This document shows, one piece after another, positions 1 to 64,000 of a DNA stretch of 64,000 nt. Made by a program: the position numbers and the translations under genes. Every line of letters starts with the position of its first letter. The stretch's first letter is position 1. The stretch comes from Sinorhizobium psoraleae. GTDB lineage: Bacteria > Pseudomonadota > Alphaproteobacteria > Rhizobiales > Rhizobiaceae. Where the stretch lies: the NCBI RefSeq assembly GCF_013283645.1, contig NZ_JABEKV010000001.1, forward strand, positions 1,644,246-1,708,245, in the 5' to 3' direction. Below the pieces are notes generated by a model. That model did no database searches, had not been told where the DNA came from, and worked only from the letters and a program-made list of their open reading frames with translations.

Positions 1-878
1 GTGCCGATCGCGAGCATGGCGACCACCGAGCCGACGCCGATGACGATGCCGAGCAGGGTGAGGATGGTGCGGAAGAGGTTGGCGCGGAGCGCCCGCATCG
101 CCATCTTCACCGCTTCGGAAACGTCGGCAATCGCGGCAAAGCCTTCGCGGGTGCGCTGGGCGAGGCCGATTGCCGCCTCCGGATTGCTGCGGCCCTTCTT
201 CGCCCGGTCGGCGACGATGCGGCCGTCGTGGATCTCGATCAGCCGATCTGCCTGCTCGGCGACTTCACGCGAATGGGTGATGACGATCACAGTGTGGCCG
301 TTCTCGTTCATCTCGCGCAAGAGCGCCATCACCTCGTCGCCGCTCTGACTGTCGAGTGCGCCCGTCGGCTCGTCGGCGAGGATTACGCGGCCGCCGTTCA
401 TGAGAGCACGGGCGATCGATACGCGCTGCTGCTGGCCGCCGGAAAGCTGGCTTGGCCGATGGTCGAGCCGCTCGCCGAGTTTGAGGGATTTCAGAAGCTC
501 CTCGGCGCGGTCGTGCCGGTCGCGCGCAGGCATTCCGGCATAGACGGCCGGCACCTCGACATTCTCCCTGGCGCTCGCGGTCGGGATCAGGTTATAGGCC
601 TGGAAGACGAAGCCGAAGGTGCGGCGGCGCAGCGCCGCGAGCTCGTCGCCATCGAAGCCGGAGACGCGTTCGCCATCGATCAGGTATTCGCCGGAGGTCG
701 GCTGGTCGAGGCAGCCGAGAATGTTCATCAGCGTCGACTTGCCGGAGCCGGACTGGCCGATGATTGCGACGAATTCGCCGGCCTCGATATCGAGCGAGAT
801 ATCGTGCAGCACCTCGACGGCGAGATCGCCGTTGAAATAGGTCTTGCTGACGTCCCGGAGCGAGAGGAGCGCGGTCAT
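1..878 (-). CDS. macB: MacB-type ABC exporter, ATPase plus start of permease (partial, 3' end outside window)
   Basis: Translating the minus strand from ATG at 878 gives an uninterrupted frame to the window edge (292 codons). Seen: Walker [10 protein letters not shown], signature LSGGQQQR, Walker [15 protein letters not shown] and H-loop VITHS, then after about residue 235 a linker leading to [21 protein letters not shown], the first membrane helix of a MacB/FtsX permease. MacB proteins join an N-terminal ATPase to a four-helix permease and use ATP hydrolysis to drive a MacA-TolC channel that exports macrolides, peptides or siderophores from the periplasm. The start lies 8 bp beyond the stop of the macA frame, so the two are co-transcribed. 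The C-terminal periplasmic domain and last three helices are not in view. Confidence 0.9.
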
Positions 879-886
879 GTTCGTGC

Positions 887-2216
887 TCAGAACATCGGCG
901 GCATGCGCATGCCGCGGGACCGCGTGTTGCGCGTGCCGCTGCCGGCCGAGGCGGTATCGACGACGACGCGGTCGCCTTCCTCAAGGCCGCTGACGATCTC
1001 GGCGCTGACGCGGTTGCGGATGCCGACCTCGACGGCGCGGGCTTCGGTTACGCCCGAGGGCGTGACCACGGTCACCTCGGCCTTGGCCGGCTTGCCGTCC
1101 GTGGCTTCGCCGTTCGCATGGATCGCCGCGCTCGGCACGACGAGCACGTCCTTGGCCGCAGCCTCGACGAAGAAGACCTGAGCGCTCATCGACATCATCA
1201 GCTCGCCCGTCGGATTGGGAACGTCGAAGAGGGCGTAATAGAGGACGACGTTGTTTTCCGTGTCCGGCATCGGCTGGATCTGCCGCAACTTGCCGGTGAA
1301 GCGCTTTCCGGGCTGGCCGAGCAGGGTGAAATAGGCGTCCATGCCGATCTTCAGCTTGCCGACATCAGCCTCGGAGACCTGCGCCTTCACCGTCATCGTC
1401 GAAAGGTCGGCGATGGTGACGATCGTCGGCGTCGTCTGGTTGGCGTTCAATCGTCGAAAGGTCGGCGATGGTGACGATCGTCGGCGTCGTCTGGTTGGCG
1501 TTCAGGGTCTGGCCTTCCTTGGCCGGATTGGCGACGATCGTGCCGGCCACAGGCGCATAAATCTTTGTGTAGCCGAGGTCGACTTTGTCGCCGGCGAGCG
1601 TCGCCTGCTGCTTGCGGATCTGCGCCTCGATCGCCTTCACGTCGGCGCCTGCCGCGGCATGGTCAGCGATCGCCTGATCCAGGGTCGATTGCGAAACGCT
1701 GTTGGTCGCGACGAGATTGCGCTGGCGCTCGATATTCGCCTGCTTCAGCACGAGCTGCGCCTTCTTCGAGATGAGCTGCGCCTCGAGATTGGCGAGCTCC
1801 GCCTGGTCGATCTCGATCCGGTTCTCGATCGTGGCCGGGTCGATTTCGGCGACAAGCTGGTTCTGTTCGACCTTGTCGCCGATTTCGACATGGAGCGATT
1901 TCAGCTGGCCGGAAACCTGCGCGCCGGCATCGACGGACTTGATCGCGTCGAGCGTGCCGACAGCGGTGACGCTGTCTTCGATGTCGCCGCGCGTGACGAC
2001 CTGCGTGATCATCGCGGTGGCGGGCTCGGACCCGTACTGGCTCCAGGCGTAATAGCCGGCGCCAAGGACGGCGAGGACCACGGGCAGGGCGATCCAGAGA
2101 CGCGAGCGGCGTTTCCGGCGCACCGGCGGCGGCGCTGCCGGGATCACGCGCACGTTGGCCGGGGCGGGTTTAAGCGCCGTCGTCTCGTCGCTGATCGTCT
2201 TGGCTGCCTTGCTCAT
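887..2216 (-). pseudogene. macA: MacA-type periplasmic adaptor, frameshifted by a 55-bp duplication
   Basis: The N-terminal frame starts at ATG 2216 with a cytoplasmic basic stretch, one membrane anchor (about residues 38-58), a barrel-sandwich half-motif and a coiled coil (Gln/Ala/Leu rich, about 115-195). It reads into EGQTLNANQTTPTIVTIADLS, then goes out of frame. The remaining 165 or so residues, from TIADLSTMTVKAQVSEAD to the C-terminus GMRMPPMF, lie in another frame that ends at 887. Deleting either copy of the duplication at 1395-1504 rejoins both parts into one ordinary adaptor of about 390 residues. Adaptors of this family bridge MacB and an outer-membrane TolC channel. As written the gene would give a truncated 283-residue product lacking the membrane-proximal domain. 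An assembly error is the main alternative. Confidence 0.88.
1395..1504. repeat. Exact 55-bp tandem duplication inside macA
   Basis: Two identical 55-bp units, 1395-1449 and 1450-1504, sit head to tail; the bases just outside differ. Since 55 is not a multiple of 3, the second unit shifts the reading frame of the adaptor gene. Each unit encodes, on the minus strand, roughly NANQTTPTIVTIADLSTI. Confidence 0.97.
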
Positions 2217-2522
2217 GGTCTCACTTGCTTCGCTGGCGTTCTTTCCTTCTCAAGATAGAGGTGAACGAGATCGGCGAAAAGCATTGAGATCATTATATTT
2301 TTGTAATGTGAGAGAGGCGCCGGCGAGCAGCCGGGCCCGAAACATCATCTTCACCAACAACTTAGGTGACGCGGCCGCTCAGCGTAGCGGGGCGGCGAGC
2401 GTTGCGGCGTCGGCGACGCCCGCGTGATGGTCGGCGAGCGCCGCGAGTTCGGCGACGCTGCGGTCGTCGCCTTCATCGAGGCGGCGGTGCGCGATTGGAA
2501 ATAGCGGGGTTCGAGCGATCCT
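2217..2522. other. Intergenic region upstream of macA, with a possible gene remnant
   Basis: About 306 bp between the macA start and the MerR-type gene. The part next to macA (2240-2340) is relatively AT-rich and should hold its promoter. The distal part contains a minus-strand frame directly after the MerR stop, in the same phase, ending at a stop at 2379-2381 and reading like protein (FPIAHRRLDEGDDRSVAELA). It has no start of its own and I do not recognise it. It may be read-through coding capacity or a gene remnant. Confidence 0.4.
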
Positions 2523-3608
2523 TCACAGGAGTGGGCGGAGGTAAATGCCGCTGAACTTGCCGTCCGCGCCGAGCGCAAAGGCCCATTCCAGAGCGCCGTT
2601 GGCGAATTTCACGTCGTAGACGTCCCACCCATCCTGCGCCACGCCCTTGAAGGACACGGACTGCAGCGGCCCGAGGCGGGCGAGATCCGCCTCGATCGTC
2701 GCCGCCTGTTCCCGGGCGAGTTCGGCCAGCGGCGGGCTCATCCGGTCGTAATCGGGCTCGCCGCGCTGATGCTCGTCGATGAGGCGACGTAACAGGGCTT
2801 CGCTACCCGGCAAAGGCACCTTGTCGCGCACCCGCTTCTCCAGCGCGTCGGCCGCGCTCTTTGCTGCCTCGTCTTCAAGACGCGGGGCGATCTGCTCGTA
2901 GCCGTTTTGGTGAAGAACGAGGCTTGCGACGTTTCCCTCGGCATCGCGAACGAAGCTCAACTGCGCGGGCACGATCTTGTAGAAGAAATGATCTTCGCGT
3001 TCTGGATAGATATCGATTATCGGTTGGCCTGTCAGTTGCGCAGAGAGACCGCCTTTGCGGCGGGTGATGGTCATGATTGCGCCGAAGCCGAATTGATAGG
3101 CGCCCTCATATTCCGGCAGAAGCGATGGTTCGACCTGCACTTCCTTGCGCGGCTTTGCCTGTTCATATCGGCGCCAGGCGACAGCGTCGGATGAGGCATC
3201 GGTCATTTTCGTCTCCTTTGCTATGTCGATGAGCTCAGTGATCGAAACGCTTTCGCCGGCAGCGATTTTCTGCCGCGATGCAGCGATCAGATTCAGGCTG
3301 CGTTCGACACGTTCGTGCAGGTCGATGAGCGTGGATTGCTGCAGGGCGAGCGTGCGGTCGAGATCTGCCGTCTGACCGCCCAGCAGCGCTGTAATCCTGG
3401 AAAGGCTGAGGCCCAGCCGTTTCAAGGCGACAATCTCGTTGAGGCGGGCGAACTCCTCTGCGCCGTAGAGCCGCCAGTTCTTGCCCGTCCGTCGCGGCGA
3501 GATGAGGCCGCGGCTCTCGTAGACGCGAAGCGCCCGAACGGTCAGCCCGAGGCGTTCGGCGCATTCGGCGGCGGTTAGCCATTGGTTTTCGTCGGTTTGC
3601 CCAGTCAT
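2523..3608 (-). CDS. MerR-family regulator with C-terminal DUF3471-like beta domain
   Basis: 361 residues. Residues 8-75 form a MerR winged helix-turn-helix (LTAAECAERLGLTVRALRVYESRGL, then KNWRLYGAEEFARLNEI), followed by a dimerisation helix to about 130. Instead of the short cysteine loop of metal-sensing MerR proteins there is a long C-terminal part. Residues 165-235 (YEGAYQFGFGAIMTITRRKG, LSAQLTGQPIIDIYPE, VASLVLHQNG) resemble the DUF3471-type beta domain often attached to beta-lactamase-like serine hydrolases. The rest may be an effector-binding unit. It lies upstream of macA on the same strand, about 300 bp away, and could control the exporter; that link is inference from position only. 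Confidence 0.85.
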   Translation of the reverse strand: MTGQTDENQWLTAAECAERLGLTVRALRVYESRGLISPRRTGKNWRLYGAEEFARLNEIVALKRLGLSLSRITALLGGQTADLDRTLALQQSTLIDLHERVERSLNLIAASRQKIAAGESVSITELIDIAKETKMTDASSDAVAWRRYEQAKPRKEVQVEPSLLPEYEGAYQFGFGAIMTITRRKGGLSAQLTGQPIIDIYPEREDHFFYKIVPAQLSFVRDAEGNVASLVLHQNGYEQIAPRLEDEAAKSAADALEKRVRDKVPLPGSEALLRRLIDEHQRGEPDYDRMSPPLAELAREQAATIEADLARLGPLQSVSFKGVAQDGWDVYDVKFANGALEWAFALGADGKFSGIYLRPLL

Positions 3609-3745
3609 GCGGCCTCCTTTCGTGAAGTCCTTGTAAGGTATGACCTTGGGTCCGGCTCAAGAGGGGAGGCGCCATTATTTTGGATCGGGCCGGACAGACG
3701 CATACTATCTCGCGCTTCGCCGGCAAAACTTTCTGCAAAATCGCC

Positions 3746-3798
3746 TTGACGCTCTTCCTCCGTCTAACTAAAACAATGCGAACCGTACCGTACGGTAC
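3746..3798 (+). promoter_or_regulatory. Promoter and 14-bp palindromic operator of the TetR gene
   Basis: TTGACG (3746-3751) and TAAAAC (3769-3774), 17 bp apart, make a plausible sigma-70 promoter. GTACCGTACGGTAC at 3785-3798 is a perfect palindrome beginning about 10 bp after the -10 box and ending 18 bp before the GTG start, where an autorepressor would block transcription. Confidence 0.65.
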
Positions 3799-3816
3799 TG
3801 ATGGAGCGACGGCGAA

Positions 3817-5594
<1,778 letters not shown>

Positions 5595-5618
5595 GCCTTA
5601 CCTCCCAAGAGGCGAAGG

Positions 5619-5648
5619 AAGCCGGGGCATGTGCCTCGGCTTTCTTTT
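5619..5648 (+). terminator. Rho-independent terminator of ilvC
   Basis: AAGCCGGGGCA and TGCCTCGGCTT pair with one G-T wobble around a 3-nt loop and run into TTTCTTTTT. Confidence 0.85.
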
Positions 5649-5653
5649 TGCAC

Positions 5654-6292
5654 TCAATCGTGACCAGTTCCGGTCGCCGCGGCTATCCACCGCGAATGGC
5701 TTTCAGGATCGGCGGCGAGGCCGATCGTCACCCGCGTTCCGTCCTTGATCCGTTTGCGGAAAATGCCCGGACGATGTGGGTCGGCTCGAATCCTCATTCC
5801 GTCACAGGCATTCTGCAACTCGGACCGCGCGGTGCCGAGCTCGCGGGCGAGCAGCCGATCCAAGCGGAGGCCAGTGGCGAACGGAACCGCAAGGTCGATT
5901 TGCAGCGTCGTGCAGGCGTTGCATTCGCTCAGCACCTCTTTGCGGACGTCGGCATCGGCGCATTCGTCGACCGACTGGGCTTTCCGCCGGAGAGCATCGA
6001 GATCGAACGCCCAGCCGCGTACCCGATCCGGATCGTTGCATTGCAGCGCCTCCAATGTCGCGCGATCGAGATCGCGAATGTTCCGGCGCTCGAAGATCGG
6101 CCGGTTCCAGGTATTGCCGCAGCCTGAGCATCTGTAGATCAGCCAGGCATCGAGCGTCCTGCCATTGGCGTTGAGCCTGACCTTGCCGCTCGAGCGGAAA
6201 GATCTCACGCCTTCACATCGGCTGCAGGCAATTCGCGGTTCAGGGGGAGTGCGAGGAATAATGGTCCAGCGGACCCGAAGAATATTGCACAT
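5654..6292 (-). CDS. DUF1062-family zinc-ribbon protein
   Basis: 212 residues. Near the N-terminus are two CxxC pairs, CSRCEG (about residues 23-28) and CSGCGN (about 55-60), spaced as in a zinc ribbon. The remainder is soluble, with WNRPIFERRNIRDLDRATLEALQCND typical of the DUF1062 family, whose function is unknown. It is convergent with ilvC and ends just after the ilvC terminator. A third pair of cysteines, CNAC near residue 124, is less regular. Confidence 0.8.
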   Translation of the reverse strand: MCNILRVRWTIIPRTPPEPRIACSRCEGVRSFRSSGKVRLNANGRTLDAWLIYRCSGCGNTWNRPIFERRNIRDLDRATLEALQCNDPDRVRGWAFDLDALRRKAQSVDECADADVRKEVLSECNACTTLQIDLAVPFATGLRLDRLLARELGTARSELQNACDGMRIRADPHRPGIFRKRIKDGTRVTIGLAADPESHSRWIAAATGTGHD

Positions 6293-6561
6293 ATCGTCTC
6301 GGTCTTCCGTTCGGAAGTTCGTCGAGACGACGGTCGGAGAAAGCCCTTATGGGCACGGTGTGGCGTTGTTTCGGCTGGTTGAAGAGCTGAGACGCAGGGA
6401 CTGCGCGTGGCACATCTGACAAGGCCAGACCGGTCTCAGACCCACCACCCGACGAACGCAATCCTGCGTCGACAGCAACAGCTGTGCGGCACATGGGGTG
6501 AAAATGAATGAGACCGGAATTTACGACGGCAAAATCGAACCTCGATGCACCAATTAAACGT

Positions 6562-6605
6562 GTTGCAGCGGTCCATGCGCCTCTGAAGAGGCGCAGCGCT
6601 GCAAT
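6562..6605 (+). repeat. Divergent copy of the CTACAGCG...GCGCTGTAG intergenic palindrome
   Basis: Outer arms TTGCAGCG and CGCTGCAA enclose GCGCCTC TGAA GAGGCGC, the same architecture as copies at 32951, 39449, 50704, 54231 and 62508. Confidence 0.65.
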
Positions 6606-6740
6606 GCTCTTCGGTTCGAAGCTGTACCAGATAAAGGCGAACAATTGAAGCATGCTCGTCAGACTGGCCGGAAGCCCCGGCCGCTCCGCAGCTTCCACCA
6701 GAAATTTCCTACAGTAAGGAGCGAGCTAGATAATTTCACT

Positions 6741-6829
6741 GTTTCATTGAAACGGTGAAATGCTCTAACTCCTTGACACTACGCAATTCCGACGGAAAAC
6801 CCGTTACATACGTTTCCTGGAACTGCTCC
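6741..6829 (+). repeat. GCAATTCC...GGAACTGC intergenic repeat
   Basis: Contains GCAATTCCGACGGAAAACCC (6783-6802) followed by a GTTACATACG stretch and TTTCCTGGAACTGCTCC, closely matching 47991-48035 and partly 33837-33900. A 5' part with TTTCATTGAAACGGTGAAAT forms its own inverted repeat. Confidence 0.65.
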
Positions 6830-6886
6830 GGGCCGATCGCGCGACGTGAAGCGGAGGGCCTCAGCGTACGTCGGCCCTCGCGGCCG

Positions 6887-7141
6887 TTACATCGGGTCAT
6901 TGCCCTTCATGGCGTTGGACATGTGGGTCTTGCACTTGTCCTGATCATTCGCCGCCAGGGCTTCCTTCGCCATAGCCAGCTCCTTCTGGGCAAGCTCCTT
7001 GCGTGCGGAGTCGGTGACCTGACTTACGTCGGTTTCGAGCTTCGCCATCGCCGCCTGGTCGCACGTGATATCTGCCTGTGCAAAGACGGGCGACGCAACC
7101 GCCGTGAAAATGGCAGCCGCAACCAACACTTTGTTCAACAT
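6887..7141 (-). CDS. Small secreted protein with two cysteines
   Basis: 84 residues from ATG 7141, which has GGAGG 7 bp ahead; this start also gives a clean signal peptide (LNKVLVAAAIFTAVASPVFAQA, cleavage after about residue 23). The mature part, about 60 residues, is helical and charged (AMAKLETDVSQVTDSARKEL, AQKELAMAKEALAANDQ) with Cys27 and Cys70, which could form a disulfide in the periplasm. Small proteins of this kind recur in rhizobia without known function. It is isolated from its neighbours by gaps on both sides. Confidence 0.85.
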   Translation of the reverse strand: MLNKVLVAAAIFTAVASPVFAQADITCDQAAMAKLETDVSQVTDSARKELAQKELAMAKEALAANDQDKCKTHMSNAMKGNDPM

Positions 7142-7485
7142 GGTGGAACCTCCGATGTTCTTGCTCGCACCTCGCGTGCGGTACGTAAGGTTCAAACCAC
7201 GATCCGCCATTTCGGTTCCCCCAAAACGGGCCCAGGCTCCAATATGCGCGCACGAGATGCAGCGCTGGCGGGGAGTAGATCGCCCGCGCTGTGCGATCGA
7301 AAGCTCAATCGCGATAGAAATTCCGCGGCCATTTGTGCGCACGCAGTTTCTCCCGCTCACCGGCGGGAAGGCCGCGCCCTCGCAGGTGGGATTGACCGGA
7401 GCGATCAAGTTTGCAGGTCGCCTTCGACAGGTTTCGGGCGCGAGAAGTCAGACAGGGGGGGGCGCCGGCCGCCGCAGTCGCGGAT
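7142..7485. other. Intergenic region
   Basis: Upstream region of the small secreted protein and downstream region of the hydroxyacid dehydrogenase, both on the minus strand. I see a run of eight G at 7456-7463 and no supported gene or clear terminator. Confidence 0.5.
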
Positions 7486-8517
7486 CTAGTTCCTGTCGAC
7501 GGGCTTCGAGCGCATGCGCGAGACGGTTTCGCGCTCGGCGCGCTTGCAGCGCATCGGCGGCAGGCCGCGGTCCATCAGGGCCATGTCCTCGAGCACCATG
7601 TCGCCCATCCGCTTGAAGGCGATGTCGAGGGCGCCGGCGCGATGCGCCGAGCGCAGGAAGCCGGGCAGCGCGCGGACCGGATGGTCGAGGCCAGGCGGCT
7701 CTTCCGGAAAGACGTCGCTGGCGGCGACGATGTGCCCGCTGCGCACCGCCTCCATCAGCGCCTCGAAATCCACGACGCCGGCCCTGCTGAGCAGGATGAA
7801 GGCAGCACCCTTGCGCATCTTCGCGAAGGTGTCGGCGCCGAGAAAACCCTGGTTTTCGCTGGTGACGGAGGCGACGACGAAAACGAAGTCGCTCCCGGAC
7901 AGAACCTCATCCAATGAGGCCGGCTCCACGCCGTGCTCGATCAACATCGACGGCGGCAGCCAGGGGTCGAACACGCGCGTGCGGGTACGGAAGCCGGAAA
8001 GCAGGCGGTTGAGCGCCTTGCCGAGGTCGCCGAAGCCGATGATGCCGACGTCGGCGCCGGAGATCAGGCGCGCCGTGCGGTTGCCTTCGCCGCCCCACAA
8101 TTCCCTGCCTTGGCGGAACGCGAGATCCGCATCGACGATGCCGCGCGCGAGGTTGATCGCCATGGCAAGGCCGAGTTCCGCCACGGGCTCGGCGAAGACC
8201 GCCCCGGTCGTCACCACATGGATGCCGCGCTCGAACAGCGTCTCGTAGGGCATGTTGTCGATCAGATTGCTCTCGACGTTAAAGACGCAGCGGAGTGACT
8301 GCATGCGAGCGAGCAGTTCGCCCGAGATCGGCGGCTGGCCGATGATGTAGCGGGCCTCGGCGAGAATCTCGGCGGGGAGCGCTGCAATATCCCGATCGGT
8401 CGTCTCGGCGACCCGGTAGCCGGCGCGAAGCCGGACGAGGGAAGCAGGGGTGAAAATGAGATCGAGCGTGCGCGGTTCCGGCGCGCTTATCACCAGCGGT
8501 TGCGAACTTTCGGACAT
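7486..8517 (-). CDS. D-2-hydroxyacid dehydrogenase family protein
   Basis: 343 residues from ATG 8517, which is preceded by AAGGAAGGA; an upstream in-frame start lacks a comparable site. NAD-dependent enzymes of this family reduce 2-keto acids or oxidise D-2-hydroxy acids such as phosphoglycerate, glycerate or lactate. Seen: the nucleotide-binding motif GFGDLGKAL (residues 161-169), the catalytic Arg in ILLSRAGVVD, Glu/Asp in AASDVFPEEPP, and SAHRAGA containing the catalytic His. The substrate cannot be told from sequence. It stands alone, with a gap of 340 bp upstream. Confidence 0.88.
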   Translation of the reverse strand: MSESSQPLVISAPEPRTLDLIFTPASLVRLRAGYRVAETTDRDIAALPAEILAEARYIIGQPPISGELLARMQSLRCVFNVESNLIDNMPYETLFERGIHVVTTGAVFAEPVAELGLAMAINLARGIVDADLAFRQGRELWGGEGNRTARLISGADVGIIGFGDLGKALNRLLSGFRTRTRVFDPWLPPSMLIEHGVEPASLDEVLSGSDFVFVVASVTSENQGFLGADTFAKMRKGAAFILLSRAGVVDFEALMEAVRSGHIVAASDVFPEEPPGLDHPVRALPGFLRSAHRAGALDIAFKRMGDMVLEDMALMDRGLPPMRCKRAERETVSRMRSKPVDRN

Positions 8518-8858
8518 GGGTCCTTCCTTCCGGGCAAGCAGTTTCTCCATCGGCGAAAAAGTTCTGCGCATGTGACATCGGTACGGATGCCTAACTCAAA
8601 CGGCTGCTTCCGCCGGTGCCGTCGGGCGAAGTTAGGCCTGAGACTTGCGAATAATCAACGACAAGTTGACTGACGGGAAGAAGCTGGTGCATCCTGCCGG
8701 CCGTCAAGACATGCCTGCATAGATTCCGGGTCGCTTCGATCCGCCGACTTAAGTTGCATGCCGTGTTGCGTCGCGTAGGCCAGGTCCCGCGTGGCGCCCA
8801 AAATTCGAGCCAGAGCATTCATTCACATAGATCAGCCGCCATTTTGGGGGAGGGGACT
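8518..8858. other. Divergent intergenic region
   Basis: Promoter region shared by the minus-strand dehydrogenase and the plus-strand betaine-type binding protein. No palindromic operator or RNA gene stands out; a purine-rich GGGGGAGGGG just before 8859 serves as ribosome binding site. Confidence 0.5.
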
Positions 8859-9818
8859 GTGAAGAGAAGCACGAAACTCCATGCGGCGGGCTTCGCAGCC
8901 GTGTTTGCCGCGACCGCCGCCCTGCCGGCACAGGCGGCCGATCTGGTGATCGCCATGCCCAATTGGCCGTCCGGACAGGCAACGGCCAATATCCTCAAGG
9001 AGAGCATCGCCAAGAAGTTCGGGCTCGAGGCCGAGGTGCGCGAACTCGGGACGATCAGCGCCTTCGTCGGGCTCGACAAGGGCGAGGTCGACATCCAGCC
9101 CGAGGTGTGGCGGCCGAATTTCGAGGATCTCATCAAGAAATATGTGACCGAGAAGGGTGCGGTTGTGCTGAGCGGGCGTGCCGTGCCGGCCTGGCAGGGC
9201 CTTTGCGCCACGCCGGAAGCGGCCGCGGCGGGTCTCAAGACGATCGCCGACCTGAACGACCCGGCAAAGACAGCGGTGCTCGACACCGACGGAGACGGAC
9301 GCGGCGAAGTGTGGATCGGCGCGCCGACCTGGCTTTCGACGGGGATAGAGCGGGTGAGGGCGAACAGCTACGGCTATGGCGCGAACCTCACGCTCGTCGA
9401 GGCGGAGGAAGACGTGGCGATGGCGGCGGTCGATGCGGCAGTCGCGACGGCCCGGCCCATGGTGTTCTATTGCTATGCGCCGCATCACGTCTTCGAGTTG
9501 CACAGGCTCACGCGCATCGAGGAGCCGCCGCACGAGCCGGCGAAGTGGAAGATCGCGCAGGCGGACGATCCCCTGTGGGTCACGAAGTCGAGCGCGGCCA
9601 CCGCCTGGGATACGGCGCATTTCCACATCGCCTATGCGACGGCGTTCGGAAAGAAGCATCCTGATATCGCGAAGTTCCTCGAAGAGGTGGATTTCTCGCC
9701 AGAGGAAGTGACCGCGATGAGCTACGCGCTCGAGGTGGAACGCCAGGCGCCTTCCGACTATGCGAAGAAGTGGGTCGACGGCCACGCAGCACGCATCGAC
9801 GGGTGGGCAAAACAATGA
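8859..9818 (+). CDS. Glycine betaine/proline-type ABC transporter substrate-binding protein
   Basis: 319 residues from GTG 8859, placed by the strong purine-rich site and by the signal peptide (KRSTKLHAAGFAAVFAATAA, cut after AQA near residue 25). The OpuAC-type fold is recognisable from DLVIAMPNWPSGQATANIL at the mature N-terminus, VDIQPEVWRPN, and YGYGANLTLVEAEE. Aromatic residues that box quaternary ammonium groups in this family are present (Trp in MPNWPSG and PEVWRP, Tyr in FYCYAPHH). No ATPase or permease gene is adjacent, so it is an orphan binding protein or feeds a transporter encoded elsewhere. Its stop overlaps the next start (ATGA). Confidence 0.9.
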   Translation: MKRSTKLHAAGFAAVFAATAALPAQAADLVIAMPNWPSGQATANILKESIAKKFGLEAEVRELGTISAFVGLDKGEVDIQPEVWRPNFEDLIKKYVTEKGAVVLSGRAVPAWQGLCATPEAAAAGLKTIADLNDPAKTAVLDTDGDGRGEVWIGAPTWLSTGIERVRANSYGYGANLTLVEAEEDVAMAAVDAAVATARPMVFYCYAPHHVFELHRLTRIEEPPHEPAKWKIAQADDPLWVTKSSAATAWDTAHFHIAYATAFGKKHPDIAKFLEEVDFSPEEVTAMSYALEVERQAPSDYAKKWVDGHAARIDGWAKQ

Positions 9819-10516
9819 CGAAGATCCGGAATAGCTTTGAAACGGAAGGAAAGCGTGCCGGAGGGATGCGGAAGATCGGCCTGATCGTGCTTGCCGCCGG
9901 CCTCTGCCTCGGGCCACTGGCGGCGCTCGCCGCCACGCAGATCTACGACGCCCGCACGAAGAAATGGGTCGATTACGATAAGCGGAAGGCGCGGCAGTAT
10001 TTTGCGCGCAACAAGCAGGTGCCGGAGGCCTTTCGCCGGCAGGTCGTTCCCTTCCGCACGGCCGAGCCGCCGGGCACGATCATCATCGACGGCAACCAGC
10101 ACTTTCTCTATCTCGTCCAGCCCGGCGGCCAGGCGATCCGCTACGGCATCGGCGTCGGCCGCGAAGGCTTCGGCTGGGCGGGCATCGTTCGCGTCGGTCG
10201 CACTGCCGAGTGGCCGACCTGGACGCCGCCTCCCGAGATGGTAGCGCGCGACCCGAACGCGGCGAAATGGGCGGCCGGCATGCCGGGCGGGCCGGACAAT
10301 CCGCTGGGAGCGAGGGCGCTCTATCTTTATGAAGGCGAGAACGACACGATCTATCGCATCCATGGCACCGTGGAGCCCTGGACGATTGGCCTCGACGTTT
10401 CCTCCGGCTGCATCCGGATGAACAACGACGATGTCATCGATCTGCACTCCCGCGTGAAAATCGGCGCGAAGGTCATCGTGCTGATGCAGGGGGCGGCACT
10501 TTACAAGGGTGTATGA
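9815..10516 (+). CDS. L,D-transpeptidase (YkuD domain)
   Basis: 233 residues. The ATG at 9815 overlaps the preceding stop by 4 bp; a start at 9866 would give a shorter leader. After a signal sequence (KIGLIVLAAGLCLGPLAALA) comes the YkuD catalytic domain, with His183 in YRIHGTVEPW and the nucleophile Cys199 in SSGCIRMNNDD, the spacing expected for this family. These enzymes form 3-3 crosslinks in peptidoglycan or attach proteins to it in the periplasm. Rhizobiaceae carry many paralogs, so the specific role is open. Translational coupling to the betaine-type binding protein suggests both are made under the same, perhaps osmotic, conditions (inference). Confidence 0.92.
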   Translation: MTKIRNSFETEGKRAGGMRKIGLIVLAAGLCLGPLAALAATQIYDARTKKWVDYDKRKARQYFARNKQVPEAFRRQVVPFRTAEPPGTIIIDGNQHFLYLVQPGGQAIRYGIGVGREGFGWAGIVRVGRTAEWPTWTPPPEMVARDPNAAKWAAGMPGGPDNPLGARALYLYEGENDTIYRIHGTVEPWTIGLDVSSGCIRMNNDDVIDLHSRVKIGAKVIVLMQGAALYKGV

Positions 10517-10571
10517 AGTACCGGGGCGTGTGGAAAATGGCCAGCGAAGGCGACATCTGGAGGGTGAGAAT

Positions 10572-10892
10572 TTGTCGACAACCAGCTTGAAACGGCATTC
10601 GATCGCATGGTGCGCATTTACCGTGGCATGCGTCTCGCTTGTTGCCGGATGCCGGTCATCGGCGCCCGAGCCGCAGAACATGGCCCGAACCAGCCTGCAG
10701 ACTGCGCCCGCCGACCTGCAGCTCATCTGCGCCAATGCCGTCGTGGCGCAAGCCGGCGGCGCCAGGGTTCTGCCGACGAGTTCGCGCCAGCTCGATGCGA
10801 CGAGCTACAGCGTCGACGTCGACGCCGGCGGCCGCAAGTTCAACTGCGTCGTCGACAGCAGCGGCGGCGTCAAATCCGTCCAGCCCGCCTAA
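10572..10892 (+). CDS. Small hypothetical lipoprotein
   Basis: 106 residues from a TTG at 10572 preceded by GGAGGGTGAG. The leader SLKRHSIAWCAFTVACVSLV ends in a lipobox LVAGC, with the lipidated Cys near residue 27. The mature part (about 80 residues) has two cysteines (LICANAVVA, FNCVVDSS) and no family I can name. It follows the L,D-transpeptidase by 55 bp on the same strand and may be part of that transcript, which would fit an envelope role. Confidence 0.75.
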   Translation: MSTTSLKRHSIAWCAFTVACVSLVAGCRSSAPEPQNMARTSLQTAPADLQLICANAVVAQAGGARVLPTSSRQLDATSYSVDVDAGGRKFNCVVDSSGGVKSVQPA

Positions 10893-10930
10893 TGGGCGCA
10901 AAAACCCCGGGATGCCTATTTGCCGCGGCT

Positions 10931-11656
10931 ATGAGCAACAGTAGGCTGAAACTCCTTCTTCTGCACGCGCTGCCGCTTGATGGCTCGATGTGGAAAGGGC
11001 AGATGCATCTTCTGCCGGGCTCCACTCATGCGCCGACGCTCTATTCTTTGGGGGACAGCATTGACGCCTGGGCAGTTGAGGCCCTGAGGTCGGTTCGCGG
11101 TACCCGCCTGATCGTCGTTGGCTGCTCGGTCGGAGGGTCCTGTGCTCTCGAGATTGCCGCACTCGCGCCGGAAAGGATTGCCGCACTGGTGCTAATCGGG
11201 ACGAAGGCTCGCCATCGGCCAGATCCGACGCTCCACGTTTCCGTCTTGGAACTGCTTCAAGCAAAGGGCTTGGCGGCTGCATGGGATACCTATTGGGCTT
11301 CGCTGTTTTCCGAATCAGCCAGCAGCCAAGTGATCGACGCCGCAAAAGCCATTGCCTTTCGCCAGCCGCTGCAGGACGTTGCGCGGGGCGTCACGGTGTT
11401 TCATACGCGGCCGAGCAGAGAGCACGTTGTGTTGAGCTTGCCGCGGCCGATCGTGATCGTCACCGGCGAAGATGATCGCGCGCCTGGACCTGAGGCCAGC
11501 TCAATGCAGACAGCGCAGGCGCGGCACGGACGCCTGACGATTGTCCGAAATTGCGGCCATTACGTTCCGCTGGAACAACCGGAATACCTCAACGCCGTAC
11601 TGCAAGAGCTGATAAGCGAACAACAACGGTCGTCTCCGGAGCAGCATCTTCGTTGA
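10931..11656 (+). CDS. Alpha/beta hydrolase
   Basis: 241 residues from ATG 10931. The fold is given by LLLLHALPLDGSMW (oxyanion region), the nucleophile elbow GCSVGG with Ser66, the acid-bearing TGEDDRAPGPEA, and the terminal His in NCGHYVPLEQPE. No signal peptide, so cytoplasmic. Substrate unknown; the family covers esterases, lactonases and C-C hydrolases. The elbow is GxSxGG with Cys in the second position, within family variation. It follows the lipoprotein by 38 bp. Confidence 0.88.
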   Translation: MSNSRLKLLLLHALPLDGSMWKGQMHLLPGSTHAPTLYSLGDSIDAWAVEALRSVRGTRLIVVGCSVGGSCALEIAALAPERIAALVLIGTKARHRPDPTLHVSVLELLQAKGLAAAWDTYWASLFSESASSQVIDAAKAIAFRQPLQDVARGVTVFHTRPSREHVVLSLPRPIVIVTGEDDRAPGPEASSMQTAQARHGRLTIVRNCGHYVPLEQPEYLNAVLQELISEQQRSSPEQHLR

Positions 11657-11722
11657 CTTGATCGCTTGACGATAGTCGGCGAACGGGAAGCGCTCTCCCG
11701 CTCGCTGCTGTCGTCGCCAAGT

Positions 11723-12718
11723 TCAGAACATATCGCGTCTGCGGCTTCGTTGGTCGTTGTCCGCCAGGTGCGGCTCGTAAATGCCTCCCCGTGCCGTTCG
11801 CCTCCAAGACCGGGCGAGGTCTCCCGGATCGTCATTGATATCGACGACGGCAATCGAGGGTGCTCCATCCGCTGCACATTGTGCGACCCATTGACCGCCG
11901 GGACCAACGATTCCCGAAGGAGCAGTCAGACCACGCCGCGCGAGAACAGAGAAGCTAATCCAATATCTGTTGCTTGCGGCGTGTCCCTGCGTCTCGGCGG
12001 CGAAAGCCAGGTCATTGGACGAGCCGCCGGTGGTCGAGAACAAAACACAATCGACAGCAAGCCGCTCATATTCGATGAAAATCTCCGGAAAGTGCGACTC
12101 CATGCCCAGCGCGCAGCCGAAGCGGACCCCATCAACCTCGAACGTCACCGGGGTTGAACCCGGCGTATACATAAACAAGATCTTGGTGTTTGACAGCATG
12201 CGCTCGTCGTAACGCGTCACCACTTCCCCACGATCGGAGATGACATACAGGCTATTGTGCGGCCTGTGAGGTGGGGTGAGTTGGTGCACTGATCCGACGA
12301 TCGTCCAGAGCCCCAGCTGCCGTGCAAGCTTCCTGGTGGCTTCCAGTTCCTCACGCAGGACAGTCCATTCGAACCGGCGCCAATCGGAAGTTCCGACTTG
12401 TTCGGGACCGATACTGGACATGATGCGCTTGTTAGGGGAGCAGGTCGCGCCTTCGGGAAAATGCACGAGTCTTGCTCCGGCTTCATGCGCTTGACGCATA
12501 AGGCGTCTCATTTCCAGCCCGCTAGCGCGAAGCGCCGCGACGTTGCGAGGATCATCGAAGACAGTGGATTGCGCTACAGCCAAACGCACTGATTTGGCTT
12601 CAGGCTTTATATCGTTCGACGAGCTCCGGCGAACGTGCATGAGAGCCGTCGTGTAGGACTCGCCTGTTCTAGCCGCGCGGGCGCGTACACGACGTTTGAA
12701 GTTTCCGTTTTGCGTCAT
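11723..12718 (-). CDS. Nitrilase-superfamily protein, probably with altered catalytic lysine
   Basis: 331 residues from ATG 12718 (GAAAGG upstream). Residues 1-32 form a basic leader (NFKRRVRARAARTGESYTTA) seen in front of unrelated rhizobial domains, resembling a short DNA- or partner-binding tail. The rest follows the carbon-nitrogen hydrolase fold: VRLAVAQSTVF, FPEGATCSPN with the catalytic Glu, and FGCALGMESHFPE with the Cys. Where active members have Tyr-x-Lys this protein reads YDERML, placing Glu at the lysine site. If that alignment is right it may be inactive or use another residue. It is convergent with the alpha/beta hydrolase. Confidence 0.82.
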   Translation of the reverse strand: MTQNGNFKRRVRARAARTGESYTTALMHVRRSSSNDIKPEAKSVRLAVAQSTVFDDPRNVAALRASGLEMRRLMRQAHEAGARLVHFPEGATCSPNKRIMSSIGPEQVGTSDWRRFEWTVLREELEATRKLARQLGLWTIVGSVHQLTPPHRPHNSLYVISDRGEVVTRYDERMLSNTKILFMYTPGSTPVTFEVDGVRFGCALGMESHFPEIFIEYERLAVDCVLFSTTGGSSNDLAFAAETQGHAASNRYWISFSVLARRGLTAPSGIVGPGGQWVAQCAADGAPSIAVVDINDDPGDLARSWRRTARGGIYEPHLADNDQRSRRRDMF

Positions 12719-13180
12719 TGTCGGGCCTTTCACGTCCCGGACGGAGTTCCCCAGCAACACGCCCGAAACGATCGGACCAAGACTGCGACCCGAGACAGAA
12801 GTCCCTTTGCCTCCGTTTAAGACCGTGCTGGGGAAGGTCCTGGGAGGTTAGGCGTAGGCCACGCCGAGCAGAAGGCTGCCGATGCGATTCTGATTCGTCA
12901 ACTCCGGGACTGCCCGTCGCAAATATTTGTATTTGATGCTGTCTATACTCAAGCGAGTTTTGCGAGAGAAGTATTGCGCATTCATATTAGCCAGACGTCA
13001 CGCCCCGGCTTTCACGGACATGCAACTTTCCGAAAAAAGCTTTTGTGCATTGCAGAATAGTGTTGTGCGGTGCAAGAATATCAGCCATTCCGCACGGTAT
13101 CTCGAAATAATATTCCGCATTTCTTCTTTCTCTGGAAACCAATTCATGTTCTTATGTGTTGGTTGGCAGGAGGAAGCGCG
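12719..13180. other. AT-rich gene-free stretch
   Basis: About 460 bp whose right half (12920-13160) is clearly richer in A and T than the surroundings. It precedes a tiny membrane-protein gene and may hold its promoter and leader. Nothing else was recognised. Confidence 0.5.
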
Positions 13181-13282
13181 ATGCAGGCGATTCTGCAAAA
13201 CTTCGCTCTTTTCGATCTCCTCATCCTGGCTGGGATCTGTTTCTTGCTGATCTGCAGCTATCTGGACGAGGGCGAGGCCTGA
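13181..13282 (+). CDS. 33-residue single-span membrane protein
   Basis: ATG 13181 has GGAGGAA 5 bp ahead, as strong as any ribosome site in the window. The product begins MQAILQNFALFDLLILAG, continues with a hydrophobic span through CFLLICSY and ends in an acidic tail LDEGEA, giving one helix of about 20 residues with the negative end probably cytoplasmic or periplasmic by charge. It resembles in design the small subunits of membrane complexes (CydX, KdpF type) but matches none that I recognise. There is no large membrane partner next to it. Confidence 0.6.
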   Translation: MQAILQNFALFDLLILAGICFLLICSYLDEGEA

Positions 13283-13302
13283 GCGGCACCATTCAGGCTG
13301 GA

Positions 13303-13334
13303 AAGGCCTTGCAGACCGGATGCAATCCGGCCTT
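13303..13334 (+). terminator. Probable terminator hairpin after the small membrane protein
   Basis: CCGGAT GCA ATCCGG (13316-13330) lies inside a larger AAGGCC...GGCCTT pairing, followed by a pyrimidine-rich CCCCCGTTGTTTT. It sits 20 bp after the stop at 13282. Confidence 0.55.
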
Positions 13335-13356
13335 CCCCCGTTGTTTTGCCAACGGC

Positions 13357-13959
13357 TCATGAAATTGGTTTAGCGGCCGACACATGCAGCCAGCGGGTCG
13401 GTTCGCCGTCGTAGCCGCCGCCATCCGCCTCGGCGATTTCCAGCTCCGCCCAGTCCTTCTTGTCGAACCGTCGCATCAGCCAGTCGCGCGAAGGATAGTT
13501 GTAATAGCGCCCAAAGCGATCGCGGCCTTCGCCGTTTCCTGCCTTGAAGCTCGCATGAAATATCCCGCCGGCTTTCAATGCGCGCTGGATGCGGGCAAGC
13601 ACATCGGCAAGGTCGGCACGCGGCACATGGAGGAGGCATGCTTCCGCCCAGACGGCGTCGAACACTTCGTGCCATCCGATCTCTTCAAATCGGACGACCT
13701 CGACCGGCCGGCCGAGCAGCCGTTCTGCCTCCACCGCGAGTTCCGGCGAGCCGTCGGTTGGCGTCACGTCGAACCCCCTGGCGAGCATATAGGCGCTGTC
13801 CTGGCCGCCGCCACAGCCGAGTTCAAGGATCCTTGCGCCGGGTTCAAGCCTGGCGAGAAACCGATCGAGGCGCGCGACCGGCGCCTTGCGCTCCCGGCTT
13901 GCATAGGCTTCAGCGTTGTCGCGGTAGAAGACATTCGTCTCGTTGCTGAGCGGCGGCAT
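13357..13959 (-). CDS. Class I SAM-dependent methyltransferase
   Basis: 200 residues from ATG 13959, with GAAGGAAAAG just ahead; upstream in-frame starts run back into a palindromic repeat and are rejected. SAM-binding motif I is ILELGCGGGQDSAYML (about residues 42-57), followed by the acidic loop DVTPTDGSP, motif LLHVPRADLADVLARIQRAL and KAGGIFHASFK. This is the UbiE/small-molecule type of methyltransferase; the acceptor is unknown. It is soluble and stands alone between the small membrane protein and a RIME-like repeat. Confidence 0.9.
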   Translation of the reverse strand: MPPLSNETNVFYRDNAEAYASRERKAPVARLDRFLARLEPGARILELGCGGGQDSAYMLARGFDVTPTDGSPELAVEAERLLGRPVEVVRFEEIGWHEVFDAVWAEACLLHVPRADLADVLARIQRALKAGGIFHASFKAGNGEGRDRFGRYYNYPSRDWLMRRFDKKDWAELEIAEADGGGYDGEPTRWLHVSAAKPIS

Positions 13960-14040
13960 CTCTTTTCCTTCATCGAACGTCATGCGTGCCTGATAAGGCG
14001 CGCCGTGACGTAGGACAAGCGCCTCCGGCGTGGCGCGGAA

Positions 14041-14101
14041 GAGTCTTTTCAGCCCAAGGACTTGGGCTGACTGGATTCCTGTGACAAGCACAGGAATGAG
14101 G
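14041..14101 (+). repeat. RIME-like palindromic element
   Basis: Two hairpins in series: AGCCCAAG-GA-CTTGGGCT (14051-14068) and ATTCCTGTG-ACAAG-CACAGGAAT (14075-14097), ending in GAGG. The same design recurs at 20104, 31121, 46998, 47149, 60960 and 61023. It matches my recollection of the Rhizobium-specific intergenic mosaic elements. Confidence 0.85.
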
Positions 14102-14194
14102 AAGCGAGGAGATGCCTTGCAGTACCCCAACTGACGAAACATGCAGTAAGCGAGCCGCACGCACGTCTTGAACCAATCCCGCGGGTGAGGGGAT

Positions 14195-15187
14195 CTAGCG
14201 CGCGCTCAGCAGCTCATTGAACGTCTTCAGATCGACATTTCCGCCGCTTAAGAGAATGCCCACCCTCGCGCCCGCACAGCGCAGAACGCCTTGCAGTACA
14301 GCCGCCGCGGCCAGGCAGCCGGTGGGCTCCACGATGATCTTCATGCGTTCGGCGAAGAAACGCATGGTCTCGACCAGTTGGGCGTCGGTCACGGTTACGA
14401 TGTCGTGGACCGTGTGTTTCAGGATGGCGAAGTTGTGATCGCCGACATGGGTGACGATCGCGCCGTCCGCAATGGATTTCGGCGCCGGTATGCGCACGAC
14501 CTCGCCCTTGCGGAGCGACTGCTGGCCGTCGTTGCCCGCCTCCGGCTCGACGCCGACAATCTTGCATGCGGGTGAGAGCGCGCGCGCGCTGAGCGCGCTG
14601 CCGGCGAGCAGGCCGCCGCCGCCAAGCGGCACGACAATGAAATCGAGCTCTCCGACCTCTTCGATCAACTCCAGCGCGGCGGTGCCCTGTCCTGCAATCA
14701 CCTCCGGGTGGTCAAAGGGGGGAACCAGAGTTGCGCTGCGCTCGGCGGCGAGGCGTCGGCTTATTGCCTCGCGATCCTCAGTATAGCGGTCATAGAAATG
14801 GATTTCGGCGCCATAGGCCTTCGTCGCCGCGATCTTTATCTCCGGCGCGTCCTTCGGCATCACGATCGTTGCCGGAACGCCTTGCAATCTCGCCGCATCG
14901 GCGAGGGCTTGGGCGTGGTTGCCGGAGGAGAAGGCGACGACACCGTTGCGCCGCGAAATGTCATCAAGTGCGGCGACGGCGTTGTAGGCGCCGCGAAACT
15001 TGAACGCGCCGGCGCGTTGCAGGTTCTCCGCCTTGAAGAAGAGAGACGCCTCGGCCATTGCGTCCGCCGTGCGCGACGTCAAGACGGGGGTGCGGTGGGC
15101 TGCGCCGGAAATGCGCTCCCGCGCGGCTTCGACGTCCGCAAATGTCGGAACCTTAAGTGAAACGGATGCTGATGAAGTGTCGATCAC
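14195..15187 (-). CDS. Threonine/serine dehydratase-family PLP enzyme without ACT domain
   Basis: 330 residues. Fold-type II PLP enzyme: the Schiff-base Lys is in AGAFKFRGAYNA (about residue 60), SSGNHAQALA binds the cofactor, the phosphate loop is LGGGGLLAG, and a Ser near the C-terminus is in LLSGGNVDL. It deaminates threonine or serine to a 2-keto acid, or acts on threo-3-hydroxyaspartate, or racemises serine. The length and the missing C-terminal ACT regulatory domain place it with the catabolic/racemase group rather than biosynthetic IlvA. A 309-bp divergent region separates it from the aminotransferase. Confidence 0.9.
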   Translation of the reverse strand: MIDTSSASVSLKVPTFADVEAARERISGAAHRTPVLTSRTADAMAEASLFFKAENLQRAGAFKFRGAYNAVAALDDISRRNGVVAFSSGNHAQALADAARLQGVPATIVMPKDAPEIKIAATKAYGAEIHFYDRYTEDREAISRRLAAERSATLVPPFDHPEVIAGQGTAALELIEEVGELDFIVVPLGGGGLLAGSALSARALSPACKIVGVEPEAGNDGQQSLRKGEVVRIPAPKSIADGAIVTHVGDHNFAILKHTVHDIVTVTDAQLVETMRFFAERMKIIVEPTGCLAAAAVLQGVLRCAGARVGILLSGGNVDLKTFNELLSAR

Positions 15188-15496
15188 GCAAACCTCCCGG
15201 CGCCGTCACTGCGCATCGAAAATAGCCCTGGCGTCAGCTCGGAATCTAGCACGTCGCGAAGATATCCACGAGCGCTGGCGACGCGTCAAAGATCTCACGT
15301 TACGTCATCCAAGTCACCATGCGGCAGCGGCCGGTTCGAAAGCCGTAGACGACGAAAAAAGAACTGATTTAGGTCAATAACGTTGACATAAAATGGCGGA
15401 CATGATCCTGTCGCCGGACAATCGACAAAGAAACGCGGGACGTCGGAAAGCCGCTTCATCCGTGGTCCCGTTGCAAAGATCTCGAGGAAACTGCCC
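15188..15496. other. Divergent promoter region
   Basis: Lies between the minus-strand dehydratase and plus-strand aminotransferase. GTTGACATAAAAT at about 15383-15395 resembles promoter elements for the aminotransferase; no symmetrical operator was found. Confidence 0.45.
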
Positions 15497-16723
15497 ATGC
15501 TGAATTGGGACCATATCTTCGCGACGCGTTCGAGCCGGATGCGCGCCTCCGAAATCCGTGAGCTTCTGAAACTGCTCGATCGTCCCGATATCATCTCCTT
15601 TGCCGGCGGCATTCCCGATCCCGAACTCTTCCCCGATGCGGAATTCAAGGGGGCCTACGCCGAGATCTTCGACGGTCCGGCCGTCAGCGCGGCGCTGCAA
15701 TATTCGGTAAGCGAGGGCTATCGCCCCTTGCGCGAATGGCTGGCCAAGCAGATGGCGGCCCTCGGCATTCCGGCGACGGTCGACAACATCTTCATCACCT
15801 CCGGCTCGCAGCAGGGGCTCGACTATCTCGGCAAGCTGTTCCTGTCGCCGAAGGATACCGCGCTCGTCACCTGGCCGACCTATCTCGGCGCGCTGCAGGC
15901 CTTCAATGCCTACGAGCCGACCTACGACCAGCTGAACCCCGGCGGCAACCGCACGCCCGAAGCCTATCGCCAGCAGGCCGCGCAGGCCGGCGGCCGGGTG
16001 AAATTCGCTTACCTCTCGGCCGACTTTGCCAACCCGACCGGCGAGACGGTTGATCGCGCCGGCCGCGAGCGCGTGCTCGACCTCGCCGAGGAACTCGACA
16101 TCGCCGTCATCGAAGATGCGGCTTACCAATCGCTGCGCTACGACGGTGAGGCGATCCCGCCGATCCTGGCGCTGGAGATCGCGCGCAAGGGCGACATCAA
16201 CAGCACGCGCACGATCTATTGCGGCAGCTTTTCCAAGACGCTGGCGCCGGGCCTTCGCGTCGGCTGGGTCTGCGCCTCCGAAGCGGTGATCCGTAAGCTG
16301 GTGCTGATGAAGCAGGCGGCGGATCTGCATTCCTCGACCATCAACCAGATGGCGATCTGCACCGTTGCCGAGCGCGGCTTCGACGAACAGGTGCAGAAGA
16401 TCCACAGGGTCTACAAGCACCGCCGCAGTGCGATGCTTGCCGCACTCGAAAAATACATGCCGGCAGGCGTGACCTGGACCAAGCCGGAAGGCGGCATGTT
16501 CGTCTGGGTGACGCTGCCGAAGGGCACGGACGGTGCCGAGCTTCTGGCGAAATCGATCCAGACGGCGAAAGTCGCCTTCGTCCCCGGCCGCGCCTTCTTC
16601 GCCGACGGATCGGGCGAGAACACGCTGCGCCTGAGCTTCTCCTGCGCCAACGACAAGATGATCGAAGAGGGCATCCGCCGGCTCGGCGACCTGATCCGCG
16701 GCGAGGTCGCCGAGGCGGCCTGA
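15497..16723 (+). CDS. PLP-dependent aminotransferase, class I/II (2-aminoadipate aminotransferase-like)
   Basis: 408 residues. Opens with the family signature DIISFAGGIPDPELFP, then QYSVSEGYRPLREWLA, ITSGSQQGLDYLGKLFLSP, the Asn-Pro pair in DFANPTGETVD, the Asp/Tyr of IEDAAYQSLRYDG, and the PLP Lys in GSFSKTLAPGLRVGW (about residue 245). A C-terminal Arg in TLRLSFS binds the substrate carboxylate. Members transfer amino groups among aromatic, branched and 2-aminoadipate substrates; which applies here cannot be told. It has no N-terminal GntR domain. A terminator follows the stop. Confidence 0.92.
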   Translation: MLNWDHIFATRSSRMRASEIRELLKLLDRPDIISFAGGIPDPELFPDAEFKGAYAEIFDGPAVSAALQYSVSEGYRPLREWLAKQMAALGIPATVDNIFITSGSQQGLDYLGKLFLSPKDTALVTWPTYLGALQAFNAYEPTYDQLNPGGNRTPEAYRQQAAQAGGRVKFAYLSADFANPTGETVDRAGRERVLDLAEELDIAVIEDAAYQSLRYDGEAIPPILALEIARKGDINSTRTIYCGSFSKTLAPGLRVGWVCASEAVIRKLVLMKQAADLHSSTINQMAICTVAERGFDEQVQKIHRVYKHRRSAMLAALEKYMPAGVTWTKPEGGMFVWVTLPKGTDGAELLAKSIQTAKVAFVPGRAFFADGSGENTLRLSFSCANDKMIEEGIRRLGDLIRGEVAEAA

Positions 16724-16756
16724 ACCGGAAGGACGAAGCGAGCACATTTGAAGAGG

Positions 16757-16780
16757 CCCGGCGGAAACGCCGGGTCTTTC
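16757..16780 (+). terminator. Rho-independent terminator of the aminotransferase gene
   Basis: CCCGGCG-GAAA-CGCCGGG, a perfect 7-bp stem with a stable tetraloop, followed by TCTTTC. Confidence 0.8.
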
Positions 16781-16964
16781 GCTTCCATCAGAGCCGTTTG
16801 CCGATCGGCGGTAGTCGGATGCCCGCGGTCGCTCTTTGCTTGCCAGCGGTGGCGATTGGCGGCAAACTTGCAAGCCAGCCCATGCTCTCGCATGACGAGC
16901 GAAGCCGGCTGCCATCGTTTCCGATTCACGAGAGTTGTGCAGTAACCGAAAGGGGAGGACTGCC

Positions 16965-17426
16965 ATGACCGATCGAAGCGAACTTGAAAACATCATGCAG
17001 GCGATCTACCAGGCGCGGGCCGACAACGACCTCGACGCGTTGATGGCCTATGTTCATCCTGCCTGCAGCTTCCGCATCGCCGGGAGCGATCGCCTCGGCC
17101 CGATGGCCCAGAAGATCGAAGGCGGGGACGCCGTGCGCCTCAATTTCAAGTCATTGATGGACGTTTGGGATCTGTCCAAGGTGGGAACACTCGCGCTTCA
17201 TGTCGACGGCGAGACGGTTTTCGCACATCGCGCCGGCGAGGTGCGTTTCGTCCCGAGCGATGCCCGCTTCGAAACCGAGTTTGTCGACAAGGTCACCTTC
17301 AGGGACGGGCTGATGGTGGAGATCATGGAGTTCGTCGACACGCAGCAACTGGTCGAGGTGGCCACGCCGGTCGCTATCACGGTGCCGCTTGCGAGCTTCA
17401 CGGTGACAGAGCAGGCGGGCGGCTGA
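16965..17426 (+). CDS. NTF2-fold (SnoaL-like) protein
   Basis: 153 residues from ATG 16965 with AGGGGAGGA upstream. ELENIMQAIYQARADNDLDA and YVHPACSFRIAG mark the start of a cone-shaped NTF2/SnoaL-like domain; later strands carry FETEFVDKVTFRDGLMVEI. The family includes small isomerases, cyclases and ligand-binding subunits; catalytic residues cannot be assigned here. Cytoplasmic, not in an obvious operon. Confidence 0.75.
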   Translation: MTDRSELENIMQAIYQARADNDLDALMAYVHPACSFRIAGSDRLGPMAQKIEGGDAVRLNFKSLMDVWDLSKVGTLALHVDGETVFAHRAGEVRFVPSDARFETEFVDKVTFRDGLMVEIMEFVDTQQLVEVATPVAITVPLASFTVTEQAGG

Positions 17427-18040
17427 AACAGCCACGGCGTTCCGGTCGTAACCGAATCATCGACTCGGCGACCTGATTCGTGTGGCGGTCCGCAGGCCAA
17501 AACAGATGTTTCCTGAACGTCGGGAGGGCGCCGGCCACGCGCAGGCGCCTTGAAGACGCACGTGCTCTCGTGGCGTTTGCGCCTGCGGTGTTTTACATGT
17601 TCGAAGCACGCCTCTCTCGTGGTCACCGACAATGTTCCCGCTCCGGCACCGTGCTTCCGACGCCACGCTGCGCAGGTCGCGTCGAACCGTGAGTTTCTTG
17701 GGTTTTCGGCATGCCGGCCCTTTCTTTTTGAGGGGGCGTGATATTCGTGTTGTTCAATCCCGGATTGTTCTCTGGCCGCACCATTCCGGGGGCATTCGGA
17801 CGGCAATTGTCCGGTCTCTGTGAAGGGCGTGTGACCGGCCGGGCGCGGGTGATTGTACAAAGCCCACGGAAAAAATCGAGAAAAGCCCCATATTGACGCC
17901 TTATTTTCGGGCAGGATCACCGCACCATGATGTGCTGCGTTGCGGCAGTGAATGCTGCGTCGCGTCATATAACCCCTTGCCTCCAGATCTGTTCGTGCCA
18001 TGAATAACTGGGGCGCCTGAGAAGGTATGCAACCAGCGGT
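17427..18040. other. Gene-free stretch before the acyltransferase
   Basis: 614 bp with no frame showing coding bias. ATTGACGCC at about 17892 could be a -35 box for the acyltransferase or a small RNA. No RIME-like repeat is present, which is unusual for a gap this long in this window. Confidence 0.5.
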
Positions 18041-20050
18041 ATGAGTACACAAGCCCTGAGCACACAAGCAGCCCCAGGAAGCTTTCGCCCCGACATCGAA
18101 GGGCTGCGCGCCCTGGCGGTCTCCGGTGTCGTGGCCTTTCACTTCGGCATGACTGGTCTGCCCGGCGGCTTCGTCGGGGTCGATATCTTCTTCGTCATAT
18201 CCGGTTACCTCATCACCAGGCATCTGCAGCAGGAGATCGCGAGGAGCGGCACGGTCAATCTCTGGCGCTTTTACGGCCGACGCGCCCGCCGCCTGCTTCC
18301 GGCGTCATTGTTCGTCATCCTGGCGACGCTGCTTTTCGGCTACTTTATTCTCGCGCCGTCCGAGCAGCAGTTTTATTCGAAAGGGTCGCTGTTTGCCTCG
18401 TCCTACATGATCAACCTGTGGCTCATTCGCTGGGCCGTCGATTATTTTGCGTCGGACGCGTCGAACAACCCGTTCATCCATTACTGGTCGCTCTCGGTCG
18501 AGGAGCAGTTCTATCTCGTCTGGCCCGCGCTCCTCCTGGTTCTTGCGCGGTTTCGTCCGGGCAAGCGCGGCCTGTTCCTCCTGCTCGCCGCCGTGGCCGC
18601 GGTTTCCTTTGCGCTTAGCTGGCGGGTGACTGCGATTTCGCAGCCCTGGGCGTTCTATTTTTCGCCGCTGAGAGCCTGGGAGTTCGCCGCCGGTGGCTTG
18701 GCTTCGATGGCGGTCTCGCAGCAGTGGGCAAGACGGTTTCGCTTTTCGCCCGTACTCGGCTGGCTTGGGCTCGCCTTGATCGCGGCGGCCTATCTGACCG
18801 TGACGGAGGATATTCCCTTTCCTGGCTCCATTGCCCTGGTGCCGGTCTTGGGCACGGTGATGGTGCTTCTTAGCGGCGCGCATGAAAGCCGCGCCGGACC
18901 GAGGTCCGTTCTCGCCCTTCAGCCGTTCCAGGAGATCGGAAAACTTTCCTATTCCCTCTATCTCTGGCACTGGCCGGTCATCGTCTATGCGGGAATCCTC
19001 GAGCCGGACCTGACCATCGCCGATCGGCTCCTGTGCCTGGCGCTCACGCTCGTCCTTTCGCTTTTCAGCTATCGTTTCATCGAAAATCCGGTGCGCCACA
19101 GCGGCTGGCTAGCGGCCAAGACCAGCCGATCGCTCGGTCTCGCCGCGCTTCTCACGGCGACAGGGGCGACGGTTGCCTACGGAAGTGCCACCTTGGCGAG
19201 CTTCAATCTCGATTCCGAGCAAAGGCAGGTCCTCAAAAGCGCCGAACGGAAATCGGCGGCGCGGGAATTCGATTCGGCCTGCGTGCTCGAGAGGGACGAG
19301 ATTGCGCCAAGGGCCTGCGAATTCGGCGCCAAGAACCCTAAAAAGACGATCGTTCTCTTCGGCGATTCCCATGCCGACCATTGGTCGACGCCGCTCAAGC
19401 GAATTGCCGAGAGCAACGGCTGGAGGCTCGTCACCTATCTGAAGTCGTCATGTCCGGCGGCAAGTGTCACGACCTGGAACTCGGTGTTGGCGCGGGACTA
19501 TAGCGAGTGCGACCAGTGGAGGAAGCTGGTGCTTGGTGAGATCGCCTCGCTGAAGCCTGACGTCGTGATCCTTTCGCAATATTCGTCGAGCTATGTCCGA
19601 AACGACATCAATCACATATCCAGCTACCAGATCGATGTCAGCGAGTGGGCCAAGGGCATCAAGCGCACGGTCGAGACATTGAAAGAGACCGGCAGCGATA
19701 TCGTCATGCTCCGGGACGGCCCGCTGCACAAATCCTACCTGGACAAATGCGTTGCGCGCGCCCTGTGGCAGGACGAGAACCCCAGCGTTTGCGACACACC
19801 GCGCAACGAGGCGGTGGAGGAGACAATCCCGGCGGCGGAACGAAAGGTCGTTACCGAAGTGGGCCATGCGTCCTATGTCGATGTCGTCGACCTGTTTTGC
19901 AACAAAACCACGTGTCCCGCGGTGATCGACGGCAAACTGACCTTCCGCGATCGTCATCACATTGCCACGCCCTATGCGGAATCGCTCGCGGCCTCGCTTC
20001 AACGGGCGATCTTCGGCGAGACGATCGTCGGCGCGATCCGGAACAAGTAG
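18041..20050 (+). CDS. AT3 acyltransferase fused to SGNH domain (OafA-like)
   Basis: 669 residues. Residues about 15-360 are an acyltransferase-3 membrane domain: RPDIEGLRALAVSGVVAFHF with the catalytic His, GGFVGVDIFFVISGYLITRH, YGRRARRLLPASLF, SLSVEEQFYLVWP, and about ten further hydrophobic segments. Residues about 430-660 form a periplasmic SGNH domain with Ser443 in FGDSHADHW and an Asp/His pair in DRHHIATPYAES. Such fusions move acetyl or similar groups from the cytoplasm onto surface polysaccharide or peptidoglycan. The glycan is unknown; no glycosyltransferase genes are near. Downstream lies a RIME-like repeat. Confidence 0.93.
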   Translation: MSTQALSTQAAPGSFRPDIEGLRALAVSGVVAFHFGMTGLPGGFVGVDIFFVISGYLITRHLQQEIARSGTVNLWRFYGRRARRLLPASLFVILATLLFGYFILAPSEQQFYSKGSLFASSYMINLWLIRWAVDYFASDASNNPFIHYWSLSVEEQFYLVWPALLLVLARFRPGKRGLFLLLAAVAAVSFALSWRVTAISQPWAFYFSPLRAWEFAAGGLASMAVSQQWARRFRFSPVLGWLGLALIAAAYLTVTEDIPFPGSIALVPVLGTVMVLLSGAHESRAGPRSVLALQPFQEIGKLSYSLYLWHWPVIVYAGILEPDLTIADRLLCLALTLVLSLFSYRFIENPVRHSGWLAAKTSRSLGLAALLTATGATVAYGSATLASFNLDSEQRQVLKSAERKSAAREFDSACVLERDEIAPRACEFGAKNPKKTIVLFGDSHADHWSTPLKRIAESNGWRLVTYLKSSCPAASVTTWNSVLARDYSECDQWRKLVLGEIASLKPDVVILSQYSSSYVRNDINHISSYQIDVSEWAKGIKRTVETLKETGSDIVMLRDGPLHKSYLDKCVARALWQDENPSVCDTPRNEAVEETIPAAERKVVTEVGHASYVDVVDLFCNKTTCPAVIDGKLTFRDRHHIATPYAESLAASLQRAIFGETIVGAIRNK

Positions 20051-20103
20051 GCGGCGGCGGTGAAGTGAGGCGAGTGTGGCAGCCCCATGGCCGCGCCGCG
20101 GGA

Positions 20104-20164
20104 GAGTCTTTTCAGCCCAAGGACTTGGGCTGGCTGGATTCCTGTGACAAGCACAGGAATGAGG
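20104..20164 (+). repeat. RIME-like palindromic element
   Basis: Almost identical to 14041-14101, with the same two hairpins. It lies between the acyltransferase and the convergent ABC ATPase gene. Confidence 0.85.
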
Positions 20165-20232
20165 ATAGGACGAGAAGTCTTGCCGTACCGTAACTGATGA
20201 GGCTGAAGCTGGCTTCTGCCGTGCACTGTGAC

Positions 20233-20258
20233 GTCTCGTGAGACGCGCGGCGCTGTAG
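20233..20258 (+). repeat. Truncated CTACAGCG-type repeat
   Basis: GTCTCGTGAGAC followed by GCGCGGCGCTGTAG equals the right half of the elements at 39449 and 50704; the left half is missing. Confidence 0.6.
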
Positions 20259-20262
20259 TCGT

Positions 20263-20961
20263 CTAAAACCCCGGTTTGGCGCCTTCTTCCTCGCTGATCC
20301 GGCCATCCACGAGATGGATGCGCCGATGCATGCGGGCGGCCATGTCGAGGTCATGCGTGACGGCGACGACCGTCTTGCCGCGCTCGTTGACGAGCGCTTC
20401 CAGGATCGCAAACACCTGTTCCGAACTCTTGCTGTCGAGGCTGCCGGTCGGCTCATCGGCGAGGATGAGTGGCGGATCGTTGGCGAGCGCTCTCGCGACC
20501 GCGACCCGCTGGCGCTGGCCGCCGGAAAGTTGGTCGGGTCGCTTGTGGAGGTGTTCTTCCAACCCGAGCGATGAGAGCAGTGTCGTCGCCCGTTCGCGCA
20601 TCTCGGCGCGGGTGAGGCGGGCGAGCTTGCGCATCGGAATCTCGACGTTTTCTCGCGCGGTGAACTCGGGCAGCAGGAAGTGGAACTGGAAAACGAAGCC
20701 GATGTTGGCGAGGCGCGTCACGGCGCGCTCCTTCTCGCTCATCGGTTCGGCATCGCGGCCGCGAATGTTAAGCGTTCCCGCGGTCGGCCGGTCGAGCAGA
20801 CCCAGGAGATAGAGGAGCGACGACTTTCCCGATCCTGACGGGCCGGTCACGGCGACGAATTCCCGCTCGCCGATACTGAGCGTGACGTTTCTCACCAGCG
20901 TGACCGGTACCGCCTCGTGGAGAATACGCGTGAGGTCCGTCGTCTCGATCAGGCTCGTCAT
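20263..20961 (-). CDS. ABC transporter ATP-binding protein (MacB/LolD class)
   Basis: 232 residues. Walker A GPSGSGKSS (about residues 38-46), Q-loop VFQFHFLLPEFTARENV, signature LSGGQRQRVAVARAL, Walker [15 protein letters not shown] and H-loop AVTHD are all intact. It belongs to the type VII group (MacB, LolD, FtsE) that pairs with FtsX-like permeases. Its start overlaps the permease stop by 4 bp, and together with the adaptor the three genes form an efflux operon. It is the last gene of the operon. Confidence 0.93.
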   Translation of the reverse strand: MTSLIETTDLTRILHEAVPVTLVRNVTLSIGEREFVAVTGPSGSGKSSLLYLLGLLDRPTAGTLNIRGRDAEPMSEKERAVTRLANIGFVFQFHFLLPEFTARENVEIPMRKLARLTRAEMRERATTLLSSLGLEEHLHKRPDQLSGGQRQRVAVARALANDPPLILADEPTGSLDSKSSEQVFAILEALVNERGKTVVAVTHDLDMAARMHRRIHLVDGRISEEEGAKPGF

Positions 20962-22199
20962 GTCGCGCCCCTGATGATGTCAACCGGGTTGAGATGGGCC
21001 GCGCGCCGGGCGGGCAGGTAGCCGGCGACCGCCGCGGAGCCGACCGCCGAGGCCGTTGCGATCAGGTAATGAAGCATGCTCCAGGCGATCGGCAGCCGTG
21101 TCATTTCCTGGCCGGTCGCGGCGATTTCGAAGTGTACGAGTGAAAGCGCATAGGTAATGGAAAACCCGAGCGCCCAGCCGAGGAGCGAACCCGCGCCGCC
21201 GATTGCCAGCCCTTCGAGCACGAAGAGGCGCCGCATGTCGGCTTCCGAGAAGCCGAGCGATTTCATGATGGCGATGTCGCGCGCCTTCTCGTGGGTGATG
21301 GTCGAGATGATGTTGAAGATGCCGAAGCCGGCGACGAGCATGATGGCGGCCACGACCGTATACATGATGATGTTGCGTACCACGAGCGCCTCCAGAATGG
21401 ATTCGTTCGCTTCCTGCCAGGCAACCGCCTTGTAGCCGAGTTCCGCCTCGACGCGTCGTGCAATCGCGGGGGCGGCATTCGGAACGTCGAGCTTGATGCT
21501 GATCCGGTTGATCGCGTTCGGTCGGTTGGAAAGGATCTGTGCATTCTTCTGCAGCACATAGGCCTCGCCTTCGTCACGCGCGGTGGTTCCGGTGTGAAAC
21601 AGCCCGACGATCTTGAAGTTGCGGGTAAGACCCTCCGACGATACCGCGGTGATCGTATCGCCAAGCCCGGCGCCCAGTCTCGAAGCCATCGTATCGCCGA
21701 TCACGACATTGTTGCCGCCGGCGGTGAGCGCGGCGAAGCTTCCGTCGCGGAAATCCTCGACGATCGGCGAAACGCTTGCCTCCCTCTCCGGATCGATGCC
21801 GATCACCACGGCGCCGACCTCGCGGCCGGAATAGCGGATGACGCCCTCGGCGTTGAGCCTTGCGGCGAAGCGTCCCGGGACCCATTCCTCGAGCCATGAT
21901 TGCGCTGCCGTCGGGTTGATGATGCCGCGGCGGTCGTCGCGCGGCCGCAAGCCAGATATGGCGGCTACTTCGAAGATGTCCTCCGCCGGCTGCCGGCGCG
22001 CCGAACGCTGCTCGTCGCTCACCTCGACATGCGGCATGGTATCGACGAGCTGGCGGACGAAATCGTCCTGGCCGCCCTGCATCAGCGCTGCCATCGCAAT
22101 GGAGAAGCCGACGCCGACGGCCACGCCGACTATCGCGACGAAGGTCTGGCGGCCGCGACCGGCAATGTGCGTCCACGCGATATCGAGGATAAGGTGCAT
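20958..22199 (-). CDS. ABC transporter permease, FtsX/MacB-like
   Basis: 413 residues from ATG 22199, 7 bp after the adaptor stop, with GAGG upstream; an earlier in-frame start overlapping the adaptor is less likely. One N-terminal helix (FVAIVGVAVGVGFSIAMAAL), a periplasmic region of about 220 residues, then three helices including MYTVVAAIMLVAGFGIFNII and the ATPase-coupling segment EKARDIAIMKSLGFSEADM. Topology and length fit MacB-type permeases whose ATPase is a separate protein. Works with the ATPase and adaptor to move substrates from periplasm or inner membrane outward. Confidence 0.92.
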   Translation of the reverse strand: MHLILDIAWTHIAGRGRQTFVAIVGVAVGVGFSIAMAALMQGGQDDFVRQLVDTMPHVEVSDEQRSARRQPAEDIFEVAAISGLRPRDDRRGIINPTAAQSWLEEWVPGRFAARLNAEGVIRYSGREVGAVVIGIDPEREASVSPIVEDFRDGSFAALTAGGNNVVIGDTMASRLGAGLGDTITAVSSEGLTRNFKIVGLFHTGTTARDEGEAYVLQKNAQILSNRPNAINRISIKLDVPNAAPAIARRVEAELGYKAVAWQEANESILEALVVRNIIMYTVVAAIMLVAGFGIFNIISTITHEKARDIAIMKSLGFSEADMRRLFVLEGLAIGGAGSLLGWALGFSITYALSLVHFEIAATGQEMTRLPIAWSMLHYLIATASAVGSAAVAGYLPARRAAHLNPVDIIRGAT

Positions 22200-22206
22200 G
22201 ATCGCC

Positions 22207-23217
22207 TCAGTTCCTGCCGCCTCCCGCAATGGTCACGCGCGTGCCTTCGGCAAGGTCGGCGGGGAAGGGGGAGATGACCTGTTCCGTTTCCTCAAGTCCC
22301 GAAAGAACCTCGACGCCGCCGGTGCCGCGTATGCCGGTCTCGATCTCCCGCAGGCGCACGTCACCGCCCTCGACCACGGCGACCCGCTTGCCGCTGATGG
22401 CGCCCGAGGGAAGGATCAACGTGTTCGGCGACTGGCGCACGACCACGTTGACATCGGTGGACATGCCGATCCGGAGCGGCGTGTCGTCGGGCAGGCGGAA
22501 ACGCACGCGGTAGGTCTTCGTCACCGGATCGCCCTTCGGCGTGATGATGTCGACGACCGCCTCCAGTTCTTGCCCGGGAAAAGCGTCGGACCGCAACAGC
22601 GCCCGCTGGCCCACCTCGACGCGCGGGATGTCCTCTTCGTTCACTTCGGCCGTGACGATCAGGGGTCTCGGTTCGCCGACCCAGAATAAGACGGTGCCGA
22701 GCTCCGCGACCTCGCCGATCTCGCCGTCCTGGCGCAGCACCTGCCCGGCACTCGGCGCGCGCAACACATAGCTCGCGAGCCGTGCTTGCTGGGCGGCTAT
22801 CAGCGCCTCCAATTGCGCCACTTCGGTGCGGGCCCTGTCAACCTCCTGCTCGCTGATCGTGTTGCGCGCGGAAAGAGCGAGCTTGCGGCGATACTCCTCC
22901 TGCGCCAGCGACAGCCGCGCCTGGAGTTCGCCGCGCGTGGCGCGCGCCTCCGTGTCGTCGAGGCGTGCGAGCACATGGTCCTTTTCCACGCGCTCGCCCT
23001 CGCAATTGCATTGCTCGACGATGCGCTCGCGCACAGTGGGCGTGACCTTGGCCCAGATGCGTGGTTCCACGACGCCGCTCGCATAGACGATTTCGGCCGC
23101 ATCGCCACGCTTCGGCGTGACCACGGCCACGGGCGCCGGACGGGAGACGTACCAGTAAGCCGCCGCACCCGCCGCCGCGGTCATTGCAATGGCGATCGCA
23201 TAACGCTTCAACCGCAC
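22207..23217 (-). CDS. Efflux periplasmic adaptor (HlyD/MacA family)
   Basis: 336 residues from GTG 23217, chosen because GGAGAG lies 6 bp ahead and a single anchor helix follows (YAIAIAMTAAAGAAAYWYV). A lipoyl-like half is at DAAEIVYASGVVEPR, a coiled-coil hairpin spans about residues 90-160 (LSLAQEEYRRKLALSARNTI), and the second half plus beta-barrel reads LRAPSAGQVLRQDGEIGEVA and TAEVNEEDIPRVEVGQRAL. It links the inner-membrane exporter to an outer-membrane channel. A longer frame starts at 23310 and would place the start within the promoter region. The TetR gene on the other strand is its likely regulator. Confidence 0.88.
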   Translation of the reverse strand: MRLKRYAIAIAMTAAAGAAAYWYVSRPAPVAVVTPKRGDAAEIVYASGVVEPRIWAKVTPTVRERIVEQCNCEGERVEKDHVLARLDDTEARATRGELQARLSLAQEEYRRKLALSARNTISEQEVDRARTEVAQLEALIAAQQARLASYVLRAPSAGQVLRQDGEIGEVAELGTVLFWVGEPRPLIVTAEVNEEDIPRVEVGQRALLRSDAFPGQELEAVVDIITPKGDPVTKTYRVRFRLPDDTPLRIGMSTDVNVVVRQSPNTLILPSGAISGKRVAVVEGGDVRLREIETGIRGTGGVEVLSGLEETEQVISPFPADLAEGTRVTIAGGGRN

Positions 23218-23335
23218 GAAATCTCTCCACGGAAACCGAATGCCTTGCCTCCAGAGGCTGCGCGTTGGAGTAAACACGCAAAGGATGCGCCAGACTTTGA
23301 TCTGGAGCATTCCTGAAGGCGGTATGCGCTCTAGT

Positions 23336-23358
23336 AATAGACCGACCGTCGGTCTATT
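23336..23358. promoter_or_regulatory. 23-bp palindromic operator between the efflux operon and its TetR gene
   Basis: Perfect 11-bp arms AATAGACCGAC and GTCGGTCTATT around one central C. It lies midway between the divergent starts at 23217 and 23441. TetR dimers typically bind such sites and repress both directions until an inducer binds. Confidence 0.85.
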
Positions 23359-23440
23359 ATCAAGTCAATACTTCCACCGCAGGGTTTCGCGCGGGCTCGA
23401 TACCACGTGTAGCACGTTGCGCCCCATTCCCAGGACGACC

Positions 23441-24127
23441 ATGGCTCGAATTATAAAATCGCCGGATGTTCGAACGAATGAGCTGATCGATTGCGCGCAG
23501 CGTCTCTTCTTTGAACACGGATACGAGAATACGACGGTCAATGACGTGATCCGGAAGGCGGGCCTGTCCAAGGGCGCCTTCTACCATTACTTCGCGTCGA
23601 AGGAGGCGCTGCTGGAGGCGCTTGCCGCGCGAATGGCCCGCCAGAGCCTGGATGAGATGCGGCCGCTTCTCGATGATCCGTCGCTCGACGCCGTCGGTCG
23701 CCTGAATGCGCTTTTTGCCAACTCGCGGCGCATGAAGGTGGACATGGCCCCGCAATTGAAGAACACCTTCAATGCTCTCTTCAAGCCGGAAAACATCGTC
23801 CTCTACCACCGCATCGACGAGGCGTTGACCGCCGTCACCCTGCCGTTCATGACGGAAATCCTGAGGCGTGGCCAAGAGGAGGGAACCCTCGATGCGCCCG
23901 ATCCCGAAGCGATGGCGCTGATGCTGCTTAACCTCCGACTGGGCGTCGCCAAGGTCATGCACCGCGCCCTGCAGCAGGCGGAAGCCGGCGACGTCGAGAG
24001 CGCGGCGGCCATGCTCGATAGCTGGATGCAGAGCTACGGTCTGGCCGTGGAACGGATTCTGAAGCTCCCGGAAGGATCGATCCAGGTCACGGAACCAGGC
24101 TTTGCCCGCGCGTTTCTCGCCGCTTAG
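23441..24127 (+). CDS. TetR/AcrR-family regulator of the adjacent efflux operon
   Basis: 228 residues from ATG 23441. The N-terminal HTH is TNELIDCAQRLFFEHGYENT through VIRKAGLSKGAFYHYFASKE (residues 10-55). The C-terminal domain (residues 70-228) is helical, with SRRMKVDMAPQLKNTFNALF and ALMLLNLRLGVAKVMHRALQ, and would hold the ligand pocket. It is divergent from adaptor, permease and ATPase genes with the palindrome in between, the usual arrangement of a drug-sensing repressor and its pump. Confidence 0.92.
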   Translation: MARIIKSPDVRTNELIDCAQRLFFEHGYENTTVNDVIRKAGLSKGAFYHYFASKEALLEALAARMARQSLDEMRPLLDDPSLDAVGRLNALFANSRRMKVDMAPQLKNTFNALFKPENIVLYHRIDEALTAVTLPFMTEILRRGQEEGTLDAPDPEAMALMLLNLRLGVAKVMHRALQQAEAGDVESAAAMLDSWMQSYGLAVERILKLPEGSIQVTEPGFARAFLAA

Positions 24128-24190
24128 ATCATGATGAGTTGAGACGCGGGATGCGGGCGGAAAACCGCGCACACTTTTCCTCATCCCGCT

Positions 24191-24886
24191 TTAGCTTGCC
24201 ATTTCGCTCAAGATCCTCGGCACCGGCGAGCCTGTCCATTCGAAGGTTATCGTGCGGCCCTGGCGGATGTTCTGGATGACGGCGGGGCGGAAGACGGCAA
24301 GGCATTCGCCTTGCGCGTGGCGGGCGGAGGGATAGATCACGCCATTGCCGCCCTTGGCGAGGATGGTGCCGGCGAGCGCCTGGCCGGCCGGATAGGCGAC
24401 CGCCGGATCGGAATCGAGATAGGCCGCGCCCCTTTCGCCGCGCACGTCATGGAAGCGGCAGAGGAAGCCGGCGATCAGCTCGCGATAGTGGCCGATGTCG
24501 TTGAAATTTCCGGCGTCGCGGAGCGCCCGCGTGCGGTGAAAGATGATCTCCGCCTGGCAGGTCTCGCTCGCCAGCGCCCCGAAGGCGCAGTACCACGCGC
24601 CGCGCTCCTCGCCATTGAAGCGGTTGCCAGGCGGGCGGGCATGACAGAAGGCGGCGTTGATCAGCGACCAGCCATAGCCGAAGGATTCGTTGAGCAGTTC
24701 GGTGGGGCTGACGCCGGAGGGCAGCGCCAACGGGCTCAGCCGCGCCGAGGTCTGCGCCTCCAGCCGGTTGAGAATCTCCAGTTCGTCGTCGTTGTCGCAA
24801 AGCGGTGTGACCGCCGGTTCGTCGATATAGGCGGTGGAGATCAGCCGAACCGTCGCGGGATCGGTGAAGTCGATTTCGGGGATCAT
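24191..24886 (-). CDS. RES-domain toxin
   Basis: 231 residues from ATG 24886, overlapping the antitoxin stop by 4 bp. The RES fold is recognisable from RLISTAYIDEPAVTPLCDN, the Arg in GNRFNGEERGAWYCAFG, and ASETCQAEIIFHRTRALR carrying the conserved Glu. Later it reads SARHAQGECLAVFRP, which contributes the Ser region. RES toxins of RES-Xre (type II) systems degrade NAD+ and stop growth; a member was first characterised in Sinorhizobium. This one is somewhat longer than the common 150-residue forms. The upstream partner and palindrome support an intact module. Confidence 0.88.
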   Translation of the reverse strand: MIPEIDFTDPATVRLISTAYIDEPAVTPLCDNDDELEILNRLEAQTSARLSPLALPSGVSPTELLNESFGYGWSLINAAFCHARPPGNRFNGEERGAWYCAFGALASETCQAEIIFHRTRALRDAGNFNDIGHYRELIAGFLCRFHDVRGERGAAYLDSDPAVAYPAGQALAGTILAKGGNGVIYPSARHAQGECLAVFRPAVIQNIRQGRTITFEWTGSPVPRILSEMAS

Positions 24887-25287
24887 AGCCCACCGCGCAG
24901 GCCGTCGACATAGCGGCGGACGCGGAGCATCGCAGGGATGCCGCCCTCGATCATCGTGGCGACGGGCGTCTTGCCGTTGAAGACCGGGCCGGTATTGACC
25001 GATTTCGGCCACTGATAGGTGAGGGGACCGTTGAAGAACAGGCGCAGTCCCTTGAAGATCCCGACGATCAGGCTTGCGCGCGTCCGCTTGTCCTGGTCGA
25101 GCCTGCCCCGGAAGTCGCCGGCCTTCATGCGGTTCCAGGTAGCGATCGGCACGTCGAAGAGTTCGGCAGACTCCTTGTTGGTCAGCTTCCAGAACTCGCA
25201 GGCGCGCACGACCGCCTTGACGATGACGGCTTCTTCCTGTTTCGCGGTCCCGCGATCAGGGACGATTGCGGGCTGAAGGCTGGACAT
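24883..25287 (-). CDS. Xre/MbcA/ParS-type antitoxin
   Basis: 134 residues from ATG 25287, with AGGAGA 5 bp ahead. N-terminal helices VIVKAVVRACEFWKLTNKES and LFDVPIATWNRMKAGDFRGR form the Xre-like HTH; the C-terminal half contains the toxin-binding motif LRLFFNGPLTYQWPKSVNTG and ATMIEGGIPAMLRVRRYVDG, typical of DUF2384 antitoxins. It binds and neutralises the RES toxin and, with it, represses the promoter. The first residues to about 20 are a flexible extension. Confidence 0.9.
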   Translation of the reverse strand: MSSLQPAIVPDRGTAKQEEAVIVKAVVRACEFWKLTNKESAELFDVPIATWNRMKAGDFRGRLDQDKRTRASLIVGIFKGLRLFFNGPLTYQWPKSVNTGPVFNGKTPVATMIEGGIPAMLRVRRYVDGLRGGL

Positions 25288-25312
25288 GATCGTCTCCTCT
25301 GATTTCCTTGTT

Positions 25313-25343
25313 TATATCATATGATATAATTCTTGCATTTCAA
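25313..25343 (-). promoter_or_regulatory. Promoter and 16-bp palindrome of the RES/Xre operon
   Basis: On the minus strand TTGAAA (25343-25338) and TATGAT (25321-25316) are 16 bp apart. The -10 box lies inside TATATCATATGATATA (25313-25328), a perfect palindrome 26 bp before the antitoxin start, well placed for autorepression. Confidence 0.8.
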
Positions 25344-25359
25344 GGGGCAATCGGCCCAC

Positions 25360-25396
25360 CCACCTCATTCCTGTGACGAGCACAGGAATGAGGTGG
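25360..25396. repeat. RIME-related hairpin, 16-bp stem
   Basis: CCACCTCATTCCTGTG and its exact complement around ACGAG. It keeps only the second hairpin of the RIME-like element, extended by four base pairs. It sits upstream of the RES/Xre promoter and the cyclase gene. Confidence 0.85.
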
Positions 25397-25516
25397 CGAA
25401 GGGCCGCCAAGGCGGCTCGATCGATGCTCGGAGGTGACCGCGAGAGCAAGCTAAATCTGGTGCCGTTCTGGCCGCAAACCTGATAAGTTCAGACTGCGGA
25501 ACGAGGGGGTTTTGCA

Positions 25517-27361
25517 ATGAAGCGTCGCCTCACAACGATCCTTTCGGCCGACGTGGCCGGCTACAGTCGCCTCATGGGAGCAAACGAGGCGGAAACGCTT
25601 GCGGCGCTGACGGCGCATCGCGCGGAGCTGGTGGATGCCATGTTGGCCGACCATCAGGGGCGCATCGTCAAGCTGATCGGCGACGGCATGCTGGTCGAGT
25701 TCGAAAGCGTGGTCAGTGCCGTCGATTGCGCCGCCAAGATCCAGAAGGAGATGCGTCAGCGTAATTCGGCCGTGCCCATGGACCGGCGGATCGAGTTCCG
25801 CATAGGCGTCAATATCGGCGATGTGATTGTCGAGAACGACGATATCTTCGGCGACGGCGTCAACATCGCGGCGCGGATCGAGAATTTCGCGAAACCGGGC
25901 GGCGTCGCCGTATCCGCCGCGGTGCGCGAGCATGTCGGCAACCGGCTCGATCTTGTCTTCGAGGATGCCGGCGAACAGCTCCTGAAGAACATCGAGCGGC
26001 CGGTCCGGGTCTACAATGTCGTTCTGGACGTTCCGCAGACGGCAAACGACCCATCCGGAGCGCCGGCAACGGCGCACAAGCCGTCCATCGCGGTTCTGCC
26101 GTTCAACAACATGAGCGACGATCCCGCGCAGGAGTATTTTTCCGACGGCATAACAGAAGACATAATCACGGATCTTTCGAAAATCTCCGGCCTTTCCGTC
26201 GTCGCCCGCCACACGGTCTTCGCCTACAAGGGGACACGGGTGACGGCGCAGCGGGTGGCGGCCGAGCTCGGCGTCAGCTTCTTGCTGGAGGGAAGTGTGC
26301 GCAAGGCGGGCCAGCGCGTCCGCATTACCGGGCAGTTGATCGACGGCAAGGATGGACGCCACCTCTGGGCCGAGCGTTATGACCGGGACCTCACGGACAT
26401 CTTCGACATCCAGGACGAGATCACGCAGGCGATCGTCGCACAGCTGAAGATCAGGCTGCTGCCAAAGGAGAGGAAGGCGATCGAACAGCCCGCCACCGCA
26501 AGTGTCGAGGCCTATAACTATTGCCTCAAGGGGCGGGAGCTTTTCCACACGATGACGAAGGCATCCCTGCAACACGCCCGGCGGATGTTCACCTACGCGG
26601 CGGAACTCGATCCCGATTTTGCACGCGCCTACGCCGGCATAGCGGACTGCGACTCGTTTCTCTGTGGCTTCCACGGTGTGAACATCCCGCCGGAATCCCT
26701 GCTCGAGACGTGCGCCAAGGCGCTGGAACTCGATCCCGGGCTGCCGGAGGTGCACGCGTCGCATGGTTACGCGCTCTCGACGATCGGACGCTACGAGGAA
26801 GCGGCCGCCGCCTTCGAGCGCGCGCTCGCGCTCGATCCAAACTCTCACGAGGCCCATTATTTCTATGCGCGCCACTGTTTTGTCCGATGCGACTACGAGA
26901 AAGCCGTCGAGCACTACGAGCGGGCCGCCGAGATCCGTCCTGACGACTACCGCTCTCCGGTCCTGGCCGGAAACGCGCTAGACCGCCTTGGCCAGCTGGA
27001 GAAGAAGGAAAGGTTCATAAGGATCGGCCTTGAGCGCGTGGAGCGGAGCATGGTGCTGCACCCGGAAAGCTCCGATGCCGCCCAACTTGGCGCGTGCACA
27101 TGCGCAGCCTTGGGCGAACGCGACCGCGCACTGGATTTAATCGCGCGGGTCAACGCCATCGATCCGGAGGACGCGCGGGCATGCTACAACAACGCCTGCG
27201 CCTACGCGCTGCTCGGAGAACACGACCTCGCGATGGAGTTGCTGGAACACTCCCTTCCGCTCGTTTCGCCGGAGCTTCACGCCTGGATCTGGAACGATTC
27301 CGATCTCGATTCGATCCGCTCGCACCCGCGCTTCCAGGAGCTTCTGAAAGCGACGCAGTAG
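25517..27361 (+). CDS. Class III adenylate/guanylate cyclase with TolB-like and TPR regions
   Basis: 614 residues. The cyclase domain (1-165) keeps both metal-binding aspartates, Asp12 in ILSADVAGYSRLM and Asp56 in KLIGDGMLVEF, plus GDGVNIAARIE. A middle region (about 190-305) resembles the N-terminal domain of TolB: PSIAVLPFNNMSDDPAQEYF, VSFLLEGSVRKAGQRVRITG, HLWAERYDRDLTDIFDIQDE. The C-terminal 280 residues are TPR-like helices (ELDPDFARAYAGIADCD, ALDPNSHEAHYFYARHC). It probably makes cAMP under control of the protein-binding repeats; what it senses is unknown. A paralog is at 52401-54218. No membrane span. Confidence 0.92.
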   Translation: MKRRLTTILSADVAGYSRLMGANEAETLAALTAHRAELVDAMLADHQGRIVKLIGDGMLVEFESVVSAVDCAAKIQKEMRQRNSAVPMDRRIEFRIGVNIGDVIVENDDIFGDGVNIAARIENFAKPGGVAVSAAVREHVGNRLDLVFEDAGEQLLKNIERPVRVYNVVLDVPQTANDPSGAPATAHKPSIAVLPFNNMSDDPAQEYFSDGITEDIITDLSKISGLSVVARHTVFAYKGTRVTAQRVAAELGVSFLLEGSVRKAGQRVRITGQLIDGKDGRHLWAERYDRDLTDIFDIQDEITQAIVAQLKIRLLPKERKAIEQPATASVEAYNYCLKGRELFHTMTKASLQHARRMFTYAAELDPDFARAYAGIADCDSFLCGFHGVNIPPESLLETCAKALELDPGLPEVHASHGYALSTIGRYEEAAAAFERALALDPNSHEAHYFYARHCFVRCDYEKAVEHYERAAEIRPDDYRSPVLAGNALDRLGQLEKKERFIRIGLERVERSMVLHPESSDAAQLGACTCAALGERDRALDLIARVNAIDPEDARACYNNACAYALLGEHDLAMELLEHSLPLVSPELHAWIWNDSDLDSIRSHPRFQELLKATQ

Positions 27362-27382
27362 GAGCGCCTCACAACACGTCCG

Positions 27383-28432
27383 TCAAACATGCGGCCCGAG
27401 CAGCGACAGGTCGGCCTCGCCGAGGCGATCCTTGGCGGTCCAGAGCTGGTGCCAATAGGGATAGATGAGCGGCGGCAGGCTGACGGCGTCGAGGAGCTCG
27501 CGTTCCTCGTCGGTAAGCTTGAGGCTGGCGGCGGCGAGGTTGTCGCGGAACTGTTCCTCCTTGCGTCCGCCGATGATGACGGAGGTCACGCCCTTTCGGC
27601 CGATCGCCCAAGCGAGCGCCACTTGCGCGGGCGAGATGCCGCGCTCGCCGGCGATTGCCACCAGCATGTCGACGATCTTCCACAGCCGGTCCTCGTCGCG
27701 GATCGGCGGCTCGTTCCAGCCGGCGAGCTGGCGCGTGCCTTCGGGCGTCTGGTCGCGCCGGTGCTTGCCGGACAGGAGGCCACCGGCGAGAGGGCTCCAT
27801 ACGAGCACGCCGAGGCCCTGATCGATCGCGATCGGGATCAGCTCGTATTCGGCCTCGCGGGCCTCGAGCGTGTAGTGGATCTGCTGGCTGACGAAGCGGT
27901 GGCGATGCTCGCTCGCGCTGATGCCGAGCGCCTTCATGATGTGCCAGCCGGAATAGTTGGAGCAGCCGATGTAGCGCACCTTGCCTTGGTTGACGAGCGT
28001 GTCCAGCGCGGCAATCGTCTCTTCGAGCGGCGTCTGGCCGTCCCATTGATGCACCTGATAGAGATCGATGACGTCCGTCTTCAGTCGCTTGAGGCTCGCC
28101 TCGCATTCGCTGATCAGGTGATGGCGCGAGAGGCCGCCGTCGTTCGGGCCTGGACCCATGGAAAAGCGCGCCTTCGTGGCAATAAGCACGCCGTTCTTTC
28201 GCTTGCCGCCGAGGACATCGCCGATGATCTCTTCCGACGCGCCGGCGGAATAGACATTGGCGGTATCGATCAGGTTGACGCCGGCATCGAGGCAGAGATC
28301 GACGTAGCGGCGCGCTTCGTCGATCCCGACATTGCCGACCTGGGCGAACTTGCCGCCGCCGCCGATGGTCATCGTGCCCATGGTGATCGTCGAGATTTTC
28401 AGGCCCGAGCGGCCGAGCAGACGGTATTCCAT
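27383..28432 (-). CDS. Aldo/keto reductase
   Basis: 349 residues. The catalytic tetrad is visible: Asp and Tyr in LIDTANVYSAGASEE, Lys in LIATKARFSMG, His in YQVHQWDGQTPL. The barrel continues with GKVRYIGCSNYSGWHIMKAL and the NADPH-binding VTSVIIGGRKEEQFRDNLAA. It starts with MEYRLLGRSGLKISTITMG, the usual family N-terminus, and has AAGGA upstream. Reduces aldehydes or ketones with NADPH; substrate not assignable. It is convergent with the cyclase gene, stops only 22 bp apart. Confidence 0.93.
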   Translation of the reverse strand: MEYRLLGRSGLKISTITMGTMTIGGGGKFAQVGNVGIDEARRYVDLCLDAGVNLIDTANVYSAGASEEIIGDVLGGKRKNGVLIATKARFSMGPGPNDGGLSRHHLISECEASLKRLKTDVIDLYQVHQWDGQTPLEETIAALDTLVNQGKVRYIGCSNYSGWHIMKALGISASEHRHRFVSQQIHYTLEAREAEYELIPIAIDQGLGVLVWSPLAGGLLSGKHRRDQTPEGTRQLAGWNEPPIRDEDRLWKIVDMLVAIAGERGISPAQVALAWAIGRKGVTSVIIGGRKEEQFRDNLAAASLKLTDEERELLDAVSLPPLIYPYWHQLWTAKDRLGEADLSLLGPHV

Positions 28433-28522
28433 TTCTTGATCCTTCCGTGGTTTTCAAACTGGGTAGCGGGGGCGCGGGCGGGCGCCGCGAGCCTTGGGTC
28501 GCTGCATGTTTCCGGTCCCGAT

Positions 28523-30127
28523 TTAAGGAACCGTGCCGTAGGCGGGCATCCGTGGAAGAACGTCCGGGCTCGCGCCGTATTGCTGTTTGCTTTGGTGATA
28601 GAACGCGATGAATTCTTCGAGCGGCAGCGGCCGGGCGAAGAACCAACCCTGGCCGAAGGCGACTCCCAGTGCCGCCAGACTATCCGCCTGTTCCTTTGTC
28701 TTGACGCCTTCCGCCACGGCGACGAGGGACAGCGTCCTAGCCATGTCTATGATGTGCGGTGTGACCGAGCTCGTCGCCGTATCCCTGCCGACCGTGTCGA
28801 TGAAGGTCTTGTCGATTTTCAGGGCATCGAGCGGTAGTCCCTGCAGATATTGGAGGCTCGAATAGCCCGTTCCGAAATCGTCGATCGCGACCATATGCCC
28901 GCGTGCGCGCGCCGCTGTGATCGTCTCCCGCGCGGACTCGATGTCCATCAGGCCGCGCTCGGTCATTTCCAGCCAGATTTGCTCGTTGTGTATTCCGGTA
29001 TGGTCGAGCGCGTTCTCGATCACCGACAGGAATCGCCCGGTCTTGAGGTCGGACACGCTGAGATTGATGGCGATGTGCAGCCCGCGATCGGCGACGAGAA
29101 GCTTGCCGAGATCGGAGACGACTGCCTGGATCACCTGATCGGTGATGGGCAGGATAAGGCCGCTTTCCTCGGCCAGAGGAATGAAGAGATCGGGGCGGAC
29201 GATCGATCCGTCCGGACGCCGCCACCGCACCAGCGCTTCCGCGCCGACGCAAATATGCGTCTTCAACGCAACGATCGGCTGGTAGTGCACGATGAACTCC
29301 CTGTTCTGTACGGCAAGCGTCAGTTCTCCGAGCGGCGACAGCCGCTTCTTCGAAAGCCAGTAGACGATGCCGACGATGAAGGCGGCGATGAAGGCGCCGA
29401 CCGGCAGGAGCATCATCTGCTGGCGCCTGAGATCTTTCCGCATGCCCGTGCGCGGCGCGGTCGCAATTGCCAGCCAGCCGTCGCGGCGGGCCACGGCGAA
29501 GAGGTTGTTTTCGTCTATGCCGGTCCGGGGCGCGGCAATGATCGATTTGATCAAGGCCGGATTCGGGGCATTCAGCGCGCTGACGAGCGTACCGTTTGCG
29601 CCGACGATGGCGAGCGTTATGTCCTCGTCGAGTATCACGTCGACGAAGCGCAAGGGATCGACCAGCACGTTGTAGTTTCGGTGGTGAAGCGCCATCATCG
29701 GTTTGCCGCCGCTGACGGCGGGCTGGATCCGGATCGTTACGGCGATGCCGTCGGGCGTCACGTAATCCGCGCCGGCCTGCTCGACCGCTCCCTCCGTCAC
29801 GCCCCAGGACGTGCACCTCAGAAGCCGGTTCTCGAAATAGCCCATTTCCTCCACGGCGCGGCTGTCGAAGACGGCGAGCCGCATGCGGGCGATGTGGTCG
29901 GGCGAGCAGGGCTCTACGCCGGAATCGGCGATCGTGAAGAGCACAAGCCTTGCCTCGGCGAACGACCTGTTGGCGCGTGTGATGGCTCTTTCCGCGAAAA
30001 GCTCCAGGCGATCCTGCTCGGACCTGACGGCGAGGTTCCAGGAGACATAGAGCATCGCCGCGATCGGTACGATGGCGCCGATCACGGCAAGCGCCACAGC
30101 GACGATGACGACACGTTGCCGGTTCAC
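28523..30127 (-). CDS. CSS-motif EAL phosphodiesterase, membrane-bound
   Basis: 534 residues from GTG 30127 (GAGGA upstream). Residues 7-30 are a membrane span, residues 35-235 a periplasmic CSS sensor with Cys74 (VEPCSPDHI) and Cys105 in the motif CTSWG, then a second span (MLLPVGAFIAAFIVGIVYWL). The cytoplasmic EAL domain (about 265-525) keeps EAL at 297-299, INLSVSDL, LEMTERGLM and the loop DDFGTGYSSLQYL, so it should hydrolyse cyclic di-GMP. In CSS-type enzymes the periplasmic cysteines form a redox-sensitive disulfide controlling membrane form and activity; that applies here by family. Upstream is a 226-bp gap. Confidence 0.93.
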   Translation of the reverse strand: MNRQRVVIVAVALAVIGAIVPIAAMLYVSWNLAVRSEQDRLELFAERAITRANRSFAEARLVLFTIADSGVEPCSPDHIARMRLAVFDSRAVEEMGYFENRLLRCTSWGVTEGAVEQAGADYVTPDGIAVTIRIQPAVSGGKPMMALHHRNYNVLVDPLRFVDVILDEDITLAIVGANGTLVSALNAPNPALIKSIIAAPRTGIDENNLFAVARRDGWLAIATAPRTGMRKDLRRQQMMLLPVGAFIAAFIVGIVYWLSKKRLSPLGELTLAVQNREFIVHYQPIVALKTHICVGAEALVRWRRPDGSIVRPDLFIPLAEESGLILPITDQVIQAVVSDLGKLLVADRGLHIAINLSVSDLKTGRFLSVIENALDHTGIHNEQIWLEMTERGLMDIESARETITAARARGHMVAIDDFGTGYSSLQYLQGLPLDALKIDKTFIDTVGRDTATSSVTPHIIDMARTLSLVAVAEGVKTKEQADSLAALGVAFGQGWFFARPLPLEEFIAFYHQSKQQYGASPDVLPRMPAYGTVP

Positions 30128-30353
30128 TTCCGCGTCCTCGATGAAGCGGGCGATTGGCGGAATCGGCGGGCGCTTTCCGCCGGACGGTTCCTGCCAGCGC
30201 AGGCTGGCGTGGATATTACCACAGGGGCCGGCGCCGTACGATCATGAGTGGAGTTGGGCGCCGGATACGTGCGGAATTTGCGGGAGGCGACCTTCAATGC
30301 ACGCAGGTTCGTCCATGTCTATTCGAGCTTGGCCCTCTGGCCGGCGTTCGCCG

Positions 30354-31028
30354 TCAGAGGAAACGTTCGGGGATATCGTCCTTGTAGGGGAAGAGATCGA
30401 AATAGGGCCGCGCCTCGGCGAGCGTGCGCTGGAAGGACGGGCGCAAGAGCAGCCGCTCGAAATAGGCAGCGAGGTTGGGGTGGGTTGTTTCGAACGGCAC
30501 GAGAATGCCGGCATAGAAGAGGGCGGGGCAGGCGGCGCAATCGGCAATCGTGAAGCTCTCCCCGGTTGCGAAAGTCCTGTCGGCCACCTGTCGTTCGGCC
30601 ATGTCATAGGCGACGGCGAGGGCTGCGCGCGCATCGGCGACGCCGCGGTGGTCGCTCTCGTCGGGTGCACGCAGCCTGTCCGTGACGATCTTCTGCATCG
30701 GCACCTGGACATAGAGGTCGAAGAAGCGATCCCAGAGCCGTGCCTCGAGCGCCTGCGCTGCGTCGAGCGGAATGAGCGGCCTCCTGCCGGGATAGTACCG
30801 CTCGAGATATTCGATGATGATCGAGGTTTCGGGCACCGTTCGGTCGCGGGCCTCGTCGCGCAGCACCGGAATCTTGCCGACCGGCCAGAGTTCGAGAAAA
30901 CGGGCGTTCTCCTCGGCATCCGCGAGGTCGATGAGCCGGCCTTCAAAGGGCGTGCCGGTCTCGTAAAGCGCGATCAGCACCTTGTGGCAGAAGGAGGCGA
31001 GCGGATGGAGATAGAGAGTAAGCGCCAT
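30354..31028 (-). CDS. Glutathione S-transferase family protein
   Basis: 224 residues from ATG 31028 (AAGGA upstream); longer frames run through a RIME-like repeat and are rejected. N-terminal thioredoxin-fold domain: LTLYLHPLASFCHKVLIALY, with Ser/Cys in the active-site segment, VGKIPVLRDE (cis-Pro) and ETSIIIEYLERYYP (glutathione-binding). C-terminal helices include FATGESFTIADCAACPALFY. It conjugates glutathione to electrophiles or reduces disulfides; substrate unknown. A second GST is at 47344-47952. Confidence 0.9.
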   Translation of the reverse strand: MALTLYLHPLASFCHKVLIALYETGTPFEGRLIDLADAEENARFLELWPVGKIPVLRDEARDRTVPETSIIIEYLERYYPGRRPLIPLDAAQALEARLWDRFFDLYVQVPMQKIVTDRLRAPDESDHRGVADARAALAVAYDMAERQVADRTFATGESFTIADCAACPALFYAGILVPFETTHPNLAAYFERLLLRPSFQRTLAEARPYFDLFPYKDDIPERFL

Positions 31029-31120
31029 CGGGTAATCCTTCTCTTCGGCCGGATGCCGTCGCGTCGTGACTATAAGGCGCAATCGCGGTGCGAAAAAGGG
31101 GAGCTTTGGGAAGGCGGAGA

Positions 31121-31182
31121 GAGTCTCCCGCGCCCAAAGACTTGGGCGCTGCTGGATTCCTGTGACAAGCACAGGAATGAGG
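31121..31182 (+). repeat. RIME-like palindromic element
   Basis: Carries GCGCCCAA..TTGGGCGC and ATTCCTGTG-ACAAG-CACAGGAAT, ending in GAGG. It lies upstream of the GST gene, between it and the TetR gene. Confidence 0.85.
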
Positions 31183-31269
31183 GAATCCTTGGCTATGTCT
31201 CAGTGAAACCAAGCCAACCGAGAAACGCTCGTCCGTTGCTGCTCGTCCTGTTGCCGACAACTCACTCGC

Positions 31270-31839
31270 TCACCCTGTGCTTTCCGTGAACGCGGCGACA
31301 AAGCGGTCGAGGCTTTCGCGGACGTAGTCCTGCACCGGCATGCGCGGGTCAAAACTCCACCAGAGGAGGGCGCCCTGCCACTGGGCGGCCATCATCAGGC
31401 CGATGCCGGCGGGTGCCTGCGGTGCATCGGCGAAGCGCGCATCGATCGCTTCCGACAGCACGTCGCGCCAGCGTGCGCCGCGTGCGCGGAGCGCCGGGTC
31501 ACGCAAGTCCTCGCGCAGGATCATGAGGTCGTCGGCATAGGACTCGATGCCGCCGTAATCGCCGGAAAGCCCGACGAGCAGCGCCACCGCGCCTTCAGGC
31601 GTCTTCGGGGTGCTCTTGGCAAGTTCGAGCGTCAGGCGGTCGAGCCGGTCCCAGGCTTGCAGGAGGGCGGCCTGGATGAGCCGCGCCTTGCTGTCGAAGC
31701 GCTGCACCAGCGTCGAGGCGGAAAGGCCGCAGCCGGCCGAAAGTGCGGCGAAGGTCAGTGCGTCCGGTCCGTGCTTCCGCATGATCTCGAGCGCCGTGTC
31801 GAGCACGTCTTCGTCAGACATGGTTTTGGGGCGAGGCAT
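31270..31839 (-). CDS. TetR/AcrR-family regulator
   Basis: 189 residues. HTH at residues 8-55: DEDVLDTALEIMRKHGPDAL then AALSAGCGLSASTLVQRFDS, a canonical TetR N-terminus. The rest is a small ligand domain (IESYADDLMILREDLRDPAL, GIGLMMAAQWQGALLWWSF). It is divergent from an SDR gene with a symmetrical sequence between the starts, suggesting it represses that gene and itself. Confidence 0.9.
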   Translation of the reverse strand: MPRPKTMSDEDVLDTALEIMRKHGPDALTFAALSAGCGLSASTLVQRFDSKARLIQAALLQAWDRLDRLTLELAKSTPKTPEGAVALLVGLSGDYGGIESYADDLMILREDLRDPALRARGARWRDVLSEAIDARFADAPQAPAGIGLMMAAQWQGALLWWSFDPRMPVQDYVRESLDRFVAAFTESTG

Positions 31840-31853
31840 TTAGGACCTTTATT

Positions 31854-31875
31854 TATAACCGAATAAGCGTTTATA
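31854..31875. promoter_or_regulatory. Possible TetR operator between TetR and SDR genes
   Basis: TATAACCG and CGTTTATA, 6 bp apart, match in 7 of 8 positions as an inverted repeat. AT-rich DNA around it suits overlapping promoters. Confidence 0.5.
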
Positions 31876-31918
31876 TATAATGCTCACGCCGAATGCCAAT
31901 GGTTTGATGGAGGAAGGG

Positions 31919-32827
31919 ATGTCGCTCACGGGAAAAGTGGCGCTGGTCGCCGGCGGAACACGCGGCGCGGGACGCGGGATCGGGGTGGAACTCGGGGCCG
32001 CGGGAGCGACCGTCTACGTCACCGGGCGGACGACGCGCACGGAGCAATCGGAGTACCGCCGGCCGGAGACGATCGAGGAAACGGCGGAGCGGGTGACGGC
32101 AGCGGGCGGCGTCGGGATTGCCGTTCAGGTCGACCATCTGGAGGCGGAGCAGGTGAAAGCGCTCGTCGAGCGCATCCGCCAGGAGCGCGGCCGGCTCGAT
32201 ATTCTCGTCAACGACATCTGGGGCGGCGAGCGGCTGTTCGAGTGGAACAAGCCGGTCTGGGACCACAATCTCGAAAACGGTCTCCGGATACTCAGGCTTG
32301 CGATCGACACGCATCTCATCACCGCGCACCACGCCCTGCCGCTTCTGATCGAACGCCCGGGTGGGCTTCTCGTCGAGGTGACGGACGGCACGGCCGAATA
32401 CAATGCCGAGCACTACCGGCTCTCCCCCTTCTACGATCTCGCCAAGGTTTCGGCGAACCGTATGGCTTGGGCGCACGCCAAGGATCTTGCGTCCCACGGC
32501 GCCACGGCGGTTTCGCTCACGCCCGGCTGGCTGCGTTCGGAAATGATGCTGGAGGCCTTCGGCGTGACGGAGGCCAACTGGCGCGACGCGGCTGAGAAGC
32601 AGCCGCACTTCGTCATATCCGAAACGCCCCACTTCATCGGCCGCGCGGTGGCAGCACTTGCCGCCGACCCGGACAAGGCCCGCTGGAACGGCAAGTCTCT
32701 CTCAAGCGGCGGCCTCGCCAAGGTCTACGGCTTCACCGATCTCGACGGCTCGCGGCCGGATTGCTGGCGCTACATGGACGAGGTGATGGACCCCGGCAAA
32801 CCGGCGGACGCGACCGGATATCGGTAA
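31919..32827 (+). CDS. Short-chain dehydrogenase/reductase
   Basis: 302 residues from ATG 31919, with GGAGGAAGGG directly ahead; an in-frame ATG at 31880 lies inside the promoter region. NAD(P)-binding motif VAGGTRGAGRGIG (residues 9-21), INDIWGG in place of the usual NNAG region, and catalytic Tyr/Lys in SPFYDLAKVSANRMAW. SDR enzymes oxidise alcohols or reduce carbonyls with NAD(P). The substrate is unknown; regulation by the divergent TetR is likely. Confidence 0.9.
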   Translation: MSLTGKVALVAGGTRGAGRGIGVELGAAGATVYVTGRTTRTEQSEYRRPETIEETAERVTAAGGVGIAVQVDHLEAEQVKALVERIRQERGRLDILVNDIWGGERLFEWNKPVWDHNLENGLRILRLAIDTHLITAHHALPLLIERPGGLLVEVTDGTAEYNAEHYRLSPFYDLAKVSANRMAWAHAKDLASHGATAVSLTPGWLRSEMMLEAFGVTEANWRDAAEKQPHFVISETPHFIGRAVAALAADPDKARWNGKSLSSGGLAKVYGFTDLDGSRPDCWRYMDEVMDPGKPADATGYR

Positions 32828-32888
32828 GGCCGACGACGTCGGATCACCCACCTTCCGCGCTCGTCTCGACCGGCGTATGATCGCGCTA

Positions 32889-32994
32889 CTGCATGTTTCC
32901 TTAAAATCGGGGCCTGATTTAAGGACAAAAACATGCAGCAATCCGAAGTGCTACAGCGACCTTTGCGCGTCTGAAAAGACGCACGGCGCTGTAG
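32889..32994 (+). repeat. Two-part mosaic repeat
   Basis: A first hairpin has arms CTGCATGTTT and AAACATGCAG with TCCTTAAA/TTTAAGGA inside. It is joined to the second element CTACAGCG...CGCTGTAG (32951-32994) whose core is GCGTCTG-AAA-AGACGC. The same join occurs at 39398-39491. It falls between the SDR and methyltransferase genes. Confidence 0.8.
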
Positions 32995-33023
32995 GACATG
33001 TGTTTGGCGGGAGGGCGAGCACG

Positions 33024-33836
33024 ATGGCGGAAATGGACAAGGTGTTTGCGGGCGCGATACCCGATCTCTACGACCGCCTGCTTGTGCCGCTCATCTTCGC
33101 GGGTTATGCCCGCGACCTTGCCGCGCGCGTGGCACGGCTAAAGCCCCATGACATTCTGGAGATCGCGGCCGGAACCGGTGTCGTCACCCGCGCGCTCGCG
33201 CCGCAAATGGACGCCAACGCGCGGCTCGTCGCGACCGACCTCAACCAGCCGATGCTCGATCTTGCGGCTGAAAGGCAGGGCGACGATCCGCGCATCACCT
33301 GGCGGCAGGCGGATGCGCTGGCGCTGCCGTTCCAAGCCTGGAGCTTCGACGTCGTCCTCTGCCAGTTCGGGGCGATGTTCTTTCCGGACAGAGTGCAGGC
33401 CCACCGCGAGGCTCACCGCGTGCTGAAGCCGGGCGGCTATTTCCTCTTCAATGTCTGGGACGCGATCGAGGCGAACGAATTGCCGCTGGCCGTGACGGAA
33501 GCCCTGGCCAGGCATTTTCCCGACGACCCGCCGCGTTTCCTCGCGAGAACACCGTATGGCTATGGTGACCCGGCCGCCGTCCGCGCCGACCTGGAGGCGG
33601 CCGGTTTCCGCAACATCACGCTGGAGACGCTGGAAATGAAAAGCGGAGCGCTTTCGGCGGAGGAGATCGCGACCGGCTTGTGCCAGGGGTCGCCGCTCAG
33701 AAACGAAATCGAGGTTCGCGACCCTACGGGCCTCCACGCGGCGACGCGGGCGGCAGCCGATGCCCTTCGGCAACGCTTCGGCGAGGGGGCGATCGAGGGG
33801 CGGATCAGGGCCCACGTCGTGAGCGCAAGCCGGTAG
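33024..33836 (+). CDS. Class I SAM-dependent methyltransferase (UbiE-like)
   Basis: 270 residues from ATG 33024. Motif I is ILEIAAGTGVVTRALAP (about residues 42-58), motif II VATDLNQPMLDLA, then QADALALPFQAWSFDVVLCQ FGAMFF and RVLKPGGYFLFNVWD, the normal order for a small-molecule methyltransferase. The C-terminal 100 residues (LAVTEALARHFPDDPPRFLA onward) look like those of UbiE/COQ5-type relatives that methylate lipophilic or polyketide substrates. The acceptor is not predictable. Separated from the SDR by a mosaic repeat. Confidence 0.92.
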   Translation: MAEMDKVFAGAIPDLYDRLLVPLIFAGYARDLAARVARLKPHDILEIAAGTGVVTRALAPQMDANARLVATDLNQPMLDLAAERQGDDPRITWRQADALALPFQAWSFDVVLCQFGAMFFPDRVQAHREAHRVLKPGGYFLFNVWDAIEANELPLAVTEALARHFPDDPPRFLARTPYGYGDPAAVRADLEAAGFRNITLETLEMKSGALSAEEIATGLCQGSPLRNEIEVRDPTGLHAATRAAADALRQRFGEGAIEGRIRAHVVSASR

Positions 33837-33900
33837 AGCATTTCACCGGTCCATGGACCTAACGCGTAAATTCCAGACGGGAAACCGTTACACGCTCTAC
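33837..33900 (+). repeat. Partial GCAATTCC-type repeat
   Basis: AGCATTTCACCGGT near the left and AAATTCCAGACGGGAAACCG on the right match parts of the elements at 6741-6829 and 47991-48035. Confidence 0.5.
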
Positions 33901-33992
33901 GGTCTGCAACCTTTTCAGCATAGAACAAGCCGGATGGGGAAACCTGGCAAGCGGTTCCCGCCTGCATCCTCAAAAAAGACGGGAGGACGACG

Positions 33993-34574
33993 ATGCGAAA
34001 GCTGCAATCGCAAGGGGTTCATCACATCACGCTGGTCGGCGCGGACCGGCAGACATCGATCAATTTCTGGGAAGGCCTGCTCGGCATGCCTTTCGTCTTC
34101 GAGCAGCCGAACCTCGACCGGGCGACGGAAAGCCATCTCTATTTCGACCCGGGCGATGGCCGGCTGATCACCGTCTTCACCGACGAGAACCGCAAGCCAG
34201 ATCCGAAGCGCACGTCGACCGACATCGGCTGCGTGCATCACATCGCCTTCGCGGTTTCGCGCGCGACGTTCCAGCAGGCGGTCGAGCGCCTTGACGAGCG
34301 GGAGATCCGGCACAGCGGCGTCAAGGACCGCGGCTTCATGGACTCGATCTATTTCGAGGACCCGCTCGGGCTCTTGGTCGAACTCGCCTCCTACCGTTTC
34401 GAGCCGCCGGCCGGCCATACCCACGCCGAGGTGCTCATGGAGGCGCACAAGGTGCGGGTGGCGCGCGGTGACTACAATATCTCCGAGGTGCATCTTGCCG
34501 ACGCCATCGAGGCGCTGATCGAGCGGACGCGGCCGTCGTTGTCGGCGGACCGAACGCCGAAGAACCCCTATTGA
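33993..34574 (+). CDS. VOC-family (glyoxalase/dioxygenase-like) protein
   Basis: 193 residues. Two beta-alpha-beta-beta-beta modules: GVHHITLVGADRQTSINFWE with the first metal His, HLYFDPGDGRLITVF, then CVHHIAFAVSRATFQQAVER with the next His, and SIYFEDPLGLLVELASYRFE with the Glu ligand. The arrangement fits a divalent-metal enzyme such as a ring-cleaving dioxygenase or glyoxalase-like lyase; the last 50 residues extend past the core. Substrate unknown. No partner genes nearby. Confidence 0.9.
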   Translation: MRKLQSQGVHHITLVGADRQTSINFWEGLLGMPFVFEQPNLDRATESHLYFDPGDGRLITVFTDENRKPDPKRTSTDIGCVHHIAFAVSRATFQQAVERLDEREIRHSGVKDRGFMDSIYFEDPLGLLVELASYRFEPPAGHTHAEVLMEAHKVRVARGDYNISEVHLADAIEALIERTRPSLSADRTPKNPY

Positions 34575-34703
34575 CGAGGGGACAGGAAGCAACAGGGGCG
34601 GGCGGCTCAATCGCAGTCGATAGCGCGTCCGACAGACACGCCTCGCTGTCGTGGCGAGGCAGCATGCAGCGCGCGGCAAAAGCGTCCCGTCGATGCCAAA
34701 CTG

Positions 34704-35780
34704 TCACCGCCGATAGAGCGACCAGTCCTTGCGTTGGCCGCCGGCCTTGCCTTCGGCGAAGAAGACGACGGCTTCGCCGGCCTGTTCGGCGGCGGTTTCG
34801 AGCGCCTTTTCGGCATTCGCGAAGAGGCTTGCCGCCGTATCGGCATCATAGGTGGTGCTGCAACCGAAACGGGCCGTGACCGCGGGCATGCCCGGCCGCT
34901 GACCGTTGAAGGCGCGCAGACAGCTCATGCGGATATGCTCGGCAACGCGCTGGACCTCCGCCTCGCTGGTGGTCGCGACGAGAATGCCGATCTGCGGCCG
35001 GTCGAGCCATGCGGCAAAATCAGTGGCATGGATGGTCTGCGAGACGACGGAGCCGAGCCGCTGCAGGATCGCTTCCTTGAGCTTGATAAGCTCCTTCTTC
35101 TCGAAGGGTTCGAGCGCCAGCAGATTGCAGAGGATCAGCGACGCGCCGTCCGGATAGCGCTCACCGCCGTAGAGCTCGGCGAGCTTGCGGTTGAAGCCGC
35201 GCCGGTTGGCGAGATTGGTGGCGGCGTGCGTGAACTTCGCGCGCTCGAACTCGTCGAGATCGCCGGTAATCGCGGTCACCGCCGAGATATGGGTCGACAC
35301 GCTTTCCAGCATCTCGTCACTCTTCGAGCGCTGGATCTCGGTCGCCGCCCGGATCGCCTGCAGCTCGGACTGGATCCTCTGGGTGTCGCCCGGATCGATC
35401 GAGGAGAAATTGCCGCTCGCCTGACCGAGCATGGACGAGTAGCTCGAAAGCGAGTTCTGGCCTGATTGCAGCGACTCCTTCAAGGTGGAGAGCTCGCTGT
35501 GGATGCGGTTGGCGGAATCGTCGACGACCGATTGGCCGAAGTGGTGCGGCAGGTACATGCGCGCCAGCACGTCCAGATCCTCCTCGGTCACGTCGCGGCC
35601 GAGGCGCGCGAATTTCTCGCGCAGTTCCGGATTGTTGCCGCTGATGATTTCGCACATCAGCTCGTAATTGACCGGGGAGGCATCGATCTGCATCCGCTCG
35701 AGCGTGGCGAAGGCATTGTAATAGACGTCCCTGCGGATCTGCTGCGCAATATGTTTCGGGGAAGGGCTCACGACAGCCAT
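34704..35780 (-). CDS. Degenerate GGDEF-domain protein
   Basis: 358 residues, soluble. The N-terminal 180 residues are helical (YNAFATLERMQIDASPVNYE, HSELSTLKESLQSGQNSLSS) and resemble sensor helices of a rhizobial diguanylate cyclase subgroup. The domain start is recognisable as ATNLANRRGFNRKLAELYGG, the equivalent of the cyclase N-terminal signature. Where the GGDEF loop should be the protein reads AAWLDRPQIGILV, so the catalytic and GTP-binding residues are gone. It is probably a cyclic di-GMP or GTP sensor or a protein-interaction module. Family membership is by eye. Confidence 0.8.
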   Translation of the reverse strand: MAVVSPSPKHIAQQIRRDVYYNAFATLERMQIDASPVNYELMCEIISGNNPELREKFARLGRDVTEEDLDVLARMYLPHHFGQSVVDDSANRIHSELSTLKESLQSGQNSLSSYSSMLGQASGNFSSIDPGDTQRIQSELQAIRAATEIQRSKSDEMLESVSTHISAVTAITGDLDEFERAKFTHAATNLANRRGFNRKLAELYGGERYPDGASLILCNLLALEPFEKKELIKLKEAILQRLGSVVSQTIHATDFAAWLDRPQIGILVATTSEAEVQRVAEHIRMSCLRAFNGQRPGMPAVTARFGCSTTYDADTAASLFANAEKALETAAEQAGEAVVFFAEGKAGGQRKDWSLYRR

Positions 35781-36311
35781 GGTGCGGCACCTTTCAAAAG
35801 AAGCGTCTGACGCGGATGGGGAGGGAACGCATGAAGCGGAACCCCGGTCGGAAAAACGGCGGCAATGATTTTCTTCGACCCCGCATGATGCGGACGAAAT
35901 GATGCGTGATGCATCCGATCGAACGGCCTAGAATAGCCGCAAGCGCGTTAAGGGCGGGTGAAAGGAATGGGGAGAATGTGTGCGGCTCGCGGGGATTTTG
36001 CAGGGACCCGCCTCTGAACCCCGATGTGCCCGACATCTCGACCCGATCGGAGTGGTCGAACTGACCGGCCGGGCGATACGCGACTACGCCCGCAATCCTG
36101 TGCTTGTCACAGGAATTCGGCAGCGGCCGAGGGCCGCAGCGCGGGAGGCTAACCGATGGCAGGAATGATCGCGGCCATGGACCGCCAGACGGACGGTTGC
36201 GTTGCCAGCCGGTTGTCGACAAACCAGGAGTCAAACACGGCGCAGACGCGCCGTGGCTGGATTTCCTGTGCATTGCTGGTCGGGCGCTTCCGGAGTTGCG
36301 CCTTCAGAGCG
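35781..36311. other. Intergenic region with RIME fragments
   Basis: About 530 bp without a gene. AATCCTGTG-CTTGT-CACAGGAATT at 36094-36117 is the second hairpin of the RIME-like element standing alone, and GGCGCAGACGCGCC with TGGCTGG near 36238-36262 is a second fragment, like that at 47149. The rest shows nothing I can name. Confidence 0.6.
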
Positions 36312-36551
36312 TTAGCGGGCGGGGCGGGCCACTTTCTTCGGACCGGGCAGCAGGCCTTCGCGCTGGAGTTTCTTGCGGGCGAGCTTCCGGTAACGGCGCA
36401 CGGCTTCCGCCTTTTCGCGCACGCGCTTTTCGGACGGCTTTTCGTAGGCGCTGCGCGCCTTCATTTCGCGGAAAACGCCTTCGCGCTGCATCTTCTTCTT
36501 CAAAACGCGAAGGGCTTGCTCGACGTTATTATCCCTGACGAGAACTTGCAA
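36312..36551 (-). CDS. rpsU: 30S ribosomal protein S21
   Basis: 79 residues. The start is TTG 36551: GGAAGG precedes it by about 9 bp and the product then begins (M)[19 protein letters not shown], the expected S21 N-terminus; a longer frame from an upstream ATG would add a non-conserved leader. S21 is a small basic protein ([39 protein letters not shown]) of the 30S platform, helping mRNA base-pairing at initiation. In rhizobia rpsU commonly lies beside a cold-shock gene, as here. Confidence 0.95.
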
Positions 36552-36752
36552 AGTATATCCTTCCTTTCGACGGCAGATGCCGTGTTTCTGCATTGGTTAT
36601 ATGCGGTTCGTCTTGATTGAAGAGGGGTATCCCCTGTTCACATTCTCGGTTTCAGATTGCCGGCCCGGTTTCACATTGCGTGGTGGCGAACCGCATGGCG
36701 AAAACGATGGCCGCGGGCGATTGGTTCAGGCGAAGGCTTCACTTCTGCGGCT

Positions 36753-37040
36753 TCACTTGGCTGCCTTGGTGCTCAACGGCTTCAGCCAGGGCCGGCCGCT
36801 GACCATTGCCGCCGCGTCGTCCGGCCGGGCCGGCAAGTCCGTTTCGGTGGCATCGATATCGCCTTCGAAGATGCGCCGGTCGAAGTTCTCCGCTCCGAAA
36901 CGAACGCGATACTGCGGCTCTCCGTATTCGGCCGCCGGCAGGACCCCGACGATGCAGCACTTTCTGTCGGCGCTCGCCGTCCGGGTGAGGTCGGCCCTCA
37001 GAACCACCGTGTCGCCAATGCTGTACCTGTTCCGGCTCAT
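36753..37040 (-). CDS. Hypothetical small protein
   Basis: 95 residues from ATG 37040, where AAGGAG is spaced 5-6 bp; the ATG six bases earlier directly abuts that site. Residues 1-60 look like a compact beta domain (RNRYSIGDTVVLRADLTRTA, CCIVGVLPAAEYGEPQYRVR) with a Cys pair, and the tail is Lys/Ala rich. I recognise no family. It lies between rpsU and cspA on the same strand, an arrangement that suggests cold- or growth-rate-linked expression. Confidence 0.75.
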   Translation of the reverse strand: MSRNRYSIGDTVVLRADLTRTASADRKCCIVGVLPAAEYGEPQYRVRFGAENFDRRIFEGDIDATETDLPARPDDAAAMVSGRPWLKPLSTKAAK

Positions 37041-37082
37041 CGCCATCTCCTTTGTCGGAAACTTCCGGCGTCGGGAGTTTCC

Positions 37083-37172
37083 GGAGGCAAAACAAAAAGG
37101 CCGGGCGTTACCCCGACCTCTTCCCTGTCATTCGCGCGCGCCACTGCCAGTACATCCGTGGTCAGCGGCGGC
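37083..37172 (+). repeat. About 88-bp repeat, copy 1
   Basis: Matches 39562-39648: both read GAGGCAA..AACAA.AAG, GGTTACC or CGTTACC, TTCC.TGTCATTCGC, CACTGCCAGTA or CGCTGCCAGTC, CATCCG and GTCAGCGGCGGCG. This copy ends 11 bp from the cspA stop and contains its terminator. Confidence 0.75.
37094..37119 (-). terminator. Rho-independent terminator of cspA
   Basis: On the minus strand AGGTCGGG, loop, CCCGGCCT then TTTTTGTTTT. A second inverted repeat, TGTCATTCGC and GCGAATGACA, lies between it and the cspA stop. Confidence 0.8.
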
Positions 37173-37182
37173 GAATGACAAA

Positions 37183-37392
37183 TTACGCAGAGCGCAGGTT
37201 GTCCGCCGAGCTCTTGCCGGACTTGTTGTCGCGCACGATGTCGTAGGTGACCTTCTGGCCTTCCACGAGCGAGCGCATTCCTGCGCGTTCGACGGCGGAG
37301 GCATGCACGAACACATCGGTCTGGCCGTCGTCGGGCTGGATGAAACCGAAGCCCTTGGTGCTGTTGAACCACTTTACAGTGCCTGAATTCAT
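37183..37392 (-). CDS. Cold-shock domain protein
   Basis: 69 residues, the standard length. RNA-binding motifs are intact: [19 protein letters not shown] (RNP1 region) and [13 protein letters not shown] (RNP2), followed by [20 protein letters not shown]. CspA-family proteins bind single-stranded RNA and melt secondary structure, helping translation at low temperature or in stationary phase. GAAAGGAAA precedes the ATG. A long leader (about 300 bp to the next gene) is typical for regulated csp mRNAs. Which csp paralog it is cannot be decided. Confidence 0.95.
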
Positions 37393-37697
37393 AACGATTT
37401 CCTTTCAATCGCGAGAGTTTCCGGACAAATATTTCATCCGGCTTGATCGATATTTGAGAGGAAATCTGACAAGCGCATCGGCGCTTCGGCAAAGGTCACA
37501 AGCAATGTTCGATTGCGCTATATATAGACGCTATTGGCGGATATGCAATGGACGGACGGAATTTAATCGGAAAGGCGGGTTTTCGGGACGGGGAAATACG
37601 ATCAAGTCCGACTGGCACCCGAGATAATATTTCGGAGGACCATCGACACGCTGGCCGAGGAGTGTAGGCAGCGGTTTGGGAGTGGGGTGCAGACGAG
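37393..37697. other. Leader/promoter region of the cold-shock gene
   Basis: About 305 bp, AT-rich for this genome, with ATATATAGACGC near 37520. The mRNA leader of the cold-shock gene should begin here. No other feature was found. Confidence 0.5.
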
Positions 37698-38600
37698 CTA
37701 ACCGGACCGCCTGAGCACGTCGAGGAGCCAGACGAGACCGGTATCCATCAGCGCCGCCTTCGGCACCACCGCCTGGACGCCGGGGCTGCCGAGGCCCAGC
37801 GTCAGCTTTGCGGTGGCGACGGCGAAGCGCTCCGCATGCATCGCGACGAAGCGCTTCGGCAGGAAGCAGATCAGCTGCGTCTTGCTGACGAGATCGAGCG
37901 CCAGCAAGAAATTCGGCACGGCCAAGGCTACGCGACGAGAAAGGCCGCGGCTTTCGAGCAACTCGTCGACAAGGCCCCGGAGGTCGCCTCTGGGGGCGAC
38001 AAGCAGATGCTGCATGCGGCAATAGTTCTCGAGCGTCGGGTTTTTGAGGAAGGGATGGCCGCTCCGCGCCGCGACCACGAACTCTTCCTCGTAAAGCGGT
38101 TGCGCGCTGAAGCGGGCCGGCAGTTCGTAAAAAGGGGCGATCGCCACATCGATCAGCCGCCCATCGAGATCGGAAAGCGCCGTCTCCATTTGCATGTGAC
38201 GGACGACGAGATCGATGCCCGGCGCGTTGCGGGCGATCTCGTCGAGCAACGGCGGCAGGAAAACCGAGAAGCCATCGGCCGTGCCGATCGTGAAGCGGCG
38301 CCTGGCGCGCGCCGGATCGAAGGGCTCGGCCGTGGAGATAACGCTTCTCACCCGCGCGAGAATATCGGCTATCGGCGTCGCCAGTTCCTTGGCGCGATCG
38401 GTCGGCACCACGCCCTTCGGCGTCTTCAGGAAGAGCGGATCATTGAGCAGCCGCCGCAAGCGGCCGAGACCGTGGCTGACGGCGGAGGCGGAGAGGTTCA
38501 GCCGTTCGGCGGCGCGGCCGACATTCCCCTCGTCAAGCACTGTTTCGAAGAGCACCAGCAGGTTGAGGTCAGCGCGCGACAGGTCGATTTCATTCAGCAT
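37698..38600 (-). CDS. LysR-family transcriptional regulator
   Basis: 300 residues. HTH at residues 8-65: RADLNLLVLFETVLDEGNVG, AAERLNLSASAVSHGLGRLR. The C-terminal effector domain follows (TAEPFDPARARRRFTIGTAD and LVVRHMQMETALSDLDGRLI). It is divergent from a DUF924 gene, 91 bp apart, and the palindrome at 38593-38609 overlaps its own start codon. It probably represses itself and controls the DUF924 gene; the inducer is unknown. Confidence 0.93.
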   Translation of the reverse strand: MLNEIDLSRADLNLLVLFETVLDEGNVGRAAERLNLSASAVSHGLGRLRRLLNDPLFLKTPKGVVPTDRAKELATPIADILARVRSVISTAEPFDPARARRRFTIGTADGFSVFLPPLLDEIARNAPGIDLVVRHMQMETALSDLDGRLIDVAIAPFYELPARFSAQPLYEEEFVVAARSGHPFLKNPTLENYCRMQHLLVAPRGDLRGLVDELLESRGLSRRVALAVPNFLLALDLVSKTQLICFLPKRFVAMHAERFAVATAKLTLGLGSPGVQAVVPKAALMDTGLVWLLDVLRRSG

Positions 38601-38609
38601 AATGCTGAA
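38593..38609. promoter_or_regulatory. Palindrome across the LysR start codon
   Basis: TTCAGCAT and ATGCTGAA, perfect 8-bp arms around one A. The left arm contains the complement of the LysR ATG. A further TTCATTCAG lies 10 bp on. LysR regulators bind such dyads in the shared promoter. Confidence 0.6.
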
Positions 38610-38691
38610 ATCATATCACTTCATTCAGTACCTATAAAGTCGTAGGTCTTCGGGCGAGGCCCGTGCGGTCTCCAACCAACTGGAGGGCGAA

Positions 38692-39372
38692 ATGAGCGAC
38701 TTCATCGGGTATATCGAAAGCTTGGCGCTGCGCAGCTTGCAGCCAGCGGAGGGAGAGCGCCAGGCACCGGCGCGTGCCGATCCAGCCGTCAACGCGCGGC
38801 TGCGCGAGGCGCTCGCCGGCGAGGCGCTTGTCGGCGAGGATAGGGCGGCGGCGGTCATCAACTTCTGGCGCGACGCGGGGCCGACACGCTGGTTTGCCAA
38901 GGAGCCGGAGTTCGATCGCATCTTTCGTGAGCGCTTCCTCGCGAGCCACGAGGCGGCGGCCCGCGGCGAACTCTTGCATTGGACGGTTTCGCCGGAGAAG
39001 ACGCTGGCGCTCCTTCTTCTCCTCGATCAATTCCCCCGCAACGCCTTTCGCGGCACGCCGCGCATGTATGAGACCGACGCCCTGGCGCTCGGCATAGCAC
39101 GCGCCGCCGTGGACGCGGGTTACGATCTCAAGGGGCCGGCCGACCTGCAGCTCTTCTTCTATCTTCCGTTCGGCCATTCGGAAGAGATTGCCGACCAGGA
39201 GCGCTCGGTCGAACTTGCCCGCCGTCTCGGGGAGCCGAGTCTTTCCCACGCTATAGGCCACCGCGATATCGTCCGCCGCTTCGGCCGTTTCCCGCATCGG
39301 AACGGGATTCTCGGACGGACGATGACGGAAGAGGAGCAGCGGTTTCTCGACGCGGGTGGGTTTGCGGGGTGA
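38692..39372 (+). CDS. DUF924-family protein
   Basis: 226 residues from ATG 38692, with GGAGGGCGA ahead. The DUF924 signature is clear from AAVINFWRDAGPTRWFAKEP, FDRIFRERFLASHEAAARGE, LALLLLLDQFPRNAFRGTPR and LQLFFYLPFGHSEEIADQER, an all-helical TPR-like domain of unknown function. The first 45 residues are an extension beyond many family members. Divergent LysR is its likely regulator. Cytoplasmic. Confidence 0.9.
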   Translation: MSDFIGYIESLALRSLQPAEGERQAPARADPAVNARLREALAGEALVGEDRAAAVINFWRDAGPTRWFAKEPEFDRIFRERFLASHEAAARGELLHWTVSPEKTLALLLLLDQFPRNAFRGTPRMYETDALALGIARAAVDAGYDLKGPADLQLFFYLPFGHSEEIADQERSVELARRLGEPSLSHAIGHRDIVRRFGRFPHRNGILGRTMTEEEQRFLDAGGFAG

Positions 39373-39397
39373 GAGAGGGGCGACGAGCGGACCCCTC

Positions 39398-39491
39398 CTG
39401 CATGTTTCCGTAAGTCGTAGGATAAGAACATGCAGCAATTCAAAGTGCTACAGCGTCCTTTGCGCGTCTGATAAGACGCGCGGCGCTGTAG
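39398..39491 (+). repeat. Two-part mosaic repeat
   Basis: CTGCATGTTT...AACATGCAG hairpin joined through CAATTCAAAGTG to CTACAGCG...CGCTGTAG with core GCGTCTG-ATA-AGACGC. Same composite as 32889-32994. Confidence 0.82.
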
Positions 39492-39561
39492 TATAGGCGA
39501 ATCTCCTCCGACGACGTGAGCTTCGGTGTCGTTGTTTTCAACTCAGCGAGCTGTCGCATCT

Positions 39562-39648
39562 GAGGCAAGAAACAAGAAGCCTCGGGTTACCCTACTTCCT
39601 GTCATTCGCCTGGCGCCGCTGCCAGTCCATCCGCAGTCAGCGGCGGCG
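39562..39648 (+). repeat. About 88-bp repeat, copy 2
   Basis: Copy of 37083-37172. Here it covers the last 12 bases and the downstream region of the NUDIX gene, so it supplies that gene's 3' end and possible terminator. Confidence 0.75.
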
Positions 39649-40101
39649 TGTGCTCCGCCCGATCAGTTCCCGGTAATGCGGAAAGATGTGATCCGCGGTG
39701 AGGGGCGCGAGCGCCGCGCCGTCAACGTCAAACGGCGATACCCATTTCACCTCCTCGATTTCCGCCGCGGGGTGAAAGTGAACCTGCTCTGTCCGGACGA
39801 GGAAGACATCCGCATCAACGCGGTGTCCCGGTTCGTTGGATGCTTCGGCACTGAACGCACCCAGGACCTCGAAGGACGCCGGCTCGACGTCAAGGTCGAT
39901 CTCTTCCCTGAGCTCCCGCGCCAAGGCCGCATCCGGCGCCTCCCCGGGACCGATCTTTCCGCCCGGCTGCATGAAGGCGCTCGCCCCGCGCTTGCGCACG
40001 AGGAGCGTTTGTCCGTCGGGGCGGAGCAGGAGGGCGGCGGCGATGCGGATTGTGGTCAATTTCTCCATCTGCTTGATCGCCTCTTCGGAGTACTCTGCCA
40101 T
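39637..40101 (-). CDS. NUDIX hydrolase
   Basis: 154 residues. The Nudix box is complete: GGKIGPGEAPDAALARELRE then EIDL, with the metal-binding REEID core. The domain runs from TIRIAAALLLRPDGQTLLVR to IEEVKWVSPFDVD. It hydrolyses a nucleoside diphosphate linked to another group; the substrate could be a damaged nucleotide, ADP-ribose or other. The last residues GRSTRRR fall inside a short genomic repeat, so the native C-terminus may have been altered by it. Confidence 0.9.
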   Translation of the reverse strand: MAEYSEEAIKQMEKLTTIRIAAALLLRPDGQTLLVRKRGASAFMQPGGKIGPGEAPDAALARELREEIDLDVEPASFEVLGAFSAEASNEPGHRVDADVFLVRTEQVHFHPAAEIEEVKWVSPFDVDGAALAPLTADHIFPHYRELIGRSTRRR

Positions 40102-40128
40102 AGCATCGTCTTCCCGCAGATGAGGCGG

Positions 40129-40953
40129 TCAATGGAACCGCGCTTCCAAAATAGGTGCCAAGTCACGGATCATGCGCGACTTGACGCAATACCCCAAGTT
40201 CGTCGGGATTTTGGAAACGCTTACCGGGACAGTGGAGGTGGGAACGGGCTTTACGACAATTTCGCCTTCGGCGTTGTATTGAGGGCCGCCCCAGAGAAGA
40301 CCAAGTAAATGAAATCTGCTTCCAATGGCAATCCCGCCGTCCTTCATGGCGTAGCTTCCATTGTCAGCTATCATTACCGGCGAGCCCGATGAGCCCGGGA
40401 AACATGCGCAGTCGATCATGAATTCAGGACGCCCATTATAATCCCTAGCAAAAGGAGTGGCCGTGATGCCCCGGCGAACCACCGGCAGATTGTTTGATTG
40501 ATCCCAAATGCCGGTTGGGTATCCAATCATCAGGATGTTTTCGATTGCAGTCAGAGAATTTATTTCACTCTCCGTCGGAATGTTCGCGAGGCTGAAGCCG
40601 CGATAATAGGCGGGCGTTGCAGCCTTCTCCATCTCGTTCAAAATAGCTCCGACTGGAAAGGCCGCGAGATCAACGCTGGGGTCGGGGTGTCCGACAATCA
40701 TTTGGTCGAAGCCCTCAATGTCCCATGAGTTGAACTGACCAAAAAAGGGCTGATCACCGTCGGCGCGTGAGATATAAATCCTAGCCCTATTTGCACCATG
40801 AACGACATGCTTGTTGGTAATGAGCGTCGTCATAGTGCCCTTACCGGCGACTTCGAAATTGAAGAAGAAGCCTGTTCCTATGGACTGTTCACCGGCAGGG
40901 GTAAAAGTCTCAATCCGGCTCGTAGTGTGTGGTAACTGATCAAACATTGACAT
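40129..40953 (-). CDS. Trypsin-like serine protease beside an ApeA-like gene
   Basis: 274 residues, no signal peptide, so cytoplasmic. Catalytic triad by motif: His49 in TLITNKHVVHG, Asp95 in PSVDLAAFPV, Ser189 in FPGSSGSPVM. Between them lie strands typical of a chymotrypsin-fold double barrel (IGTGFFFNFEVAG, ILMIGYPTGIWDQ). It lacks a PDZ domain, unlike DegP. Cytoplasmic trypsin-like proteases in bacteria are often parts of anti-phage or signalling modules, where they cleave a partner effector. It follows the ApeA-like gene by 174 bp on the same strand, in a stretch of lower GC than the neighbourhood. Confidence 0.85.
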   Translation of the reverse strand: MSMFDQLPHTTSRIETFTPAGEQSIGTGFFFNFEVAGKGTMTTLITNKHVVHGANRARIYISRADGDQPFFGQFNSWDIEGFDQMIVGHPDPSVDLAAFPVGAILNEMEKAATPAYYRGFSLANIPTESEINSLTAIENILMIGYPTGIWDQSNNLPVVRRGITATPFARDYNGRPEFMIDCACFPGSSGSPVMIADNGSYAMKDGGIAIGSRFHLLGLLWGGPQYNAEGEIVVKPVPTSTVPVSVSKIPTNLGYCVKSRMIRDLAPILEARFH

Positions 40954-41127
40954 CGGTTTTCCCCCAATTCTCTTTCACAATTAATCGCAAGGAAATGGGG
41001 GCTACAATAGGTTGTAGTTTCACAATCCAAGCTTTTTCTCGACCATACCGATTTCGGCAGAGAGGGGGTCAGTTTGGTGCTACAAGGCAGCTTACAAGAG
41101 ACGCTGCCCTTGTCAGACACGTGTGTA

Positions 41128-42624
41128 TTAAGTCTCGGCTGTGTGGGGCTCTTGTGAGTTCACCCAGCGTAGTTCACCCACTGACTGCTCCCAAGTCCGC
41201 AGGCTATTAATGCGGCCTTCACCTGAAATTGGTTGCATGCCCGATGTGCTGAGGTCGTATACCGCGCACATTGCTGCTAATGCGGTCACGACTGGTGCAA
41301 CGAGGGGGTTTTGAAAGCTGACGTGGGCTCTGCCATGCGCCGCAGTATTTCGTAGCCCGTGTGCGGCGTTTGCTATCAATTTACAGTCATCCAAACTGAG
41401 CAAATGCTGTAGTTTTTCGGACAGGTGTCGAAGTCGAGCAGGAAGGCTTGAACGTCGGAGAACTGAAAGAGCATTTTGAATGCGTTCTCCGGACACTGGA
41501 ATGTTGTCCCGTACTGCGATGCTTAGCGCGCCTGCGGCCATGTCTTTGATATGCTTCTTCGATACATCGCTACCCTGATCCAATTCGGGCAGGCTTTCTA
41601 TGGCGGCACACAGCCGAAGCACGTTTTCAATGTCTGACCGGCGATGCATATCGCGAATGACCCGACCTAACACCGCGCGAAACTGTCGGCGTTCATCTTG
41701 CTTCTCTAGCCATCCTCTCATTGCCGTGGCCAGTTTCTGACGCTCATTCCATCGATTATAGGGGATGTAGGCGGGATGAAGGCCCCGCAGTTCGCTATTT
41801 TTGGATGGCTCTTCTGACACAGGAAGGTACACGTGAGCGGGAGATTGTTCGCCTTTATCTGCGCGAGTGGAAATGGCCTCTACCGGCATAGGTTCCATGG
41901 CGATTTGTACGAAGAAATTTTGCCATTCCCACACGGCGTCAAGCGCCTGATCGAGATTGACAGGCTCATCGAACGAAATCTGCGCCACTGGGTCTACCTG
42001 AATTTCGATGTTCCCCCATCCCAAGCCTCTTGAATGGCCACCGAACCCAATTTCATAACAGCGGGTATGCAGGCGAAATTTGAAAGCTCTGGGAACACGA
42101 TGCGTGATGTAAAGCGCGCCTGGATGGAAAAGTTCGTCTTTTCGTTCAGTGCCGCCAAATTCGGCGCTAAGCCACTCTGCGTTCGATTTTCTAAGCGCTA
42201 GAAGCGCCTTCATCAATTCAGGCGGTGCGCGCCAGAGGTCTTGAAATTCAATGTGCTCATAATGAAAAAAATGCTTCAATCCTACGAGCTTAAAACCTAT
42301 GAATTTTACTTCTTTAAGATTTTTGCGTTGTCCAATAACAACGACGTTTGGATATATATGCGTTTCGGCTTTTCGGTTGTGGCTGTGAGTTGAATGCTTT
42401 GTTTCAATCGCATTGTGCAAAAGAAGAATGTCGCCATTTGCAGCTTCGACAGTTACGTCGAACCACCCGTTTGCGCCCTTTTTGTGCCAATAGGGATTGT
42501 CCCCAGACAGCACTAGCAGGCTTTCTGGGCCATTGAGATTTATTACACCTGCAAGGTCAGGATCATCCGCTGCTCTGACGCCTATTGCTCTAAATTTTCT
42601 GCGTATTTCTTCAAACGTTCTCAT
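41128..42624 (-). CDS. ApeA-like protein with C-terminal HEPN domain
   Basis: 498 residues from ATG 42624 (GAGGTAA upstream). The N-terminal 230 residues are beta-rich (GVINLNGPESLLVLSGDNPY, HIYPNVVVIGQRKNLKEVKF IGFKL, GWGNIEIQVDPVAQISFDEP) and resemble the ApeA N-terminal domain. The last 200 are helical and end in a HEPN motif, Arg425-Asn-x-x-x-His430 within AAHGLRNTAAHGRAHV, the RNA-cleaving site of HEPN nucleases. ApeA was described as an anti-phage protein; by analogy this should cut RNA when triggered. Codon use and GC differ from neighbours (some 60-base lines near 30 percent GC), suggesting recent transfer. Family call is by eye. Confidence 0.72.
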   Translation of the reverse strand: MRTFEEIRRKFRAIGVRAADDPDLAGVINLNGPESLLVLSGDNPYWHKKGANGWFDVTVEAANGDILLLHNAIETKHSTHSHNRKAETHIYPNVVVIGQRKNLKEVKFIGFKLVGLKHFFHYEHIEFQDLWRAPPELMKALLALRKSNAEWLSAEFGGTERKDELFHPGALYITHRVPRAFKFRLHTRCYEIGFGGHSRGLGWGNIEIQVDPVAQISFDEPVNLDQALDAVWEWQNFFVQIAMEPMPVEAISTRADKGEQSPAHVYLPVSEEPSKNSELRGLHPAYIPYNRWNERQKLATAMRGWLEKQDERRQFRAVLGRVIRDMHRRSDIENVLRLCAAIESLPELDQGSDVSKKHIKDMAAGALSIAVRDNIPVSGERIQNALSVLRRSSLPARLRHLSEKLQHLLSLDDCKLIANAAHGLRNTAAHGRAHVSFQNPLVAPVVTALAAMCAVYDLSTSGMQPISGEGRINSLRTWEQSVGELRWVNSQEPHTAET

Positions 42625-42656
42625 CGAAATTACCTCGGTGCGAAGATAAATGAAAC

Positions 42657-42676
42657 ATCGTCGTTGTCACGACGAT
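42657..42676. promoter_or_regulatory. Palindrome upstream of the ApeA-like gene
   Basis: ATCGTCGT and ACGACGAT, perfect 8-bp arms around TGTC, 33 bp before the ApeA-like start. Could be an operator or a hairpin at the mRNA 5' end. Confidence 0.6.
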
Positions 42677-42866
42677 TGAGATGTTTTCCGGATATTTCTC
42701 AAATGCCCTTGCCTCAGAGATGCAGGCACCCCTGAAAGACAGGCGCCCAAGCGACCATTGTTAGCGCTCAGCGGCCTCCCACTCCGCCAAGCGGCCCCTG
42801 TCACATCCCTGTAAAACACCCGCTCTATCCCTCGGCACCATCTTTCTCCCACCGAGGGCAAATCCC

Positions 42867-43847
42867 ATGAAAACGCTTCTCTCCGCCGCTGCCGCAGCGC
42901 TTGTCGCCGGCCTTCTCTCCACCGCGGCTTATGCCGAAAGCCTGGTGCTTTATACCAGCCAGCCGAATGAGGATGCGCAGGCGACGGTGGATGCGTTCGA
43001 GGCGGCTAACCCCGGCGTCGAGGTCGAGTGGGTGCGCGAGGGGACGACGAAGATCATGGCCAAGCTGATGACCGAGATCGAGGCCGGCAATCCGGTGGCG
43101 GATGTGCTTCTGATCGCCGATACGGTGACGATGCAGCGGCTGAAGGAGGGCGGGCATCTGCTTCCCTACAAGTCGCCCGAGGCGGCGGGCTATGATGCCG
43201 CGCTCTATGATGCGGACGGCGCCTATTACTCGACCAAGATGATCACCACCGGCATCGTCTACAACACGTCCGCCGCGATGAAGCCGGAAGGCTGGCAGGA
43301 TCTCGCCAAGCCCGAGGCCAAGGGCCTCGTCACCATGCCGAGCCCGCTTACTTCAGGTGCTGCGCTGATCCATGCAGAGACGCTCGCCGCCATTCCTGGC
43401 CTCGGCTGGGATTATTACAAGGCGCTTGCCGAAAACGGCGCGACGGCCGCCGGCGGCAATGGCGGCGTGTTGAAGGCGGTTGCGACCGGCGAGAAGGCCT
43501 ATGGCATGCTCGTCGATTTCATGGCGATCCGCGAGAAGGCCAAGGGCGCGCCGGTGGAATTCGTCTTCCCGGCCGAGGGCGTTTCCGCCGTCACCGAGCC
43601 GGTCGGCATTTTGAAGACCGCGAAGAACGTCGACGCCGCGAAGAAATTCGTCGATTTCCTCATCTCCGAGGAAGGCCAGAAAGTTGCGGTGAAGATGGGC
43701 TATATCCCGGCTCGCAACGGCGTGGCGCTGCCGGAAGGCTATCCGGCCCGCGAGACGATCAAGGTGCTGCCGGTCGATGCCGCCGCCGCGGTCAAGAATT
43801 CCGAAGCGGACCTCAAAACCTTCTCCGGCATTTTCGGGACGAACTGA
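42867..43847 (+). CDS. ABC transporter substrate-binding protein (ferric iron/FbpA-like)
   Basis: 326 residues. Signal peptide KTLLSAAAAALVAGLLSTAA cut after AYA, then SLVLYTSQPNEDAQATVDAF, VADVLLIADTVTMQRLKEGG, YYSTKMITTGIVYNTS and a C-terminal VDFLISEEGQKVAVKMGYIP. This is the FbpA/phosphonate-type cluster of periplasmic binding proteins; ferric iron is the most common ligand, 2-aminoethylphosphonate a possible one. The permease and ATPase genes follow at once. TTGAGA and TCTCAA, 15 bp apart at 42676-42702, may be a regulatory dyad in the promoter region. Confidence 0.88.
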   Translation: MKTLLSAAAAALVAGLLSTAAYAESLVLYTSQPNEDAQATVDAFEAANPGVEVEWVREGTTKIMAKLMTEIEAGNPVADVLLIADTVTMQRLKEGGHLLPYKSPEAAGYDAALYDADGAYYSTKMITTGIVYNTSAAMKPEGWQDLAKPEAKGLVTMPSPLTSGAALIHAETLAAIPGLGWDYYKALAENGATAAGGNGGVLKAVATGEKAYGMLVDFMAIREKAKGAPVEFVFPAEGVSAVTEPVGILKTAKNVDAAKKFVDFLISEEGQKVAVKMGYIPARNGVALPEGYPARETIKVLPVDAAAAVKNSEADLKTFSGIFGTN

Positions 43848-43854
43848 TCGGCTG

Positions 43855-45879
43855 ATGACACGAGCGGACGAGATCGCCCGCAGCCGGCGCGCGAGCGCCC
43901 CGGTGGAATCCGACGCGGAAGGCGGCTCCGGCTTCAAGTTGCTGGAGCCGCCTCGACGGTTTCTGTCGAGGGCGCGGCGCTCGGGCCCATTGCGGTTTCT
44001 CTTCGGCGGCGGGGAGGCGGCGGAAAGCCGGCCTCCCCAAACGACTCCCGCAAAACTGCCCGGCGAGTTGACGCGCGCGTTACGCGGCGTCGAACTGCCG
44101 GCAATGCCTCACCTTACGGAAGGTGACTCCCTCAAGGCGAGGTCGCCGGGCGGCGGCCGGGGAGGGCGCTGGTTCGCCTTCCGCTGGCGCAAGCGGCGGG
44201 TGTCGTCCGGCGGCGAGCCGGCCTGGCTGCTGCCCTTCGTGCTCTGTGCGGTGCTGCTGCTCTCGGTGCTGCCGCTTGCCCGCCTTACGGGGGCGGGTTT
44301 CAGCGGGCTTGTCGAAGGGCAGGCGGCACGGCTGATCTTCGAGCCGGCGACCTTCGCGGCGCTTCGCAACACGCTTGTCACCGCTACCGGCGGCATGGTC
44401 GTCTCGCTCCTCCTCGGTTCGCTCTTCGCCTTCGCGATGGCGCTCACCGATATCAGGGGAAAGCTGATTTTGAGCTTCGCCTTCATGCTGCCGATGATGA
44501 TCCCGCCGCAGGTGACGGCGCTTGCCTGGGTGGAGATGTCCGGGCCGGCGAGCCCGTTGCTCAAGCCGCTGGGGCTGGCGCCGCCGCTCGGCAGCCCGCA
44601 GCCGCTCTATTCGCTTTCCGGCATCGCTCTTCTTTTGGGCGTGCAGCATGCGCCGCTCGTCTTCCTGGCGCTCAAGGCCGGGCTTGCGGCAAGCCCGCGC
44701 GACGGCATCGAGGCGGCGCGGCTTTCGGGTGCAGGGCCGTTCCGGGTCTTCCGCGATATCGTGCTGCCGCTTGCCTTTCCGGGGCTGATTGCCGGCGGGG
44801 CGATCGCCTTCGTCTCCGGCATCGGCAATTTTGGCATTCCGGCGATCCTCGGCATTCCGGCCGGTATCGAGACGCTGCCGACGCTGATCTTCAGCCGGCT
44901 TGCGAGTTTCGGTGCCGCCACCTTCGGCGAGATCGCGCTGATCTCGACGCTGATCGCGGCGATCTCCGCCGCTGGGCTCATCGTACAGCAGCGCGCCCTT
45001 CAAGGCCGCGACTATCGCCTGATCGGCCATTCGGGTGCGCGCGCCGCCTTCGCGCTCGGGCGCTTGCGCATCGCTCTCGAAGCGCTGCTCTGGTTGGCGC
45101 TGGCTCTGGTGCTGGTCGCGCCCCTCCTGGCGCTCATCGCAAGCTCGCTGGTGCCGGCCTATGGGGTGCCGCTCAATTTCAAGACCGTGTCGCTCAGCGC
45201 CTATGGCGAAATCCTCTTCCGCCAGTCGATCACGCTGACGGCGCTCAAGAATTCGGCCTTCCTCGCCTCGGCCGCAGCACTCGGGCTGCTCGTCGTCACC
45301 GTGCCGGCCGCCTATCTGCTGACGCGGCGGAAGGGCGCGCTCGCCAACCTCATCGCGATCCTGATCGAGGTTCCCTATGCGCTGCCCGGCATCGTGCTCG
45401 CCGTCGCCTTCATCCTCACCTTCGCGGCACCGCTGCCGGTCGTCGGTGTCTCGCTCTACGGCACGATCTGGATCATTCTCGTCGCCTATTTCTCCTCCTT
45501 TCTCGCCGTCAGCCTGAAGCCTGTCATGAGCGCGTTTCTCCAGATGGACCCCTCGCTCGAGGAGGCGGCAAGGCTTGCCGGCGCGGGCTTCTTCCGCCGT
45601 ATGCGCGACGTGCTGCTGCCGCTGATCGCGCCGGCGGCCGGGGCCTCGATCATCCTCGTCTTGCTGATCGCGGCGAACGAGCTCACCGTCTCGGCGCTGC
45701 TCTGGTCGGCGGGTACGCAGACGCTCGGCGTCGCGATCTTCAATCTCGACGATAGCGGCTCGTCCGATCTCGCCTCGGCGCTTTCGGTGCTCGTCGTCGT
45801 CCTGGTAATCGCGCTGATGGCGGCGCTCGAATTTTTCGCAAAGTACCTGCCGGAGGGCGTGCTGCCGTGGCGCAACTGA
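43855..45879 (+). CDS. ABC transporter permease, two fused membrane domains
   Basis: 674 residues from ATG 43855, 7 bp after the binding-protein stop. Residues from about 125 carry two tandem BPD permease domains with about 12 spans. The ATPase-coupling EAA loops are DGIEAARLSGAGPFRVFRDI in the first half and PSLEEAARLAGAGFFRRMRD in the second. Domains are fused head to tail as in FbpB/SfuB iron permeases. The first 110 residues are basic, Gly/Pro rich and unlike the family; the true start may be an internal ATG at 44104. The permease overlaps the ATPase start by 13 bp. Confidence 0.85.
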   Translation: MTRADEIARSRRASAPVESDAEGGSGFKLLEPPRRFLSRARRSGPLRFLFGGGEAAESRPPQTTPAKLPGELTRALRGVELPAMPHLTEGDSLKARSPGGGRGGRWFAFRWRKRRVSSGGEPAWLLPFVLCAVLLLSVLPLARLTGAGFSGLVEGQAARLIFEPATFAALRNTLVTATGGMVVSLLLGSLFAFAMALTDIRGKLILSFAFMLPMMIPPQVTALAWVEMSGPASPLLKPLGLAPPLGSPQPLYSLSGIALLLGVQHAPLVFLALKAGLAASPRDGIEAARLSGAGPFRVFRDIVLPLAFPGLIAGGAIAFVSGIGNFGIPAILGIPAGIETLPTLIFSRLASFGAATFGEIALISTLIAAISAAGLIVQQRALQGRDYRLIGHSGARAAFALGRLRIALEALLWLALALVLVAPLLALIASSLVPAYGVPLNFKTVSLSAYGEILFRQSITLTALKNSAFLASAAALGLLVVTVPAAYLLTRRKGALANLIAILIEVPYALPGIVLAVAFILTFAAPLPVVGVSLYGTIWIILVAYFSSFLAVSLKPVMSAFLQMDPSLEEAARLAGAGFFRRMRDVLLPLIAPAAGASIILVLLIAANELTVSALLWSAGTQTLGVAIFNLDDSGSSDLASALSVLVVVLVIALMAALEFFAKYLPEGVLPWRN

Positions 45880-46922
45880 TCCTCAACCACCTGACGAAGG
45901 ATTTTGGCGGTGGCAGGCCGGCGGTCGCCGACGTTTCCCTCGCGCTGCGCAAGCAGGCCTTCCTGGCGCTCCTCGGCCCTTCCGGCTGCGGCAAGACGAC
46001 GGTGCTCAGGATGATCGCCGGCTTCGAGCAGCCGACGGACGGCTCGATCTCCTATGGCGAGCGGCGGCTTTCGGATGCCGAGCGCGCGCTGCCGCCGGAA
46101 AAGCGCAACATGGCGATGGTATTCCAGTCCTATGCGCTCTGGCCGCATATGACGGTCGCGGAAAATGTCGGCTATCCCTTGAAGGTGAGGGGGATTTCCG
46201 GTGCGGCCTGGCAGAAGCTCGTGGGCGAAGCGCTGTCGCTGGTCAAGCTCACCGAGCTTGCCGAGCGGCGGCCGGCCGCACTTTCCGGCGGCCAGCGCCA
46301 GCGGGTGGCGCTCGCCCGCTGCCTCGTCACGCAGCCGGACGTGGTGCTGCTCGACGAGCCGCTCGCCAATCTCGACCAGCATCTGAGAAAGTCGATGGAG
46401 GAGACTTTCCGCGCCTTCCACGAGCGCTCCGGCGCCACCATGGTCTATGTCACCCACGATCAGGCCGAGGCGATGGCGCTTGCGACCGATGTCGCAGTGA
46501 TGTCGGAAGGCCGGCTTTTGCAGGTGGCGCCGCCGGCGGAGATCTATGCAAGGCCCGAGGGCCGCGTGGTCGGAGGACTGATCGGCCGCGGCAGCATTTT
46601 GCGGCTGCCGGTGGCGGAGAGCGGCCAAAGGCAACTCGGCTGGCCGGTGCTGCGCGAGGCGCTGGGGTCGCGCGATGCAATTGGTGCGACCGGCGGGCTG
46701 CCTGCCGACGTGCCGCTTACCGACGTGCTGGTTAGGCCGGAATACGTCCACCGCGGCACCGACGGACTTCTGATGCGTGTCATGTCCTGCGTCTTCGAAG
46801 GCGAGCGTTTCGCCCTCGACCTTGCGCTTGGCGATGGCCAGCGGCTGAAGGCGTTCAGCAGCGTGGCGATCGCGGAGGGGCAGGCGGTGCCCTTCGTGAT
46901 TGCGAGTGGCTGGCGGCTTTGA
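45867..46922 (+). CDS. ABC transporter ATP-binding protein (iron/FbpC-like)
   Basis: 351 residues from GTG 45867. Walker A GPSGCGKTT (about residues 37-45), Q-loop VFQSYALWPHMTVAENVGYP, signature LSGGQRQRVALARCL, Walker B VVLLDEPLANLDQH and H-loop YVTHDQAEAMAL are intact, followed by a TOBE-like regulatory tail from about residue 245 (LPLTDVLVRPEYVHRGTD). It energises the fused permease; with the binding protein it forms a complete importer in one operon of three genes. Confidence 0.93.
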   Translation: MAQLILNHLTKDFGGGRPAVADVSLALRKQAFLALLGPSGCGKTTVLRMIAGFEQPTDGSISYGERRLSDAERALPPEKRNMAMVFQSYALWPHMTVAENVGYPLKVRGISGAAWQKLVGEALSLVKLTELAERRPAALSGGQRQRVALARCLVTQPDVVLLDEPLANLDQHLRKSMEETFRAFHERSGATMVYVTHDQAEAMALATDVAVMSEGRLLQVAPPAEIYARPEGRVVGGLIGRGSILRLPVAESGQRQLGWPVLREALGSRDAIGATGGLPADVPLTDVLVRPEYVHRGTDGLLMRVMSCVFEGERFALDLALGDGQRLKAFSSVAIAEGQAVPFVIASGWRL

Positions 46923-46997
46923 GGCTGGCGGTGGTGGCGCCACACATACACACTCGACGGTGGTCGCAGTCCGCTGACCAGCGGCTAACCACGCGTA

Positions 46998-47056
46998 CCT
47001 CATTCCTGTGCTCGTCACAGGAATCCAGCGCGCCCAAGTCCTTGGGCGCGGGAGAA
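46998..47056 (-). repeat. RIME-like palindromic element, inverted
   Basis: CCTCATTCCTGTG-CTCGT-CACAGGAATCC followed by GCGCCCAAG-TC-CTTGGGCGC. Mirror image of the copies at 14041 and 20104. Confidence 0.85.
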
Positions 47057-47148
47057 TCCGTAGGGCCGACGGTCGAACGTTTTGGGCCGTGCGCGGTGGG
47101 TTGGCCGGTGTTTCCTCCGCCGCACATGCTGAAAGCGGGTCATTCATG

Positions 47149-47197
47149 GCGCGGACGCGCCGTGGCTGGACTCCTGTGACGAGCACAGGAGTGAGGG
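47149..47197 (+). repeat. RIME-like half element with alternative first hairpin
   Basis: GGCGCG-GA-CGCGCC replaces the CCCAAG hairpin, followed by the second hairpin ACTCCTGTG-ACGAG-CACAGGAGT and GAGG. Confidence 0.75.
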
Positions 47198-47343
47198 AGG
47201 TTTGGGAAGGCGCCGGCCCGCATCGCCGGCGTTTTCGCATGCGCGGATGTTTTGCAAAACCAGATACAAACTAGAACCGGTTGTCTTTTGCAATCAATGT
47301 TGCCATAATGCTCATCATGATCGACCAAACAAGGGAGGCAACA

Positions 47344-47952
47344 ATGAAGCTCTACCAGGGCATAGGACCGAACTCCTACCGCGTGCGCATCTTCATGGCG
47401 GAGAAGGCCGTCACGCTGCCGATGGCGGACATCGATTTCTTCAAGGGCGAGCATAAGTCGCCGGAATTCCTGAAGCTCAATTCACTCGGCCAGATTCCGG
47501 TGCTGGAACTCGACAACGGGACGATCATCACCGAAAGCGTCGCGATCTGCCGCTACCTCGAGGAGACGCATCCCGAGCCGCCGCTGTTCGGGACCGACGC
47601 GGTCAGCCGCGCCAAGGTCGAGATGTGGAACCGGCGGGCGGAACTGGTGATCTTCGCCACGATCGGCAATGTCGCGCTGCACACCGAAGAATTTTTCAAG
47701 GATCGCCTCACGCAGTTTCCGGCATTCGCAGAGACCGAGCGGCAGGCGGTGCCGAAGAAATGGGCCTGGCTCGACCGCGAGCTTGCCGACGGCCGGTCGT
47801 TCCTTGCCGGCGACAGTTTCTCGATCGCCGATATCACCGCCGGCGTCTGCGGCTGGCTGGGCGAAGCCTTTGGTATGGAAATCCCGGCGTCGCTCACAAA
47901 CGTGCAGCGCTGGAACGAGCGGGTCAGGAGCCGCCCGAGCTGGAACGCGTGA
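47344..47952 (+). CDS. Glutathione S-transferase family protein
   Basis: 202 residues from ATG 47344 (AGGGAGGCAAC ahead). N-terminal thioredoxin fold: MKLYQGIGPNSYRVRIFMAE, LNSLGQIPVLELDNG with cis-Pro, and ITESVAICRYLEETHP, the glutathione-binding Glu/Ser turn. The C-terminal helical domain has FLAGDSFSIADITAGVCGWL. It probably detoxifies electrophiles with glutathione in the cytoplasm. The last about 65 bp reappear, diverged, at 50008-50072 after the next gene, evidence of an old duplication. Confidence 0.92.
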   Translation: MKLYQGIGPNSYRVRIFMAEKAVTLPMADIDFFKGEHKSPEFLKLNSLGQIPVLELDNGTIITESVAICRYLEETHPEPPLFGTDAVSRAKVEMWNRRAELVIFATIGNVALHTEEFFKDRLTQFPAFAETERQAVPKKWAWLDRELADGRSFLAGDSFSIADITAGVCGWLGEAFGMEIPASLTNVQRWNERVRSRPSWNA

Positions 47953-47990
47953 GCGGCGAAACGCAACGGCATTCGAAACTTTGAAACTGA

Positions 47991-48035
47991 GCAATTCCGG
48001 ACGGAAGACCGTTGCATACTTTCCTGGAATTGCTC
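47991..48035 (+). repeat. GCAATTCC...GGAATTGC intergenic repeat
   Basis: Inverted ends GCAATTCC and GGAATTGC; the interior GGACGGAAGACCGTTGCATA matches 6741-6829. Confidence 0.7.
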
Positions 48036-48194
48036 TGGCTCGCAGGTCGGCTCCACGCCTCTGTCGGCCGCCCTTGCGGCGGGTTCAGCCGTTTTGGCGC
48101 CGAACATTCCCTGAACAAAAGCGGCGTCCGCTCATGCCCGGGAACCAGCGTCTGGCTCGCACGTTCGGTTTGTCCGGGAGATCGACGGCGACGG

Positions 48195-48224
48195 CCAGGA
48201 ACATGCGCGCCAGGAACATGCGCG
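48195..48224 (+). repeat. 15-bp tandem repeat, two units
   Basis: CCAGGAACATGCGCG occurs twice in a row (48195-48209, 48210-48224), 32 bp before the HAD/ATPase gene. Confidence 0.85.
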
Positions 48225-48255
48225 TTTGACGGCCGGGAAGAGAGGCGGCGAGCAA

Positions 48256-49962
48256 ATGTATGTCATGGCCCTTGCGACAGATTATGATGGCACCCTGGCC
48301 GAGGACGGTGTCGTCAGGCCGGAAACCCTCGAGGCCCTGAAAAGGCTGAGGGCGACCGGCCGCAAGCTCCTCCTCGTCACCGGCCGCGAGCTGCCGGACC
48401 TCAAGCGCGTCTTCCCCCATACGGACCTCTTCGACAGGGTCGTCGTGGAGAACGGCGCCTTGCTCTATTCGCCCGATACCGAGGAGGAGCGGCTGCTTGC
48501 GCCCGCGTCGCCGCCGGAATTCGTCGCGCGCCTGCGGCAGAAAGGTGTCGAGGAAATATCGGTCGGGCGGTCCATCGTCGCCACCTGGGAGCCCCATCAG
48601 GCCACGGCCCTCGAGGCGATCAACGAGCTTGGCCTCGAACTCGAGATCATTTTCAACAAGGGCGCGGTGATGGTGCTTCCGAGCGGCGTCAACAAGGCGA
48701 CCGGTCTGAAATCGGCGCTCGAGGAGATGCAGCTTTCCTTCCTGAACGTCGTGGCGGTAGGCGATGCGGAGAACGATCACGCGCTCCTGAGAACCTGCGG
48801 GTGCGGTGCAGCTGTCACGAACGCCCTGCCTTCGCTCAAGGAAACGGCCGATCTCGTCCTTGAAGGCGCGCGGGGCGCAGGCGTGGAGGAGTTGATCGGG
48901 CAGATTATTGAGCTCGATTATGCGCTCTGCGCCAATGCGCGTCACCAGGTGCCGATCGGCGAGGACGACGACGGGACGGTCGAAATCGGGCCGCCGGATG
49001 TCCTGCTGATCGCCGGAAGCTCCGGCATCGGCAAGTCGACGCTGGCAACGGCTCTTTCGGAGCGCATGCGGGAGCGGCATTGCCAGTTCTGCGTTTTCGA
49101 TCCTGAGGGCGACTACGAGGGTCTCGAGGGCGCCGTGACCTTGGGCAGCAGTTCGGCGACACCCACCGACAGCGAGGTGCTGGAGCTCCTCGCCAATCCG
49201 GAGGACAACGTCGTGGTCAATGCGCTCGGCTTCGAGGTTGAGGAGCGGCCGGCGTTCTTCGCCGAACTCATGCCGGGCCTTTCGGCGCTTCGGGCCAAAA
49301 CCGGCAGGCCGCACTGGCTGATCATCGACGAGGCCCATCACCTCATGCCGGCATCACGCGACAGTGCCTCGCTTGCGCTTTCGGACGACCGCTCGGGCAT
49401 GATCATGATCACCGTCCATCCGGATGCCGTTTCTCCCGACGCGCTTGCGGCAGTCACCGCCGTCGCAGCGCTCGGCCCCAAGGCGCGCGAGGTGATCGAG
49501 GCTCTTTGCACGACCGTCGGCGAAGCGCCGCCGGACGGCCTCGACGAGCCGCAGGAGGAGGACGAGGTTCTTTTCTGGCAACGCTCGACCGACGCGCCCG
49601 TGCGCCGCATCCGGGTCGAGAAACCGAGGCAGACCCGCAAGCGCCACACGCGGAAATATGCCGAAGGCCATATGGACGAACAGACAAGCTTCTATTTCCG
49701 CGGGCCGAAGAACGAAATGAACCTGCGCGCCCACAATCTGATGATGTTCCTGCAGATTGCCGAAGGAATCGACGACAAGACCTGGGAGCATCATCTGCGT
49801 GCCGGGGACTATTCGAAATGGTTCGAGGAGCGCATCGGCGATCCGGACCTAGCAGCGGAAGCCGCCGGCATCGAAGAGGACCGCGCACTCTCGCCCGCCG
49901 AGAGCCGCGACAGGATCGCCGAGGCCGTACGCCGTCGCTACACCGCACCCGCATTGGGGTAG
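48256..49962 (+). CDS. HAD phosphatase fused to a P-loop ATPase
   Basis: 568 residues from ATG 48256; ATG 48265 is an alternative start. Residues 1-230 are a HAD-IIB phosphatase: ALATDYDGTLAEDG (nucleophile and acid Asp), LLVTGRELPDL, Lys in VNKATGLKSALEEM, and VVAVGDAENDHALL. Residues about 245-430 are a P-loop ATPase with Walker A IAGSSGIGKSTL and Walker B HWLIIDEAHHLMPA, like DUF87/HerA-type domains. A helical tail follows (YFRGPKNEMNLRAHNLMMFL). The combination suggests a phosphatase controlled by, or coupled to, an ATP-driven machine; I do not know a characterised member. Compact and cytoplasmic. Confidence 0.85.
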   Translation: MYVMALATDYDGTLAEDGVVRPETLEALKRLRATGRKLLLVTGRELPDLKRVFPHTDLFDRVVVENGALLYSPDTEEERLLAPASPPEFVARLRQKGVEEISVGRSIVATWEPHQATALEAINELGLELEIIFNKGAVMVLPSGVNKATGLKSALEEMQLSFLNVVAVGDAENDHALLRTCGCGAAVTNALPSLKETADLVLEGARGAGVEELIGQIIELDYALCANARHQVPIGEDDDGTVEIGPPDVLLIAGSSGIGKSTLATALSERMRERHCQFCVFDPEGDYEGLEGAVTLGSSSATPTDSEVLELLANPEDNVVVNALGFEVEERPAFFAELMPGLSALRAKTGRPHWLIIDEAHHLMPASRDSASLALSDDRSGMIMITVHPDAVSPDALAAVTAVAALGPKAREVIEALCTTVGEAPPDGLDEPQEEDEVLFWQRSTDAPVRRIRVEKPRQTRKRHTRKYAEGHMDEQTSFYFRGPKNEMNLRAHNLMMFLQIAEGIDDKTWEHHLRAGDYSKWFEERIGDPDLAAEAAGIEEDRALSPAESRDRIAEAVRRRYTAPALG

Positions 49963-50007
49963 AACTGATCTCGGCCCATGGGCGACGTTTTTGGCGTTCA
50001 AATCCCC

Positions 50008-50072
50008 ACGTCACCACGAACGCCAAGCGCTGGAACGAGCGGGTCAGGAGCTGTCCGAGCTGGAATGCGTGA
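50008..50072 (+). pseudogene. Remnant of a GST gene (3' end)
   Basis: About 65 bp in one frame encode KRWNERVRSCPSWNA and a stop, nearly identical to the C-terminus QRWNERVRSRPSWNA of the GST at 47344-47952; the DNA CGCTGGAACGAGCGGGTCAG is identical. Nothing of the rest of the gene is present. It lies 46 bp after the HAD/ATPase gene. Confidence 0.75.
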
Positions 50073-50172
50073 GTGATTTCATGCGTCGCGGCAGGCACGT
50101 GGTTGAAGCATTCGCAAGATGTTAATTCAGCACAAGTACAACTCCGCGACGACCGAGGCTGAGACTGTGCTG

Positions 50173-50685
50173 ATGATAACAAGAATGCCCGATTTTCGAC
50201 GTGACGTGCTCGCAGCGGCCCTGCTGTCCGGCGTTCTTTACGGTACACCTGTCCCCGCCCAGGAACTTCAGAAGTTGAGTGGCATGGCTATGCTCACCGG
50301 CACCTGCGAACGTCTTGTTATGGGTGGTGACGACTTGTCGGGTCTTTGCGGCGGCAAAGTCGTCCAGTCGATCTATAGCACCGTTCGGACCGGATTTACC
50401 GTCGTGATGGGCGAAAAAGGGGCGGTGACTTTCAGCGGGATCGAGGGCGCGAAGCCGGACGCCGATACCCAATTACAGAGCTTGGATGGGATTATTCTGA
50501 ATCTCGGGGTAGAGGGAACACCGCCAAGCTCTCAGGCCGTTACGGGCAGTTGCACCTATGGCAATCCGTTTAAACGGCCGGCGACGATCAGTTGTCAGGG
50601 CGTCGACGCGAACAAGGAGGAATACCTCCTGCAGTTCACGTCAGATGGGGGCCCTCCGATCATGAGATATTTCGATCAGGAATAG
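50173..50685 (+). CDS. Hypothetical secreted protein
   Basis: 170 residues from ATG 50173; an upstream in-frame start at 50119 or a later ATG at 50185 are possible. A signal peptide is likely (FRRDVLAAALLSGVLYGTPV, cut after PAQ). The mature part contains four cysteines (GTCERLVM, GLCGGKVV, GSCTYGNP, ISCQGVDA) that could form two disulfides in the periplasm, and a repeated-looking FTVVMGEKGAVTFSGIEG. No family recognised. Its stop is followed 5 bp later by a palindromic repeat. Confidence 0.7.
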   Translation: MITRMPDFRRDVLAAALLSGVLYGTPVPAQELQKLSGMAMLTGTCERLVMGGDDLSGLCGGKVVQSIYSTVRTGFTVVMGEKGAVTFSGIEGAKPDADTQLQSLDGIILNLGVEGTPPSSQAVTGSCTYGNPFKRPATISCQGVDANKEEYLLQFTSDGGPPIMRYFDQE

Positions 50686-50690
50686 CTACT

Positions 50691-50747
50691 GCAATTCAAA
50701 AAGCTACAGCGTCCTTTGCGCGTCTGATGAGACGCGCGGCGCTGTAG
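50691..50747 (+). repeat. CTACAGCG...CGCTGTAG intergenic palindrome
   Basis: GCAATTCAAAAAG leads into CTACAGCGTCCTTTGC, core GCGTCTG-ATG-AGACGC and GCGCTGTAG. Begins 5 bp after the secreted-protein stop and could act as its terminator hairpin. Confidence 0.82.
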
Positions 50748-50769
50748 TAAGCGGTTGAAACGAGAGGCT

Positions 50770-50970
50770 CTACCGCTTCGACTTCGGCTTCTGCTTCGTT
50801 CCTGCACTCTTGCCGTCAGAGCTTTTGGAGCGCTCGTCGAACCGTTCGGCGCCTTTGCGGAGATCGGACCCTTTCTGCGCTTCCACCTTCTGCTCTTCTT
50901 TCGCGGTGCTCTTGTGCAAGCCGCGAGCGGATCGTTTGCCCTTTTCGGTAGGGGCCTGATCGACACCCAT
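50770..50970 (-). CDS. Small lysine-rich hydrophilic protein
   Basis: 66 residues from ATG 50970, preceded by GGAGGAG. The product is almost without hydrophobic residues (TEKGKRSARGLHKSTAKEEQ, KSSDGKSAGTKQKPKSKR), so it is predicted disordered and basic. Such proteins may bind nucleic acid or be stress related, but I can name no family. A longer frame upstream is possible but has weaker support. Confidence 0.5.
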   Translation of the reverse strand: MGVDQAPTEKGKRSARGLHKSTAKEEQKVEAQKGSDLRKGAERFDERSKSSDGKSAGTKQKPKSKR

Positions 50971-51248
50971 TGCAGCTACTCCTCCACTGACTATGTGCCA
51001 TCCGAACGTACGGGGAATGTGCTTGTTCCCTTTGCTGGGGCCATCCTTCCGCGCTTTGACAAGCCGCACTGCGTTTCGCCTGCCCATCCACGTAGCTGTG
51101 GACTTGCCTCGTTTTTGCCGTTCTTGCCTTCTCCGTGGCCTTTTTGAGTTCCTAAAATGACTGACTGATTCGCGCCCGCACCGCTTTCGTCGCAGTTTCC
51201 GGGGACGGACAAGCCTTTCAACCGCGGAACTGCCCAAGGAGAAGAGCC

Positions 51249-52292
51249 ATGACAGAGTACAAGAAGCCGATCATCACGGAGATGCGTCCGAAAATCACTG
51301 TCATCGGTGTCGGCGGCGGTGGCGGCAACGCCATCAACAACATGATCGCGGAAGAGCTGCAGGGCGTCGATTTCATCGCCGCCAACACTGACGCGCAGGC
51401 GCTTTCGATGTCGAAGGCGGAGCGGCGCATCCAGCTCGGCGCGGCCGTGACCGAAGGCCTCGGCGCCGGCTCGTTGCCCGATATCGGCAACGCCGCGGCA
51501 CAGGAATCGATCGACGAGATCATGGATCATCTGGGCGGCACGCATATGTGCTTCGTCACCGCCGGCATGGGCGGAGGCACGGGCACGGGGGCGGCGCCGG
51601 TCATCGCGGAGGCAGCACGCCGCGCCGGCATCCTGACGGTTGCGGTGGTCACGAAGCCCTTCAGCTTCGAGGGCAAGCGGCGGATGCAGACGGCGGAGCA
51701 GGGCATCGAGCGGCTGCGCGAGAGCGCCGACACCGTCATCGTCATCCCCAACCAGAACCTCTTCCGCATCGCCGACGCCAAAACCACCTTCGCCGATGCC
51801 TTCATGATCGCGGACCGGGTGCTCTATTCGGGGGTCAGCTGCATCACCGACCTGATCGTCAAGGAAGGCCTGATGAATCTCGACTTCGCCGATGTGAAGA
51901 CGGTGATGAAGGGCATGGGCCGGGCGATGATGGGAACGGGCGAGGCGACCGGAGACAACCGCGCGATGATGGCGGCCGAAGCGGCGATCGCCAACCCGCT
52001 GCTCGACGAAGTCTCGATGCGCGGCGCCAAGGGCGTGCTGGTCTCGATCTCCGGCGGCATGGACATGACGCTGTTCGAGGTCGACGAGGCGGCCACCCGC
52101 ATCCGCGAGGAGGTCTATGACGAGGCCGACATCGTCGTCGGCGCGATCTTCGACCGCACGCTCGACGGTACCTTCCGCGTGTCGGTGGTGGCAACGGGCC
52201 TCGACAGCCCGCGCATGGCCGGCGACATGCAGGGCCAACCCGAGATGGCCAACGGCCAGCCGGCACAGATGCCATCGCGCACGCTGCAATAA
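51249..52292 (+). CDS. ftsZ2: FtsZ2, tail-less second FtsZ
   Basis: 347 residues, against about 590 for the main rhizobial FtsZ. The GTPase core is complete: [36 protein letters not shown], tubulin signature [16 protein letters not shown] (about residues 99-114) and the T7 loop [18 protein letters not shown] with its catalytic Asp. The C-terminal linker and the FtsA/ZipA-binding tail are missing; the protein ends after [13 protein letters not shown] similar truncated FtsZ2 is known from Sinorhizobium meliloti and was reported as non-essential. AAGGAG precedes the start. A diverged intergenic repeat overlaps its last codons. Confidence 0.95.
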
Positions 52293-52395
52293 GTCTGCGA
52301 AAGCCGTCGCACGCTATCCGTGGAATTGCTTAGGCGGGGGAGCCGGAGAAGCAGGGGGTGCAAGGCGAGCCTTCTCGTCCCGCAGCTTCTCCGGC
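52286..52395. repeat. Diverged GCAATTCC-type repeat plus long hairpin after ftsZ2
   Basis: GCAATAAG...GTGGAATTGCTT (52286-52331) matches the 47991 element and starts inside the ftsZ2 stop region. It is followed by GCCGGAGAAGC (52342-52352) and its exact complement (52385-52395), 32 nt apart. No T-run follows; it separates convergent genes and may terminate both. Confidence 0.5.
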
Positions 52396-52400
52396 ACTGC

Positions 52401-54218
52401 CTATCCCGGCAAGCCGGCGCGCTCGAGGTCGGTGGCGAAGCGGTCGATGAAGTGTTCCGGCATGGCCGGGACGCCGCCGAAATAGAATTCGGCTCGTGCT
52501 TTTTCGATCGTCATCTCCGGCCGGAACTTGAGAAGCTCGGTGAGCGCCGCAGGTGCCGCCTCGGCGTTGCCTTGGGCGCCGACGACTGCCGTCAGCACCA
52601 TTGCCGGCCAGAAGGTGGTGTTTTCCTGCCTGAGCGATGCGCGGGCGGCGGCTTCGGCTTGCGTGAGCCGGCCCGACTGGTAATGCGCGATCGCCAGCAT
52701 GTTGTGAAACGTCCAGAGGTGCGGATCGCGCGGGCTCAGCCGGAACGCCTCGTTGATTTCGGCGATGCCTTCCTCCGGGCGTTCGACGTAGCAGAGTGCC
52801 TGCCCGAGGGCGAAATGGCCCTGGGCAAAGCTCGCGTCGAGCTCGAGCGCATTGCGCAGGTGGGTGATGCCGCGTTCCGGCTGGCCGCGCAGAGCCAGCG
52901 CCCGGCCGAGGGCGACATGGGCGGCGGGCTCGCGGCTGTCGAGGGCGATTGCGCGTTCCGCGAGCCGGATGGCGTCGGCGATCCGCGCGCCGCGCTCGTC
53001 CATCGCGCCATACCAGCCGAGCTGGATGTGCACATAGGCGAGGCGCGCATAGGCCTGCGCGAATGTCGGGTCGACGCTCACCGCGCGTTCGAAGAGGTCC
53101 TTGGCGATCTTCAGGTCGTCCAGATTGAACTTGTAGAGATGCCAGAGACCTTTGAGGTAGATGTCCCAGGCATCCATGTCGGCGGCGGTCTGCCCGCGAA
53201 GGGCAGCAAATTCGATGATGCCGAGTTCGGGCTGGACCGTGCCGGTGATCTGGCCGGCGATCTCGTCCTGAAGCACGAACAGGTCGTCAAGCGTCCGGTC
53301 GTAGCGTTCCGCCCAGAGAAGAGTGGCACTGTCTGCGCGCAGAAGCTGGGCGGTGATGCGGATGCGGTCGCCCGAGCGCCGGATGCTGCCTTCGATCACG
53401 TATTTCACGCCGAGCTCCTCGGCGGCCTTCCTTATGTCCACGGGCTTGCCCTTGTAGGCGAAGGAGGAATTGCGGGCGACGACGTGCAGCCACCGGCAGC
53501 GCGCGAGCGTGTGGATGAGCTCTTCGGTGAAGCCGTCGGCAAAATGCTCCTGTTCGTCGACGCTGGACATGTTGATGAACGGGAGCACCGCGATCGACGG
53601 CCGCTTGCGATCGGGGAGGGTGCGGGCGGCGTGAGCGGATGGGGGCTGGTCGCACTGGTCGTCTTCACCGAACCGAGGCGCCGCCGCGGTGCTGCCGGGC
53701 GCTGCGTCCGGCATCCAGCGCCAGACGCGAACGGGGTGGCGAATGTCGTGGAGCGTGCGGCGGCCGAGATCGGTCAAAGGAAAATCGAGCTTCGCCCCGA
53801 TATGGTCGTGGACCTGTTGCGAGATGCAGATGCCGCCGGGCGGGGCGATCTCCTGAAGCCGCGCGGCGACGATGACGCCATCGCCGTGGATGCTGTCGTC
53901 TTCTACGATGACGTCGCCTAGGTGGATGCCGATCCGCAGGTGCATGTGGCGGTCGGAGTCTGCGGTTTGATTGCGCCCGAGCATTGCCCGCTGGATCTCG
54001 AGCGCCGAGGTGACCGCGCCGAAGACGCTCGGAAATTCGGCGAGCAGGCCGTCGCCGATCTGCCGGACGACCCGCCCGCCATGTCCGGCGATCGCCGGGA
54101 GAATGACCTCCGTCTGGTGAGCCTTCAGCGCCGCGAAGGTGCCGGCCTCGTCAAGCCGCATCATTCGGCTATAGCCGGAAAAATCAGCATCCAGGATTGC
54201 TGCCAGCCGTCGCTTCAT
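52401..54218 (-). CDS. Class III adenylate/guanylate cyclase with TolB-like and TPR regions
   Basis: 605 residues, paralogous to 25517-27361 in domain order. Cyclase domain keeps Asp12 (ILDADFSGYSRMM) and Asp56 (RQIGDGLLAEF) plus HGDGVIVAARL. The TolB-like part reads PSIAVLPFINMSSVDEQEHF, VKYVIEGSIRRSGDRIRITA and LLWAERYDRTLDDLFVLQDE; TPR-like helices follow (SVDPTFAQAYARLAYVHIQL, ALDSREPAAHVALGRALALR). Likely makes cAMP in response to a signal read by the C-terminal repeats. Convergent with ftsZ2; upstream is a palindromic repeat. Confidence 0.92.
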   Translation of the reverse strand: MKRRLAAILDADFSGYSRMMRLDEAGTFAALKAHQTEVILPAIAGHGGRVVRQIGDGLLAEFPSVFGAVTSALEIQRAMLGRNQTADSDRHMHLRIGIHLGDVIVEDDSIHGDGVIVAARLQEIAPPGGICISQQVHDHIGAKLDFPLTDLGRRTLHDIRHPVRVWRWMPDAAPGSTAAAPRFGEDDQCDQPPSAHAARTLPDRKRPSIAVLPFINMSSVDEQEHFADGFTEELIHTLARCRWLHVVARNSSFAYKGKPVDIRKAAEELGVKYVIEGSIRRSGDRIRITAQLLRADSATLLWAERYDRTLDDLFVLQDEIAGQITGTVQPELGIIEFAALRGQTAADMDAWDIYLKGLWHLYKFNLDDLKIAKDLFERAVSVDPTFAQAYARLAYVHIQLGWYGAMDERGARIADAIRLAERAIALDSREPAAHVALGRALALRGQPERGITHLRNALELDASFAQGHFALGQALCYVERPEEGIAEINEAFRLSPRDPHLWTFHNMLAIAHYQSGRLTQAEAAARASLRQENTTFWPAMVLTAVVGAQGNAEAAPAALTELLKFRPEMTIEKARAEFYFGGVPAMPEHFIDRFATDLERAGLPG

Positions 54219-54230
54219 GCGCCCCGTCTC

Positions 54231-54290
54231 CTACAGCGCGGTCGCGTATTTCAGACGCACTAAGATCGCTGTAGCACTTTGAATTGCTGC
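54231..54290 (-). repeat. CTACAGCG...CGCTGTAG palindrome, inverted
   Basis: CTACAGCGCGGTCGCGTATT, TCAGACGCACTAAGATCGCT and GTAGCACTTTGAATTGC form the mirror image of the 39421-39491 element, 13 bp upstream of the cyclase start. Confidence 0.75.
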
Positions 54291-54459
54291 GGAAGAGTAG
54301 CAATCGCGGAATTGAGAGTCCATGAAGACGGCCGGCGGCGCAGGGCCTTTCATTCGATCAGCGGTAGCCGGACCGCTGTGGCTAAACCAGACCGCGCTCC
54401 GGTCCGTCGGCGTCCGTCGGATGAGAGAATTCACGGCTGCGTCTTACGCGTTGAACCCG

Positions 54460-55794
54460 CTAGCGCCCGTTTGCCGGCGTCACGCGCCAGATGACGTTGC
54501 CGACGTCGTCGGCCACCAGCAAGGCGCCTTTCTTGTCGATCGCCACGCCGACCGGGCGCCCCAGCGCCTTGTCGTCGGTGTCGATGAAGCCGGTCAGGAC
54601 GTCCTTCGGCGGGCCGGCGGGTTTGCCGTCGCGGAAGGGCACGAAGATCACCTTGTAGCCGCTGCGCACGCTGCGGTTCCACGAGCCATGCTGGCCGACG
54701 AAGGCGCCGTTGGCGTAGTCCGGCCCGAGCCGCGCGCCGGCCGCGAAGGTCAGCCCCAGCGAGGCAGTGTGAGCGCCGAGCGCATAATCGGGCTTGATCG
54801 CCTTCTCGACGAGGTCCGGGCGCGGCGGCTTGACGCGCGCGTCGACGTTCTGGCCGAAATAGCTGTAGGGCCAGCCGTAGAAGCCGCCATCACGCACGGA
54901 GGTCATGTAGTCCGGCACCAGGTCGTCGCCGAGTTCGTCGCGCTCGTTGACGGCGACCCAGAGCCTGCCGTCGTCTGGATTCCAGGTAAGCCCGTTCGGG
55001 TTTCTCAGGCCCGAGGCGAAGACCCGTGTGCGGCGGGTCGCCGCGTCGACCTCGAGAACGGCGGCGCGATTTTCCTCCGCGGCCATGCCGTTTTCCCCGA
55101 CATTGCTGTTCGATCCGACGGTGACATAGAGCTTGCTGCCGTCGCGGCTGGCGATGACATCCTTGGTCCAGTGATGGTTGAGGTCTCCTGCGGGCAGGTC
55201 GACGATCTTTTCGGGAGTTGCCGTCATTCGCGTCAGGCCGTCGGAGTAGGGGAAGGCGACGAGGGCATCGGTGTTCGCGACGTAAAGCCTGCCTCTGGAA
55301 AGTGTCATGCCGAAGGGGGAGTTCAGGCCCTCGATGAAGGCACTGCGCTGATCGGCGACACCGTCGCCATTGGTGTCACGCAAGAGTGTGATGCGGTTAG
55401 CGCTCGGGGTGGCGGCACCGGCGCGCTTCTGGGCCTGGTCCGTGAAGACCTTCTTTATGCTGAAATATTCGTCGTGCTTGGCGGGAGCATTGCTTTCGGC
55501 GACCAGCACGTCGCCGTTCGGCAGCACATGCAGCCAACGGGGATGGTCGAGGTCGCCGGCGAAGGCGTTCACCTTCAGCCCGCTTGCCGTCTTCGGCTTG
55601 GCGCCATTTGGCCAACCCTTGGCCTCGGCGATGTTGACCGTCGGTATCAGCGTGCTGCTGGGCGCCGGCAAAGTCGGGTCGGGGCCGTAGCCGCCGCTTT
55701 GCTCCGCGCGTCCTTGCGCCGAAACGCCGGCGCAAGCCGCGACGAGCGCACCGGCGAGGACGGTAGCTGCAATTCCAATCGCACCGGTTTTCAT
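54460..55794 (-). CDS. PQQ-dependent sugar dehydrogenase-like lipoprotein
   Basis: 444 residues from ATG 55794 (GAAGGACG ahead). Lipobox ALVAAC puts Cys21 as the lipidated residue, so the protein is anchored at the periplasmic face. The rest is a six-bladed beta propeller of the soluble glucose/sorbosone dehydrogenase type: [69 protein letters not shown] and [20 protein letters not shown]. These enzymes oxidise sugars with PQQ; some relatives lack activity and the cofactor residues were not checked one by one. Divergent from the TRAP operon. Confidence 0.85.
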
Positions 55795-55986
55795 CTTGCG
55801 TCCTTCGAGCGGAATATTCGTGCCGCACTCGCATCGTCTCACGAGACTTCGATCCGCTCCAGCTTCTTTCTCACGCGCTCCTAACGGCGGTGTCCGGCCA
55901 TCGTTCCCTGCAATCTTTGCGCGGGGCGTCATTAGGAGTATTCTTAAATGCTTAGGCGAAAAAGCCTATGTTTTCGGGAGGAAAAG

Positions 55987-57129
55987 ATGAAACGCAGAAC
56001 CCAGACCGGGGGGAGGACGTCGCGTCGCAAATTCCTGAGTGGCGCAGCAATGGCCGGGGCGGCGATGGTCGCTGCACCGAGCATCGTCAAGGCACAGGGG
56101 CCCATGAACATGCGCTGGCAGAGCACATGGCCCTCCAAGGACATCTTTCACGAATTCGCGCTCGATTTCGCCAAGAAGGTCAACGACATGACCGGCGGGG
56201 ACCTCAAGATAGAGGTGCTGCCGGCGGGTGCGGTGGTGCCGGCCTTCGGCCTGCTGGACGCCGTCTCGGAAGGGACGCTCGACGGCGGCCACGGTGTTCT
56301 CGTCTATCACTACGGCAAGCAGACGGCGCTGGCGCTGTGGGGCTCCGGCCCGGGCTTCGCCATGGATGCCAACATGCTGCTCGCCTGGCACAAATACGGC
56401 GGCGGCAAGGAACTGCTTGCAAAACTTTATGAATCGATCGGCGCCAATGTGGTGTCGTTCCCCTATGGACCGATGCCGACGCAGCCGCTCGGCTGGTTCA
56501 AGAAGCCTGTTGCCAAGGCCGAGGATATCCAGGGGCTCAAGTTCCGCACCGTCGGCATCTCGATCGACGTCTTCACCGGTCTCGGTGCCGCCGTCAATGC
56601 GCTGCCGGGCGGCGAAATCGTCGCGGCTCTGGACCGCGGCCTGCTCGACGCGGCCGAGTTCAACAATGCCTCGTCCGACCGGGTGCTCGGTTTCCCGGAC
56701 GTCTCGAAGATCTGCATGCTGCAGAGCTATCACCAGAACGCCGAACAGTTCGAGATCCTGTTCAACAAGCCCAAATATGACGGCCTGCCTGACCAGATGA
56801 AGGCGATCATCACCAATGCGGTTGAGGCAGCATCGCAGGACATGCACTGGAAGGCGATCGACCGCTATTCGAAAGACTATGTCGAGATGCAGACGAAGGA
56901 CCAGGTCAAGTTCTACAAGACCCCGGAGGCTATCCTGAAAAGGCAGCTCGAGGTTTACGACGAGGTCGTGAAGAAGAAGGCTGGAGAAAACCCGCTGTTC
57001 AAGGAGATCCTCCAGTCCCAGATCGCCTTCGCCGAGCGGGCGACGCGATGGGAACAGGATACCGTCGTCGGCCGGCGGCTGGTCTTCGACCATTACTTCG
57101 GCCAGGAGGGCGTGGCCAAGGAGCTTTAG
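55987..57129 (+). CDS. TRAP transporter substrate-binding protein, Tat-exported
   Basis: 380 residues from ATG 55987. A twin-arginine signal is clear: TSRRKFLSGAAMAGAAMVAA followed by a cut near APSIVKA. The mature part is a DctP-type binding protein: MRWQSTWPSKDIFHEFALDF, LKIEVLPAGAVVPAFGLLDA, VSFPYGPMPTQPLGWFKKPV, and the ligand-binding Arg region IQGLKFRTVGISIDV. Close relatives bind 2-oxo acids, mannitol or aromatic acids. It heads an operon with dctQ and dctM; Tat export suggests folding, perhaps dimerisation, before secretion. Confidence 0.93.
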   Translation: MKRRTQTGGRTSRRKFLSGAAMAGAAMVAAPSIVKAQGPMNMRWQSTWPSKDIFHEFALDFAKKVNDMTGGDLKIEVLPAGAVVPAFGLLDAVSEGTLDGGHGVLVYHYGKQTALALWGSGPGFAMDANMLLAWHKYGGGKELLAKLYESIGANVVSFPYGPMPTQPLGWFKKPVAKAEDIQGLKFRTVGISIDVFTGLGAAVNALPGGEIVAALDRGLLDAAEFNNASSDRVLGFPDVSKICMLQSYHQNAEQFEILFNKPKYDGLPDQMKAIITNAVEAASQDMHWKAIDRYSKDYVEMQTKDQVKFYKTPEAILKRQLEVYDEVVKKKAGENPLFKEILQSQIAFAERATRWEQDTVVGRRLVFDHYFGQEGVAKEL

Positions 57130-57137
57130 CTCGACAA

Positions 57138-57163
57138 GGCCTCGGGCTGCTGGGCCCGAGGCC
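57138..57163 (+). terminator. Hairpin between the TRAP binding-protein and membrane genes
   Basis: GGCCTCGGGC-TGCTGG-GCCCGAGGCC, perfect 10-bp stem, 9 bp after the dctP stop and with no T-run. Such hairpins often protect the upstream mRNA so the binding protein is made in excess over the permeases; it may attenuate rather than end transcription. Confidence 0.65.
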
Positions 57164-57242
57164 GCAAACATCACCGATTCCAATGAGATAGAGCGGTGAT
57201 GCGGCCACGGCCGTGTCTGCCGCCGCCGGTGGGAGGCGCGGG

Positions 57243-57911
57243 GTGAACGTCCAGCATTTTCTCCTGAGGGTCGATGCGATCAGCGTTTGGGTCGGGAAGG
57301 CTTCGGCCTGGCTGATCATCGGCCTGATGACGCTCGTCTGCGTCGAGGTCTTCAAGCGCTACATCATGAACATGCCGACGGCGTGGATCTTCGATGCCAG
57401 CAACATGTTCTACGGCACGCTGTTCATGCTCGCCGGCGCCTATGCGCTGGCGCAGAACGCCCATGTGCGCGGCGATTTTCTCTATAGTTCGCTCAGGCCC
57501 CGCACGCAGGCGGCGCTCGACCTTTTGCTCTACATCCTCTTCTTCCTGCCCGGCGTCGCGGCCCTGATCTATGCCGGCTATGACTATGCGGCGCTGTCCT
57601 GGCGGATCGGGGAGCATTCGACGGTGACGGCGGAAGGACCGCCGATCTATTATTTCAAGACAGTCATTCCGATAGCGGGCGCGCTCGTGATGCTGCAGGG
57701 GCTCGCCGAGATCGCTCGCTGCGTCGAGTGTCTCAGGACCGGGGAATGGCCGAGCCGGCTGCGCGATGTCGAGGAGATCGACGTCGTCGCCGAGCAGCTC
57801 GCGCACAGCGAATATGTCGACGAGGAAGCCCGCGAGGCGGCGATCGAGCGGGCGCAGAACATCGAAAAGGCGGCCCGGCAACGGGGCATGGGGGGAGAGG
57901 CCGAAACGTGA
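57243..57911 (+). CDS. TRAP transporter small membrane subunit (DctQ)
   Basis: 222 residues from GTG 57243. Four membrane spans are visible: ASAWLIIGLMTLVCVEVFKR, WIFDASNMFYGTLFMLAGAY, LLLYILFFLPGVAALIYAGY and VIPIAGALVMLQGLAEIARC. The C-terminal 50 residues are charged and helical, an extension over minimal DctQ. It pairs with DctM to form the sodium-driven membrane part of the importer. Its stop overlaps the dctM start (GTGA). Confidence 0.9.
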   Translation: MNVQHFLLRVDAISVWVGKASAWLIIGLMTLVCVEVFKRYIMNMPTAWIFDASNMFYGTLFMLAGAYALAQNAHVRGDFLYSSLRPRTQAALDLLLYILFFLPGVAALIYAGYDYAALSWRIGEHSTVTAEGPPIYYFKTVIPIAGALVMLQGLAEIARCVECLRTGEWPSRLRDVEEIDVVAEQLAHSEYVDEEAREAAIERAQNIEKAARQRGMGGEAET

Positions 57912-59650
57912 GCGATCCGTTCCTTGGACTGGCGATGCTGGTGCTCATCATCGTCGTCATCATCATGGGCTTCCCGACCGCCTTCACGCTGATGGGGCTC
58001 GGCATGCTCTTCGGCTTCTATGCCTTCTACAATCCGGCCGAGCACTGGATCGACAACCGCGTCTTCGACCTGATGGTCCAGCGCACCTATGGGGCGATGA
58101 CCAACGATGTGCTGATTTCGATCCCGCTCTTCGTGCTGATGGGCTACGTGATGGAGCGTGGGGCGCTGGTCGACAAGATGTTCTACAGCATCCAGCTCTC
58201 CTTCCGGCGGGTGCCGGCGTCGCTCGCCGTCGCGACGCTCATCGTCTGCACCTTCTGGGGCATTGCCAGCGGCCTTGTCGGCGCCGTCGTGGTGCTGATG
58301 GGCGTCATCGCCATGAACCCGATGCTGCGCGCCGGCTACGACGTCAAGCTCGCCTCGGGAGTGATCACCGCCGGCGGCACGCTCGGCATCCTCATTCCGC
58401 CCTCGGTGATGATCATCGTCTATGCGGCGGTGGCAGGGCAGTCGGTGGTCAAGCTCTATGCCGCCACGATGTTTCCCGGCTTCTTCCTGTCGCTTCTCTA
58501 TCTTGCCTATATTCTCGGCTGGGCGGCGATCAATCCGAAGATCGCGCCGGCTCTGCCCGAGGAGCAGACGCGGGTTCCTGTTGCCTCCTGGATGCCCCGC
58601 TTTCAGGCAGCCTATTCGCCAAACATGCTGGCCGGGCTTTTCAACGCCCTGATCTCGCCGTCGAAGGCGATGGCGCTCGATACCGGGGAGGGGCGGCTCA
58701 CCTATTGGCGGCTCGTCAAGAATTTCGGCGCGGCGCTGGTGCCCTTCTCGCTGACGGCCTTCACGCTCGCGCTCGTGTGGTGGTATGCCGTCATCCATCC
58801 GCAGGCCTCCGCCGAGACGGAGGCGCCGGAGGGGCTGGAGCAACTCGGCGCGCCGGCGGCGGATGCGGGCCCGGCCGCGGTCGACGGGCCGGCGACCAGT
58901 TTCTACGTGTCCTTCGGCATTGCCGCCGCGATCGCCGCCGTGGTGCTCATCCGCTACTATCGCAACATGAGCGCGGAGCGGCTGCAGGTGATGAAGATGC
59001 TCGTCTCCTCCGTCTTGCCGCTCGCCATCCTGACGGTCGTCGTGCTTGCGGTCATCCTGTTCGGCATCACGACCGCGACCGAATCCGCGGCTGTCGGCGC
59101 CGCCGGTGCCTTCCTGCTGGCGTTTCAGGCGCGCACGCTCAACTGGAAACGCACCAAGGAAGCAGTGTTCCTGACGGCTAAGACCACGGCCATGGTGTGC
59201 TGGCTCTTCGTCGGCTCGGCGCTCTTCTCCGCCGTCTTCGCCATTCTCGGGGGACAGGCGCTGATCGAACAATGGGTGCTGGCGCTCGATCTCACGCCCG
59301 TGCAGTTCATGATCCTGTCGCAGGCGATCATCTTCATTCTCGGCTGGCCGCTCGAATGGACCGAGATCATCATCATCTTCGTACCGATCTTCCTGCCGAT
59401 GCTGAGGCACTTCGACATCGACCCGGTTCTCTGGGGCGTGCTCGTCTTCGTCAACCTGCAGGCGGCCTTCCTGTCGCCGCCGGTCGCGATGTCCGCCTAT
59501 TACCTGAAGGGCGTCTCGCCGCCGCATGTCACCTTGAACCAGATCTTCGCCGGCATGATGCCCTACATGCTGATCGTCATCCTCTGCATGGTCCTCATGT
59601 ATCTCTGGCCCGGCATGACGCTCTGGCTACCCGAGTATCTCTACGGCTGA
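57908..59650 (+). CDS. TRAP transporter large membrane subunit (DctM), extended
   Basis: 580 residues against about 430 for typical DctM. First half: PFLGLAMLVLIIVVIIMGFP, ISIPLFVLMGYVMERGALVD and the conserved SGVITAGGTLGILIPPSVMI. Second half: FGITTATESAAVGAAGAFLL and LGWPLEWTEIIIIFVPIFLP. Residues about 215-365 are an insert with two extra hydrophobic segments and a Glu/Ala/Pro-rich loop (SAETEAPEGLEQLGAPAADA). DctM forms the substrate channel driven by the Na+ gradient. GTG start by overlap with dctQ. Extended DctM forms are known in the family. Confidence 0.92.
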   Translation: MSDPFLGLAMLVLIIVVIIMGFPTAFTLMGLGMLFGFYAFYNPAEHWIDNRVFDLMVQRTYGAMTNDVLISIPLFVLMGYVMERGALVDKMFYSIQLSFRRVPASLAVATLIVCTFWGIASGLVGAVVVLMGVIAMNPMLRAGYDVKLASGVITAGGTLGILIPPSVMIIVYAAVAGQSVVKLYAATMFPGFFLSLLYLAYILGWAAINPKIAPALPEEQTRVPVASWMPRFQAAYSPNMLAGLFNALISPSKAMALDTGEGRLTYWRLVKNFGAALVPFSLTAFTLALVWWYAVIHPQASAETEAPEGLEQLGAPAADAGPAAVDGPATSFYVSFGIAAAIAAVVLIRYYRNMSAERLQVMKMLVSSVLPLAILTVVVLAVILFGITTATESAAVGAAGAFLLAFQARTLNWKRTKEAVFLTAKTTAMVCWLFVGSALFSAVFAILGGQALIEQWVLALDLTPVQFMILSQAIIFILGWPLEWTEIIIIFVPIFLPMLRHFDIDPVLWGVLVFVNLQAAFLSPPVAMSAYYLKGVSPPHVTLNQIFAGMMPYMLIVILCMVLMYLWPGMTLWLPEYLYG

Positions 59651-59728
59651 GAGGGACCCGCGCAATTCTTGCCTCGCCTGACGGGGGTGTGGTAGTTTGA
59701 CTACTTTCCGCCCATGGGGAGAACGAAG

Positions 59729-60331
59729 ATGGCGCGGAGCATGTCGTATCTTGTTTCCGTCGTTCTTGGTGCCATGCTTTCGGCCTCGGCCGTCGTGGCA
59801 GGGCCGCTGCACGACGCGGCGAGGGAAGGCGACGTCGGACGGGTCAAGGAACTCATCGACAAGGGCGCCAAGGTGGCGGAACCGGACGATACCGGCGAGC
59901 CCGCATTGCTGATCGCGGCGCTTGCCGGAAAGAGCGATGTCGTGATGCTTCTCCTGGAGCGGGGCACCGACATCGAGATCCGCAACAAGGGTGGGCTGAC
60001 CGCACTGCACGCGGCCGCCTATGGCGGAAATCTCGAGGTCGTGAAACTGCTCGTCGAGAAGGGCGCGGCGGTCAACGACGACAAGAATTTCTACAGGATG
60101 ACGCCGCTTCATGCGGCGGCCGAGGAGGGCCACGCGGACGTGGTTGCTTTTCTGCTCGCCAACAAGGCGGTGGTCGAAGCGAAGGAAAGAAACGGCTACA
60201 CGCCTCTGACCCAGGCGGGGTGGCGCGAGCACTGGGATGCCGCCGGCCTGCTGCTCAAGGCGGGTGCCGCCTGCCAGGGCGCCGATCTTGTCGGCAAATG
60301 GCTCTACGACGAGTGCACCAAGCGGAAATGA
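59729..60331 (+). CDS. Secreted ankyrin-repeat protein
   Basis: 200 residues from ATG 59729. Signal peptide SMSYLVSVVLGAMLSASAVV cut after AG. About five ankyrin repeats follow: GPLHDAAREGDVGRVKELID, GEPALLIAALAGKSDVVMLL, GLTALHAAAYGGNLEVVKLL, RMTPLHAAAEEGHADVVAFL and GYTPLTQAGWREHWDAAGLL. Cysteines in the tail (AACQGADLVGKWLYDECTKR) might form a disulfide. Periplasmic ankyrin proteins bind partners; some protect catalase-type enzymes. It follows the TRAP genes by about 80 bp and is followed by a YHS-domain gene. Confidence 0.9.
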   Translation: MARSMSYLVSVVLGAMLSASAVVAGPLHDAAREGDVGRVKELIDKGAKVAEPDDTGEPALLIAALAGKSDVVMLLLERGTDIEIRNKGGLTALHAAAYGGNLEVVKLLVEKGAAVNDDKNFYRMTPLHAAAEEGHADVVAFLLANKAVVEAKERNGYTPLTQAGWREHWDAAGLLLKAGAACQGADLVGKWLYDECTKRK

Positions 60332-60375
60332 CGCTCGCCACTAAGCGGACAACGGTCGGAATTCGGAGAACTGTC

Positions 60376-60897
60376 ATGACGAACTATCAAGGAAAATGCG
60401 GGGTGCGGATTGCCCTCGCGCTCGGCGCGGCGACCATCCTCTTCTCCTCTGGAGGGGTTGCGAGCGCCGAAAACCTCGTCAACACCGGCTATTTCGGCGA
60501 CGTCGCCATCAAGGGTTACGACCCGGTCGCCTATTTCACAGAGAACAAGGCGGTCGAGGGATCGCCGCAATATTCGCACCGCTGGCTTGGCGCGACCTGG
60601 CATTTCGCCAGCGCCGAACATCGCGACCTTTTCATGCGCGAGCCCTCGAAATACGCCCCGCAATATGGCGGCTATTGCGCCGATGGCGTCTCCTTCGGGA
60701 CGGTCACCACCAATATCGACCCGAAGGCGTGGCGCATCATCGACGGCAAGCTCTACATCAGCTACGACCCGGGTGCGGCCGACGGCTTTGAAAAGAACCC
60801 GAGCAAGGTCGTCGACTCGCAGAAACACTGGTCCGAGGTGCAGCAGACGCTGGTCAGCGAAAAGCTGCAGACGAACTGGCAGGCCAGCGCCAAGTGA
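60376..60897 (+). CDS. Secreted YHS-domain protein
   Basis: 173 residues from ATG 60376, 44 bp after the ankyrin gene. Signal sequence VRIALALGAATILFSSGGVA cut near SAE. The YHS domain reads AIKGYDPVAYFTENKAVEGS PQYSHRW, then WHFASAEHRDLFMREPSKYA and PQYGGYCADGVS, with a Cys and His that could bind metal. YHS domains occur in copper-handling ATPases and in secreted rhizobial proteins of unknown role. It may be co-transcribed with the ankyrin gene as a periplasmic pair. Confidence 0.9.
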   Translation: MTNYQGKCGVRIALALGAATILFSSGGVASAENLVNTGYFGDVAIKGYDPVAYFTENKAVEGSPQYSHRWLGATWHFASAEHRDLFMREPSKYAPQYGGYCADGVSFGTVTTNIDPKAWRIIDGKLYISYDPGAADGFEKNPSKVVDSQKHWSEVQQTLVSEKLQTNWQASAK

Positions 60898-60959
60898 GGC
60901 GCCACGAAGCGCGAAAGCGCTGCGCCGCGCCGATCGCGCTACGGCAAGGCTTCTCCTAT

Positions 60960-61075
60960 CCTCATTCCTGTGCCCTGTCACAGGAATCCAGCCAGCCCAA
61001 GTCCTTGGGCTGAAAGGCTCTTCCGCGCCGCAGACGCGGCGCTGCTGGATCCCTGTGACAAGCACAGGGATGAGG
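60960..61075. repeat. Two RIME-like elements back to back
   Basis: 60960-61022 is an inverted copy with CATTCCTGTG...CACAGGAATCC and AGCCCAAG-TC-CTTGGGCT. 61023-61075 is a forward half copy with GCGCCGC-AGAC-GCGGCGC and ATCCCTGTG-ACAAG-CACAGGGAT. The converging orientation gives a four-hairpin block between convergent genes. Confidence 0.85.
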
Positions 61076-61178
61076 GCGACACACGCGTCAGCCGACCCCA
61101 TTACCTTACTGTCGTGTACTGTGGCGTCTGAAAGCGGCCGCGACACACTCTGTGCGCGGCCGAGCGAGTTCGCTATCC

Positions 61179-62417
61179 TCACGCGGGCAAAGGCGCCGGC
61201 TCGGCCTTTGCCTTGGGGAAGGGCCTGAAGGTCAATGCGATCAGGAAGGCGCCGATTCCGATGCCCCAGGCGCCGATATAGAGCCAACCGTAACTGGCGA
61301 AGGTGTCGTAGATCAGGCCTCCCGCCAAGGGACCGGTCGCCATGCCGAGACTGCCGGCCATTGCCGTTCCGCCGATGACGGTGCCCATCATGCGCAGTGG
61401 AAAGTTCTCGCGCGCAATCACGGCGTACAGCGGCATGACGCCGGCGTAGATGAAGCCGAACACCGCCGCCACGGCATAAAACGCGCCAAGGTCGCGCACG
61501 AAGAAATAGGCCAAGGCGCCGAACGCCTGCAGCAGCAGCCCCGAGACCAGAACGCGTTTGGCGCCGAACCGGTCTCCGAAAAGACCGAAGGCGACGCGGC
61601 CGCCCATGCCCGCCAGGCCCTCCACGCTGTAGATCGAGACCGCCGCGATCATCGGAATGCCGCAGCTTATCGCGTAGCTCACCGTATGGAAAATCGGGCC
61701 AGAGTGCGTGGCGCAGCAGAAGAAGTTCGTCAGAAACAGGATGATGAACTGCGGCGACCTCATCGCCTGTCCGACGGACATGGCGGATTGCTGCTCTCCA
61801 TCCGGAGAAGCGACGGCGTTTGGACCTTCGAGAGCGGGCGGGCGGCGTACGAGCAGCGCGACCGGGATCATCACGGCTCCGGCGAGGGCGGCGATGATCA
61901 GGAGCGACGTTCTCCAATCATAGATGGTGACGAGCCAGGCGGCGAAGGGAGACATGGTCATGGGCGCCATGCCCATGCCGGCCGATACGAGTGAGACGGC
62001 AAGGCTGCGGTGCGTGTCGAACCAGCCGGTCACGCAGGCCATCATCGGGGCAAAGATCGCCGCGGTCGCGCCACCGACAGCCAACCCGAAGACGAGTTGA
62101 AACTCGATAAGGGAGGTCGCCTGGCTTGCCAGAGCCAGCGCTGCGGCCAAGACAGCCGAGCCGATCGACACGACCACGCGAGGCCCCCAGCGGTCCGACA
62201 GAGTACCCCAGATCATGCTTGCCAGGGCCATGGCGACAAACCCGATGGTCATGGCACTGGATACGCCCGTGACCGACCATCCGGTATCCCGGGAGATGGG
62301 CACGAGAAAAACCGGCAGTGAAAACATGGCGCCTATTGCGATGCAGCCCAACAGGCCACCGGCGGCAACAATCACCCAGCGATATGAACTTTGTGTCTGA
62401 AACTCAGCGTGCGACAT
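61179..62417 (-). CDS. MFS transporter
   Basis: 412 residues from ATG 62417, 12 predicted spans. Motif A is visible as WGTLSDRWGPRVVVSIGS between spans 2 and 3, and a related FGLFGDRFGAKRVLVSGLLL between 8 and 9. The large loop after span 6 contains ALLVRRPPALEGPNAVASPD. The pattern CATHSGPIFHTVSYAISCGI fits a monocarboxylate/oxalate-formate antiporter-like family. It moves a small organic anion or drug with a proton or counter-ion; substrate unknown. Confidence 0.9.
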   Translation of the reverse strand: MSHAEFQTQSSYRWVIVAAGGLLGCIAIGAMFSLPVFLVPISRDTGWSVTGVSSAMTIGFVAMALASMIWGTLSDRWGPRVVVSIGSAVLAAALALASQATSLIEFQLVFGLAVGGATAAIFAPMMACVTGWFDTHRSLAVSLVSAGMGMAPMTMSPFAAWLVTIYDWRTSLLIIAALAGAVMIPVALLVRRPPALEGPNAVASPDGEQQSAMSVGQAMRSPQFIILFLTNFFCCATHSGPIFHTVSYAISCGIPMIAAVSIYSVEGLAGMGGRVAFGLFGDRFGAKRVLVSGLLLQAFGALAYFFVRDLGAFYAVAAVFGFIYAGVMPLYAVIARENFPLRMMGTVIGGTAMAGSLGMATGPLAGGLIYDTFASYGWLYIGAWGIGIGAFLIALTFRPFPKAKAEPAPLPA

Positions 62418-62507
62418 GAGACTACCTCGTGGCAAAATTGGCGGCGACGTTCCTCCAAGACGAACGAGCCGCGTGCAAAACGACACGCCTGCCGAAAAAT
62501 CTTGCAC

Positions 62508-62560
62508 GACAGCGCCGCGCGGCTTTTGAGACGCGCAGAAATCGCTGTGGCACTTTGAAA
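62508..62560 (-). repeat. CTACAGCG-type palindrome, inverted and diverged
   Basis: CGACAGCGCCGCGCGGCTTT, TGAGACGCGCAGAAATCGCT and GTGGCACTTTGAAA follow the 54231-54290 copy position by position. It lies upstream of the MFS gene. Confidence 0.7.
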
Positions 62561-62655
62561 GGGACTGCGGCTTTCACCATGGCCGCGGCTTGCCGCGACC
62601 GGGGATCGTTATCTGCGCCCGGAGCGGGTGCGGGCTCGGGGCGGATCGCCAAACC

Positions 62656-63288
62656 CTACCTCGGGCGACGGACGGCTCTCACCTTGCCGGCGCTTCCGCC
62701 GCCGCAGAAGAAGCGGTCGCCGCCATCGGACTCGAGCCCAGACACGCCCATGCCAGGCGGCATATCGACCCTCTCCAGGATGTCTCCCGTTTCGGGGTCG
62801 ATGCGCCTGACATCGCTCTCGTCGCCTTCCCAGGTGCCGTGCCAGAGTTCGCCGTCGATCCAGGTGACGCCGGTGACGACGCGGTTGGACTCGATGGTGC
62901 GGAGGACCTTGCCCGTTTCGGGATCGACCTGATGGATCTTGCGGTCTCGGTACTGGCCGACCCAGAGCGTGCCTTCGGCCCAGGCGAGGCCCGAGTCGCC
63001 GCCGTTGCCGGGCGCAGGGATGGTGGCGAGCACGCGGCCGGTCTTCGGGTCGATCTTCTGGATGCGATCCTCGGCGATCTGGAACAGGTGCCGCCCGTCG
63101 AAGGCCGTTCCCGCATGCGCGGCGACGTCGATCGAGCGCGTGAGTTCCCCGTTCGCCGGATCGAAGGCGTTCAACTTGTCTCCGGATGCAAACCAAACCC
63201 GGCTGCCGTCGAAGGTGACGCCATGCACGTTGTCGGCTCCGGGGAAGGGGCCGTATTCACAGAGAATTTCGGCGGCAGATCGTTTCAT
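62656..63288 (-). CDS. Beta-propeller protein (SMP-30/PQQ-like repeats)
   Basis: 210 residues from ATG 63288, preceded by AGGAGGAAAAG. Five YVTN-type blades of about 40 residues: NVHGVTFDGSRVWFASGDKL, GTAFDGRHLFQIAEDRIQKI, DSGLAWAEGTLWVGQYRDRK, VTGVTWIDGELWHGTWEGDE and MGVSGLESDGGDRFFCGGGS, each with a DP.TG turn (IDPKTGRVLATI, VDPETGKVLRTI). No signal peptide, so cytoplasmic. Could be a lactonase-like or glutamine-cyclotransferase-like propeller; no catalytic residues assigned. Confidence 0.82.
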   Translation of the reverse strand: MKRSAAEILCEYGPFPGADNVHGVTFDGSRVWFASGDKLNAFDPANGELTRSIDVAAHAGTAFDGRHLFQIAEDRIQKIDPKTGRVLATIPAPGNGGDSGLAWAEGTLWVGQYRDRKIHQVDPETGKVLRTIESNRVVTGVTWIDGELWHGTWEGDESDVRRIDPETGDILERVDMPPGMGVSGLESDGGDRFFCGGGSAGKVRAVRRPR

Positions 63289-63392
63289 GCTTTTCCTCCT
63301 GAGACATGATTTTCTGCAGCGCGGCACAAAGCTCGCCGCAGCATCTGGCTTGCTGCAATGCGCCTATCGATCGGCAGACCAGCACCGCATTC

Positions 63393-63764
63393 TTATTCCA
63401 CGATTTTCCAATAGGAGTCCTTGCGGATCACCTTACCGTTGCGAAACGTGTAGAAGTCACAACCCCGGACCTCCGTTCTCATCCCGTCGCGGGTCGTGCC
63501 CGTGAGGGTCCATTTCGAGATGCCGGTGTCGGTAGCCGAGTCCACAAAATGCTCATCGTTGCCGTAGTGGACATCGGGCAGGCCTTCAAAGCGTGTTGCC
63601 AGCGCTTCACGTACGTTCTCCTTGCCCTCGAAGCGAGAGCCCCAGGGCTTGCTTCCCCTCGGCATCTCCAGGACGCAATCGTCAGAAAAGCACGCCATGA
63701 TGCGATCGAGATCGTGCGCATTGAAGGCCTCGCATAGCTCCTCCAGTGTTGATCGAATGTCCAT
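63393..63764 (-). CDS. NTF2-fold (SnoaL-like) protein
   Basis: 123 residues. IRSTLEELCEAFNAHDLDRI, ACFSDDCVLEMPRGSKPW, REALATRFEGLPDVHYGNDE and SKWTLTGTTRDGMRTEVRGC DFY define a complete NTF2/SnoaL domain, similar to steroid isomerase-like or limonene-epoxide-hydrolase-like proteins. Function not assignable. It lies just upstream of the propeller gene on the same strand, 104 bp apart; they may share a transcript. Confidence 0.85.
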   Translation of the reverse strand: MDIRSTLEELCEAFNAHDLDRIMACFSDDCVLEMPRGSKPWGSRFEGKENVREALATRFEGLPDVHYGNDEHFVDSATDTGISKWTLTGTTRDGMRTEVRGCDFYTFRNGKVIRKDSYWKIVE

Positions 63765-63811
63765 CGCCCCAGCCTCCGTCCGGTCGGTCGATCTTGAACA
63801 TGCAGCACCGT

Positions 63812-63834
63812 CGCAGCGCGCCAGCCGCGCTGCG
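63812..63834. terminator. Hairpin downstream of the partial right-edge gene
   Basis: CGCAGCGCG-CCAGC-CGCGCTGCG, perfect 9-bp stem, 51 bp after the stop of the minus-strand gene at 63885. No T-run on either side, so its role as terminator is uncertain. Confidence 0.4.
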
Positions 63835-63884
63835 AACTATCTGCCTTTATCCAGGTCGCATCAATCCGGTTGTGATCCTGAACC

Positions 63885-64000
63885 CTAGTCGCTCGGCAGC
63901 GGGCCGGGGAGTAACAAGATTGTCGGGAAACCGGTGAGCGGCGGGGTCATCCAGCGGCGCGCCGGTCCGCGGCCGAAGGATTGCACCTTGCCGGCCTCCG
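63885..64000 (-). CDS. C-terminal end of an unidentified protein (partial)
   Basis: The minus strand from the window edge reads 37 codons without interruption, EAGKVQSFGRGPARRWMTPP then LTGFPTILLLPGPLPSD, and stops with TAG at 63887-63885. The sequence looks protein-like and uses typical codons, but is too short for me to name. Its start is outside the window. Confidence 0.6.
   Translation of the reverse strand, partial: EAGKVQSFGRGPARRWMTPPLTGFPTILLLPGPLPSD

Follow-up and report, generated by a model that had tools for sequence, protein, structure and literature searches.

An exact 55-bp tandem duplication splitting macA in a draft Sinorhizobium psoraleae assembly is very probably an untrimmed k-mer overlap

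The 55-bp tandem duplication that breaks macA in the draft genome of Sinorhizobium psoraleae is best explained as an assembly artefact, namely an untrimmed k-mer overlap at a contig join (probability about 97%). The sequence analysed, referred to here as the window, is a 64,000-nucleotide stretch of scaffold C1 (C1:1644246–1708245). The two identical units that had been reported at positions 1395–1504 were recovered as a direct tandem inside macA (1395–1449 and 1450–1504); they are 100% identical, and the match covers exactly 55 bp, with no extension on either side. Since 55 bases correspond to 18 codons plus one base, the doubled unit breaks the minus-strand macA into two open reading frames (ORFs) in different frames. 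The features concerned are as follows.

1–878, minus strand: 5' portion of macB, which a 100-N gap truncates at the edge of the window (from the sequence and the alignment of C1 to the macAB loci of relatives)
1–55, no strand assigned: sequence at the right border of the macB gap, repeated without change in the 55 bp to the left of the 100 N
887–1450, minus strand: C-terminal part of macA, a 187-residue ORF
1365–2216, minus strand: N-terminal part of macA, a 283-residue ORF with about its last 27 residues out of frame
1395–1449, no strand assigned: copy 1 of the 55-bp unit, an exact tandem repeat, with the same 55-mer present once on contig C34 (C34:614832–614886)
1450–1504, no strand assigned: copy 2 of the 55-bp unit, an exact tandem repeat, followed at 1505 by a mismatch between the two contigs (G in C1, A in C34)

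The two ORFs align to residues 1–256 (ORF 1365–2216) and 238–423 (ORF 887–1450) of the MacA of the same relative, each with 98% identity. On the NCBIfam model NF008606 (length 371) for MacA, the periplasmic adaptor of the MacAB exporter, they occupy the consecutive positions 4–223 and 207–369 respectively, which bears out the frame shift proposed in the original prediction. The break in frame at the seam leaves each ORF, scored individually, short of the curated cut-off of 342 bits (195.2 and 162.4 bits as assembled), in contrast to the intact MacA of a relative (L070), which scores 347.5 bits. Pfam matches of the two ORFs to HlyD-type adaptor domains agree with the MacA assignment. Alignment shows that C1 is collinear with the macAB loci of relatives, with macA followed by macB. 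The MacB of a relative passes the Pfam MacB_PCD cut-off (159.1 against 27), and its best NCBIfam match is the MacB model NF007826 at 691 bits, under the cut-off of 966. A 100-N gap inside macB (C1:1644146–1644245) lies immediately to the left of the window, and the window alone gives no basis for the statement in the original prediction that macB shows no decay.

The length of the unit coincides with the k of the assembly, which comprises 7,427,611 bases in 67 contigs. The 45 unmasked contigs have 90 ends, of which 87 were compared (all except the 3' ends of C65, C66 and C67); the 22 small contigs (under 3 kb), which are fully masked, lay outside this comparison. All six exact dovetail overlaps between contig ends are exactly 55 bp long. 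Among 13 contig-end pairs with identical ends, 10 share exactly 55 bp, two share 56 and one shares 105. Between end sequences and other places in the fetched DNA of this assembly there are 114 exact matches of at least 31 bp, in a count in which one end pair may enter from both sides; 85 of these are exactly 55 bp, 12 are 56 bp and five are 57 bp long. Such lengths are characteristic of a de Bruijn graph assembly at a final k of 55, and the macA unit has exactly this length. According to PMC5481147, SPAdes at default settings chose k values of 21–55 on test reads, and Unicycler trims the overlapping contig-end sequences that SPAdes creates. SPAdes is likely to have been the assembler here.

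The macA 55-mer occurs once more, within a macA-like fragment on C34. Over 873 aligned positions this fragment is 82% identical to the macA of the window together with the sequence upstream of it. Exact identity between the two loci stops at 1505 on one side; on the other, to the left of the unit, macA on C34 gives way to an HWE histidine kinase gene encoded by the opposite strand. The match to C34 is exactly 55 bp for copy 2 and 56 bp for copy 1, the extra base arising only because copy 2 starts with the base that also follows on C34. The unit is thus the exact stretch shared with the second macA, bounded on both sides as expected of a branching node, and the edges of the duplication are the points where the two macA copies diverge.

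These observations can be accommodated by a simple sequence of events. A de Bruijn graph with a final k of 55 would have been broken at the 55-mer common to the C1 macA and the diverged macA on C34, and both contigs meeting at the shared node would have ended in the full 55-mer. Joining them into scaffold C1 without trimming of the overlap, a step that we infer from the product, would then have written the 55-mer twice and shifted the frame. Copy 1 would represent the terminal 55-mer of the contig bearing the C-terminal side of macA, and copy 2 the same terminal 55-mer from the contig bearing the N-terminal side, each marking a putative contig boundary; copy 2 is most likely the untrimmed k = 55 overlap. 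Both halves are 98% identical to the MacA of the same relative, and the right partners were therefore joined. The real macA most likely contains one copy of the unit and is intact in the living strain. An untrimmed k-mer overlap explains together that the unit length equals k, that the unit ends where the paralogue diverges and that the same pattern recurs in other genes. The macA case resembles such an overlap: a sequence of length k is exactly duplicated where two loci have a node in common, contig ends show the same k-mer length, and several cases occur within one assembly. No difference was found, some of the joins here containing 100 N and others being blunt. No description of exactly this artefact was found among the papers listed by literature searches, and the available portion of PMC9296850 does not describe it. 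A search on macAB in Sinorhizobium/Ensifer likewise yielded nothing relevant.

Sister cases are present in the same assembly. The DNA fetched from it amounts to 1,385,875 bases (1.39 of 7.43 Mb; 1,349,829 non-N) and is weighted towards contig ends. A scan of this DNA for near-complete exact tandem copies with periods of 20–300 returned 11 rows: period 55 accounts for five, and periods 27, 30, 45, 110, 117 and 151 for one each. Four are two-copy perfect duplications of period 55 (C1 macA, C8:6444, C45:8911 and C45:10513), and in all four a 55-mer of the unit is also present at another place. The C8:6444 unit recurs at C8:1430, and the C45:10513 unit equals the first 55 bases of contig C2 (C2:1). 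The C45:8911 unit, shifted by one base, has exactly 55 bp in common with groEL-like sequence on C2 that stops at the edge of an N run (C2:135265). At C45:8911–9021 (L099), a Cpn60/GroEL gene is split by the exact duplication in the same manner as macA, its two ORFs covering positions 1–361 and 332–489 of 490 in Pfam Cpn60_TCP1. At C8:6444–6553 (L040), the ORF just after the duplication matches a short-chain dehydrogenase (adh_short, positions 105–185 of 195); the 92-residue ORF across the duplication matches no Pfam family at an E-value of 0.001.

Of 24 N runs in the fetched DNA of this assembly, 22 have flanks that do not overlap, which was counted against an artefact. The other two, the macB gap next to the window and C23:1130456, have flanks that overlap by exactly 55 bp each. 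The macB gap, with these flanks, marks another k = 55 seam in the operon that contains macA. With a unit as long as k, an exact match of that unit to a second locus and sister cases elsewhere in the assembly, the assembly error, one of the options raised in the original prediction, is the one that the analysis strongly supports.

The relatives point to a single copy of the unit. The macA comparison set consists of the genus and of named relatives, with the species itself represented by one strain. Among the 33 genomes of the genus set, which include the present one, 27 match positions 1250–1650 of the window and six do not. In 25 of the 26 matching relatives the match is full-length and spans 341–346 bases, versus 401 in the window, as expected for one copy of the unit; the remaining relative (G022) has a match of 57 bp only. 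A tblastn search with the MacA of a relative gave one uninterrupted alignment at each of the 25 full-length genus loci (starting at residue 17 in one of them); on the window, the same search produced a pair of alignments in different frames, both with about 98% identity. The second set comprises 54 loci from named genomes and overlaps in part with the genus set (the L233 and G028 loci encode the same MacA). One continuous alignment was obtained for 44 of these (L195–L238), weaker alignments for two distant loci (L239 and L242), and none at an E-value of 1e-20 for the other eight. The closest macA among the named relatives, from which the genus was judged to be Sinorhizobium/Ensifer, is that of Sinorhizobium sp. 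8-89 (L233).

Control DNA from relatives (510,008 bases in 28 pieces) contained no perfect tandem copy of period 55; this control is mostly contig interior, in contrast to the end-weighted sample of the assembly itself, and the two are thus not strictly matched. Tandem rows were found in six of the 28 pieces, with periods of 54, 56 and 59 present. On C34, at 617304–617531 (L003:12305–12532), a 55-bp repeat is present in about four copies; this array is the fifth period-55 row of the scan, and the period-110 row is part of it as well. Since natural repeats with periods of about 54–59 occur in the genus, a period of 55 alone proves nothing. A natural repeat of this kind was considered for macA and rejected, as the macA unit is coding and is found only in the two macA genes (C1 and C34).

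A real, very recent tandem duplication that inactivated macA in the strain would also produce an exact repeat, a shifted frame and two halves that are otherwise well conserved, all of which are observed. Such an event would not be expected, however, to place both of its edges exactly where the C1 and C34 macA genes diverge or to have the length of the assembly k, and the three sister cases likewise argue against it. We consider it very unlikely. As an option of the original prediction it gained no support of its own, and the related loci examined never show two copies. Also doubtful in the extreme, and given about half that weight, is a join between halves of two different macA genes, with the doubled unit marking the seam. 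The second macA fragment on C34 does have the same 55-mer, but both halves in the window are about 98% identical to the MacA of the same closest relative, to which the C34 fragment is only 82% identical, and the gene order on C1 agrees with that of the macAB loci of relatives. A chimera of the paralogues at the join was rejected, both halves matching the same relative equally well.

A reversible switch, in which slippage or recombination changes the number of units and turns macA on or off, is the least probable of the readings considered. An exact coding tandem repeat with a length that is no multiple of three could in principle switch, and phase-variable tandem repeats of contingency loci share these properties. 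The macA case differs from them in having only two copies, in one assembly only and at an assembly node, and typical contingency repeats do not resemble a two-copy repeat of 55 bp. Copy number is constant among the genus and named relatives examined: 25 of 25 genus loci are uninterrupted, and a perfect tandem duplication of 20–300 bp was found at none of the 54 named-genome loci. The on/off switch suggested originally is left without support of its own, and switching driven by slippage was rejected for this lack of variation. The related proposal of a genuine duplication, with macA switched as a single 55-bp unit is gained or lost, perhaps by exchange with the other macA copy in which the unit occurs, carries about the same very slight weight as the join of two macA genes.

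The chief value of the untrimmed overlap in macA is as a warning on draft assemblies. The genes that look broken at 55-bp contig overlaps here are macA, the Cpn60/GroEL gene, the short-chain dehydrogenase-like gene and, at an N gap, macB. Before a pseudogene or phase variation is called from such drafts, the length of the unit should first be compared with the assembly k, and the unit should also be checked for at contig ends and in other loci.

The C34 locus has a further irregularity. At C34:614886/614887 (L003:9887/9888) the macA-like fragment abuts the HWE histidine kinase gene with no gap. The kinase gene is without about the last 24 residues present in a relative (G017), and macA and the kinase gene are far apart in four relatives (G005, G008, G016 and G017). 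This junction may be a false join made during scaffolding. The 55-mer bordering it on the kinase side is present at no other place in the fetched sequence and does not end any fetched contig. Neither the second half of the C34 macA fragment nor that of the neighbouring kinase gene was found in the unmasked sequence of this assembly, the one exception being a 237-bp stretch resembling the end of macB (88%; C12:2569–2805). The missing halves may lie on the 22 fully masked contigs.

Two other observations concern the assembly at large. The contamination estimate of genome G000 is 4.03%, second to that of G025 (5) among the 33 genus genomes. A 151-bp tandem repeat at C34:16405–16783 (L074) contains three consecutive tRNA-Asp (gtc) genes with an identical anticodon.
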